A DNA stretch of 44,146 nucleotides from Fidelibacterota bacterium (GTDB lineage Bacteria > Fidelibacterota > Marinisomatia > Marinisomatales > UBA1611): NCBI GenBank assembly GCA_029936885.1, contig JAPYRR010000001.1, positions 48,477 through 92,622 of the forward strand, in the 5' to 3' direction. Below, piece after piece: positions 1 through 44,146 of this stretch; within the stretch, counting starts at the first letter, position 1, and each line of letters opens with the position of its first letter. The notes under the pieces were generated by a model that had not been told where the DNA came from, ran no database searches, and saw only the letters and a program-made list of their open reading frames with translations. The position numbers were made by a program, and so were the translations under genes.

Positions 1-84
1 GATGATGATTCATCCAGCGGCACAGACGACAATAACAGTGATTCAGAAAATGAAGATTCATCTGATTTGAAAGAGGATTCATAA
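1..84 (+). CDS. C-terminal end of an unknown protein (partial)
   Basis: Reading frame 1 is open from the window edge to a TAA at 82-84 and encodes about 27 residues made almost only of Asp, Ser, Glu and Asn, ending in LKEDS. Such an acidic, low-complexity tail is disordered and carries no recognisable domain, so the product cannot be named. It points the same way as the yceD-rpmF-plsX cluster 87 bp downstream. The start lies outside the window. That it is coding is inferred from the clean in-frame stop and codon-like composition. Confidence 0.5.
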   Translation, partial: DDDSSSGTDDNNSDSENEDSSDLKEDS

Positions 85-93
85 CAACTTTTT

Positions 94-115
94 TCAACCA
101 TACATATTATTTTGG
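94..115. repeat. Short intergenic motif shared with 19838-19860
   Basis: This 22-nt stretch, beginning TCAACCATACAT and ending ATTATTTTGG, recurs at 19838-19860 with a single inserted T. It also forms a small hairpin: AACCA at 96-100 pairs with TGGTT at 113-117. It lies just after the stop of the partial gene at 1-84 and before yceD. Function unknown. Confidence 0.35.
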
Positions 116-141
116 TTATTCCTTTGTATCTTGGATAAATT
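112..141 (+). promoter_or_regulatory. Candidate promoter for the yceD-rnc cluster
   Basis: TTGGTT (112-117) and TAAATT (136-141) are separated by 18 nt, giving a weak sigma70-like arrangement about 30 nt upstream of yceD. No other promoter-like pair stands out in the 87-bp gap. This is a pattern match only, and promoter consensus in this lineage may differ. Confidence 0.25.
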
Positions 142-171
142 AAAGGTAAAAGGTAATTTTGTGGGCAGTAA

Positions 172-666
172 ATGAAACTATTACGTACAGAATTAAGAAC
201 CGGGTTTCATAATAAGCTTTTTGACATGTCCGCAAGAGAATTGCCCAACCGTGATACGGTTTTTACCCATAATCACATTATATGTGAACTATCGGTTAAA
301 TCTTTATCGATTGGATTCCAAATTTCCGGAAAAATCAGAGCAACTCTCGAATATAATTGTGTCCGGTGTTTGTGTCCCTGCCCATTAGACCTAATACTTC
401 CAATCAATTTGTTGTTAACCCAACATAAGAATGGAGTTGAAAAACAGGATATTATTCATTTCTCAGAGACGCAAGATCAAATTAATTTAACTGATTCTAT
501 CGCAGATTTGATTAGTCTAGCAGAACCCATGAATCCGGTATGTGATGACAATTGTAGAGGGCTATGTCCAAATTGCGGAAATAATATAAATCAAACATCC
601 TGTGAATGTATTGTTGATACAGACGACAATCCTTGGGATGAATTAAAAAAATTAAAACTAAAATAA
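172..666 (+). CDS. yceD: YceD/DUF177 family protein (23S rRNA accumulation protein)
   Basis: The 164-residue product matches the YceD (DUF177) family by its cysteine pattern and gene context. An early CVRCLCPC segment lies in the central beta region, and the C-terminal CDDNCRGLCPNCGNN knuckle is typical of the family and probably binds zinc. In bacteria and plants this family is linked to 23S rRNA accumulation and is almost always encoded just before rpmF, as here (15-bp gap). The role therefore rests on family knowledge plus synteny. No strong Shine-Dalgarno precedes the ATG at 172; GGGC lies 10 nt upstream. The cytoplasmic product probably acts in large-subunit assembly. Confidence 0.85.
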   Translation: MKLLRTELRTGFHNKLFDMSARELPNRDTVFTHNHIICELSVKSLSIGFQISGKIRATLEYNCVRCLCPCPLDLILPINLLLTQHKNGVEKQDIIHFSETQDQINLTDSIADLISLAEPMNPVCDDNCRGLCPNCGNNINQTSCECIVDTDDNPWDELKKLKLK

Positions 667-681
667 AATTGAGGAGATTTC

Positions 682-858
682 ATGGCACTACCAAAAAAAC
701 GACAATCAAAGGCGCGTTCACGAAAACGTCGGACACATTACAAATCAGGTACTGTAGCCATTACAAATTGTGCACAATGTAGCCAACCAAAAATGCCACA
801 TAGAGCGTGTCCGAATTGCGGATACTATCGTGGCCGACCGGTTGTTTCAGCTTCCTAA
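682..858 (+). CDS. rpmF: 50S ribosomal protein L32
   Basis: This short 58-residue gene begins MALPKKRQSKARSRKRRTHY, the hallmark start of L32, and continues into a zinc ribbon with CAQC and CPNC cysteine pairs followed by YYRGRPVV. This is the zinc-binding form of L32, a small protein of the large ribosomal subunit. A strong ribosome binding site, GAGGAG (671-676), lies 5 nt before the ATG. It sits between yceD and plsX, the conserved order that links ribosome output to membrane lipid synthesis. Length and both ends are normal. Confidence 0.97.
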   Translation: MALPKKRQSKARSRKRRTHYKSGTVAITNCAQCSQPKMPHRACPNCGYYRGRPVVSAS

Positions 859-874
859 ACAAATCAAATTATAA

Positions 875-1870
875 ATGAGATTTTCCCTCGATGCAATGGG
901 AGGTGATTTTGCCCCCTATGCCGTGGTAGAAGGAGCATTGGATGCGATTAATAAAACATCCAAACCCTTAAAACTTATACTTGTAGGTGACGAAACTGCC
1001 ATTCGAACTGAATTAGGTGGTAGAGAATCCGATTCAATTGAAATCCTTCACACAGATGAAGTGGTTACAATGGAAGATAAAGGATCGAAGGTTTTAAAAT
1101 CAAAACCGAATTCGTCATTAGTTCGTGGGATTAAGTTAGTAAAAGAGGGTAAAGTTGATGGGTTTATTAGCGCAGGACATACGGGAGCAATTATGTCAAC
1201 TACCCTTCTATCCCTTGGAAGAATACCAGGTGTAAGAAGACCAGCCTTGGCAGCCTATTTTCCAACAGAAGGCCGCGGGAAAGTATTTTGTGATGTGGGA
1301 GCTAATCCCGATGCAAAGCCAGAACATCTTGTACAATTTGCATTAATGGCATCCCATTATTACGACCATGTGGAAGGGTTTGCTGCACCAAAGATAGGAT
1401 TGATAAATATTGGTGGTGAGCCAAGCAAGGGATCTGAACTCTACGTAGAGACTTACAAACTTTTATCAGAAATGCCTAATTTTGTCGGGAATATCGAAGG
1501 GCGCCATTTACTAACATCGGAAGCGGATGTTTTAGTCTGCGACGGTTTTGTTGGAAATACTCTTTTAAAATTTGCTGAATCATGGATTACTTTCTTTACA
1601 GGAGAAATTAAGGAAAAGATTGAAGAGAAATTATCGTATAGAATAGGTGCTGGACTGATGAAACCTATTTTTGAAGATTTAAAAAATAGATTTGATTATG
1701 AAGAACATGGTGGGACTCCCCTACTCGGTGTAAATGGTATATCCATAGTGTGCCATGGTAGTTCTGGCCCACGATCTATAATGAATTCAATTTTTCTTGC
1801 TCAAAAATGTATAGAAAATAATTTGATTGAAGATACTCAAAAAAGTTTAGCTATTCATTTTGGACATTAA
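875..1870 (+). CDS. plsX: Phosphate acyltransferase PlsX
   Basis: PlsX converts acyl-ACP to acyl-phosphate, the donor used by PlsY in the first step of phospholipid synthesis. It is a peripheral, membrane-associated cytoplasmic enzyme. The 331-residue product has the normal family length. It shows the N-terminal SLDAMGGDFAP motif, the SAGHTGA segment, DVGANPDAKPEHL, INIGGEPSKG, VCDGFVGNTLLK and the late GVNGISIVCHGSS motif, all diagnostic. The ATG at 875 starts the canonical N-terminus. The 3' end overlaps fabH by 11 nt if fabH starts at 1860, suggesting translational coupling. Confidence 0.97.
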   Translation: MRFSLDAMGGDFAPYAVVEGALDAINKTSKPLKLILVGDETAIRTELGGRESDSIEILHTDEVVTMEDKGSKVLKSKPNSSLVRGIKLVKEGKVDGFISAGHTGAIMSTTLLSLGRIPGVRRPALAAYFPTEGRGKVFCDVGANPDAKPEHLVQFALMASHYYDHVEGFAAPKIGLINIGGEPSKGSELYVETYKLLSEMPNFVGNIEGRHLLTSEADVLVCDGFVGNTLLKFAESWITFFTGEIKEKIEEKLSYRIGAGLMKPIFEDLKNRFDYEEHGGTPLLGVNGISIVCHGSSGPRSIMNSIFLAQKCIENNLIEDTQKSLAIHFGH

Positions 1871-2858
1871 ATTGAACACAAAGATTACATCCACAGCTCA
1901 TTACGTTCCTGAAAGAGTAATGACCAATTTTGAATTAGAATCTATGGTAGATACATCCGATGAATGGATTCGGACTAGAACTGGAATATCTCAAAGACAT
2001 ATCATCGGGGAAAATGAAGCAACATCAGATTTATCTACTCGAGTTGCTGAACGATTATTAGAAAAAGGTGGGATTTCTCCGGAAGAAATTGATATCATTA
2101 TTATTTCAACGGTCACACCAGACCATTTTGCACCATCTACCGCAGCTATTGTACAAAATAATATTGGAGCAAAAAATGCGTGGGGATTTGACTTAAGTGC
2201 TGCTTGTTCAGGATATCTTTATGGATTAGAGACGGGGCGACAATTTATTTCATCCGGAAAATATCAAAAAATTATGGTGATTGGAGTGGATTCCATGACA
2301 TCCATTTTAGACTTCACCGATCGGGACACATGTGTTCTTTTTGGAGACGGTGCCGGCGGAGCAATCCTTGAACCAACAGATAATTCTATTGGAATTTTCG
2401 ATTCGATACTCCACATGGATGGATCGGGTGGAAATTATCTAATAGTTCCCGGTGGTGGTAGCCGAATGCCTGCAACAGTTGAATCAGTTAAAGATAAAAA
2501 ACATTTTATTCGACAGGATGGGAAAAAAGTTTTCAAATTTGCTGTAAAAGGGATGGCTGATGTTTCTGAGAGAATACTAAATCAAAATAATTTATCGGGG
2601 GATGATATATCTTTATTTATCCCTCACCAAGCAAATAAACGAATTATTGATGCAGCCGCTAAGCGTTGTAACATTTCCCCAGAAAAAGTAATGATTAATA
2701 TTGATCGTTATGGTAATACAACTGCAGGTACGATACCAATTGCCATGAATGAAGCCGTTGAAAGCGGTAGAATAAAAGATGGCGATACTATTCTTCTTGC
2801 TGCTTTTGGCGCCGGATTTACATGGGGGAGTATTTTACTTAAGTGGGAAACATCTTGA
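1860..2858 (+). CDS. fabH: 3-oxoacyl-ACP synthase III (KAS III)
   Basis: FabH condenses acetyl-CoA (or a branched starter) with malonyl-ACP to begin each fatty acid. The catalytic triad is visible: Cys116 in LSAACSGYL, His256 in IPHQANKR and Asn286 in DRYGNTTAG. The length (332) is normal. No ATG fits the N-terminus. The start is TTG at 1860, inside plsX, or TTG at 1872, four codons later and just past the plsX stop. Both give a sensible N-terminus, so the exact start is unsure. The stop codon at 2856-2858 shares its last base with the fabD ATG. Confidence 0.96.
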   Translation: MDIKLNTKITSTAHYVPERVMTNFELESMVDTSDEWIRTRTGISQRHIIGENEATSDLSTRVAERLLEKGGISPEEIDIIIISTVTPDHFAPSTAAIVQNNIGAKNAWGFDLSAACSGYLYGLETGRQFISSGKYQKIMVIGVDSMTSILDFTDRDTCVLFGDGAGGAILEPTDNSIGIFDSILHMDGSGGNYLIVPGGGSRMPATVESVKDKKHFIRQDGKKVFKFAVKGMADVSERILNQNNLSGDDISLFIPHQANKRIIDAAAKRCNISPEKVMINIDRYGNTTAGTIPIAMNEAVESGRIKDGDTILLAAFGAGFTWGSILLKWETS

Positions 2859-3778
2859 TGAAGTCAGCTTGGCTATTTCCGGGGCAAGCATCCCAAAAAG
2901 TTGGGATGGGAAAAGATCTTTTCGAAGGATCTGGACTGGGAAAGAGATATTTCGAAAGCGCAAACGATATTATGGGTTGTGATATTCAATCCATAATTTT
3001 TAATGGTCCAGAAGATACTCTAAAAAAAACTCAGTACACTCAGCCTGCAATTTATATTGTTTCTGTTATTTTGGGTGATTTATTGAAAGAAAAAGGACAC
3101 TCACCAAACGCTGTTTCTGGACATAGTTTAGGTGAATATTCTGCGCTAGCAGTTGCAAATGCATTTGATTTTGAAACGGGGTTATCACTCGTCAAAATTC
3201 GTGCTGAAAGTATGGCAAAAGCTGGAGAAGTGCATGAAGGAACAATGGCAGCAATCATTGGTATGGATGATAATACTGTAACAGATTTATGTACCAGTTA
3301 TTCCGGGAATGGTATTGTAGTTACAGCCAATTATAATTCACCGGGACAAGTTGTAATCTCTGGTTCACCCGAAGCTGTAACGTCTATTATGAATTTAGCC
3401 AAGGAATCTGGTGCAAGGATGACCGTTCAATTAAATGTAAGCGGAGCGTTCCATTCACCACTTATGACGCCGGCAAGAGAAGCACTTGCCGATTCGCTTG
3501 ATTCTCTCAAAATTTCAGATGCAATTTATCCGATTATTACAAACGTTGATGCAAAACCAGTCACTAAAGGTTCTGATATTAAAGACGCTCTCATCAGGCA
3601 GTTAGAAAACCCAGTACTCTGGTCACAATCAATTTTAAATATGATAGAATTAGGGATTGAGTCGTATACCGAAGTAGGACCAGGTAAAGTTCTTCAAGGG
3701 CTCAACAAGCGGATAAATCGTGATTTAGTAACAAAGGGTGTAGAATCAATGGAACAGGTAGAAAATTTTTATGTTTAG
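2858..3778 (+). CDS. fabD: Malonyl-CoA:ACP transacylase
   Basis: FabD loads malonyl groups from malonyl-CoA onto ACP. The product, 306 residues from the ATG at 2858, begins MKSAWLFPGQASQ, the standard family start. It carries the nucleophile Ser90 in GHSLGE, the QPAIY segment and the conserved AFHSPLM histidine motif. A longer frame from a GTG at 2843 only adds five residues that lie inside fabH, so I place the start at the TGATG overlap, which couples translation to fabH. The 3' end overlaps fabG by 8 nt. Confidence 0.96.
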   Translation: MKSAWLFPGQASQKVGMGKDLFEGSGLGKRYFESANDIMGCDIQSIIFNGPEDTLKKTQYTQPAIYIVSVILGDLLKEKGHSPNAVSGHSLGEYSALAVANAFDFETGLSLVKIRAESMAKAGEVHEGTMAAIIGMDDNTVTDLCTSYSGNGIVVTANYNSPGQVVISGSPEAVTSIMNLAKESGARMTVQLNVSGAFHSPLMTPAREALADSLDSLKISDAIYPIITNVDAKPVTKGSDIKDALIRQLENPVLWSQSILNMIELGIESYTEVGPGKVLQGLNKRINRDLVTKGVESMEQVENFYV

Positions 3779-4517
3779 TTTAGCAAATAAAGTAGCCATC
3801 GTTACAGGCGCTTCTCGAGGAATTGGGAAAGTAATTGCTCAAGTTTTTGCCAAAGCGGGTGCCCATGTTATTTGCGTTGCTCGATCCGAAGATGCTATCA
3901 AATCTCTTGCGGATGAAATCAATACAAATGGCGGGTCTGCTTCTCATGTTGCCTGTGATATTAGTGATGGTGAAGCATTTTCTTCTTTAATTACAGGAAC
4001 CGCAAAAGAACAAGGCAGATTGGATGTCTTAGTAAATAATGCAGGCATAACTCAGGATAATCTTTTAATGAGAATGAAGGAAGATCAATGGGATACTGTT
4101 TTAAATATTAATTTGAAAGGTGCTTTTCATGGCATGAAAGCTGCAGTGCGCCCAATGATGAAAAACCGTAAGGGCAGAATAATTAATATCACATCAATAG
4201 TCGGGTTAACAGGTAATCCCGGCCAATCAAATTATGCTGCATCAAAGGCGGGGCTCATCGGGCTTAGTCAATCTGTTGCAAAAGAAGTTGCTACACGTGG
4301 AATTACCGTAAATTGTATCGCACCAGGGTGGATAGGAACTGATATGACAGATGAATTATCAACTGATGTGAGAGAACAATTTTTAAGCAGGATTCCTGCT
4401 AACCGAATCGGATCACCAGAAGATATTGCATATACTGCCCTTTTTCTGGCATCTGATGAGGCAAGTTACATAACTGGCCAAACTATCACTGTTGATGGTG
4501 GCCGTGTCATTAATTAA
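3771..4517 (+). CDS. fabG: 3-oxoacyl-ACP reductase
   Basis: FabG carries out the NADPH-dependent first reduction of the elongation cycle. The 248-residue short-chain dehydrogenase shows the nucleotide-binding TGASRGIG near residue 12, NNAG at 89-92, and the catalytic Ser142, Tyr155 and Lys159 (YAASK). The ending, [16 protein letters not shown], is typical of FabG. The ATG at 3771 lies within the last codons of fabD. The next gene, acpP, follows after 13 bp. Confidence 0.97.
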
Positions 4518-4530
4518 CCAAGGAGACTAT

Positions 4531-4761
4531 ATGTCCACATTTGACAAAGTAAAAGAAGTCGTCATCGACAAACTCGGTGTTGAAGAAGATGCAATCAAAA
4601 TGGAGGCTCATTTCATAGATGACCTGGGTGCTGATTCACTCGATACCGTAGAATTAATAATGGAATTGGAAGAAGAGTTTGGAATTGAAATTCCAGATGA
4701 AGATGCTGAAACTATTATGACTGTTGGTGCAGCTGTTGAATACGTAGATAAAGTTAAATAA
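4531..4761 (+). CDS. acpP: Acyl carrier protein
   Basis: A 76-residue, strongly acidic helical protein with the phosphopantetheine attachment motif [10 protein letters not shown]. The modified residue is Ser36. ACP shuttles growing acyl chains between FabD, FabH, FabG and FabF, all encoded here. The longer open frame starting at 4492 overlaps fabG and lacks family similarity before residue 14. The true start is the ATG at 4531, with AAGGAG at 4520-4525 as ribosome binding site. The strong site fits the high expression ACP needs. Confidence 0.98.
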
Positions 4762-4776
4762 AACGGAATTAAGCAT

Positions 4777-6018
4777 ATGTCCCGAGAAAAGATAGTAATT
4801 ACAGGGTTAGGCGTTCTTGCGCCAAATGGCAACAACGTTGATGAATTTTGGGCGTCTTGTACTGCAGGAAAAAGCGGTATTGGTCCCATAACCTATTTTG
4901 ATGCATCTAATCATCGGGCAAGTATTGCTGGTGAGTTGTCGGATTTTCAACCGGAAAAAGTATTAGATCCGAAGGAAATCCGAAAACTCGATCCATTTTC
5001 AGTTTATGCACTGGTGGCTACGGACGAAGCAATTAAAATGGCTAACATTGATTTTAAATCCATTGATTTGGATCGAGTGGGTGTAACTATTGGGTCTGGT
5101 GTAGGCGGGATCCAAACATTAGAAGAGCAACATTCGGTAATTGAGAATAAGGGTGCTCGACGAGTTTCTCCACATTTTGTACCAAAAATGATTGCTAACA
5201 TTGCAGGTGGACATTTGTCCATTCGTTGGGGATTTCGTGGCCCAAATCAAACCGTTATTTCTGCGTGTGCATCTGCTACAGATGCAATCGGAATGGCCAT
5301 GAGACTCATTATTGCTGGAGACGCAGAAATGATGATTTGTGGAGGAACTGAAGCCAGTGTTACGCCCTTAACAATAGCAGGTTTTGGAAATATGAGAGCT
5401 CTTTCACCAAGATCTGATGATCCTACAAAAGCCAGTCGACCCTTCGAGAATGATAGAGATGGATTTGTTTTGGGTGAAGGCGCTGGTATGCTGGTTATTG
5501 AAACTGAAAGCCACGCAATAAACCGAGGAGCAAACATTTTAGCAGAATTAGCTGGATATGGCTCTACAGATGATGCATTTCATGTGACACAACCTGCAAT
5601 GGGTGGAGCTGGTGCACTTAAAGCTATGGAGCGCGCAATAAAAGATGCCGGTCTTCAAACGACTGATATAGATTACATTAATGCTCATGGGACATCAACA
5701 CCCTTTAATGATAGGAATGAATCTGCAGCAATCTCAACACTGTTTGGCGAACATTGTAATAAATTAAAGGTTAGTTCAACAAAATCAATGACGGGCCACC
5801 TTTTAGGAGCAGCAGGCGGGATTGAAGCTGTTGCTGCAGTCAAAACAATTCAAGATCAACTATTACCCCCAACAATTAATTACGATTCACCAGACCCAGA
5901 CTGTACACTAGACTATGTACCTAATGAAGCCCAAGCACAAAACGTAAATGCCGTCCTATCAAATACCTTCGGTTTTGGTGGGCATAATGCAGTAATCTGT
6001 GTTCGGAAATACGATTGA
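4777..6018 (+). CDS. fabF: 3-oxoacyl-ACP synthase II (KAS II)
   Basis: FabF elongates acyl-ACP by condensation with malonyl-ACP. The product has 413 residues, the usual length. It shows the Cys-His-His triad: Cys164 in SACASATDA, His304 in NAHGTSTP and His341 in MTGHLLGAAGG, plus the late NTFGFGGHNA motif. It starts with ATG 15 bp after acpP, in the conserved acpP-fabF arrangement. Its stop overlaps the TTG start of rnc by 4 nt. Confidence 0.97.
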   Translation: MSREKIVITGLGVLAPNGNNVDEFWASCTAGKSGIGPITYFDASNHRASIAGELSDFQPEKVLDPKEIRKLDPFSVYALVATDEAIKMANIDFKSIDLDRVGVTIGSGVGGIQTLEEQHSVIENKGARRVSPHFVPKMIANIAGGHLSIRWGFRGPNQTVISACASATDAIGMAMRLIIAGDAEMMICGGTEASVTPLTIAGFGNMRALSPRSDDPTKASRPFENDRDGFVLGEGAGMLVIETESHAINRGANILAELAGYGSTDDAFHVTQPAMGGAGALKAMERAIKDAGLQTTDIDYINAHGTSTPFNDRNESAAISTLFGEHCNKLKVSSTKSMTGHLLGAAGGIEAVAAVKTIQDQLLPPTINYDSPDPDCTLDYVPNEAQAQNVNAVLSNTFGFGGHNAVICVRKYD

Positions 6019-6731
6019 ATATATTTGTAAAATTAAAACAATATTTCCTCGACAGAAGTGGCTCTGTCTACCCCATCGAAAAAAAGATAAACTATATATT
6101 TCATAATAAAAATTATCTTAATCAAGCATTCACTCATAAATCTCTAAATACAAGTCCAAGAAATAATTATGAACGATTAGAATTTCTCGGAGATGCAGTT
6201 ATTGATATAATTATTAGCCGGGAACTCATGCGTGAATTTCCTGAAGGTGATGAAGGATTACTTACACAAAAACGAGCATCATTGGTTCAAAAACCATTTT
6301 TAGCACAAATTGGCCAGCTTTTAGATCTATTGGATCATCTTAAAATAGAATCAAGTGTGAATTTAAAAATAGAAAAAATTGCTGAAAAACAAATGGCTAA
6401 CGTATTCGAGTCCTTAATCGGAGCCATGTATTTAGATGGGGGAATCGAACCGTGCCGAAAACTTATTTTAGATTCAGTTTGGGCTCATAAAGAAGAGGCT
6501 TGGAAATCCACCAATTATAAAGGAAAACTCATAGAATATTGCCATTCTCACGAAATTGAGAACCCAGTATTTTTAATAAAAGATATTACGGGGCCCGATC
6601 ATTTCAAAACATTTGAAGTTCAAGTCAAAATTGGATCTCAACTATTTGAATCCGGAATGGGTACAAATAAAAAAACCGCAGAACAAATTGCGGCTCAAAT
6701 GGCATTAGAAGAGATGGGAGCTATTTTTTAA
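6015..6731 (+). CDS. rnc: Ribonuclease III
   Basis: RNase III cleaves double-stranded RNA in rRNA and mRNA processing. The 238-residue product has an N-terminal nuclease domain with the signature ERLEFLGDAV, metal ligands Glu56 and Asp60, and Glu132 in NVFESLIGAMYLDGG. A C-terminal double-stranded-RNA-binding domain (about 165-235) ends in KKTAEQIAAQMALEEM. It begins at a TTG that overlaps the fabF stop (TTGA). The acpP-fabF-rnc order is common in bacteria. Its stop codon overlaps the stop of the convergent downstream gene within a TTAA palindrome. Confidence 0.95.
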   Translation: MNIFVKLKQYFLDRSGSVYPIEKKINYIFHNKNYLNQAFTHKSLNTSPRNNYERLEFLGDAVIDIIISRELMREFPEGDEGLLTQKRASLVQKPFLAQIGQLLDLLDHLKIESSVNLKIEKIAEKQMANVFESLIGAMYLDGGIEPCRKLILDSVWAHKEEAWKSTNYKGKLIEYCHSHEIENPVFLIKDITGPDHFKTFEVQVKIGSQLFESGMGTNKKTAEQIAAQMALEEMGAIF

Positions 6732-7273
6732 GATTCAAGGTTACTTATTTTATCTCTGAGTTTCGCAGCAATTTCATATTCTTCCTCTTCTATTGCAGTT
6801 TTTAATTTTTCTTTTAATACTTTCAGTGAAAGGTCTGGTTTTTTACTTAATTTTTTAACATCCTTTATTGTGTCTTCTTTAACACCGGCTTGTTTTAAAA
6901 CATCGGGTGAAACCAAAATGGATGTATTCATTCGAAGTGCAACAGCAATGGCATCACTAGGACGTGCGTCAATGATCCGATTCCCAATTTTTTCCGATTC
7001 CAATTCCAATTGTGCATAAAAAACGCCGTCTTTCAAATTATGAATTTTTACTGATTTGAGTTTTCCATCAATCCCGGTTATTACATCGCAAATTAGATCA
7101 TGGGTAAGTGGTCGAGGTGTGTCTACAACTTCAATTGCCAGAGCGATAGATTGAGCTTCAAAAGATCCCACAATAACTGGTAAGCAATTATCACCTGTAA
7201 TTTCTTTTAAGATTACAGCATAACTACGGCTTTCAGGGTGATAAGAAATTTTGAGTACTTCTACAGGAATCAT
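6728..7273 (-). CDS. Bifunctional nuclease (BFN/DUF151) family protein with C-terminal UVR motif
   Basis: Residues 1-135 form a BFN/DUF151 domain, with the conserved LPVIVGSFEAQSIA and DARPSDAIAVALR (102-114) motifs. Residues 147-181 form a UVR-type helical hairpin (LKEKLKTAIEEEEYEIAAKLRDKI), the element through which UvrB and UvrC interact. Plant BFN1 has RNase and DNase activity, but for bacterial members the substrate is unclear. A repair or nucleic-acid role is inference. It is the last gene of a four-gene operon, overlapping the preceding isomerase gene by 4 nt (ATGA). Its stop overlaps that of rnc on the other strand. Confidence 0.8.
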   Translation of the reverse strand: MIPVEVLKISYHPESRSYAVILKEITGDNCLPVIVGSFEAQSIALAIEVVDTPRPLTHDLICDVITGIDGKLKSVKIHNLKDGVFYAQLELESEKIGNRIIDARPSDAIAVALRMNTSILVSPDVLKQAGVKEDTIKDVKKLSKKPDLSLKVLKEKLKTAIEEEEYEIAAKLRDKISNLES

Positions 7274-8310
7274 GTTCTTTTTAATAATTCTTCCTTTAAT
7301 CTCGAAATATTTTCCACCGGACTAGGATCGCTCCCGTGGAGAATTGCACACCAATAACTTAACCAATCTCCAAAGTGAATCATATGAAGAAAACGCTCTT
7401 GAAAAGAATTTCCAGCCATTTCCAAAACAAACTGGTCTACGCCTGCTTCATTAAGAATATCCTGAGTTATTTTCTGTCTATGTTTTACCCTTGGGTTATC
7501 AATTGAATCCGACAGCCACAGTACAAATAACTCCTTATAAATATGAGAATTATTTTCCCATCCAACAATTTCGTTATGATTGAATTCCGGTAATTCATTA
7601 TGATACGCTAACATTTTTGCATTCTCACAGATTTGCCCCTTTAATCGAAGAGCAGCTACACCCATAGTAGAATTGTCTGCATATATTACAGGAAGCTTAT
7701 CATATATTTGCAGAGCCAATTCATAAACGGGATTTTCATTATTTTCTAAACTATAGATTTCCCGTGCTCGGATAATCGCTTCAATTGCACTATCCATCCA
7801 ATTGTCAAAATTCAATTTTAAAACACCTGTTTTTTCCAAACATTTTGCCATGGGAATAAATGAAAATGCCAAGGCAGCCCGAGGTTGGAGTCCTGATGGA
7901 ATCAAAACAACATCCTTATCCAATTCATTCAATCGTTCTGCTATTTTTCCCCCAGTGGTAATTCCACAAATCTGGGCATTTTTCGATAATGCATCTTCTA
8001 ATGTCGACAATGTTTCTTCTGTATTCCCTGAATAAGACGAACAAATGACCAATGTATTTTCACTCACCCAATTTGGGAGTGAATAACCGCGACAGACGGC
8101 AAAAGGAACCGTTATATTTTCCTTTTCCAAAGCGACCACCACATCACCGCCAATTGCGGACCCACCCATTCCAGCAATCACTACATTTTGAACATTATTA
8201 TAGGAATTATTTAAAGAAATCTCATTTCCTAATTTCAAAGCCTCACCAATATTCTTCGGAAAGTCCCAAATGGAGCCAAACATATATTCAGGGTCAAATC
8301 TTTTTGACAT
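7270..8310 (-). CDS. Bifunctional phosphoglucose/phosphomannose isomerase
   Basis: A two-SIS-domain sugar isomerase of 346 residues. It carries GMGGSAIGGDVV (47-58), CSSYSGNTEETLS (90-102) and the EFNHNEIVGWE segment that supplies the catalytic glutamate and histidine in the archaeal-type bifunctional PGI/PMI family. It would interconvert fructose-6-phosphate with glucose-6-phosphate and mannose-6-phosphate. Upstream in the same operon lies a phosphomannomutase/phosphoglucomutase, the next step in both routes, which supports the call. The start overlaps the preceding stop as TAATG, indicating coupled translation. Confidence 0.87.
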   Translation of the reverse strand: MSKRFDPEYMFGSIWDFPKNIGEALKLGNEISLNNSYNNVQNVVIAGMGGSAIGGDVVVALEKENITVPFAVCRGYSLPNWVSENTLVICSSYSGNTEETLSTLEDALSKNAQICGITTGGKIAERLNELDKDVVLIPSGLQPRAALAFSFIPMAKCLEKTGVLKLNFDNWMDSAIEAIIRAREIYSLENNENPVYELALQIYDKLPVIYADNSTMGVAALRLKGQICENAKMLAYHNELPEFNHNEIVGWENNSHIYKELFVLWLSDSIDNPRVKHRQKITQDILNEAGVDQFVLEMAGNSFQERFLHMIHFGDWLSYWCAILHGSDPSPVENISRLKEELLKRT

Positions 8311-9269
8311 TAATAGGTCCTATTTTCAACAAGGTTAATAAATTCATTTAATTCATCCCGATTCAAATCACCAATATTCTCAAGTGAATTCCGAGCTGAT
8401 TTAAAATAGGATTGAGCCATTTCTTTCGTTTCATCTTCTATACCTTTTTCAGTAAAAAAAGATCGTATCTTTTCCATGAGATTGGATTTATCTGAATCGC
8501 CAACGATATCACCCCATTCTTTCCGAAACTGATTCCGTGCTTTGATGACCAAGAGAGTTTGCTTCCCTTCTGCTATATCACTACCAAGGCTTTTGCCCAT
8601 AACATTTGGATTTCCATAGATTTCCAACAAATCATCATGAATTTGAAAGCCAATTCCCAAAGCACGGCCGAATTTATCAAAACTATTTACGACTTCTTCA
8701 TCTGCGCCTACGAGTGTAGCAGGCATTTCAGCACAAGCTCCCAGCAGGGAACCAGTTTTTTTCTCAATCATTTTTAAATATTGATCTTCTGTAATAGAAA
8801 GGTCATTTTCAAATTCTTTATCTAAGGCTTGACCTTCACATACTTCTAGGGTTGCCTGATTAAAGGATCGACAAAGCGCATTTGCTCGGTCAGGTAGGCC
8901 ACTTAATAAAATTTGCGCAATGGCATATATACCATCTCCCGCAAGTATCGCAGTAGAATTATCCCATTTAAAATGAACAGCTTCTTGGCCATGGCGCATG
9001 TTATCATTATCCATGATATCATCGTGAACTAAAGTAAAATTATGGAGTAATTCTACTGCCAAAGCAATTTTCATCAAGGAATCTGGGTCGGCATTGTTGG
9101 CTCGTCCAGCAAGGTGGACAAGAATTGGTCGAAATCGTTTCCCCTTTCCACGAAGTGCAAAACGTATCGGCTCATAAAGATAGATAGGTCTTTCAGGAAT
9201 CGGGAGGCGCTTTAAGTCCCGGTTTACTTCTGTACGGATAAATGAAATTAATTCATTAAAATTTGACAT
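8310..9269 (-). CDS. Trans-isoprenyl diphosphate synthase (polyprenyl synthetase family)
   Basis: This enzyme condenses isopentenyl diphosphate with allylic diphosphates. The product (319 aa) has GKGKRFRPIL near residue 41, the first aspartate motif DDIMD (83-87) and a second motif DDLLE (212-216). Phe78, five residues before the first motif, is the kind of aromatic that limits chain length. A farnesyl or geranylgeranyl product is therefore more likely than a long quinone tail, but this is inference. It joins both operon neighbours through TAATG overlaps, an unusual place for an isoprenoid gene among sugar-phosphate enzymes. Confidence 0.88.
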   Translation of the reverse strand: MSNFNELISFIRTEVNRDLKRLPIPERPIYLYEPIRFALRGKGKRFRPILVHLAGRANNADPDSLMKIALAVELLHNFTLVHDDIMDNDNMRHGQEAVHFKWDNSTAILAGDGIYAIAQILLSGLPDRANALCRSFNQATLEVCEGQALDKEFENDLSITEDQYLKMIEKKTGSLLGACAEMPATLVGADEEVVNSFDKFGRALGIGFQIHDDLLEIYGNPNVMGKSLGSDIAEGKQTLLVIKARNQFRKEWGDIVGDSDKSNLMEKIRSFFTEKGIEDETKEMAQSYFKSARNSLENIGDLNRDELNEFINLVENRTY

Positions 9270-10639
9270 TAGTGTTCGCCCAATTCCAAGTTACCGAACT
9301 CCTTGAGTTTCCCTAAAACCAAATTCATTATCTCATCTTTTCTTTCCGGGGAATTCGCTTCAAACCGACACACTATCACTGGCTGCGTATTTGATGAGCG
9401 AACCAGTCCCCAGCCATCTCCAAATTTTATTCGGACTCCATCTACCGTAATACAGTCATAATTTTCTGTGAAATAATCAATGGCCTCTTTTGCGATCCTA
9501 AATTTTTCTTCATCATTCTCTGCTTCCATCCGCATTTCAGGTGTTGAATAATATACTGGAATTTCCGATTTCAATTCAGAGAGTTTTTTGTCAGTCCGGG
9601 ATAAGAGCTGCACCAATCGAGCACCCACATAAAGGGCATCGTCGTATCCAAAATAATCATCGGCGAAAAAAATATGTCCACTCATTTCACCACCGAATTT
9701 ACAATTTAGCTCACCCATTTTTTGTTTAATCAACGAATGGCCAGTTTTCCACATAATGGGATTACCGCCATAGCGATGGATCATATCTTCCAGGGCTTGG
9801 GAACATTTTACATCGAATAATATGTCTTCGCCATTTTCAATAATTTCTGGCAGAAACAAAGCCATGAGTTGGTCGGCCCAAATAATGTCACCAGTCTCAT
9901 CTACAACACCCACGCGATCTGCATCACCATCAAAGGCAAGTCCAACATCGTATTGACCTGTTTTCATTTCTGCCACAAGATCTAATAAATTTTCTTCCAC
10001 AGTGGGATCCGGATGATGATTCGGGAATGTACCGTCCGGTTCGGAATATAATTCTTTTAATTCAATCCCAAGTGACTTGAATACATCCGGACCATTGATT
10101 CCACCTGCTGCATTTCCACAATCCATAACCACTTTCATGGGACGTTCAATGTTAATTTTTTCAAGAATCATTTCTTTATACTTAGGCAAAATCTTGTAAC
10201 GAGCTTCGGTTCCTTTCCCTTCTTCAAAATCCATTTTATCCATAAGCGAATACAAGGCTTGGATATCATCTCCGAAAAATGCTTTTTTATCCAGTGAGAA
10301 TTTGAATCCATTGAATTCGGGTGGATTATGACTCCCCGTAATTTGTACAGCGCCGGAGATACCCAAGAGAAACATGGAATAATAGTTCACCGGGGTTGGG
10401 AGAATTCCAAGATTAATAATATCGATTCCCGTTGAAAGGACTCCCTTTTTGAAATAAGTCATAAGGTCAGGCGTTGTCAATCTAATATCTCCACTTAGAG
10501 CTATTTCTCGACCTCCAACTCGTTTAACAAAAGTGCCAAAGGCTTTGCCAAGTTTAACAACGACATGTTCTGGAAAATCTTCCGCTACCTTCCCACGGAT
10601 ATCGTATTCACGAAAAATATAAGGATTGATTATAGACAT
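9269..10639 (-). CDS. Phosphomannomutase/phosphoglucomutase
   Basis: An alpha-D-phosphohexomutase of 456 residues. It has the phospho-serine loop TGSHNPPEFNGFK (Ser103), the metal-binding DGDADRVG (Asp237, Asp239, Asp241), the sugar-specificity motif GEMSGHIFF and the C-terminal phosphate-binding RSSNTQP. The GEMSGH form is typical of ManB/AlgC-type dual-specificity enzymes that convert mannose-6-P or glucose-6-P to the 1-phosphates for nucleotide sugars and surface glycans. It is the first gene of the operon running to 6728. The 149-bp gap upstream (10640-10788) presumably holds its promoter. Confidence 0.92.
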   Translation of the reverse strand: MSIINPYIFREYDIRGKVAEDFPEHVVVKLGKAFGTFVKRVGGREIALSGDIRLTTPDLMTYFKKGVLSTGIDIINLGILPTPVNYYSMFLLGISGAVQITGSHNPPEFNGFKFSLDKKAFFGDDIQALYSLMDKMDFEEGKGTEARYKILPKYKEMILEKINIERPMKVVMDCGNAAGGINGPDVFKSLGIELKELYSEPDGTFPNHHPDPTVEENLLDLVAEMKTGQYDVGLAFDGDADRVGVVDETGDIIWADQLMALFLPEIIENGEDILFDVKCSQALEDMIHRYGGNPIMWKTGHSLIKQKMGELNCKFGGEMSGHIFFADDYFGYDDALYVGARLVQLLSRTDKKLSELKSEIPVYYSTPEMRMEAENDEEKFRIAKEAIDYFTENYDCITVDGVRIKFGDGWGLVRSSNTQPVIVCRFEANSPERKDEIMNLVLGKLKEFGNLELGEH

Positions 10640-10788
10640 ATTGAATTCTTTAATTTGGTTAATAATTGAAGAGAAAAATTACAGAACAGTGGATGAGAAT
10701 TCGAGATGAAACTGTAGAAATATTTAGTTATTTATGACCCTTTTTCAATCACGAAGCCCACACATCCGCGAATAATTCAGCTTCACTT

Positions 10789-12687
10789 TTATAAGGGCCA
10801 AAAATAAATTATTGTAGGCGTACCAACAATAACGATTAAGATTTCTAAGGGTAATCCCATTCGCCAATAATCTCCAAATTTATAGCCACCGGGACCAAGT
10901 ATAAGCGCATTACATTGATGCCCTATTGGCGTAAGAAATGCGCAAGATGCACCCACCGCCACTGACATTAAGAATGGATCAATACTGACGCCCATTGACA
11001 TTGCAATTCCAACACTTATGGGTGCCATTATTAGAGCGGTAGCCGCATTATTAATTATATCAGATAAACACATTGTAATAATCATAATAATTGCAAGAAC
11101 AAGCCATGTAGGTAAACCACCCGTTAATCCAACCATTAGATTAGCAACTAAGGTGGTTGTACCCGTACTTTGTAAAGCATCACTTATGGGAATCATCGAT
11201 CCTAAAAGTATAATAATTGGCCAATCGATGCTCTTATATAAGTCCCTAACAGGGAGTATTCCCGAAAATATATAAATTAAAATTGCGCCAATAAATGAGA
11301 TTGTTGCCGGAAAAATCCCAAACATACTTAATAATATTGCGCCAATAAATACCAATACTGAAAATCCTACTTTTGAAAATATCCCAATATCAATATCTCG
11401 TTTTTCAAGTGGTAATAAGTTCAGTGATTTTGCATTATTCTTTAATTCGTCTTCCCTGCCTTGTATTAACAATACATCGCCCACAGAAAATTTTACTTTG
11501 CCAAGTCGTTTCATAATTGGATTATCATTTCTGGCAACAGATATTAATGTTAAACAATTTGATGTTATTTTTCTAAAATAATTTCGTGTTCGACCCAATA
11601 ATTTAGATTCAGGTATAACAACAACTTCCATAAATGTAGTGTCATCTTCTTTTAGAGAATCAATTCGAAATCGCATTTCCTTTGTTAATTTAAAATTATA
11701 TTCATCCATTGCGATTTTCAATTCTGTTGGGTCGGCCATTATTAAAAATTGATCCCCCTCATTCAGAATATAATTTGGATCTAAATATTCAACGACTCCA
11801 TCGTTATTTATTTTCCGAATTAATGTTATTTTATCTCCCGTCAAATTATTGACTTCCCCTGCATTTTCACCAATTAAAGGGCAGTCTTCTGGAATTCTAA
11901 TTTCTGTAACATATTTATCAATTGAAAAAATTGATCGGGATTTTAATTTATTATCTTTAGCATTTGGAATAAGTTTCCAGCCAATAAGCGCAATAAATAA
12001 AACACCTAAAATAGCGATTACACTACCAACAGGCGTAAAATCAAATAAACCAAATGCAGTAGGTTCAAAGTCCATAAGACTGATATTTTGCAATTTAAGG
12101 TATTTTGCGGAGAATGATGTTGAATCGGAAATCGCTTGTGAAATAATTAGTTCCATTTGCTCCTTTCTGATTGTTGCAATAATAATATTGGGGGGAGTAC
12201 CTATCATGGTTATCATGCCCCCAAGGATACTGGCAAAAGCAATCGGCATTAATAAAATTCTAGAAGATCTTCCATTTTCCCAGGCTGTTTTTAATGTAAC
12301 GGGTAGCATTAAAGCTAATGCACCAACATTATTCATAAAACCAGATAGTAGGGCAATTACACCACTTAAACTAGAAATATGCATAGTTTGGATTTTAGTA
12401 AATGGCTTAATCCTGCGAGTTATATAATCGACCACGCCCGAATTTCGCAGTGCTCTACTGATTATTAATACTGCCGCAACTGTAATCACAGCAGGGTGAC
12501 CAAATCCTAAAAATATTTGATTATAATTATTTATTAAAGCTGAACTTTCATCACCTAAACATTTGTCTGCGATAATAAGTATAAAAAGAGCTGTGAGAGA
12601 AACAATATCATATCTCCATCTTCCATATATAAAAAGCCCAAAAGTTATCATTAAAATAATTACTATCGCGATTTGATCAATATTCAT
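10789..12687 (-). CDS. SLC13/DASS-type anion:sodium symporter with two RCK_C domains
   Basis: A polytopic inner-membrane protein of 632 residues. Two blocks of membrane helices (about 1-240 and 430-632) flank a soluble part with two RCK_C/TrkA-C-like domains (about 261-325 and 353-420), each with the 'GD.(F/L)LI' ending. Helical-hairpin motifs MNNVGALALMLPV, GTPPNIIIA and NNAATALIMAP fit the SLC13 superfamily, whose members carry dicarboxylates, sulfate or related anions with sodium. The substrate cannot be read from the sequence. It stands alone, 128 bp downstream of the aminotransferase gene and separated from it by a heptamer repeat tract. Confidence 0.85.
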   Translation of the reverse strand: MNIDQIAIVIILMITFGLFIYGRWRYDIVSLTALFILIIADKCLGDESSALINNYNQIFLGFGHPAVITVAAVLIISRALRNSGVVDYITRRIKPFTKIQTMHISSLSGVIALLSGFMNNVGALALMLPVTLKTAWENGRSSRILLMPIAFASILGGMITMIGTPPNIIIATIRKEQMELIISQAISDSTSFSAKYLKLQNISLMDFEPTAFGLFDFTPVGSVIAILGVLFIALIGWKLIPNAKDNKLKSRSIFSIDKYVTEIRIPEDCPLIGENAGEVNNLTGDKITLIRKINNDGVVEYLDPNYILNEGDQFLIMADPTELKIAMDEYNFKLTKEMRFRIDSLKEDDTTFMEVVVIPESKLLGRTRNYFRKITSNCLTLISVARNDNPIMKRLGKVKFSVGDVLLIQGREDELKNNAKSLNLLPLEKRDIDIGIFSKVGFSVLVFIGAILLSMFGIFPATISFIGAILIYIFSGILPVRDLYKSIDWPIIILLGSMIPISDALQSTGTTTLVANLMVGLTGGLPTWLVLAIIMIITMCLSDIINNAATALIMAPISVGIAMSMGVSIDPFLMSVAVGASCAFLTPIGHQCNALILGPGGYKFGDYWRMGLPLEILIVIVGTPTIIYFWPL

Positions 12688-12769
12688 TTTTACATTCCAC
12701 CAATTATTGTTCCACTATTAAAGCATTTGTATTGTTTGTGAAGTTTGAAAGAAAATGAATAATTTTTCT

Positions 12770-12804
12770 CACTTCTCCCTTCACTCTTCATACTTCACCC
12801 TTCA
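12770..12804 (-). repeat. Five-unit heptamer tandem repeat
   Basis: Read on the minus strand, the 35 bases from 12804 to 12770 form five 7-nt units: TGAAGGG, TGAAGTA, TGAAGAG, TGAAGGG and AGAAGTG. The consensus is TGAAGNG. The tract lies in the gap between the aminotransferase stop (12816) and the SLC13 start (12687), so it is neither in a coding frame nor part of a hairpin. Confidence 0.75.
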
Positions 12805-12815
12805 ATTAAAAATAT

Positions 12816-13928
12816 TTATTTTATCGTTTTCAAAAAATCTGAAATCCGGTCCAAGCCACCTTGAACATAATCTGCTGGTGTGCCGTAACCAAACCGGACA
12901 TATCCTTCCATCCCATGCCACTTCCCTGCTGTCAATAAAACACTGTAATTATCTCTTAAATTGAAAACAAATTCTTCCGAACTCATGGGACTATTCAATT
13001 TAGCAAAAGTGATTGCCGCAGCTTGGGGCCGAGTGATGGTAAAAGTAGGCTCATTTTTTGCCCAATCACACAACATATTAAGATTGTGATTCAAATGATC
13101 CTTGGTACGATTCAATATTTTTTTTCTACGATCAGATTCTAGGATTCGGCTGGCCACCCAATCGCTCAAGTATGCAACATTGATAACGGTATAATCATGG
13201 AATGACCATGCTCGACTAATATATTCTTTCGATCCAACGCTCCATCCAAGACGGAGGCCCGGTAAACTGTACGCTTTTGATAATCCGGCATTCACAATGG
13301 TTTTATCTGTGGCACCAGCAAAAGATCGGCATTCTACGCCGTCCAATTCTGCGCCACGATAGACTTCATCCGATAAAAGCCAGCAATTTGCGTCTTGTGC
13401 TATTTCAATAACACCATCCATCACTTCGTCAGACATTAATGCTCCGGTTGGATTATTGGGATTACACACAGCAATCATTTTTGTTTTGGGTGTTACCAAT
13501 GCTTTAACATCATCCAAATCCCATTGCCAAGCAAGATCCTGCCGTATTGGACATTCTTTAACTGTAATCCCAAAACTTCGCGCCAAGTGACCAATCTGAA
13601 GATAATTAGGCACCATATAAATAATTTCATCTCCAGGCTCTAACTGTGTCATAACTGCCAAAAAATTTGCTTCTGCAGAACCGGAAGTTATTAGCACATT
13701 TTCAATAGATAATTCTGGCGTATAAATATCCACGACACGTTGTCGAAGTTCGGGTGTTCCGTTGGTGTAGCCATAAAATAAATTCGTTTCCAATATTTCA
13801 TCTTGTTCGTCGCTGGTTAATATTTCACTCAATTTTAAGGGATGGACTCCACTTTCAGACAAATTAAAGTCCACTTCATTTTCAAAAAGAGACTGATTTC
13901 TTTCTAATTCAAATATTTCAAAATTCAT
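12816..13928 (-). CDS. PLP-dependent aminotransferase, class I/II fold
   Basis: A fold-type I PLP enzyme of 370 residues. It shows GYTNGTPELRQ, NPNNPTG (156-162), LLSDEVYRG with Asp187 and Tyr190, the PLP-binding Lys218 in NAGLSKAYSLPGLRLGW, and a late VRFGYG arginine. The amino-acid substrate cannot be assigned. The Lys218 region resembles broad class I/II aminotransferases, including capreomycidine-synthase-like annotations, but I would not transfer that function. It overlaps the upstream ornithine cyclodeaminase-like gene by 4 nt (ATGA), so the two probably act in one pathway. Confidence 0.88.
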   Translation of the reverse strand: MNFEIFELERNQSLFENEVDFNLSESGVHPLKLSEILTSDEQDEILETNLFYGYTNGTPELRQRVVDIYTPELSIENVLITSGSAEANFLAVMTQLEPGDEIIYMVPNYLQIGHLARSFGITVKECPIRQDLAWQWDLDDVKALVTPKTKMIAVCNPNNPTGALMSDEVMDGVIEIAQDANCWLLSDEVYRGAELDGVECRSFAGATDKTIVNAGLSKAYSLPGLRLGWSVGSKEYISRAWSFHDYTVINVAYLSDWVASRILESDRRKKILNRTKDHLNHNLNMLCDWAKNEPTFTITRPQAAAITFAKLNSPMSSEEFVFNLRDNYSVLLTAGKWHGMEGYVRFGYGTPADYVQGGLDRISDFLKTIK

Positions 13929-14878
13929 GTTTCGTTCTCCATAAAAGATTCATAAACCGCCGTTGCAATTTGGATATCTTGAACCGCTACCCCTGTAAGA
14001 TCTGCCACAGTTATTTGTTCCGTTGATTTTCGCCCAGGATGCTGACCATTAAGAATATCCCCTAATTCAACAATATCATTTTTCGCCAGCTTTCCATCTT
14101 TTAACGCGTGGGATATTTCGCCCCGTTCAATACATTGTGAAATGCTATCTGCCACCACAAGATCTGCCATTTCTAAGATAGTTGAATCCAGCTCTTGTTT
14201 TAATTCGGTGTCAGATCCCATGGCGGTAATGTGCGTTCCCGGTTGAATATCATTGGCAAATAAAATGGGTGTCGTTGAAGCCGTGCACGTTACAATATAA
14301 TTACAATTTAAGGCGACTTCTTGGGGTGATTCAGTACATGAAACAGAAAAGCCTAGTTTAGCTAAATCAGCTTTAACCCATTCCATTTTTTCAGAATTTC
14401 TTCCCCACACAATCACATTTCGGCATTCCGTAATAGGCTTCAGATATTCAACTTGTAGCCTGGCTTGGAGTCCCGTTCCAATTAAGCCAATACAATTAAT
14501 TTTATTCGAAAATTGCTCGGCACAGATTGCTCCAGCCACGGCTGTTCTAATATCTGTGAGATAAGCATCATCGGCCAGTAATGCTACATTCGTTCCGGTT
14601 TCTTGCTCAAAGAGTAGCATGAGTCCAGCTCCTGTCGGGAGACCGTTTTTGTCATTTTCGTAAAATCCAGAAGCAATTTTTATTACATAATATTTGCCAC
14701 CAATAATATATCCATATTTGATATGAACATCCCCAGGAGGTTGATTAAATGAAAGTTCACCTACCGGCGGCACAACCGCTTTTCCTTCTGAATAGGCTAC
14801 AAATCCATTTTTTATTAGAGGACTGAGATCAAGACTGTCAACTATCTTTGAAATGACATCCTTTTTAATGGTTTTCAT
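13925..14878 (-). CDS. Ornithine cyclodeaminase/mu-crystallin family protein
   Basis: A 317-residue NAD(P)-binding enzyme. It has the family's N-terminal substrate domain with PPVGELSF and KIASGFYEN. A Rossmann domain follows, with GLIGTGLQARLQVEYL and VIVWGRNSEKM. Later segments are TCTASTTPIL, HITAMGSD and DLVVADS. Members include ornithine cyclodeaminase, alanine dehydrogenases, ketimine reductases and siderophore precursor enzymes such as SbnB, so the exact reaction is open. The 4-nt overlap with an aminotransferase suggests joint handling of an amino or imino acid. Confidence 0.85.
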   Translation of the reverse strand: MKTIKKDVISKIVDSLDLSPLIKNGFVAYSEGKAVVPPVGELSFNQPPGDVHIKYGYIIGGKYYVIKIASGFYENDKNGLPTGAGLMLLFEQETGTNVALLADDAYLTDIRTAVAGAICAEQFSNKINCIGLIGTGLQARLQVEYLKPITECRNVIVWGRNSEKMEWVKADLAKLGFSVSCTESPQEVALNCNYIVTCTASTTPILFANDIQPGTHITAMGSDTELKQELDSTILEMADLVVADSISQCIERGEISHALKDGKLAKNDIVELGDILNGQHPGRKSTEQITVADLTGVAVQDIQIATAVYESFMENET

Positions 14879-14884
14879 AAAATA

Positions 14885-15370
14885 TTATTTGGTATTGATG
14901 ATTTTTTTGACTTTATAAACTGGTTCAAAAAATATCGCTTCAAAAAGTGGATTAATAATTGTGGTCTTATCATCAATCAAGTCAAAAGGATGTACCATAA
15001 ATCCTAGTCCATCTTTCCTGTTTTTTGGCTGTACATTAAAAGTTATTGGTTTAAGCGTACGAAGAAGATTTAAAATACTTTTATAACCTTTCATTCCCTC
15101 CGTGGGAAAAATATTTTCATTTTTATTAATCTTTATAAGGTGCTTCAGAAGAGTCAGCTTGTCCCTGAAAATTGGTTTTGACCACTTAATCGACCCGACT
15201 GAATATCTAAATTCACAACTTGTGTTTATAATAGGATGAGGGCGAGCGTCATGTATTGCTTCTAAAAGTGTAAGTAAATAGTTTTTACCACCTACGGCTT
15301 TTGCACAATCTAATAATTGTTTTTTTAGAGACTCGCCTTGATCAAGGTTTAATGTATTTTTGTTTTTCAT
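14885..15370 (-). CDS. Hypothetical protein, 161 aa
   Basis: I do not recognise this protein. It is basic, with many Lys and Ile/Leu residues, and lacks a signal peptide or membrane segment, so it is probably cytoplasmic. Notable stretches are AVGGKNYLLTLLEAIHDARPH, a TEGMKGYKSILNLLRTL helix and GFMVHPFDLIDD. It is the first gene of a likely three-gene operon, with only 6 bp to the ornithine cyclodeaminase-like gene, so it may serve the same pathway or regulate it. No clear ribosome binding site precedes the ATG. Coding status rests on frame length, spacing and composition. Confidence 0.6.
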   Translation of the reverse strand: MKNKNTLNLDQGESLKKQLLDCAKAVGGKNYLLTLLEAIHDARPHPIINTSCEFRYSVGSIKWSKPIFRDKLTLLKHLIKINKNENIFPTEGMKGYKSILNLLRTLKPITFNVQPKNRKDGLGFMVHPFDLIDDKTTIINPLFEAIFFEPVYKVKKIINTK

Positions 15371-15662
15371 GATTTTCTACTTTTATTTTATTGAATCACG
15401 GATTTGTATCAATAAATTTTTCGTTGCCAGTATCCCAGCCATTTCATCCAATCCGCTCTCTTCATTTTAGATATTAATTCAATTAATCGATTGTTAAAGA
15501 AAAATGGAAGTGAAGAATAATTGTTATGGGGCTTAGAATCAACCCTCCGTTTTTAATAATTTGTTTTAACTAATTTTGAAATGATTTGTCGATTGGCACC
15601 TATGAGTATTGTTTAAGTTCGAATCGTACTATTATTGAACTAATTATAACTTAAATAACATC
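15371..15662. promoter_or_regulatory. Divergent intergenic region with AT-rich palindromes
   Basis: This 292-bp gap separates the start of the 161-aa gene (minus) from the subtilase (plus), so it must hold promoters for both. It contains a perfect 15-bp palindrome ATTAATTCAATTAAT (15473-15487). It also contains an 8-bp inverted repeat, TTTAAGTT (15612-15619) with AACTTAAA (15648-15655), close to the subtilase start. No tRNA, small ORF or terminator was found. The palindromes are AT-rich, so chance is a real alternative. Confidence 0.4.
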
Positions 15663-17507
15663 ATGAAGAAATATATTACCTTATTACTTTTTACGAGTAT
15701 CTCATTCGGCCAAAATTATGTACCAGGCCAAATCTTGATACAAGCGAAACCTGGTGTAGAGATTGATGAACTAAAGATTGGGCTAGATGAAAATCGCTTT
15801 CAGGTTGTCAAGCCTCTTATGAAACGAGCCAATATCTACCTAATTAAAATGCTGGATTTATCCATTACGGAATCAAATGGGCTAAAAGAGATTAAAGAAA
15901 ATCCTTGGATTCAAAATGCGCAGTTAAATCATTACGTAAATCAGCGTCAGACATTTCCTGATGATCCTAGTTTTACATCACAATGGGGCATGCACAATAC
16001 GGGCCAATCAGGCGGGTTGGAAGATGCAGATATTGATGCACCAGAAGCCTGGGACCTGACCACAGGGGGCGTAAATGCTTTAGGGGACGAAATCGTCGTG
16101 GCTATCGTTGATGGCGGATGTATGATTTCGCATAATGACTTGGATGATAATATTTGGGTCAATACGGATGAAATACCCGGGAATGGTGTCGATGATGACA
16201 ATGATGGATATGTGGACGATATTAATGGTTGGAATGCTTACAACTCTAATGGATCTATTTCATCTGACGGTCATGGCACTCATGTTGCTGGCATCGTAGG
16301 TGCTGAAGGGAATAATGGTAGTATGGTGGCTGGTGTAAACTGGGATGTGAAATTAATGATCGTTATGGGTTCATCTGGAAATACTTCTACCGTAATAGAA
16401 GCGTATGGATATATTTTGGATCAAAGAGTTCTTTATAATGAAACAAACGGTGAAGAAGGTGCTTTTGTGGTAGCCACCAATTCCAGTTTTGGTGTGGATA
16501 ATGCTGATTGTACAACTGGGAATTATCCTTTGTGGGATGAAGCATATACCGCCATGGGAGAAGCAGGAATATTAAGTGCAGCTGCAACGATTAATGCAAA
16601 TCAAAATGTAGACAACTCCGGTGATGTTCCAACGGGTTGTACTAGTGACTATCTAGTAACTGTGACAAACACCAACCGACATGATCAAAAAGCTTCAGCC
16701 GGGTATGGTGCCATTTCAATAGATTTGGGTGCCCCTGGTAGTAGTATTCTATCAACCTATAATAATGGTTCTACATCATCACTTTCTGGAACAAGCATGG
16801 CTACACCCCACGTAGCAGGTGCCGTTGGATTTCTTCATTCAGTCATGACATCAGGTTTTAGTCAATTCCAATTCAATAGTCCAGGTGAAGGTGCACTTGC
16901 ACTCAAATCAATGATTATGGAAGGTACAGATGTAATTAGTGCCTTGGAAAATATAACCGTGTCTGGTGGTCGATTGAATTTATTTAATTCCGCTATGCTA
17001 GTTTCACAGTTTATGGCATCTGATTCCCTTGACCCCAATCCCATTACAAATTTTACAGGGGATGGGTCTGGTGGAACGGTCATTCAATTGAGTTGGGAAA
17101 ATCCTATATCACTCTTTGGTGGTGATACCATATCTGATTTCATAAATGATTTATATCGTGATGGTACTTTGATTGAATCTACAGAGGCTGGAATTACCAA
17201 TTTTGTAGATACACCCGTTTTTCCAGGAACCTTTTATGAATACACTGTTATTACCCGACTTATAGAAAATGATTCAACAAGTGTTCCAGTCAACTTAATT
17301 GTAGTGGCAGAATCAGGCGACTGTCAATTAGGCGACCCAAATATGGACGACATAATTAATGTCATGGACATTATCGCAACATTAAGATTCATAATGGAAT
17401 GGGAAAATCCAACTCCAAATGAATTTTGTGCTGCCGACGTCGATTTTGATAATACGATTACGGTGTATGACCTCTTGCTTATTTCAGATATAATATTAGG
17501 TGATTAA
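15663..17507 (+). CDS. Secreted subtilisin-like serine protease (S8) with dockerin-like C-terminus
   Basis: The 614-residue product starts with a signal peptide (MKKYITLLLFTSISFG, cut near residue 16) and a propeptide-like region (about 20-95). The S8 catalytic domain follows, with Asp150 in AIVDGG, His204 in DGHGTHVAG and Ser378 in GTSMATPHVAG. A fibronectin-like segment (about 465-545) precedes the tail. The last 60 residues hold two calcium-loop helices, GDPNMDDIINVMDIIATL and DVDFDNTITVYDLLLISDIIL, as in dockerin type I repeats. It should hydrolyse proteins outside the cytoplasmic membrane. No YPNPFNP sorting tail is present. It is monocistronic and convergent with the DUF819 gene. Confidence 0.93.
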   Translation: MKKYITLLLFTSISFGQNYVPGQILIQAKPGVEIDELKIGLDENRFQVVKPLMKRANIYLIKMLDLSITESNGLKEIKENPWIQNAQLNHYVNQRQTFPDDPSFTSQWGMHNTGQSGGLEDADIDAPEAWDLTTGGVNALGDEIVVAIVDGGCMISHNDLDDNIWVNTDEIPGNGVDDDNDGYVDDINGWNAYNSNGSISSDGHGTHVAGIVGAEGNNGSMVAGVNWDVKLMIVMGSSGNTSTVIEAYGYILDQRVLYNETNGEEGAFVVATNSSFGVDNADCTTGNYPLWDEAYTAMGEAGILSAAATINANQNVDNSGDVPTGCTSDYLVTVTNTNRHDQKASAGYGAISIDLGAPGSSILSTYNNGSTSSLSGTSMATPHVAGAVGFLHSVMTSGFSQFQFNSPGEGALALKSMIMEGTDVISALENITVSGGRLNLFNSAMLVSQFMASDSLDPNPITNFTGDGSGGTVIQLSWENPISLFGGDTISDFINDLYRDGTLIESTEAGITNFVDTPVFPGTFYEYTVITRLIENDSTSVPVNLIVVAESGDCQLGDPNMDDIINVMDIIATLRFIMEWENPTPNEFCAADVDFDNTITVYDLLLISDIILGD

Positions 17508-17544
17508 TTATTAAGAAAGGTTAGATCCATGTCATCCTTAACTT

Positions 17545-18789
17545 TTATTGCGTTACTCCTTGCATAATAATACCACAAATCCAAGCGCCGTAGGTTCCAA
17601 TAGCATACCCCAGAACGGCCAGTAAAACGCCCACGGGTGCCAAAGATGGATGAAAGGCTGACGCTACGATAGGAGCAGATGCTGCACCACCTACATTGGC
17701 CTGGCTCCCTACTGCCAGAAAGAAAAATGGTGCACGAATAAGTTTTGCTACCACGATAAGAAGAATTGCATGAAATGTAATCCAAATTAACCCAATGAGA
17801 AATAGACCCGGATTTTCAAAAATAGCCATAATATTCATTTTCATCCCAATCGTAGCCACAAGAATGTAGAGGAATAAACTCCCATAACGGGATGCGCCCA
17901 CTCCTTCTAACTCCCTCGCTTTTGTAAATGATAATCCCAATGCAATCGTGGTGGCCAAAACGATAAGCCAGAAAAATCCCGATGTAAGGCTGAATTTAGC
18001 TAAGCCGGGCGCATTCTCACCAATCCAAGGTGCAATTATATCCGCACCAAAATGGGCTAAAGCTGTAACACCAAATCCCACTGCCATGACCTTAATTGTA
18101 TCTGTCAGATTCGGGATACGTAAAATTTGGGCTCGATAGGTTTCAATCTTTTCTTTCAATTCTGCAATGGCAGATGTATCAGCCTGGAATTTTGCATCGA
18201 TCCGTTCATGAATTCCTGCACCATACAATAAAAATGCCATCCAAATATTTGCAACAATTACATCCACGGCGATCATGGCTGAAAAAATGGAATCTCCAAC
18301 ATTAAATATTTCTTTCATGGCCGCCTGATTCGCACCCCCGCCGATCCAACTTCCTGCTACGGTAGTGAGTCCACGCCAAACGGCTTCTGGGCCAGCTCCA
18401 CCCACCACATCCGGTGCAAAGACTGAAACGATCAGGATAGCAAGTGGCCCGCCAATAATGATGCCCAATGTACCCGTTAAGAACATGATAATAGCTTTGG
18501 GCCCCAGTTTCTTGATCTCCGGTAAATCGATACTGATAGTGAGTAATACTAGACTCGTAGGGAGCAAATACCGGGAGGCAACAAAATAAAGATTGGACCC
18601 TTCCCCGGATATGATTCCCAGGGAATTAAAAACAGATGGAATGAAATAACAGAGTAAAAGTGAGGGGATGTATTTATAGAATTTTTTCCAGAATGGATGT
18701 TCGCTTTTGGAGGTGATAAAAACAAACGCCAGGATACCAAGGAGAATACCGAAAACAACGGCGTCGTTTGTGATGAGTGTTGTTTGCAT
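17545..18789 (-). CDS. DUF819 family integral membrane protein
   Basis: A hydrophobic protein of 414 residues with about ten or more predicted membrane helices. The YjcL/DUF819 style shows in GGAGPEAVWRGLTTVAGSWIGGGANQAAMKE, a Gly-rich discontinuous-helix segment, and its C-terminal counterpart VGSQANVGGAASAPIVASAFHPSLAPVGVL. The two-fold repeated layout resembles sodium-coupled symporter folds, but the transported substrate is unknown. Residues 195-220 form a charged cytoplasmic linker. The gap to the BI-1-like gene upstream is 23 bp, so the two may share a transcript. Confidence 0.82.
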   Translation of the reverse strand: MQTTLITNDAVVFGILLGILAFVFITSKSEHPFWKKFYKYIPSLLLCYFIPSVFNSLGIISGEGSNLYFVASRYLLPTSLVLLTISIDLPEIKKLGPKAIIMFLTGTLGIIIGGPLAILIVSVFAPDVVGGAGPEAVWRGLTTVAGSWIGGGANQAAMKEIFNVGDSIFSAMIAVDVIVANIWMAFLLYGAGIHERIDAKFQADTSAIAELKEKIETYRAQILRIPNLTDTIKVMAVGFGVTALAHFGADIIAPWIGENAPGLAKFSLTSGFFWLIVLATTIALGLSFTKARELEGVGASRYGSLFLYILVATIGMKMNIMAIFENPGLFLIGLIWITFHAILLIVVAKLIRAPFFFLAVGSQANVGGAASAPIVASAFHPSLAPVGVLLAVLGYAIGTYGAWICGIIMQGVTQ

Positions 18790-18812
18790 CCTTTAAGTTA
18801 TTTAACTCACCC

Positions 18813-19553
18813 CTATCGCCGGCTCTGGAGTTTTGCTAGCAGTCGAAGAATCTCTAAATAAAGCCAGATCAATGTTACAAGCAATCCAAACGCGCCATAC
18901 CATTCCATATATTTTGGTGCACCCATTTCAACGCCCTCTTCAATAAAATCAAAATCCAATACGAGATTTAAAGCAGCGATTACCACCACAAATCCGCTGA
19001 ACAAAATCCCCATCATGCCATTACTATGAATAACACCAATACTGGAACCAAAAAAGCCCATAAGCATATTGATAACATACAAAATGGCAATGCCTCCTGT
19101 TGCAGCCACCACCCCAAGTTTGAAATTTTCTGTGGCTTTGATCAATCCCGATTTGTAAGCGAGCAACAATGCGCCAAGTGTGCCAAAGGTTAAAAAGATC
19201 GCCTGAATCACAATCCCTGGATACATTTGTTCAAAGATCATAGAAATCACACCGAGAAAAATGCCTTCAACCACCGCATACATGGGCACGGTAATATGCC
19301 CGTACTGGGGTTTGAAAATGGTAACCATAGCCAAAATGAATCCACCAATGACCGCAGGAAATACCAGGCCATGCATAGCTGGGTTTCCCCACGTATAACC
19401 GGCACTCAATATGATCAAAATTAAACCGATCCCGGTTTTGTTTACGGTGCCACTCAATGTCATGGCCCCTTCCGTAACTGCTGAAAGATGTTTTCTAAAA
19501 GTGGTCGCTTTTAATGCCGGATTTCCCGACCGCATGGTTAAATGTTTATTCAT
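18813..19553 (-). CDS. Bax inhibitor-1/YccA-like membrane protein
   Basis: From the ATG at 19553 the product has 246 residues and begins MNKHLTMRSGNPALKATTF, a characteristic start of the bacterial BI-1/YccA-like branch. About seven membrane helices follow, ending in WYGAFGLLVTLIWLYLEILRLLAKL. Conserved acidic residues near the end (DFDFIEEGVEMG) match the di-aspartyl pH-sensor region of BI-1 proteins, which leak calcium in some bacteria. The physiological role is unproven. A longer frame from 19592 would overlap the small upstream ORF by 47 nt. The shorter start has AAGGGTG about 7 nt upstream and an 8-nt coupling overlap, so I prefer it. Confidence 0.85.
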   Translation of the reverse strand: MNKHLTMRSGNPALKATTFRKHLSAVTEGAMTLSGTVNKTGIGLILIILSAGYTWGNPAMHGLVFPAVIGGFILAMVTIFKPQYGHITVPMYAVVEGIFLGVISMIFEQMYPGIVIQAIFLTFGTLGALLLAYKSGLIKATENFKLGVVAATGGIAILYVINMLMGFFGSSIGVIHSNGMMGILFSGFVVVIAALNLVLDFDFIEEGVEMGAPKYMEWYGAFGLLVTLIWLYLEILRLLAKLQSRR

Positions 19554-19680
19554 TGTTTTCACCCTTTTCGATTCTGAACCAGGGTTTCCCATCCGGTCCT
19601 TTTTTCTTTGCCAATTTTATTAAACTTAAACCCACAATCAGAATGAGTGGTATTGATAAAATAAGTGCTGGATTTTCCAT
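19546..19680 (-). CDS. 44-residue single-pass membrane microprotein, coupled to the BI-1-like gene
   Basis: A small ORF running from ATG (19680) to TAA (19548-19546). One hydrophobic helix (about residues 4-22, ALILSIPLILIVGLSLI) is followed by a KKK stop-transfer cluster and a polar tail containing GPDGKPWFRIEKGE. The last 8 nt overlap the BI-1-like ORF, the arrangement of translational coupling. It probably sits in the inner membrane with the tail in the cytoplasm. I know no named family. Support is the overlap, the helix plus positive cluster, and the way it fixes the neighbour's start. Confidence 0.6.
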   Translation of the reverse strand: MENPALILSIPLILIVGLSLIKLAKKKGPDGKPWFRIEKGENNE

Positions 19681-19756
19681 GATTATTTTTGAGTCCAATT
19701 ATTTCTACTTGGTAAAATATTTTGTGAATGAGTCAACGTTATTTTTGTATTCCTGA

Positions 19757-19810
19757 CAAATATAAAACGTAAATATGTAAAACGTAATCTCCAATAATTA
19801 CATATTTACG
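19757..19810 (-). promoter_or_regulatory. Perfect 13-bp inverted repeat and paired direct repeats upstream of the BI-1 operon
   Basis: CGTAAATATGTAA (19768-19780) and TTACATATTTACG (19798-19810) are exact reverse complements, separated by 17 nt. Within the same region TAAAACGTAA occurs twice, at 19764-19773 and 19778-19787, a 14-nt period. On the minus strand TATATTTG (19764-19757) follows directly and fits the TAnnTTTG promoter element of Bacteroidota. The site could be an operator/promoter of the microprotein-BI-1 operon, or a weak AT-rich terminator for the Ste24 gene. There is no T-tract in the right place, so I lean to the operator. Confidence 0.45.
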
Positions 19811-19837
19811 AATTGCATAATTAAATAAAATCTTGAA

Positions 19838-19860
19838 TCAACCATACATTATTATTTTGG
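19838..19860. repeat. Second copy of the short intergenic motif
   Basis: This 23-nt stretch differs from 94-115 by one inserted T. It lies just after the stop of the Ste24-like protease gene (minus strand). Its orientation relative to the preceding gene is opposite to that of the first copy. Confidence 0.35.
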
Positions 19861-19878
19861 CATTTACCTCGGTTATCT

Positions 19879-21123
19879 TTATTGCTCATCAATTATTGTC
19901 ACTGCAGCGATTCGATCCATCACCGGTGGATGACTATAAGACAAAAACACCATAAGTGGATGGGGCGTTAAATGGGACAAATTATTTGCCGCCAACCCTT
20001 TCAACATACTAATTAATGCATCTTTATTTCGGGTGTGCTCCAATGAGTAAGCATCCGCTTCAAATTCATTTTTCCGGCTCAATGCAGTGGTAAAAATAGA
20101 AGTAAGCAAACTCACGGGAGAATAGAGCATCCCGAAAAAGATAAGTCCACCATAAACAGAAACAGTCTCTACACCAAAGACAGCAAATAAATCAAGATCA
20201 TTCATAAGCAGATTAAATACAAAAAGCATAATTCCCGTCTCAATGATTCCCAGTATTGTGCCCGTAATAATATGTTTCTTTTTATAGTGTCCCACCTCAT
20301 GTGCCACCACCGAAACAATTTCTTCCGTTGAATGTTTTTCCAATAAAGTATCGAAAAGCGCAATCCTCCGTGATTTCCCGAAACCACTGAAATAGGCGTT
20401 GGAATGAGACGATCGTTTGCTGCCATCCATCATATCAATTTTAGCTATAGGAAAATTAACTTTTTCTGAAAATGCTTCAATAGCAATTCTCAATTCTCCA
20501 TCTTCGAGGGGCGTAAATTTGTTAAACATGGGTGCAATCACATGAACAAACAAAGGCTGAACCGCAATCATAAATGCTGTGATCAATCCCCAAGCGATCC
20601 ACCAGCCATTCTCACCATAAGTATTAAAAAAGTAGAGGATCGGGCTCATAACCATGGTTCCAAAGACAATGGTCAGCATGTATCCTTTCAATTTATCTAT
20701 TATGTAGGTCTTTGGAGTTGTTTTATTAAACCCATATTTCTCTTCTAAAACAAATGTCCCATACAATGAAAAGGGTAAATTAATAATATCATTAATGATA
20801 AAAATAATTCCAAAAAATATGAGACCGCCCACAATGGGATGAACCGATTGAGTCCGCACAAATAGATCTAAAATACCAAAAAGTTCCATGTGAATTACAA
20901 TGAGTGTTAGCACCAAACTGAATGTACTAGACAATAAACCAAACCGCGTATTGTCCTTTAAATATGCCTGTGATTTGGCGTATTTCTCTTCATCATAATG
21001 GTCTTGAAATCCATCGGGGACTATTTCAGAAACACTATTCATATTCAAAATTGTACTAACCGTTGAAAGCAAATATTCTACAATCAAGGCACCGATAATA
21101 ATCAAACAATATATTTGTTCCAT
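19879..21123 (-). CDS. M48 family membrane metalloprotease (Ste24/CAAX prenyl protease 1-like)
   Basis: A 414-residue integral membrane protein. The N-terminal half resembles the M48_N region of Ste24 (LEEKYGFNKTTPKTYIIDKLKG). The zinc site is HEVGH (275-279) in VVAHEVGHYKKKH, with a downstream EADAYS glutamate ligand. The SSHSNAYFSGFGKSRRIALFDTLL segment is diagnostic of the family. Bacterial members are thought to act in membrane protein quality control, although the yeast enzyme trims prenylated proteins. It is the last gene of the operon starting at murQ, 11 bp after the thioredoxin-like gene. Confidence 0.92.
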   Translation of the reverse strand: MEQIYCLIIIGALIVEYLLSTVSTILNMNSVSEIVPDGFQDHYDEEKYAKSQAYLKDNTRFGLLSSTFSLVLTLIVIHMELFGILDLFVRTQSVHPIVGGLIFFGIIFIINDIINLPFSLYGTFVLEEKYGFNKTTPKTYIIDKLKGYMLTIVFGTMVMSPILYFFNTYGENGWWIAWGLITAFMIAVQPLFVHVIAPMFNKFTPLEDGELRIAIEAFSEKVNFPIAKIDMMDGSKRSSHSNAYFSGFGKSRRIALFDTLLEKHSTEEIVSVVAHEVGHYKKKHIITGTILGIIETGIMLFVFNLLMNDLDLFAVFGVETVSVYGGLIFFGMLYSPVSLLTSIFTTALSRKNEFEADAYSLEHTRNKDALISMLKGLAANNLSHLTPHPLMVFLSYSHPPVMDRIAAVTIIDEQ

Positions 21124-21134
21124 TTATAATAAAC

Positions 21135-21719
21135 CTAATTGAACTTTATGGAGCAGCCCAGAGCTTTTGTTGAAACAGGATCAATCTTTTCTCCTGTCAA
21201 TAGGGCATTCAAGGCATCCGCAAGAAAAGTGTGTTTAACCTTGCGGGGTTTCCTGGGATTGTCATCAATCGCACCGCGATAAACCAATTTATCCTTTTCA
21301 TCAAATAAATAAATATGGGGCGTTTTTCGGGCACCAAATGCTGTAGCCAACCTAGAGCCCGGATCTTGCGTATAAGGAAAATTGTAACCCATTTCTTGCG
21401 CATGCTCAATCATTTCTTCCATACTGTCATCACTCTCAAATTGGCTTTCGTTGGAATTCACGGCAATCAATCCAATTCCCTTGGGGATAAATTCCTGCGC
21501 CAGAGTCACATAACGGTCTTCCCAAGCAAGCACCCACGGACAGGTATTGCAGGAAAAAATGACCAACGTTCCCGCATCTCCTTTCGCATCAGTTAGGGTC
21601 ATGCTTTTTCCACTGATGTCAGCCAGTTGATGATCCATGAGCGGCATGGTTGAACCTATTTCTAATTCGCCAGCGATTAGAAAGGTGATTCCGGTTAAGA
21701 TAGATAATATTTTTTTCAT
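21135..21719 (-). CDS. Exported thioredoxin-like protein (AhpC/TSA-redoxin family)
   Basis: The 194-residue protein starts with a signal peptide (MKKILSILTGITFLIAG). It has a thioredoxin fold with an active-site-like CNTC pair (Cys57 and Cys60) in FSCNTCPWVLAWEDRY, followed by GLIAVNSNES and a KTPHIYLFDEKDKLVYRGAIDDN segment. This subfamily of redoxin-like periplasmic proteins is common in Bacteroidota-like genomes. The redox partner is unknown. It is flanked by a TlpA-like lipoprotein (8 bp away) and a membrane protease, suggesting a periplasmic role. Confidence 0.85.
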   Translation of the reverse strand: MKKILSILTGITFLIAGELEIGSTMPLMDHQLADISGKSMTLTDAKGDAGTLVIFSCNTCPWVLAWEDRYVTLAQEFIPKGIGLIAVNSNESQFESDDSMEEMIEHAQEMGYNFPYTQDPGSRLATAFGARKTPHIYLFDEKDKLVYRGAIDDNPRKPRKVKHTFLADALNALLTGEKIDPVSTKALGCSIKFN

Positions 21720-21727
21720 ACAAACTC

Positions 21728-22204
21728 CTATTCGTTTAATGCAAGATGAATGGCTTGCCTGAATTTACTTTCGGGTTCTTGCCCTTCCCAAAAATTCACG
21801 ATCGTTCCGGAATTTTTCCCAAACAGGATTGTGAACGGTAACGAACCAGACCATTCCGGGTGGATGCCATTAATGAAAGGTTGATCTTTTTCATTTTTCA
21901 TAAATGAAACACCAGAAATATTTTGCTTATTTAAGAATTTTTTTACCCCATCAAAGTGGTCATCAAAATCTGCACTGACAAATACCACTTTTAGATCCTT
22001 GAACTCTTTACCCAAATTAACGATCATAGGAAATTCTTCTACACAGGGCACGCACCAGGTTGACCACACGTTCAGGAGCACTGCTTTTTCTCCCTTAAAA
22101 CTCGAAACATGATCATGAATCGTTTTTGAATTTGCTTCAATCAGTTCAACCCGACTGCAACCCGACAGGAAGAATGCAAAAATAATTGCTATAATGACTC
22201 TCAT
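21728..22204 (-). CDS. TlpA-like thiol-disulfide oxidoreductase, lipoprotein
   Basis: The 158-residue product begins with a lipoprotein signal, FAFFLSGCS with Cys16 as the lipidated residue. A thioredoxin domain carries the redox site WCVPC in LNVWSTWCVPCVEEFPM. The later GSLPFTILFGKNSG holds the cis-proline. It should be membrane-anchored and face the periplasm, reducing disulfides of client proteins such as cytochrome maturation factors or envelope enzymes; the client is unknown. Its ATG overlaps the acylase stop (ATGA). The next gene is a second thioredoxin-like protein. Confidence 0.87.
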   Translation of the reverse strand: MRVIIAIIFAFFLSGCSRVELIEANSKTIHDHVSSFKGEKAVLLNVWSTWCVPCVEEFPMIVNLGKEFKDLKVVFVSADFDDHFDGVKKFLNKQNISGVSFMKNEKDQPFINGIHPEWSGSLPFTILFGKNSGTIVNFWEGQEPESKFRQAIHLALNE

Positions 22205-24240
22205 GGCCGAACCTGTCTCATTTCATGTTTTGAAAAAAGTTTGGCCTGGTCATCATAATGGACAGATGATTCAATGGCTGTTGCACTGCCGTATTGGTGA
22301 ATGGTCCAGGCGTTCAATTCTCCGTTAGGTCCCCACTCCACGGCTTGGAAATAACAGTCTCCGGCTCGCCCAATATAAATGTCATCTTTTTTCTCGAAAT
22401 AGATCGCTCTCAATAAACCCGGGCCACCTGAAAGCGGCAAATTCGTTTCACCCCGAACCAATCGTAAAACCTGACCCAACGGTACGTCAATCTTCCCAAA
22501 TTTATTCTCAAGATAATCAATCGTTTCAACAAGTTTACGCGTAATTATTTCAGGTTCATATTTTAGGTCCGCTTTATTAAATGCATTGGGGAGAACAATC
22601 ATAGACAATGCTGCTGCTGTATTTGTTGAATCTGCGGATAAATTCCATCCTTTAATTAACGATAATGCGAAAATCAATTTTTGATCTGTTTCATTAGCCA
22701 TATCCTGAATATATCGGTCTCTCACCTTGGCAATGACAGAATTCAAAGAATACCGTGTATCATATTTATAGGAGAAAAATTCCTCCCGGGTAATTGAAGA
22801 ATCTGCACCGAATGTTTCCAGGGCTCGCATGGCTCTATTGGTTTGGTGAGTTTCAATGCCCGTCCAATCCGGTAAAGCTTTGGATACTTCATCGGGATCG
22901 CCTGTCGCGAGGTAAGGATTGCTGTTACAGTTTTGTAAAAATCCATCTTTTGGATTTAGAACTTGGGGCAATGAATCAAACGGAACATAACTTGTCCAAA
23001 TGTTGCCTTGGGCATCGCCGGCAAGAAGTTCATGCCAGTTATACCTATCATCCCGTTTTGGAATCTTCGCATTATAGACATAAAATATGTTGCCATCCTT
23101 ATCCGCATAACCCGTATTAAACATGGGCAAGGCGTGAATCTCCATGGCATTTCTAAATTCAATGAAATTGGTAGCTTTTCCCATCCGATACCATTCTTCC
23201 ATAAAATTCAAGTTTTTTAAAGATGAAATGCGCAGTGCATAGGTACCATGCTCAAACTCCATCACGGGACCATGAATGGATTCTTTTACCTTCCGTTTAA
23301 ATGTCCAGGAAAAAGGTCCGAATAATTTTACTTTAATTCTCGCTTTCCTAACTTTCAGGTCTTTCCATTCCCCTTCAAACCAGTATTGATCATTATTTTC
23401 CGGATTGATGGTTAATTCATACACGTCAATCAAATCCGGTGAATTAACAGTATGGCTCCAGCCCAAATAAGGATTGTGTCCAATCAATGGAATCGGAGAG
23501 CCGGGAAACAATCCACCATAAAAGTCCCAACCTTCTTCGCTGATAAAATGTGCTTCGTACCAAGCCACGGGGCCATCCCAGGGCTGGTGACTATTGATCC
23601 AAATCCGCGTATAGCCATCACTGGATCGATGGGGCGCTATTGCAAAAACATTACTGGCAACCATTTTGAATGATTTGGTGTCGTCTTTATGCCCATTCAA
23701 CCCAATCGTTTGCGGAGGTGTTTCTTTGGATAATTTTTTCATAACCCCATCCAGCCCAAACATCAAGGGCATACGGTGCGAAAATCCCGCAATTAAATCT
23801 TTTCCCGTGACTGGATATATTTTTTTCAATCCATGTTCCGGGTGATCTTGTAAAAAAAGATTGATGCCTGCCGCGTAGCCACCGCATAATAATTTTACAT
23901 CATCAGCCACGTCAGATTCATAGTTGGATTCAATGGTGTTCCAAATATCCATTAAGTGAACATAATAATCATTCACAGCTGCGCCCTTTCCATAAACGGA
24001 TGCAAGTTTGCCACGTGTTGCAAGTAATATATCGGCAATAGTCTTAAAATCGTCCTGGGCATGGGCATAAGCCAATCCAAAGGAAACATCTGCATCCCGC
24101 TTGCCATAAATGTGGGGAACGCCCCATTCATCCCGTTCGATTCTTGCGGAAAAGCCATCTTTCGTTATTGTGATTTGTTCCCCAAATAATATTTGGATGA
24201 ACAGGAACAATAAAATAAGGATATTTTGTTTTCTAATCAT
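22201..24240 (-). CDS. Penicillin acylase family N-terminal nucleophile hydrolase
   Basis: A 679-residue secreted enzyme with a signal peptide (about 1-20). The alpha chain (about 25-190) contains DEWGVPHIYGKRDADVSFGLAYAHAQDD. The spacer then ends before the likely nucleophile Ser196 in MVASNVFAIAPHRS. Cleavage there would release a beta chain with HSP-like and NLGWSHTVNSPD-type motifs. The family hydrolyses amide bonds of penicillins, acyl-homoserine lactones and other N-acyl substrates. The natural substrate here is unknown, and signal degradation is only a possibility. It overlaps both neighbours by 4 nt, and two thioredoxin-like genes follow. Confidence 0.9.
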   Translation of the reverse strand: MIRKQNILILLFLFIQILFGEQITITKDGFSARIERDEWGVPHIYGKRDADVSFGLAYAHAQDDFKTIADILLATRGKLASVYGKGAAVNDYYVHLMDIWNTIESNYESDVADDVKLLCGGYAAGINLFLQDHPEHGLKKIYPVTGKDLIAGFSHRMPLMFGLDGVMKKLSKETPPQTIGLNGHKDDTKSFKMVASNVFAIAPHRSSDGYTRIWINSHQPWDGPVAWYEAHFISEEGWDFYGGLFPGSPIPLIGHNPYLGWSHTVNSPDLIDVYELTINPENNDQYWFEGEWKDLKVRKARIKVKLFGPFSWTFKRKVKESIHGPVMEFEHGTYALRISSLKNLNFMEEWYRMGKATNFIEFRNAMEIHALPMFNTGYADKDGNIFYVYNAKIPKRDDRYNWHELLAGDAQGNIWTSYVPFDSLPQVLNPKDGFLQNCNSNPYLATGDPDEVSKALPDWTGIETHQTNRAMRALETFGADSSITREEFFSYKYDTRYSLNSVIAKVRDRYIQDMANETDQKLIFALSLIKGWNLSADSTNTAAALSMIVLPNAFNKADLKYEPEIITRKLVETIDYLENKFGKIDVPLGQVLRLVRGETNLPLSGGPGLLRAIYFEKKDDIYIGRAGDCYFQAVEWGPNGELNAWTIHQYGSATAIESSVHYDDQAKLFSKHEMRQVRP

Positions 24241-24884
24241 GGGTTAATAAACTCGGAAATCAGAATTCCCGTCTCCCCTGAATTCCATACATTATACTTT
24301 TTCATAATGGAGAGAAACAGTTCTGAATCCTTAAAAGAATTAAGCCAATTTGATAAATTCAGAAATTCTCCTTGAAACCAAGCTAAATCCACATGAGCTC
24401 CCTGTCGAACAAATGGGAATAATGCCATATCTGCTAACGTGATTTTTTCACCACATAAATAAGATGAATTGGATAATGTTGATTCGTATGTAGTCAAAAT
24501 TTCTCCAACTGCGTTTTGATATTCTTCATAAGACCCGTCTTTAAATCGCACGTGGTATTTATATTTATCTAACCATTTTTTATAATCACCATCATTCTGG
24601 TCAATCAACGAATTTTGCATCTCAATATTCTCTGTATACCAATATTCAGGATCGCTTTGAGATAAAGCCCATTTCATCACATCAATACTTTCATCAATTA
24701 CCGTTCCATCCATGAGTTGTAAAACAGGGACAGTTCCTTTAGGAGAAAGTGAATACAATTCTTCCGGTCGGTCACTTAAAAGGATTTCCCGATGTTCATA
24801 GTCAATACCGGAGTATGCTAAAGCCATGCGAGCCCGCATTGCATAAGGGCAACGTCGGAATGAATAAAGAATGGGATAATTCAA
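24237..24884 (-). CDS. Glutathione S-transferase-like protein
   Basis: A 215-residue cytoplasmic protein with an N-terminal thioredoxin-like GST domain (YSFRRCPYAMRARMALAYSGI, Cys12; then GTVPVLQLMDGTVIDES). An all-helical C-terminal domain (about 90-210) carries the N-capping motif ITLADMALFPF. The CPY motif suggests a cysteine-type catalytic residue as in Omega or Beta classes. Whether glutathione is made by this organism is unknown. Its start overlaps the TrhO stop and its stop overlaps the acylase start, both by 4 nt. Confidence 0.88.
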   Translation of the reverse strand: MNYPILYSFRRCPYAMRARMALAYSGIDYEHREILLSDRPEELYSLSPKGTVPVLQLMDGTVIDESIDVMKWALSQSDPEYWYTENIEMQNSLIDQNDGDYKKWLDKYKYHVRFKDGSYEEYQNAVGEILTTYESTLSNSSYLCGEKITLADMALFPFVRQGAHVDLAWFQGEFLNLSNWLNSFKDSELFLSIMKKYNVWNSGETGILISEFINP

Positions 24885-25921
24885 ATTTCTTGATTCAATT
24901 TCGGTTTGATTCGGGAATCAAAAAATGTTTTTGAGACAACTTGGGATGGATCTTTTCGCCGAATCTTTTGCTCTTCTAATGGTAATTGGGAAAAGTCCAA
25001 ACATTCTTGTGAGCAGCAGCCATCCAATTCTTTCCCGCATATTTCACATTGAATAAAAAGTATGTGACAGGCATCGTTCTTACAATCCGTATGCGTATCG
25101 CAGGATGCACCACAAATATGACAGGTCGCAATCACATCTTCGGTTACACGTTCCCCCAACCGTTCATCAAATACGAAATTCTTCCCGATAAATTTTGATT
25201 CTAATCCCTTTTCTTTAATGTCATGAGTATATTGAATAATTCCACCCTGGAGTTGATTCACATTTTTAAACCCATGATTCATCAAATATGAAGACGCTTT
25301 TTCACAGCGAATTCCGCCAGTACAGTAAAGCAATATTTGTTCATCCTCTTTCCCTTCAAGTATCCGTTTAACTTCTGGCAGCAATTCCTTGGATGTTTCT
25401 ACATCGGGAACAATAGCAGATTCAAACCGGCCAATCTCACTTTCATAATAATTACGCATATCCACAATGATTGTATCAGGATTTTCTAATGCTTGATTGT
25501 ATTCTTCAGCAGAAAGATGGTTCCCAACTTTCTCCATAGTGTAGGCATTATTCGGGACACCATAGGCTACCAATTCTTCCCGAACTTTAATGGTGAGTTT
25601 ATAAAATGATTTCCCATCCTGAAGTGCTTTTTTAACAAGAATATTCTTCAAAATAGTGAATGAGTTCATAGTCTCAAGAAATTGATTCCAGTAATGTTCT
25701 GGAGTACTAAATTGCGCATTGATACCTTCTGTTGCAATGTAGATCCGTCCAAAAATATTTAATTTATTCCATGCCATGAATAATTCATCTCGAAATAATT
25801 GGGGATCATCAATGGGATGATACACATAAAATGAAGCGGTTATTCTTTCAAAAGGTTCTTGAGCCAATTCTTGTTTAAGAACATCCTTATCTATTTTATT
25901 AAATAAAGCGTTTTTTTTCAT
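24881..25921 (-). CDS. trhO: tRNA uridine(34) hydroxylase (rhodanese-related)
   Basis: TrhO, formerly YceA, hydroxylates uridine 34 of certain tRNAs using oxygen, a step toward 5-methoxyuridine. The product (346 aa) has the N-terminal UPF0176 domain (FYVYHPIDDP, IYIATEGINAQFS), the rhodanese domain with catalytic Cys200 in LLYCTGGIRCEKASSYL, and a C-terminal cysteine-rich tail (CHICGASCDTHTDC and CEICGKELDGCC), probably a metal-binding knuckle. All three parts are typical. The gap to murQ upstream is 6 bp. The link between tRNA modification and its operon partners is not obvious. Confidence 0.93.
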   Translation of the reverse strand: MKKNALFNKIDKDVLKQELAQEPFERITASFYVYHPIDDPQLFRDELFMAWNKLNIFGRIYIATEGINAQFSTPEHYWNQFLETMNSFTILKNILVKKALQDGKSFYKLTIKVREELVAYGVPNNAYTMEKVGNHLSAEEYNQALENPDTIIVDMRNYYESEIGRFESAIVPDVETSKELLPEVKRILEGKEDEQILLYCTGGIRCEKASSYLMNHGFKNVNQLQGGIIQYTHDIKEKGLESKFIGKNFVFDERLGERVTEDVIATCHICGASCDTHTDCKNDACHILFIQCEICGKELDGCCSQECLDFSQLPLEEQKIRRKDPSQVVSKTFFDSRIKPKLNQEI

Positions 25922-25927
25922 TTATTA

Positions 25928-26821
25928 TTATCCAATCACTTTTCGAAGAAACCCGTTTGCATTATCCAATTTTTTCCGTGCTTCAACAAGAGAACAATTT
26001 AGTTTTTCCATGACAATGGCTGTTTTTACTGATTTTTCCGCTTCATATAGTTTTGCTTTGGCTGAATCAAAATCCAATCCCGTTATTTGTGAAATGATTC
26101 TGGTTCCTCGATCCACCAGTTTATCATTGACAGCCATGAGGTCCACCATGAGATTTCCGTAAACCTTGCCCAATTTGACCATGGTGGCGGTAGAAATCAT
26201 GTTCAGGATCAATTTTGTAGCGGTTCCCGCTTTCATTCGTGTAGAACCGGTGACCACTTCCGCACCCGTGTCCGCATTGATAACTACATCAACTTCTGTC
26301 ATTTTAAATGGCTGTGGATTGGTTACAAGATAAATCGTTTTTGCACCCAATTTTTTGGCAAATTTCAATGCAGAAACCACATAAGCAGCTGCACCACTGC
26401 ATGAAATTCCAATCAAGGTATCGTTTTCATTGATCTTATATTTTTCTAAATCTTGAATGGCTTCTTCCGGCCGATCTTCCGCACCTTCAACGGAATTTCG
26501 CAATGCTTTTTCTCCTCCAGCAATGACACCAATAAATAATCCTTTCTGTGCTGAATAAGTTGGCGGAATTTCAGAAGCATCCAACACGCCGAGACGTCCG
26601 CTAGTGCCTGCACCCACATAAAATACACGTCCACCCTTTCGAATCGAATTGACCGTGAATTCAACCGTTTTTTCAATATCCTGGATTGCTGGCTCAACAG
26701 CTGTTATAATCGCTTGATCTTCCTTGTTAATTGTTGTCAAAATATCAAGTATTGACATTGTGTCAATTTTGGAAGAATTGGGATTTTGTTGTTCTGTTTT
26801 CAGTTCGCCACGTGTTTTCAT
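25928..26821 (-). CDS. murQ: N-acetylmuramic acid 6-phosphate etherase
   Basis: MurQ removes lactate from MurNAc-6-phosphate to give GlcNAc-6-phosphate in cell-wall recycling. The 297-residue SIS-domain protein shows TEQQNPNS at the start, GAGTSGRLGVLDASEIPPTY, GISCSGAAAYV, the GAEVVTGSTRMKAGTATKLILNM segment and VEARKKLDNANGFLRKVIG at the end, all canonical. No MurNAc transporter or kinase is nearby. It heads a seven-gene minus-strand run. Its ATG is only 20 bp from the prmA ATG on the other strand, leaving no room for a normal leader. Confidence 0.95.
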   Translation of the reverse strand: MKTRGELKTEQQNPNSSKIDTMSILDILTTINKEDQAIITAVEPAIQDIEKTVEFTVNSIRKGGRVFYVGAGTSGRLGVLDASEIPPTYSAQKGLFIGVIAGGEKALRNSVEGAEDRPEEAIQDLEKYKINENDTLIGISCSGAAAYVVSALKFAKKLGAKTIYLVTNPQPFKMTEVDVVINADTGAEVVTGSTRMKAGTATKLILNMISTATMVKLGKVYGNLMVDLMAVNDKLVDRGTRIISQITGLDFDSAKAKLYEAEKSVKTAIVMEKLNCSLVEARKKLDNANGFLRKVIG

Positions 26822-26841
26822 AGCGCGTAAATTACCAATCT
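26822..26841. promoter_or_regulatory. 20-bp divergent murQ/prmA promoter region, probably leaderless both ways
   Basis: Only 20 bp separate the two start codons, and neither has a Shine-Dalgarno. In the middle lies TAAATTA (26828-26834). Read forward it gives TAAATT, with 8 nt to the prmA ATG; read in reverse it gives TAATTT, with 7 nt to the murQ ATG. That spacing fits -10 elements for leaderless transcripts in both directions. The alternative is promoters inside the opposite gene. Confidence 0.4.
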
Positions 26842-27726
26842 ATGAAGACGTGGAAAAACATTACTCTCGACTTTCCGGGAATGGACCTTCGTCATGTTTC
26901 TGATCTATTATCAACCCTTGACGTATCTTCTGTCATGGTCAAAGACAAACGTAACGAGTCAGATTCAAATTGGGTAGATGATCCGGATAATCCCAATCCA
27001 CTCTCGGGAGACACCCATTCCATTGTTCTCATGATTTCCGGAGATCAAAATGTGAATCTTCTCATGGAGCAGGTTCAACGCACCTTAGATTTGGATACAT
27101 TACCTGATTTCGTTGAAGAAATTTTCGAAGACAGGGATTGGGTCACTTATACACAATCTCAATTCAAGGAAATTAAAATTTCTGATTCGCTTCGTATTAT
27201 TCCACCCTGGGAATCAGAAAGCTATTTTGATGGACAAACAATCATTATTCAACCAGGTAGTGGATTTGGTACGGGGACTCATCCCACGACCCAGCTTTGT
27301 TTGCGATGGTTGGAAATTAATCTAAAGAGAAATGAAACTGTTCTTGATTATGGCAGTGGGTCTGGCATTCTATCCATTGGTGCTATGAAATTAGGTGCTG
27401 GATTTGTAGAAGGTGTTGAACTGGATCCACTGGCAATTGATAACGCAAAACAAAATAATGAGTTAAATGGTTTATCGATTCCATTTTATCGTCCGGATAA
27501 ATTTATTTCGACATTGAAATACGATATTGTAATTGCCAACATATTGGCAACTATTTTAATTCGATTGGCACCTGAATTAGGACCACGTATTGGAAAGAAA
27601 TTGGTGTTGTCAGGTATTCTAAAAAACCAAACGGATAAGGTTATTCATACCTATTCAGAATGGGTGAATTTATCTATTCAGGATGAAATGGATGGTTGGG
27701 TAATTCTTGTTGGGTGTGTCTTGTAA
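26842..27726 (+). CDS. prmA: Ribosomal protein L11 methyltransferase
   Basis: PrmA trimethylates L11 using S-adenosylmethionine. The 294-residue product has an N-terminal recognition domain (about 1-110). The Rossmann methyltransferase domain carries GTGTHPTTQLCL, the SAM-binding DYGSGSGILSIGAMKLGA, VELDPLAIDNAKQN and the IVANILATILIRLAPEL active-site region. The first residues, MKTWKNITLDF, match the family start, so the ATG at 26842 is right despite the very short upstream gap. Its stop is 3 bp from the convergent LamG gene's stop. Confidence 0.93.
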   Translation: MKTWKNITLDFPGMDLRHVSDLLSTLDVSSVMVKDKRNESDSNWVDDPDNPNPLSGDTHSIVLMISGDQNVNLLMEQVQRTLDLDTLPDFVEEIFEDRDWVTYTQSQFKEIKISDSLRIIPPWESESYFDGQTIIIQPGSGFGTGTHPTTQLCLRWLEINLKRNETVLDYGSGSGILSIGAMKLGAGFVEGVELDPLAIDNAKQNNELNGLSIPFYRPDKFISTLKYDIVIANILATILIRLAPELGPRIGKKLVLSGILKNQTDKVIHTYSEWVNLSIQDEMDGWVILVGCVL

Positions 27727-27729
27727 CCC

Positions 27730-29529
27730 TTATTTCAAGAGTATCATTTTCTGTGTAAATGTTTTGTGACCTGCTGTCAATCTGGAAAAATATAATCCGG
27801 AGGACATATTGATGGGTTTCCACTGTATCGTATGTGTTCCCGGCTCTATAGTATGATCAACCAGGGTTTCTACAAGACGTCCATTCATATCATATACTTT
27901 TAAGCTTACATGCCCTAGCTCTGCAATATCATATCGGATGGATGTAACTGGGTTAAATGGATTAGGATATGCTTGGTGGAGAGAATATATCTGGGGTACA
28001 TGCAATACGGATACGCCCAAAACGGTTAGAGTATGATATTCTTTTATACCTTCATAGCTAACATCTGCAAGACGGTAATCATAAAAAAGACCTTCAATTA
28101 ATGTTTCATCTGTATAACTGTATTCTGTTTGATAAGATACACTTCCTTGTCCTTGAAGATCAGAGTGGGTTACATAACTTGCAATCTCTTCCCATTCCCC
28201 AGGATGTAAGACATCCGGTGTAGATCGTCTTTCAAGAATAAAACCAAGATTATCTATTTCACTCTCAGTGATCCAATGAAGTGTTATTTCACCGGCTCTT
28301 GTATTCGTAGATGTAAATGAAGTGAGCTCTACAGGCAAGGATGCATCTGATTCTGCACCCAATGCATAATAACCATCAGCTAGAGATACACTGGTAAAGG
28401 TTACAACATCACCTGAGATACTGGCGCCTGTGGCTGAAGAACTAAAATCTCCAGATGTTCCTGATCGATAAAGTAAACGATAGTTAGATGCAGTACCGGA
28501 CTGACTTGCGTTTCCAGTCGCATCACTAATATCTAGTGTAACTGTACCTGCTACGGTTCCTGTCTCTTCTACTTGCCAAATCCTCCCGGTGCGTAAACTA
28601 CTATTCACACTTCCTAAATCAGAGGTAGATGTTCCAGATGTATTGTTATTACCATAAACGGCTGAGTTGCCTGATGAAAGAGCACTGCCTACTGAAAAGG
28701 ATAGTCCATCGGATGCATCCGAAGCACTGGTACTTGATCCACTCCATATGGCTTCAATATCGGTTGTATATCCACTGGTTAAATCAGCCATGGGTGCATA
28801 GGATGTAACCCAATCTGTACTTCCATCCATGTCCGTTAAAGTACCTGTGTAGGAATTACTGCTATTATCTGTTAAACTTGTTCCACTTCCATTGCTCATC
28901 TTATAATAAGCAACCAAATTACTTTCGCTCCCGGTTAACTCAGCATGCATATTGGCTTTAATCTCTGCTTCAGTGCGAACATCATCCCAAATACGGATTT
29001 CGTCTATTTCTCCATCAAACCAACCACCACCAGTGCCTTCTATTTCCGCAATGAACATGCTGTTCGAATTGTCATGTGTTGAACTCGGAATCGACCCAGT
29101 AAAAGCCAAAGTTTGTAAAGAACCATTTAAATATAATTTTAACTTATTTGCATTAGAACTCTCACTTCCATCAAATATCATTGCTGCATGACCCCATTCA
29201 TTACTTGCTAAAGAGCTTGTTAAAAAACTTGAAAGATATCCAAATGCAGATGACCCTGTTTCTACTTCTAAAATAAACCCTTTAGTGCTGTGTATTTTTA
29301 TTTGAAGACTCTGATTTCCCGAAAGCCTTTTATTTAAAAAAGATATATCAGTGCCACTGGAGATGTTAAACCAAAATTCCATAGAAAATGTACTAACACC
29401 ATCTAATTCATTAATGTCACCTAAATCCACATAATCATTCGTTCCATCAAAATCAAGAGCATAGCCTTGGGCAAAGAGGCCGGTGCTTAATAAAAATACT
29501 GTGAGTAAAATGTTTATTCTTTTTTTCAT
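27730..29529 (-). CDS. Secreted LamG-domain protein with type IX-like C-terminal sorting domain
   Basis: From the ATG at 29529 the product has 599 residues: signal peptide MKKRINILLTVFLLSTGLFAQG, then a LamG/concanavalin-like domain (about 22-205, LDFDGTNDYVDLGD). A Ser/Thr-rich beta region (about 240-390) follows, and a LPVELTSFTSTNTRAGEITLHWIT segment opens a fibronectin-like part. The last 75 residues (YPNPFNPVTSIRYDI to FTQKMILLK) form a Por/type-A sorting domain, the signal for type IX secretion. The ATG 39 nt upstream (29568) would bury the signal peptide. A surface adhesin or glycan-binding role is likely but unproven. Confidence 0.88.
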   Translation of the reverse strand: MKKRINILLTVFLLSTGLFAQGYALDFDGTNDYVDLGDINELDGVSTFSMEFWFNISSGTDISFLNKRLSGNQSLQIKIHSTKGFILEVETGSSAFGYLSSFLTSSLASNEWGHAAMIFDGSESSNANKLKLYLNGSLQTLAFTGSIPSSTHDNSNSMFIAEIEGTGGGWFDGEIDEIRIWDDVRTEAEIKANMHAELTGSESNLVAYYKMSNGSGTSLTDNSSNSYTGTLTDMDGSTDWVTSYAPMADLTSGYTTDIEAIWSGSSTSASDASDGLSFSVGSALSSGNSAVYGNNNTSGTSTSDLGSVNSSLRTGRIWQVEETGTVAGTVTLDISDATGNASQSGTASNYRLLYRSGTSGDFSSSATGASISGDVVTFTSVSLADGYYALGAESDASLPVELTSFTSTNTRAGEITLHWITESEIDNLGFILERRSTPDVLHPGEWEEIASYVTHSDLQGQGSVSYQTEYSYTDETLIEGLFYDYRLADVSYEGIKEYHTLTVLGVSVLHVPQIYSLHQAYPNPFNPVTSIRYDIAELGHVSLKVYDMNGRLVETLVDHTIEPGTHTIQWKPINMSSGLYFSRLTAGHKTFTQKMILLK

Positions 29530-29551
29530 AGGGTTATTCTTTTGAGTATTG

Positions 29552-29567
29552 TGATTCGAATGAATCA
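29552..29567. other. Small perfect hairpin in the LamG gene leader
   Basis: TGATTC (29552-29557) and GAATCA (29562-29567) are perfect inverted repeats with a 4-nt loop, about 25 nt upstream of the chosen start of the LamG gene. It has no T-tract, so it is not an obvious terminator for the AGCS gene upstream. It could be a leader hairpin or a protein-binding site, or it could be chance. Confidence 0.3.
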
Positions 29568-29630
29568 TGGGTTAAATAATTTTTGTATCGAGGATATGAA
29601 ATATTAACAAAATAAAAGATATGAAAAAAG

Positions 29631-30989
29631 TTATATAACCGTCGAAAAATACCGCCGTGTTTCTTTCATTACTTTTGGCGCCAATAAAATAGTAGAAACC
29701 ATGGTTGGAATAGCCATAATTGCATACATACCATCAATTAAATTAATAACAATAGAAATAGAAACTGTCGCCCCAATAATTGTTGAGAGAACGTAAAACC
29801 AATTGTAATTACTTTTCCAACGACTACCGAATAGAAACCCTGTGCATTTTGCACCATAGTACGATTGGCCAAACATAGTTGTGATACTAAAAGAAAACAC
29901 AGCAAAAAATAGTATTATATCGCCCACGATACCCAATTCTTGAGAAAAAGCTTTAGCAGTCATGGTAACACCATTTAGGGAAGGATCACTCCATACGCCT
30001 GAAACCAAAATGGCAAATGCAGTAATAGAACAAACCAGAATTGTATCAATAAATGGACCCAACATGGCCACAAGACCTTCCCGAACCGGCTCTTTTGTTT
30101 TTGCGGCGCCGTGGGCCATTACTTCTGTTCCCAAGCCAGCTTCATTAGAGAAGACTGCCCGGCGGATTCCCTGGCGAATCACTTCTCCTACAATACCGCC
30201 CACTACAGCATTTCCTGTAAATGCATCAGAAAATATTAAATTAAACACTGAACCAAGTTTATCGTAATTCTTAATAAGGATTCCCAATCCGCCCAATAAA
30301 TAAATCAGAACCATCAAAGGTACAATTCTACCAGCCACCAGTCCAATCCGTTTAATACCGCCAAAGATCACACCGGCCACAAGAATCGCGATCAAAATCC
30401 CCGTTACAACATTTCCCAGGAATGGATCAGATGTAAACATTCCCAATGGGGAAAATACAGAATCTCGGATGAATTGGGTCAGTTGGTTTGCCTGGAACAT
30501 GGGCAAACAACCCACAAGACCAGCCGTGCTAAATAATACAGCCAATGGTTTAAATTTTGGACCAAGGCCTTCTTGTATCACATACATGGGTCCACCTTGT
30601 AATTCACCACTATCATCTTTTCCACGAAATAAGATTGCCAAGGTACAGGTGAAATATTTTGTGGACATACCAACAAAAGCAGAAACCCACATCCAAAATA
30701 ATGCACCGGGTCCGCCCATATGGATTGCAACGGCTACACCACTGATATTTCCCATCCCCACTGTACCAGCCAAGGCAGCTGACAAAGCTTGAAAATGACT
30801 AATCTCACCCGGATCATCCTTATTATCATATTTTCCCAACAGAATGTCTATTCCGTGTTTGAAATATCGAAATGGAATAAATCGACAATAAACAGTAAAA
30901 AATAAGCCACCAAAAACAAGCAAGATTAGGAGAAAAGGCCCCCACATAAAATTTGCAAAGGCTGAAATGATTGATTCTATTTGGGACAT
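29631..30989 (-). CDS. Alanine/glycine:cation symporter (AGCS family)
   Basis: A 452-residue inner-membrane protein with about 11 helices. Diagnostic AGCS motifs are GTVGMGNISGVAVAI, GPGALFWMWVSAFVGMSTKYFTC, GGPMYVIQEGLG and FSNEAGLGTEVMAHGAAKTKEPVREG. Family members take up alanine or glycine, mostly with sodium. The exact amino acid cannot be read here. It lies 15 bp downstream of the NhaC-type antiporter, so sodium extrusion and sodium-driven uptake may be transcribed together. A 101-bp gap separates it from the LamG gene. Confidence 0.93.
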   Translation of the reverse strand: MSQIESIISAFANFMWGPFLLILLVFGGLFFTVYCRFIPFRYFKHGIDILLGKYDNKDDPGEISHFQALSAALAGTVGMGNISGVAVAIHMGGPGALFWMWVSAFVGMSTKYFTCTLAILFRGKDDSGELQGGPMYVIQEGLGPKFKPLAVLFSTAGLVGCLPMFQANQLTQFIRDSVFSPLGMFTSDPFLGNVVTGILIAILVAGVIFGGIKRIGLVAGRIVPLMVLIYLLGGLGILIKNYDKLGSVFNLIFSDAFTGNAVVGGIVGEVIRQGIRRAVFSNEAGLGTEVMAHGAAKTKEPVREGLVAMLGPFIDTILVCSITAFAILVSGVWSDPSLNGVTMTAKAFSQELGIVGDIILFFAVFSFSITTMFGQSYYGAKCTGFLFGSRWKSNYNWFYVLSTIIGATVSISIVINLIDGMYAIMAIPTMVSTILLAPKVMKETRRYFSTVI

Positions 30990-31004
30990 GTATTTTTCAA
31001 TATA

Positions 31005-32669
31005 TTATGATAATTCAATGGGTTTCCCGATAAATTGAATTACACAAAATAGAATTCCAACACCTACCAACAAGATTATCCAAACAGGAAAACCAAATCC
31101 AATTCCCAAACAACCTACAGTCATGGCCAGGACACCAACAGTTATAGCATAGGGCATTTGAGTTTTCACATGATCTATATGGTCAGATGCAGAGGCTGTG
31201 GACGATAAAATTGTTGTATCGGAAATGGGTGAACAATGGTCACCAAAAACCGACCCCGATAAAACCGATGCAAAAGTGGCTAAAAATATGGGGGATTCAA
31301 CCGTTGCATTCGGAGACATATTTAAAAGATGCATGGCCATGGGTACGACCACCGGAACCAAAATTGACATGGTAGCCCAAGAGGATCCTGTGGAAAAACT
31401 TATAGCTGCAGCCGTGATAAACGTGATGAACGGAAGCATGGCGGGTGATAATATATTGGAAGAAATACTGACTAAATATTCAGCTGTTTTAAGATCTTTA
31501 CATACAGATCCAATAGTCCATGCCAATACCAAAATAATACACGCCATCATCATGGATCGCACACCGGCTACCCACGCATCTAACGCCTTTTCAAGTGTTA
31601 ATATTTTTCGACCAATGGATAAACCAATTGCCGTAATTCCAGAAAATGATGCTCCCCAGATTAAACTAGCATATGGATCAGATGCTCCGATAATATCTCG
31701 AATATTAGGATTTGCCATATCAAGACTTCTCATCCCAGTGATAAATAAACCTCCTATGGTAACAGCCACAACCATAAAAACAGGAATGAATGCATTACTC
31801 CAATGGGAAGAACCCATGCTTTGAGCCGCTTCTATCATACTGGGATCGGAAAGTGGTTTCGCCGTATCCGATAATACTTTTCCCGTCGTGAGCGCACGCG
31901 TTTCTGCTTGGTGCATGGGACCATATTCTTTTTTTAGAACAATGTTCAGGAAAATGAACACCAAAGTCAAAATACAATAAAAAGAAAATGGGATACTTTG
32001 AATAAAAGTAAAATAAGGATTTACAGTCACACCGAATTGCTTGTAAGGTGCCTCCAGTAAACTCATTTGAAAAACGGACCAACTACTTATCACCGCTAAA
32101 CTGGCTACCGGCGCTGCGGTGGAATCAACGAGGTATGATAATTTTTCACGAGAAATTCGCGCTTTATCTGTGAAAGGACGCATCATATTACCCACCAATA
32201 ATGTATTGGCATAATCATCAAAAAATATTACAAGTCCCATTATCGCAGTTGCCATTTGGCTACGTCGGTTGGATGTGGCATATTTCCCGGCAACATCCAC
32301 AGCCCCTTTCATTCCGCCATTTGCAGTTATAACGCCAATTAATCCACCGAAGGATAATGTAAATATTAAGATTGAAGCGTGTCCATGATCGGTAACGGAT
32401 CCAACAATATATGTATCTAATGAGGTGGTTAATCCAGAAAGTGGATTTCCGCTTATCATGGATGCACCCACCCAGATTCCCATAAATAAAGCTAAATGAG
32501 CTTCATGAAAAACCAATGCAAGGATAATGGCAATCACGGGTGGCCAGATAGATAACCAAGTTAATGAATCACCATTAATAGATTTGGTACCGAGATCATC
32601 AGCAAGAGCAAATCCAATCATTACAATACTTAATATTGATAGGATTTTAATTAGTTTCTGCAATTTCAT
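31005..32669 (-). CDS. NhaC-family Na+/H+ antiporter
   Basis: From the ATG at 32669 the product has 554 residues. It begins with a signal-anchor-like helix (KILSILSIVMIGFALA) and has about 12 further membrane segments. Family motifs are FHEAHLALFMGIWVGA, FFDDYANTLLVGNMMRP, the SSWSVFQMSLL region, TGSSWATMSILVPV and FGDHCSPISDTTILSS. NhaC-type proteins exchange sodium for protons, although relatives move malate/lactate or other organic ions, so the exact exchange is inferred. An ATG at 32699 is also in frame. The neighbour downstream is an AGCS symporter. Confidence 0.9.
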   Translation of the reverse strand: MKLQKLIKILSILSIVMIGFALADDLGTKSINGDSLTWLSIWPPVIAIILALVFHEAHLALFMGIWVGASMISGNPLSGLTTSLDTYIVGSVTDHGHASILIFTLSFGGLIGVITANGGMKGAVDVAGKYATSNRRSQMATAIMGLVIFFDDYANTLLVGNMMRPFTDKARISREKLSYLVDSTAAPVASLAVISSWSVFQMSLLEAPYKQFGVTVNPYFTFIQSIPFSFYCILTLVFIFLNIVLKKEYGPMHQAETRALTTGKVLSDTAKPLSDPSMIEAAQSMGSSHWSNAFIPVFMVVAVTIGGLFITGMRSLDMANPNIRDIIGASDPYASLIWGASFSGITAIGLSIGRKILTLEKALDAWVAGVRSMMMACIILVLAWTIGSVCKDLKTAEYLVSISSNILSPAMLPFITFITAAAISFSTGSSWATMSILVPVVVPMAMHLLNMSPNATVESPIFLATFASVLSGSVFGDHCSPISDTTILSSTASASDHIDHVKTQMPYAITVGVLAMTVGCLGIGFGFPVWIILLVGVGILFCVIQFIGKPIELS

Positions 32670-32746
32670 GGCGAGAAAGTTAATCCCTGACTGTATCATT
32701 ACAAATGTAAAACAAGATGTAGATTTTCCATAAATTGTTTAGGTGT

Positions 32747-32793
32747 ATTTCTTTAAATCGTTTTATTTTACTTAAGCTAAGATTTAAAGAAAT
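32747..32793. promoter_or_regulatory. Perfect 13-bp inverted repeat in the NhaC/Lpt divergent promoter gap
   Basis: ATTTCTTTAAATC (32747-32759) is the exact reverse complement of GATTTAAAGAAAT (32781-32793), with a 21-nt spacer centred near the palindrome CTTAAG (32771-32776). It lies 15 nt before the LptF/G ATG and 78 nt from the NhaC start, inside the shared promoter gap. It reads as a candidate operator or leader hairpin. It is not followed by a T-tract. Confidence 0.45.
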
Positions 32794-32807
32794 TCCCCAT
32801 CTAAATA

Positions 32808-33899
32808 ATGAATAAACTTGATCAATACCTCCTTCGCCAATTTTGGGTAATCCTAGCATTAGCAATTCTTGGATTCGTTTCTATTTTTGTCATTGTAGAT
32901 CTCATCGAAAATTTAGATCGATTCATGGATAATAAAGTGCCTGCAGGTATTGTATTTCAATATTACCTCTATACCTTACCTTGGTTCGTGAGTATAGGGC
33001 TTCCAATGGCAATGTTAATTTCAACTGTTTTCAGTTTGGGATCCATGGTTAAGCGTAATGAATGGACTGCTATGAAAGCATCCGGGATTAGTCTTTATAG
33101 AGTAACACTCCCTCTCATTCTATCGGGTCTTTTTATGAGCGCAGGCTCCTTTGCACTGGATAACAAATGGGTCGCTTATGGAAATGAAAAACGATTTGAG
33201 ATCGATCGAGATTATGTTAAACGAAAATCACGCCATAAACTAAAGAACACACTTAAGAACATTTTTCTACAGAAAAACATATCCACTCACATTTCTCTTG
33301 GTAAATACACTATAAAAAAGTCAATAGGACATGATTTAACTGTAGTAGATCTGGAAACATCCTCCATTCAACAACGGATCGATGCAAAAAAGATTACTTG
33401 GAATCCCGATTCACTAATGTGGACCCTTACAGGATATTCAATTCGTAATTTTAATGAATATGGTATTGAATCCAAAGTTTCTGTGGGAGAAGGAGATACA
33501 CTCCTTGCGCTTGGATTTTTGCCAGAAGAGATCCAACAACAAGCACGTAAACCGGATGAATTAGATTATTTCAAATTGACTGAAAGAATCAAACAACTCA
33601 AGGCAAATGGGGTCGATACTCTCAGGTGGGAAGTTACCCGGTATTTGAAAATATCTTTTGCGTTTACAAATCTTATTGTAGTGCTTTTCGGAATTCCTTT
33701 GGTGGTATTAAAAGAGAAAAACAGCTTATCCTTTGGAGCCGGTGCCAGTGTATTTGTTATCTTTGGCTATTATGCCTTTATAAAATTCGGGCAATCTTTG
33801 GGGTTTAATGGAATAATTGACCCCTTACTATCAGCTTGGTTGGGTAATATATTATTTTTAGCAGGAGGGATTCTGCTACTATGGAGAGCAAAAACTTAA
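32808..33899 (+). CDS. LptF/LptG family lipopolysaccharide transport permease
   Basis: LptF and LptG are the inner-membrane permease subunits that, with the ATPase LptB, extract lipopolysaccharide from the inner membrane. The 363-residue product has the YjgP/YjgQ architecture: three N-terminal helices (FWVILALAILGFVSIFVIVDLIENLD; LPWFVSIGLPMAMLISTVFSLG; LPLILSGLFMSAGSFALDN), a periplasmic beta-jellyroll (about 120-260) and three C-terminal helices. It cannot be told whether this is F or G. The partner gene and lptB are not in the window. It supports a Gram-negative envelope. No Shine-Dalgarno is seen before the ATG. Confidence 0.88.
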   Translation: MNKLDQYLLRQFWVILALAILGFVSIFVIVDLIENLDRFMDNKVPAGIVFQYYLYTLPWFVSIGLPMAMLISTVFSLGSMVKRNEWTAMKASGISLYRVTLPLILSGLFMSAGSFALDNKWVAYGNEKRFEIDRDYVKRKSRHKLKNTLKNIFLQKNISTHISLGKYTIKKSIGHDLTVVDLETSSIQQRIDAKKITWNPDSLMWTLTGYSIRNFNEYGIESKVSVGEGDTLLALGFLPEEIQQQARKPDELDYFKLTERIKQLKANGVDTLRWEVTRYLKISFAFTNLIVVLFGIPLVVLKEKNSLSFGAGASVFVIFGYYAFIKFGQSLGFNGIIDPLLSAWLGNILFLAGGILLLWRAKT

Positions 33900-33918
33900 T
33901 TGATTAAAGAATCTATTC

Positions 33919-35307
33919 TTAATTGGGTACAGGAATGGGTCCATCCTCAGCTTTTTTCGGTTTCCTACTCTTAAAACTTGTAACTGTTATACCTGTAGAA
34001 AGATTAAATCCCTTCATGGTATGTAGCCATAATCCATTCCTGAAAGCAAATCCAAAATCAAAGATAATCGGACCTTTATGAATGCCAAAGCCTAAGGCTA
34101 ATTCCTTTAAATCCCCACCTCCCCAAGCATAACCGATTCGCATAGGGAGTGTTGAAATTCCGGTCCATTCCGTAGCGATAGACCATTTCCATTTTTGCCG
34201 GGCATAATACCTATTTTCAAATCCGGCAACCAAGTCTGATGCAAATAGAAAGTCATCTACTTTTTTGGATGCACCCAATCTAAATGTGGCAGGATATCTT
34301 GTGGTAAATACTGGTCTTTTACCATTAGCGAGGGTATCAACAAAAAAAGTCGTTTTATTCGTGAACAATGAATCATTATTTAATTTATCCATTCGAATCG
34401 TATCTATATTAAATGTGTATAAAATTGATTCATCTAAGTCAAGAGTATCATCCCCAAAGGCAAAAGGATAAAAATATTTTGTAAACGGATTTAGACTTGC
34501 ACTTTCATTTGAACTACCACCCTTATTCCATTGAATGGTACCAGCCAAATTGATCATGGATGCACCAAATGTCCACCCATTTATGGGTCTTGAAACCACA
34601 CCAATATCCAATCCAAACCCTGAACCACCCACACCTTGTCGAATAATATATTTTCCAGACCCATAAATTCCCAAATCATCTGTTTTCAAACTGGCAAAGG
34701 ATGAATCTTCATCAATTCCGAGATAAAAGAGACCTTGCAGGTATTTTAATGTGACACCAAACGACATTGTTTTAAATGGCAATCCAAATGAGAATCCAAA
34801 CTCATTTATCCCCACAATTTCATAATTAATTTCCAGATCAATGTCAGGTTTTTGGGCATTCCCGTAAAAAATAAGTTCCAATAATCCCAATGGTAATCGG
34901 TAATTCTGAAGAATAATATTGTTACTTGTGAAAGCAAGGTTTCCCTTAGAAATATTTAAGACGGGAATAGGCATATGTGTATCAATAAAAAATCCTAATC
35001 CATCTGAAGCTTCCAATTGATCAAACAATGCATCCTTTTCAACTGTATCCAAGGTATCACCACTATATTGTGCTACATTTTGGATTGAGAAAAAATTCCC
35101 GAGAAGTCCAAAATCAATTTGTGCTAATTGCATCATAAAGGGGCGATCTTGTTGGAGACCAATAATCCCCGGATTATATCCAACAGAAAAGATCCCGTCA
35201 GCAATGGTTGTATAGGTTCCTGCCATACCGACCACGCGGGGGTCCCGTTTGGTCTGGGCCTGAACGATTAATAATGATAGTAAAATGATTGGAATAAATT
35301 TTCTCAT
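33919..35307 (-). CDS. Predicted outer-membrane beta-barrel protein (DUF5723/PorV-like)
   Basis: A 462-residue protein with a signal peptide (MRKFIPIILLSLLIVQAQT). It then has RDPRVVGMAGTYTTIADGIFSVGYNPGIIGLQ, a motif typical of FadL/PorV-like barrels in FCB bacteria. Many alternating beta strands end in aromatic residues (FEFGFSFGLPFKTMSFGVTLKYL, FRLGASKKVDDFLFASDLVAGFENRYY). Assignment to DUF5723 is from memory and unconfirmed. Its ATG overlaps the stop of the giant lipoprotein gene (ATGA), so the two are probably made together and may interact at the outer membrane. Substrate or role unknown. Confidence 0.65.
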   Translation of the reverse strand: MRKFIPIILLSLLIVQAQTKRDPRVVGMAGTYTTIADGIFSVGYNPGIIGLQQDRPFMMQLAQIDFGLLGNFFSIQNVAQYSGDTLDTVEKDALFDQLEASDGLGFFIDTHMPIPVLNISKGNLAFTSNNIILQNYRLPLGLLELIFYGNAQKPDIDLEINYEIVGINEFGFSFGLPFKTMSFGVTLKYLQGLFYLGIDEDSSFASLKTDDLGIYGSGKYIIRQGVGGSGFGLDIGVVSRPINGWTFGASMINLAGTIQWNKGGSSNESASLNPFTKYFYPFAFGDDTLDLDESILYTFNIDTIRMDKLNNDSLFTNKTTFFVDTLANGKRPVFTTRYPATFRLGASKKVDDFLFASDLVAGFENRYYARQKWKWSIATEWTGISTLPMRIGYAWGGGDLKELALGFGIHKGPIIFDFGFAFRNGLWLHTMKGFNLSTGITVTSFKSRKPKKAEDGPIPVPN

Positions 35308-38300
35308 TTACTCTTTAGATTTAGTTTCGAATTCCTGGTAAAACGATTTCCAATTCCTGACCTGGAAGAATTCCGTACTTTGAGAAAATATCCATTAATA
35401 TCACATGATTTACCATCGGAAGAGATTATCTTGATCCGTAGAGAGTCAGTCTCATCTAATCCGCTAGATGAAAGATCCCATTCATAAGACCCAACATTTT
35501 CAATTCCAGATTCAATTTCTGTCCATTCATTTGCTATGACACAGTTTGCTGGTTTATAAATTTCAGCATTTCCAGATATAGCATAATACAGGTCGACAGA
35601 TTCTTCACTGGTACCAAAGGTCTTCCATAAAATTTCATAAGCCTGATCCAGGTACAATGTTTCCCCACCGTTGGGATAGGTGATCACGAGTTCATTTTCC
35701 ACTGATGCGAATGCACCCGAACTACTGAGCCTAAAAGTAATGAATGAACTAATTTCTAAATAATCTTCCACGGAAATAAAAACACCGATTGAATCTGTTC
35801 CCGGCAAATGGAACCGTGGCATTGTGTAATGACTCCCATAGTCTGTTAATAAGAAAATTTGCGATGTATCGATGGTACTGGTATAAATACCTTCACCAGG
35901 GACTGCTACCATTCCTTCCGGATAACCGGATGTATCATTTGCGCCATAATATTCGATTGGGTCTGGTAAGATAAACTTGAATAAAGTGTCTACATAAGAA
36001 ATGATTGTATCCGTTCCTGAACCATTGTATTTCACGATATAAGGGAGTTTTTCAATACATTCGGAAAAGTCTGTCATCACATTAAAAATGTAAACTCCAC
36101 CGCTATCGGGTGAAATGTCAGAACATTTTTTTAGGATATACAGACTATCTAATGGATTCAAGACTCCAATCGCCGCAAGTGTATCTCTAAAGAGTCCTAA
36201 TTGTTCTACAGTAGTATCGGTTGGGAAAAGTGAATCATTGCTCATCAATACGGAAATTTCGGCACCAAAAGGCATTGCATTCGTAATGGTCGATACAAGA
36301 TCGGTTTGGATAAGACTATTTCTTATTTTTGAACGGGCTTCATGGTCAAATTCTGTGATCTCAGTAGGTGTCCCTCCCATAAATGTCATGGGCTCCAGTT
36401 GAAGAACGAAAGGAATTGTAACACGAAATCCACCCTGAATTGCCTTCCCTGCTGCTATCTCACCACGGCCATCCACTTTTACTTCCGGTTTAATGATCAA
36501 CTGAACCGGGTTGGACGCCAATAGATCAATAATAGATGCACAGGTATCACATGGGGCTACCGTATTTAGATAAGATGGTAAACTATCATTGACAGATTCA
36601 TAAATTGTTATGGTTGTACCCAACTTATTCAACCCGATGATGGTCATTGCAGTATCTGTATCAGCATTTGTTGCGGGGAAACCGATAGTATCAATAATAA
36701 CAGGCATATAGGTTAGCTCACCAAGGGAATTGTATGCCTTGAATTCCATATTCATTTCAAGGGGCAAGCGAATCTGGTTTTTGAAAATGATCTCGATGAG
36801 GGCTTCAGTAGGAATTGCACCTGTGAATCCAGGAGGAAATTCCTGTGCTGTAGAATCACTTTCCATTACCATATATAAATTTGCTTCTAAACTCGAGAAG
36901 GACAATTGATCTAAATTCATATTCATGGTGAATTCACCTAATGATTCTGTATTCAGTGGAATTGTAGCATATTGGGATGGGATAGATACATCCAATTCTA
37001 AATCAAAACTACCCATTGCACTATCGGGGTAGCCGGGACTTTGAAGAGAATAATTCCGCATATCAAAAGTTTTGTTAATTACTAATCCGTTTGTTAGCAA
37101 TGTATCAATCTTTACAGAGTCTCCTCCGGCATCTGGAGAAAAGTTTTTAAAATTCATTAAAAAGCTCAAATCAAAAGGAAGGGTGCTTTTAAGATCACTA
37201 ATAATCAACTTATTCTCGTTATAAAGGGCATCATTATCCTTCAAGACAGCTCGATAAATCTCCATTTTTGATATCCCTGATTCAGACATATCCATCTCCG
37301 GGATCGACATATCCGGCATTTCTATTTCTTCTGAAAGCGAGTAATTATTTGTGGTTACATCAATAGCACTAATCCCAGCCATTTGAAAAAGAATATTGAA
37401 ATCCACAAAAAGAGACCCTGGAGGAATCGTGACAAAGTCCGCCGTAGACGAATCAAGTGTCATACTTGTTGCCATGTTTAAGAAACTGGTCAAGCCTTTT
37501 GCAGATAGGTTTGTTGTGTCTGCATATGTTTGATTCTGACTGATTGTCGGGGATTGGTTATGACTTGCCAAAGTATCAATCAGCGGGCTACCATTCCCAG
37601 TTACAATATAAGATTTTACTTTAGTTAAGTTTGTTGGTAATCCATTATTTGTAAAACTTGTGATATACACGCTAGAATCTTCACTGCTTGCAATGATCAA
37701 AGTATCAATACTTGCGATAATTGGTGGTTCAGCAGGTAATTCAAGAGAACTAAGTCCCAAATCAATCGTTGTATCTAACGCAGCAGATATTAAATCCATG
37801 GCTGCATTAAATAGATCCACAATAGCAGTATTATATAATTCTGCATCCATTGTCATCGTTGAACCGGCGGGAAAGGAAAAAGGAGTATAATCTGCAATTT
37901 TTAATGAAATTGTCGTATCGAATGGCTCTGGAGGTGTAACATTTGTATCGAGCATTGTAACAGTTGTATCTATATAATAATCTGCTGTATCCAGATATAT
38001 TAATGAATCATATAGCACAACATGGATTCGTTGAGGTATTTTTATTGCGGGGAGAACTATATCAATATTAATTCCAGGTATCATTGATGCGACTGGTTGG
38101 TTCAAATCCATTGGAACAGGAGGTAAATCTGGTAATGCCGTTGGTTCCATAGATCCTTCTTGAACTATCTTGAAACCAAGGGAATCATTTGTTAGGTAAA
38201 TCCCCGCAGACGAATCTGAAATATCAGACATTTGGTACTTTGTTTGAACGAGTGGAATCTTCAGATCAAGATACCATGTGACCATCTCAAATTTGTCGGG

Positions 38301-38405
38301 AATGTCAAAATCGCACGCCATTGTTCCCATTAAAAAAATGGAAAGGAACGCATGAATAAATCCTGCCTTCCAACGTGATAGGTTTTGTTTCAGATTTACC
38401 TTCAT
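35304..38405 (-). CDS. Giant exported lipoprotein, unknown function (1033 aa)
   Basis: From the ATG at 38405 the product begins MKVNLKQNLSRWKAGFIHAF with a hydrophobic signal and a lipobox-like GTMAC (Cys31). The body is acidic, rich in Asp, Ser, Thr and Leu, and has repeated beta-type segments (for example ...MDLNQPVASMIPG... and ...SLGEFTMNMNLDQL...). Near the C-terminus, ELVITYPNGGETLYLDQAYEILW resembles the Kre9/KNH-type Ser-Thr-rich surface domain. I do not recognise the main part. A longer frame (from 38474) would run into the ahcY terminator, so it is rejected. It overlaps the barrel gene by 4 nt. Confidence 0.75.
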   Translation of the reverse strand: MKVNLKQNLSRWKAGFIHAFLSIFLMGTMACDFDIPDKFEMVTWYLDLKIPLVQTKYQMSDISDSSAGIYLTNDSLGFKIVQEGSMEPTALPDLPPVPMDLNQPVASMIPGINIDIVLPAIKIPQRIHVVLYDSLIYLDTADYYIDTTVTMLDTNVTPPEPFDTTISLKIADYTPFSFPAGSTMTMDAELYNTAIVDLFNAAMDLISAALDTTIDLGLSSLELPAEPPIIASIDTLIIASSEDSSVYITSFTNNGLPTNLTKVKSYIVTGNGSPLIDTLASHNQSPTISQNQTYADTTNLSAKGLTSFLNMATSMTLDSSTADFVTIPPGSLFVDFNILFQMAGISAIDVTTNNYSLSEEIEMPDMSIPEMDMSESGISKMEIYRAVLKDNDALYNENKLIISDLKSTLPFDLSFLMNFKNFSPDAGGDSVKIDTLLTNGLVINKTFDMRNYSLQSPGYPDSAMGSFDLELDVSIPSQYATIPLNTESLGEFTMNMNLDQLSFSSLEANLYMVMESDSTAQEFPPGFTGAIPTEALIEIIFKNQIRLPLEMNMEFKAYNSLGELTYMPVIIDTIGFPATNADTDTAMTIIGLNKLGTTITIYESVNDSLPSYLNTVAPCDTCASIIDLLASNPVQLIIKPEVKVDGRGEIAAGKAIQGGFRVTIPFVLQLEPMTFMGGTPTEITEFDHEARSKIRNSLIQTDLVSTITNAMPFGAEISVLMSNDSLFPTDTTVEQLGLFRDTLAAIGVLNPLDSLYILKKCSDISPDSGGVYIFNVMTDFSECIEKLPYIVKYNGSGTDTIISYVDTLFKFILPDPIEYYGANDTSGYPEGMVAVPGEGIYTSTIDTSQIFLLTDYGSHYTMPRFHLPGTDSIGVFISVEDYLEISSFITFRLSSSGAFASVENELVITYPNGGETLYLDQAYEILWKTFGTSEESVDLYYAISGNAEIYKPANCVIANEWTEIESGIENVGSYEWDLSSSGLDETDSLRIKIISSDGKSCDINGYFLKVRNSSRSGIGNRFTRNSKLNLKSK

Positions 38406-38473
38406 TTTAGTGCCAATTGTGATTGGACTTCCGCATCGAAATTTGTGGAATAATTCTGAGAGAACCAAAAACA

Positions 38474-38503
38474 AAAAACCCCACTATTTCCCGCGGGGTT
38501 TTT
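38474..38503 (-). terminator. Intrinsic terminator downstream of ahcY
   Basis: AAAAACCCC (38474-38482) pairs with GGGGTTTTT (38495-38503), a 9-bp stem with a 12-nt loop. On the minus strand the stem ends in GGGGTTTTTTG followed by another T-run, the classic terminator shape, 23 nt after the ahcY stop. It ends the SAM-cycle transcript and isolates the lipoprotein gene, whose promoter must lie at 38406-38473. Confidence 0.85.
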
Positions 38504-38525
38504 ATTTGAATATAATGAAACAAGA

Positions 38526-39911
38526 TTAATATCGATAGTTTTCTGGTTTGAAAGGCCCATCTTTTGGCACATGAATATAGTCAGCTTGTGCATCTGTCAT
38601 TTGAGTTAAAACTCCCCCAAATCCACCGACCATACCCGCTGCAACTTCCTCATCAAGTTTCTTTGGAAGAACTTCAACAGTAATGTTTGATAATTTTTCA
38701 TCCGATGCCAAATCTGCAAATTTGGCATCAAACAAATGTATTTGGGCTAAAACCTGGTTCGCAAATGATCCATCCATAATACGAGATGGGTGACCGGTAG
38801 CATTCCCAAGATTGACCAATCGACCTTCCGATAATAATATTAAATAATCATTTTTATTGTCACTTCTAAATATCCGATGCACTTGGGGTTTCACTTCGTC
38901 CCACTGCCAATTATCTCTCATAAATTGGGTATCAATTTCATTATCAAAATGACCAATGTTACAAACCACCGCACCTGATTTGACAGTTTCTAACATAGCA
39001 CGATCACAAACATTTATGTTACCAGTCGTCGTAACAATTAAATCGGTGGTAGTAAGTAGTTCTCTGTTAATACCATCAACTGTACCCGTGTTAATTCCGT
39101 CATGATAAGGAGAAATAACTTCGAACCCATCCATACATGCCTGCATTGCGCAAATTGGATCAATCTCGCTAATCTTTACAATCATCCCTTCTTGACGTAA
39201 AGATTGTGCTGAACCCTTTCCTACATCACCATATCCAATGACCAAAGCTTTTTTCCCAGCCATAAGAATATCTGTGCCACGTTTAATAGCATCATTTAAT
39301 GAATGGCGACATCCATATTTATTATCATTTTTTGATTTAGTTACCGAATCATTCACATTTATCACTGGAACTTTAAGAGAGCCTTCTTCAACCATCTCTA
39401 ACAAGCGATGAACACCCGTTGTGGTTTCTTCACTAATACCATGAATCTTATCTAGCATTTCAGGATATTTTTCATGCAACATTTGGGTTAGATCGCCCCC
39501 ATCATCCAAAACCATATTGGCATCCCAAGGATTACCATCTTTTAGGATGGTTTGCTCAATACACCATAAAAATTCTTCTTCTGTTTCGCCTTTCCATGCA
39601 AATGTTGGAATTCCAGCCTTCACCATTGATGCCGCTGCATGATCTTGAGTAGAAAAAATATTGCAGGATGACCACCGAACCTTTGCACCTAAATCTACAA
39701 GTGTTTCCATCAAGACAGCGGTTTGAATTGTCATGTGAATACACCCCAGAATATTTGCGCCAGCCAAGGGTTGTGATTCTTTGTATTTTGCACGAAGTTT
39801 CATGAGTGCAGGCATTTCTGATTCTGCAAGTTCTACTTCTTTTCGACCATAATCGGCTAAAGATAAATCAGCTACTTTATAGTCATTATTTAATATTGTA
39901 GGATTGTTCAT
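38526..39911 (-). CDS. ahcY: Adenosylhomocysteinase (SAH hydrolase)
   Basis: AhcY reversibly splits S-adenosylhomocysteine to adenosine and homocysteine, removing the inhibitory product of methylation. The 461-residue product shows the substrate region [15 protein letters not shown] and [10 protein letters not shown], the NAD-binding [30 protein letters not shown] and the C-terminal [19 protein letters not shown] signature. An in-frame TTG at 39923 precedes the ATG at 39911, but GGAG (39921-39918) overlaps that TTG and serves as ribosome binding site for the ATG, so I choose the ATG. An SAH riboswitch lies just upstream and an intrinsic terminator follows. Confidence 0.97.
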
Positions 39912-39940
39912 TTTTTTCTCCAAAAAAGAGTTAAATCAAA

Positions 39941-40001
39941 TGAACGTCGTTTTTAAAACCAAGCCTGATCAGAAATAAACTCCAATGCAACGCTCCTTGG
40001 T
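39941..40001 (-). ncRNA. S-adenosylhomocysteine (SAH) riboswitch upstream of ahcY
   Basis: On the minus strand, from 40001, P1 is ACCAAG (40001-39996) paired with CUUGGU (39963-39958). It is followed by the conserved GAGCGUUGCA. P2 is AUUGGAG (39986-39980) paired with UUCUGAU (39974-39968) around UUUAU, then the conserved CAGG leading into P1. The pseudoknot P4 forms between GAGCGU (39995-39990) and ACGUUC (39947-39942) with one G-U. This matches the SAH riboswitch core (AGGAGCGCUGC ... CAGGCU) and topology as I recall them from the characterised Ralstonia element. It ends about 20 nt before the ahcY ribosome binding site. Known members raise ahcY expression when SAH accumulates. Confidence 0.85.
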
Positions 40002-40015
40002 ATATGAAATTTAAT

Positions 40016-41191
40016 TTATTTTTGTTCTAATAATTGTTGAACCATATCCGTTTTTTCCCAAGTGAATAGATCCAACTCACGACCGAAATGACCATACGCT
40101 GCAGTTTGTCTATACCGCGGACTCTTCAATTTTAAATGGGCAACTATTTCACCGGGTCTTACAGGAAATACTTTTTTTGCAATTTCGGTAAGTTTTTCAT
40201 CACTCATTTCACCTGTTCCAAATGATTTCACATAAAATGAGGTTGGTTCTGCAACACCAATACCATAAGATAATTGGACTTCACATTTATCCGCAAGCCC
40301 AGCTGCTACTATATTTTTGGCAATATATCGAGCCATATACGTTGCACTACGATCCACTTTGGAAGGGTCTTTACCCGAGAAGGCACCCCCGCCATGAGGA
40401 GCATATCCACCATAGGTATCAACAATAATTTTTCGACCGGTTAATCCAGTATCTGCTTCAGGTCCACCGTAAACAAACCGGCCTGTACCATTCACAATAA
40501 AATCTTCAGAGTAAGGATAATCAAAAGAATCTAAAACAGGCTTTATAATATGCTGAATTACTTCTCTTTTTACAAATTCCAGTTCTTTTTCTACTGTCAC
40601 ATATTCTGTCAACATATCATCATGCTGGGTAGCAATAACAACCTTTTCTACAGAAATGGGTTTTCCATCATCGTAACTGACTGATACTTGCGATTTTCCA
40701 TCCGGACGAAGCCAAGGTAACGACCCATTTTTTCTCAATTTTGTTAATCTTTCTGTAAGCCGATGAGCAATCTGGATTGGGAGTGGCATGAGTTCGGGTG
40801 TTTCATTGCAAGCATATCCAAACATGAGTCCCTGATCACCTGCACCTTGTTCGGAAATATCTTCAGAATCAACACCCTGTGCAATTTCCGGACTTTGTTC
40901 ATGAAGCATAGAAATAACTTGAACATCATCCGGGTCAATACCACTATTCTCTTTATGATATCCAATATCCCTAATAGTTTGTTTCACAATTTTTTCTACT
41001 TCGGTGAATCCATTAGTGCGGACCTCACCGGATACCACAACAACCCCCTTAGTTACTAAAGTTTCACACGCCACATGTGCATTAGGATCACTAGATAAAA
41101 TATCATCTAAAATTGCATCCGAAATTGCATCACATGCTTTATCCGGATGCCCTTCCGTGACAGATTCTGATGTAAATAAATATTTGCTCAA
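40016..41191 (-). CDS. metK: S-adenosylmethionine synthetase
   Basis: MetK makes SAM from methionine and ATP. The 391-residue product begins [25 protein letters not shown] (first residue read as Met), then [55 protein letters not shown] and the late AAYGHFGRE, all canonical. The open frame extends 47 codons further to 41332, but those residues do not belong to the family and overlap metF. I place the start at the TTG at 41191, with AGGA about 8 nt upstream. It lies between metF and the SAH riboswitch-ahcY unit. Confidence 0.95.
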
Positions 41192-41264
41192 TTTTGTTTC
41201 CTGTTTTTTTGTTCGTTTTTTTAAATACTCAAACAAATTTAGTGCAAAAATTACCAAATTCCAT

Positions 41265-42212
41265 TTATGAATACTGCTTTGATTTAATACAAAATTCACG
41301 GTAAATGCGTGCCAATTCCTGAAGCATTTCAACCGACGATTGAAAATTGTAAGACATAATATGTTCTACATTTAATCCAATAGGGACTTTCAAATTATTC
41401 TCTGTAATAAAGTTTAATGTATCATTCAATACTTCGATGGCAACATCCAGTGATCTTTCAATCATAGACCCCGGTCTTCCCTGTAAATATCGTTCTGTTT
41501 CAGTCGGGATTTCAACACCAAGCCATTTTAAAAATTCAATATTCTTTTGGGATGATACGGGAGCAAAACTCAAAAGTAAGCGACGTGGGAATGTGTTGAG
41601 TTCATCACACCTATCTTGGTAATGACCAATCATTTTTACAATATTGGACGAATCGTATAATACTTGTGTTGTGAAAAATTCGCAACCATTCTCACTTTTC
41701 TTGATCAAATTCTTTGATTCTCTTTCCCGACTTGGAATTGCAATTCCGCCACAAAATATATCACCACCGTGTTGGTTAAATTCTCTTGAGATTGATTTTA
41801 AAACTTCATTTACAGATGGTCCCGGATAATCAACATTACTGGATTCACCACCCACTATAATCATATTTTCAATTTCGTATTCCTTGTTTGTCTCTTCGAT
41901 CCATTTCATTTGGGCATCATAAGGTTCATGAACAACTACTCGATTCACAATAGCTTCCACACCGACTATATCCTGTAGAAGTTGCCCAAATTCTCTTGGT
42001 TCACCCCGTTTTTGATTTGCGACTGGGCGTTCACCACGACCATTTTCATCCAATACTTCCGGAATATTAATAGCGTCAATATGGGTTTGTGACAGAAGCG
42101 AACTAATGATCTCAGCATAGGAATTCAAAGTACCATCTTTTTCCCTAGGTGGTAAAATTTCGTAGGCAACGACCGGCCTTTGCGGTTTTTTAATTTTGTC
42201 TCGTATTCTCAT
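41265..42212 (-). CDS. metF: Divergent methylenetetrahydrofolate reductase (MetF-like)
   Basis: MTHFR makes 5-methyltetrahydrofolate, the methyl donor for MetH. The 315-residue product has the TIM-barrel layout of the family. [11 protein letters not shown] replaces the usual EFFPPK start; [24 protein letters not shown] and [19 protein letters not shown] follow. The N-terminal motif is unusual, so it belongs to a noncanonical branch and its cofactor (FAD/NADH or other) is uncertain. Its position 24 bp after metH strongly supports the role. The 73-bp gap to metK contains only an A/T-rich leader. Confidence 0.8.
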
Positions 42213-42236
42213 AAGATTTTCGAATTAGATTATTAT

Positions 42237-44146
42237 TTAAATATTTTTTAACACACTGAAATATTGTGACTCAGGATGAGCAAAATACCATCCGCAAACA
42301 GAAGCTGCAGGCCACATGGCACGCGTTTCAGTCAATGAAACACCAATAGCATTTTCAACATCTAAAAGTTTCCATATTTTGTCTTTTTCTGCGTGATCAG
42401 GACAACTTGGATAACCCGGTGCTGGCCGAATTCCCTGGTATCTTTCCTTGATCATTTCTTCGTTTGAATAGATCTCATCAGACCCAAAACCCCAATCATC
42501 TTTTCTTATTTTTTCATGAAGCCATTCTGCTGCCGCCTCTGCGAAACGATCTGCCAATACTTTAACCATGATTGCATTATAATCATCATGGTCTGATTCA
42601 AACTGTTTAACAAGTTTATCCAAACCGTGACCGGCCGTTACGGTGAAAATCCCAATATGATCATCTCCATTTGGTGAAATAAAATCAGCCAAACAAAAAT
42701 TAGGTTTATTCCCTTTATCAATTAATTGACGAGGGAAACTAAATGTGATATCATTTTCAGGAAGTAAAACATTTTCATTTATAGATTTTGCAGGAAAAAT
42801 CCCGTACACAGCCTTGGCTGTAATTGTATCATTTTGTAATAGGGTTTCCAACATAGCCTGAACATCATTAAACAGTTTAGTGGCTTCTACACCTTTCTTG
42901 GGGTCCGTTAAAATTTCCGGATATGTCCCTTTAAATTCCCATGCGTGAAAAAAAGGTGACCAATCGATATAATTCTTTAACTCATTTAAGGATATGGATT
43001 CAATTTTTTGAATTCCTGGTTTTTGGGGTTGAACAGGAGAATAGTCCAATTTAATTTTTCTGTCTCTTGCTCTTTCAATTGATAAAAGTTTTATCTTTTG
43101 TTGGTTTTGGTAAAAAGTTTCTCGGATTGATTCATATTCTTTTCGGGTGGAACTGACCAATTCTTTTTTATGTTCTGGATTTAAAAGTTTGCTGACAACT
43201 CCCACACATCTGCTGGCATCAATTACATGAATAACGGATGAGGCATATTTTTCTTCAATTTTCACTGCTGTATGTTTTCGGCTGGTTGTTGCACCACCGA
43301 TCAATAGGGGAATATTAAATTTTTGTCGTTCCATTTCTGATGCCACATGAACCATTTCATCCAGACTTGGCGTAATGAGACCGGAAAGACCAATGATATC
43401 TGCATTGACTTCAATTGCTTTGGATAATATTTTATCTGTGGGAACCATGACGCCCAAGTCAATTATGGTATAGCCATTACACCCCAACACAACGCCTACA
43501 ATATTTTTTCCAATATCATGAACATCTCCTTTTACCGTGGCCATAACAATGGTTCCATTGGAGATATCTTTTAGTCCTTTTTCTTCTTTCTCTTTTTCAA
43601 TAAATGGGACCAAATGCGCCACTGCTTTTTTCATGACACGAGCCGATTTCACAACTTGGGGCAAAAACATTTTTCCCGATCCGAATAGATCTCCAACCCG
43701 ATTCATGCCATCCATTAAAGGCCCTTCTATCACATGGATAGGACGATCCAAATGATTCCGCGCTTCTTCCGTATCTTCAACAATAAATTTATCATTGCCT
43801 TCAACCAGCGCGTAAGATATTCTTTCTTCGATTGGGAATGATCGCCACTCATTATTTTCTTTTCTCTCCCGTTTGGTCCCAATAAATCCCTCAGCCGATT
43901 CCACTAATCTGTCCGTGGCATCGGGATGACGATCGAACAAAACATTTTCGATAGCATCTCGAAATGCCGGATCAATATCATCATAAACAACTAATTGACC
44001 CGCATTAACTATTCCCATGTCCATTCCATTTTGGATGGCATGATACAGAAAACAGGAATGCATGGCTTCACGTACCCCATTATTCCCACGAAATGAGAAT
44101 GAAAGATTACTCACACCACCACTGACATGAACGAGGGGCATTTTTT
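42237..44146 (-). CDS. metH: Cobalamin-dependent methionine synthase, C-terminal part (partial)
   Basis: MetH transfers the methyl group of methyltetrahydrofolate to homocysteine through cobalamin. The visible 636 or so residues begin in the end of the pterin domain ([36 protein letters not shown]). The cap domain follows ([41 protein letters not shown]). The B12 domain carries the cobalt-ligand histidine in GDVHDIGKN (His208 counted from the first Met). Then come [15 protein letters not shown] and the activation domain with [12 protein letters not shown] and [23 protein letters not shown]. The N-terminal homocysteine domain lies outside the window or may be on a separate gene. It is followed by metF. 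Confidence 0.95.

Follow-up and report, generated by a model that had tools for sequence, protein, structure and literature searches.

The SAH riboswitch (Rfam RF01057) has been described mostly from beta- and gammaproteobacteria, with copies in Mycobacteriaceae (PMC3766115, PMC4239095). Another RNA leader of metK/ahcY operons, the SAM-Chlorobi motif, is found in a phylum of the FCB group (PMC2864571). A search of the literature yielded no report of an SAH riboswitch in Marinimicrobia.

Here we describe such an element in a window of 44,146 nucleotides (the whole stretch of DNA that was analysed) from the genome of a marine bacterium of the Fidelibacterota/Marinimicrobia. In common with the RF01057 class, the element has the conserved core and the P1/P2/P4 layout, forms the leader of ahcY and scores above the gathering threshold; different from the class, the copy in the window is AT-rich, resides in Fidelibacterota/Marinimicrobia after an almost certain transfer, and lies in a metK-ahcY string, with no dedicated promoter recognizable. 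The aptamer class and the target gene are those of the beta- and gammaproteobacterial SAH riboswitches (ahcY and metF regulons), whose P4 region often pairs elsewhere, e.g. with the Shine-Dalgarno sequence, outside the start-codon register (PMC4239095). The ahcY leaders of Thioglobaceae share with the window an aptamer of up to 84% identity, the complementarity between a P4 strand and the start codon, and the type of AhcY; they mostly carry TATAAT about 9 nt before P1, GCUC in P4 and AGC or AGU as codon 2, whereas the window has no TATAAT, GUUC and AAC. The SAM-Chlorobi motif, which likewise leads metK/ahcY operons and belongs to a phylum of the FCB group, is unrelated and located upstream of the operon (PMC2864571), and it has no Rfam match in the window. 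Overall, we are quite confident that the window contains a genuine SAH riboswitch, which would bind SAH, came in a Thioglobaceae-like cassette that replaced the native gene in place, and would act as an ON switch at the start codon.

The riboswitch element and its gene string

Rfam cmscan of the window yielded RF01057 as the sole match above gathering, at 40004–39935 on the minus strand (42.7 bits, with a gathering threshold of 37, and E = 1e-4); the alignment covers the full length of the model (positions 1–78). Genome-wide, there was a single SAH match (E = 9e-7). A preliminary description had placed an SAH riboswitch at 39941–40001, directly upstream of ahcY, with a P1 of only 6 bp, a P2 rich in G-U pairs and a P4 pseudoknot containing one G-U pair. 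The covariance-model match bears out the class and the location, with ahcY downstream (ATG at 39911) and metK on the other side, and the helices agree as detailed below; the element itself is somewhat larger, spanning 39935–40004.

P1 is formed by ACCAAG (39996–40001) and CUUGGU (39958–39963), which make 6/6 pairs; it is weak past 6 bp in the window, and the outermost pair is broken in the copy of genome G127. P2 (39968–39986, AUUGGAGUUUAUUUCUGAU) is a G-U rich stem-loop that folds alone at −2.1 kcal/mol and is predicted to have 7 bp with several G-U pairs; a P2 stem is present in 7/7 Marinimicrobia copies, the sequences of which differ. The P4 strands GAGCGUUG (5′ strand, 39988–39995) and CGACGUUC (3′ strand, 39942–39949) form 8 standard pairs, including the G-U pair noted earlier plus an inner U-G wobble that is near-invariant across the whole SAH family. 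Comparison with related leaders, which the preliminary description had proposed, showed pair-preserving changes in both P1 and P4. The third pair of P4 is G-C in 57/57 Thioglobaceae, and A-U in 4/7 and G-U in 3/7 Marinimicrobia; the leaders were selected with a pattern that restricts some of the P4 letters, and the percentage of paired P4 is therefore partly built in. P4 provides support beyond the RF01057 score because the scored Rfam model has no P4 pairs. In the alignment to the RF01057 model the unpaired core (GGAGCGnUGCA, CAGGCU and AACG) is kept in the window, and it is near intact in all seven Marinimicrobia copies, the exception being one base before AGGCU in G130. The element is thus an SAH-class riboswitch, ordinary as a class member, with SAH binding and regulation predicted from its sequence.

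The gene order is metH-type gene, MTHFR-like gene, metK, riboswitch, ahcY and terminator-like hairpin, all on the minus strand, as are the RNA features described here. The B12-dependent methionine synthase gene of the metH type (42237–44141; Pfam Met_synt_B12 and B12-binding domains) is probably incomplete at the edge of the window; Pterin_bind is matched only by its end, at the start of the gene. It is followed by the MTHFR-like gene (41265–42212; PF02219, 31.5 bits) and by metK (40016–41191), the gene of S-adenosylmethionine synthetase, the TTG start of which was inferred (the Pfam match was obtained on 40016–41209) and the stop codon of which ends at 40016. The ahcY gene (38526–39911) codes for S-adenosylhomocysteine hydrolase (Pfam AdoHcyase, 403 bits) and has a Shine-Dalgarno sequence GGAG at 39918–39921. 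The hairpin with T run just 3′ of ahcY (38474–38503) is terminator-like by consensus match only. Together these genes make up a string for the activated-methyl cycle, the last member of which, ahcY, is preceded by the switch. Behind ahcY, the window contains a reading frame of 1056 aa (35304–38474) without Pfam match. The same genome also encodes a further, distant AhcY-like protein of 36% identity (G000:C124:47759-49009, L036), and distant AhcY-like proteins similar to it are present in G127, G128 and G144.

Origin of ahcY and its leader

The element was found in 7 of the 245 genomes of the phylum, which belong to two genera of one family; the other genera of this family are without it. In Thioglobaceae, the same riboswitch precedes ahcY in 63 of 83 genomes. 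The AhcY of the window is 86–92% identical to the proteins of the six other carriers and 52–57% (best segment) to those of other family members having one. Outside the phylum, proteins of the Thioglobaceae type match best (84–88% identical), and the next gammaproteobacterial AhcY reaches at most 80%. In the AhcY tree the seven carriers form one clade (97/91) that groups with Thioglobaceae (100/98), and the native Marinimicrobia AhcY constitutes a separate clade (100/100), far from the carriers. The aptamers gave a similar picture, with a mean identity of 0.72 to Thioglobaceae (up to 0.84) versus 0.46 to other Proteobacteria, although an aptamer-only tree, given the short sequence, does not resolve the exact donor. 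The metK gene adjoining the switch is of the native Marinimicrobia type in the tree; a transfer of metK together with ahcY was rejected on this ground. In the switch-free relatives, native ahcY is located directly 3′ of the same metK, mostly a few nt apart. Given the foreign AhcY of the carriers and the native ahcY behind the same metK in relatives, riboswitch and ahcY arrived together and replaced the native ahcY. Trees and identities point to Thioglobaceae-like gammaproteobacteria (sulfur-oxidizing relatives of Thioglobus) as the source, almost certainly.

Carriers confined to two genera of one family, with the element always at metK-ahcY, could also reflect an ancient Marinimicrobia riboswitch that was inherited vertically and lost from most of the phylum. 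However, the ahcY behind the switch is gammaproteobacterial, unlike all ahcY genes found in the rest of the family, 238 of the 245 genomes are without the element, and the native metK-ahcY junction, mostly a few nt, is too small for a switch. Vertical inheritance was rejected on the basis of the AhcY tree and these junctions and is, in our judgement, highly improbable. The genomes resemble metagenome bins (many contigs, incomplete), so that in principle a Thioglobaceae contig could have been put into a Marinimicrobia genome by binning or assembly. Yet in each of seven genomes from two genera, a Marinimicrobia metK and the foreign ahcY immediately 3′ of it share a contig, and the AhcY proteins of the carriers form a clade of their own; the artefact was rejected because the junction is common to all seven genomes, and we assign it a negligible probability.

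The acquisition from Thioglobaceae-like bacteria bears on the wider range of the class that the preliminary description had put forward. Marinimicrobia are a new lineage for the SAH riboswitch, the range of which is extended accordingly, but the element came by gene transfer and is no old trait of the lineage. The locus represents a clear case of riboswitch spread, in which the switch travelled along with its gene and a native ortholog was replaced in place. Genome G124, from the same genus as the window, retains a native-type ahcY, and the AhcY and metK trees disagree on the mixing of the two carrier genera; these observations make a further transfer of the cassette within the family possible. 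In identity, the metK of the window is closer to its counterpart in G124, with native ahcY (88%), than to those in the riboswitch-bearing G125, G128, G129 and G130 (72–75%), a hint of a recombination breakpoint located between metK and the riboswitch.

Donor-type and Marinimicrobia leaders differ in the region before P1. TATAAT is present within 40 nt of P1 in 50/57 Thioglobaceae leaders, mostly exactly 9 nt before P1, which puts P1 near the 5′ end of the transcript in these bacteria. None of the seven Marinimicrobia copies has TATAAT before P1, a dedicated sigma-70 promoter at this position was rejected on that account, and no promoter-like site was found before P1 in the window. The cassette that replaced native ahcY behind the native metK would have shed the dedicated promoter of the donor, and the switch would now reside inside the methyl-cycle string of metH, MTHFR-like gene, metK, switch and ahcY. 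Here it has probably become an element within the operon transcript, acting on ahcY only.

Proposed pairing of the P4 strand with the ahcY start codon

The sequence GUUCAUUU (39938–39945), which overlaps the 3′ strand of P4, is a perfect 8-bp complement of AAAUGAAC (39906–39913), which consists of two A, the start codon of ahcY and codon 2. It is probable that the functional unit extends as far as about 39906, within codon 2. Pairing across the AUG and codon 2 is possible in 7/7 Marinimicrobia and 57/57 Thioglobaceae leaders. The mean energy of the anti-start duplex was −10.0 kcal/mol in Marinimicrobia, versus −4.4±0.7 in shuffled sequences, and −12.9 kcal/mol in Thioglobaceae, versus −5.3±0.2; none of the 200 composition-preserving shuffles reached the observed energies. 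Duplexes of P4 strand and start region combined across the two clades were weaker (−8.4 and −6.6) than those within clades (−10.2 and −12.1).

In predicted folds the accessibility of the AUG in Marinimicrobia increased from 0.01 to 0.76 upon withdrawal of the P4 strands, with a rise in 7/7 leaders; these values refer to a bound state that was imposed (P1 imposed, P4 strands withdrawn) rather than predicted, and to folding energies that ignore pseudoknot and ligand. For Thioglobaceae, the accessibility went from 0.00 to 0.52 (a rise of more than 0.2 in 53/55), and in other Proteobacteria it was unchanged (0.37 to 0.39). The other Proteobacteria do not have the start-codon helix in this register, and the idea that it characterizes the class as a whole was rejected.

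Participation of the strand in P4 excludes its participation in the anti-start helix, and the arrangement would therefore constitute an ON switch for translation. Most likely, the riboswitch masks and unmasks the start codon of ahcY, as modelled from the alternative pairings. At low SAH, the P4 3′ strand GUUCAUUU would pair with AAAUGAAC and hide the start codon. When SAH rises, its binding to the P1/P2/P4 aptamer would keep the strand in the P4 pseudoknot, which would expose the start codon and allow AhcY to be made and to remove SAH. We infer from this scheme that SAH is bound, that the direction is ON and that the translation of ahcY alone is controlled within the operon. The SAH riboswitch was reportedly found to be activated by SAH by Wang et al. 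in 2008, i.e. in the same direction as proposed here.

The riboswitch could instead act mainly on transcription (terminator/antiterminator or Rho) or by masking the Shine-Dalgarno sequence. The P4 3′ region indeed pairs with the Shine-Dalgarno region in many other proteobacterial copies, and in the window the GGAG can also be sequestered in a CUC/GGAG mini-hairpin. On the other hand, the mean accessibility of the Shine-Dalgarno sequence stays steady with P4 (0.47 to 0.49), compared with the increase from 0.01 to 0.76 for the AUG, and the interval from P4 to ahcY contains no terminator-like hairpin on the strand of the gene, for which reason a transcription terminator was rejected there. We regard these modes of control as unlikely relative to masking of the start codon.

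Codon 2 of ahcY and loss of the switch

Thioglobaceae leaders combine GCUC in the 3′ strand of P4 and GAG or GGG in the 5′ strand with AGC or AGU (one GGU) as the second codon of ahcY. The Marinimicrobia leaders have GUUC in the 3′ strand and GAA (4 copies), GAG (2) or GGG (1) in the 5′ strand, and 7/7 use AAC as the second codon. At the second position of codon 2, G thus accompanies the P4 base C in 57/57 leaders and A accompanies U in 7/7, but the C-to-U and codon changes are a single event on one branch and the correlation is therefore of limited statistical weight. One base keeps both pairings through the change from Ser (AGC) to Asn (AAC). Both codon types are common in riboswitch-free gammaproteobacterial ahcY genes (AGY in 29/75, AAY in 16/75). 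Eight ahcY genes of Thioglobaceae with a readable start are without a riboswitch match, and seven of these have no recognizable element. Codon 2 is AGY in 0/7 of the element-free genes (AAU, AAC, GAC and UUA are found instead), which represent about four independent cases, since four of the seven seem to form one clade. The eighth gene, with an internally deleted riboswitch, keeps AUGAGU.

We consider it reasonably probable that a riboswitch-gene cassette crossed phyla and displaced the native gene within the operon, that the start codon and the second codon serve as expression platform with one base tied both to its P4 partner and to residue 2 (C accompanying Ser and U accompanying Asn), and that the preference at codon 2 vanishes when the switch is lost. 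The second codon of the protein would then be part of the switch, in an expression platform that is specific, and the genomes that lost the switch provide natural controls.

A leader that merely came along with ahcY and lost SAH sensing in the new host would fit the score of the window copy, which is below that of donor copies (42.7 versus up to 62.4 bits), the weak P2 and the lost promoter, as well as the loss or erosion of the switch in some Thioglobaceae. Such a relic would not be expected to have the unpaired core near intact in 7/7 copies (apart from the base in G130), P4 paired through changes from G-C to G-U or A-U, and the anti-start helix retained after the change in the P4 strand; we judge it improbable and favour a working start-codon switch.

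Several further observations were made in Thioglobaceae. A second copy of the SAH riboswitch precedes metF-like genes at four loci (L183, L186, L190 and L195, in G259, G262, G270 and G253). These copies carry AUGAGC and a short ORF, which in three of the four (L186, L190 and L195) resembles a decayed AhcY N-terminus; they look like duplications of the riboswitch together with the beginning of ahcY, which would have been retained as a leader ORF. The riboswitch-free ahcY genes L237, L239, L240 and L241 (G282, G283, G291 and G286) have a GTG start about 5 nt after TATAAT, suggesting that the whole leader was deleted and that the mRNA is leaderless. The riboswitch at L236 (G285) has an internal deletion in which the 3′ sides of P2 and P1 are missing and the P4 strand and AUGAGU are kept; it is apparently a decaying copy. 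At L140 and L147 (G301 and G306), the distance from P4 to the start of ahcY is about 150 nt, yet GCUCAU and AUGAGC/U are kept.
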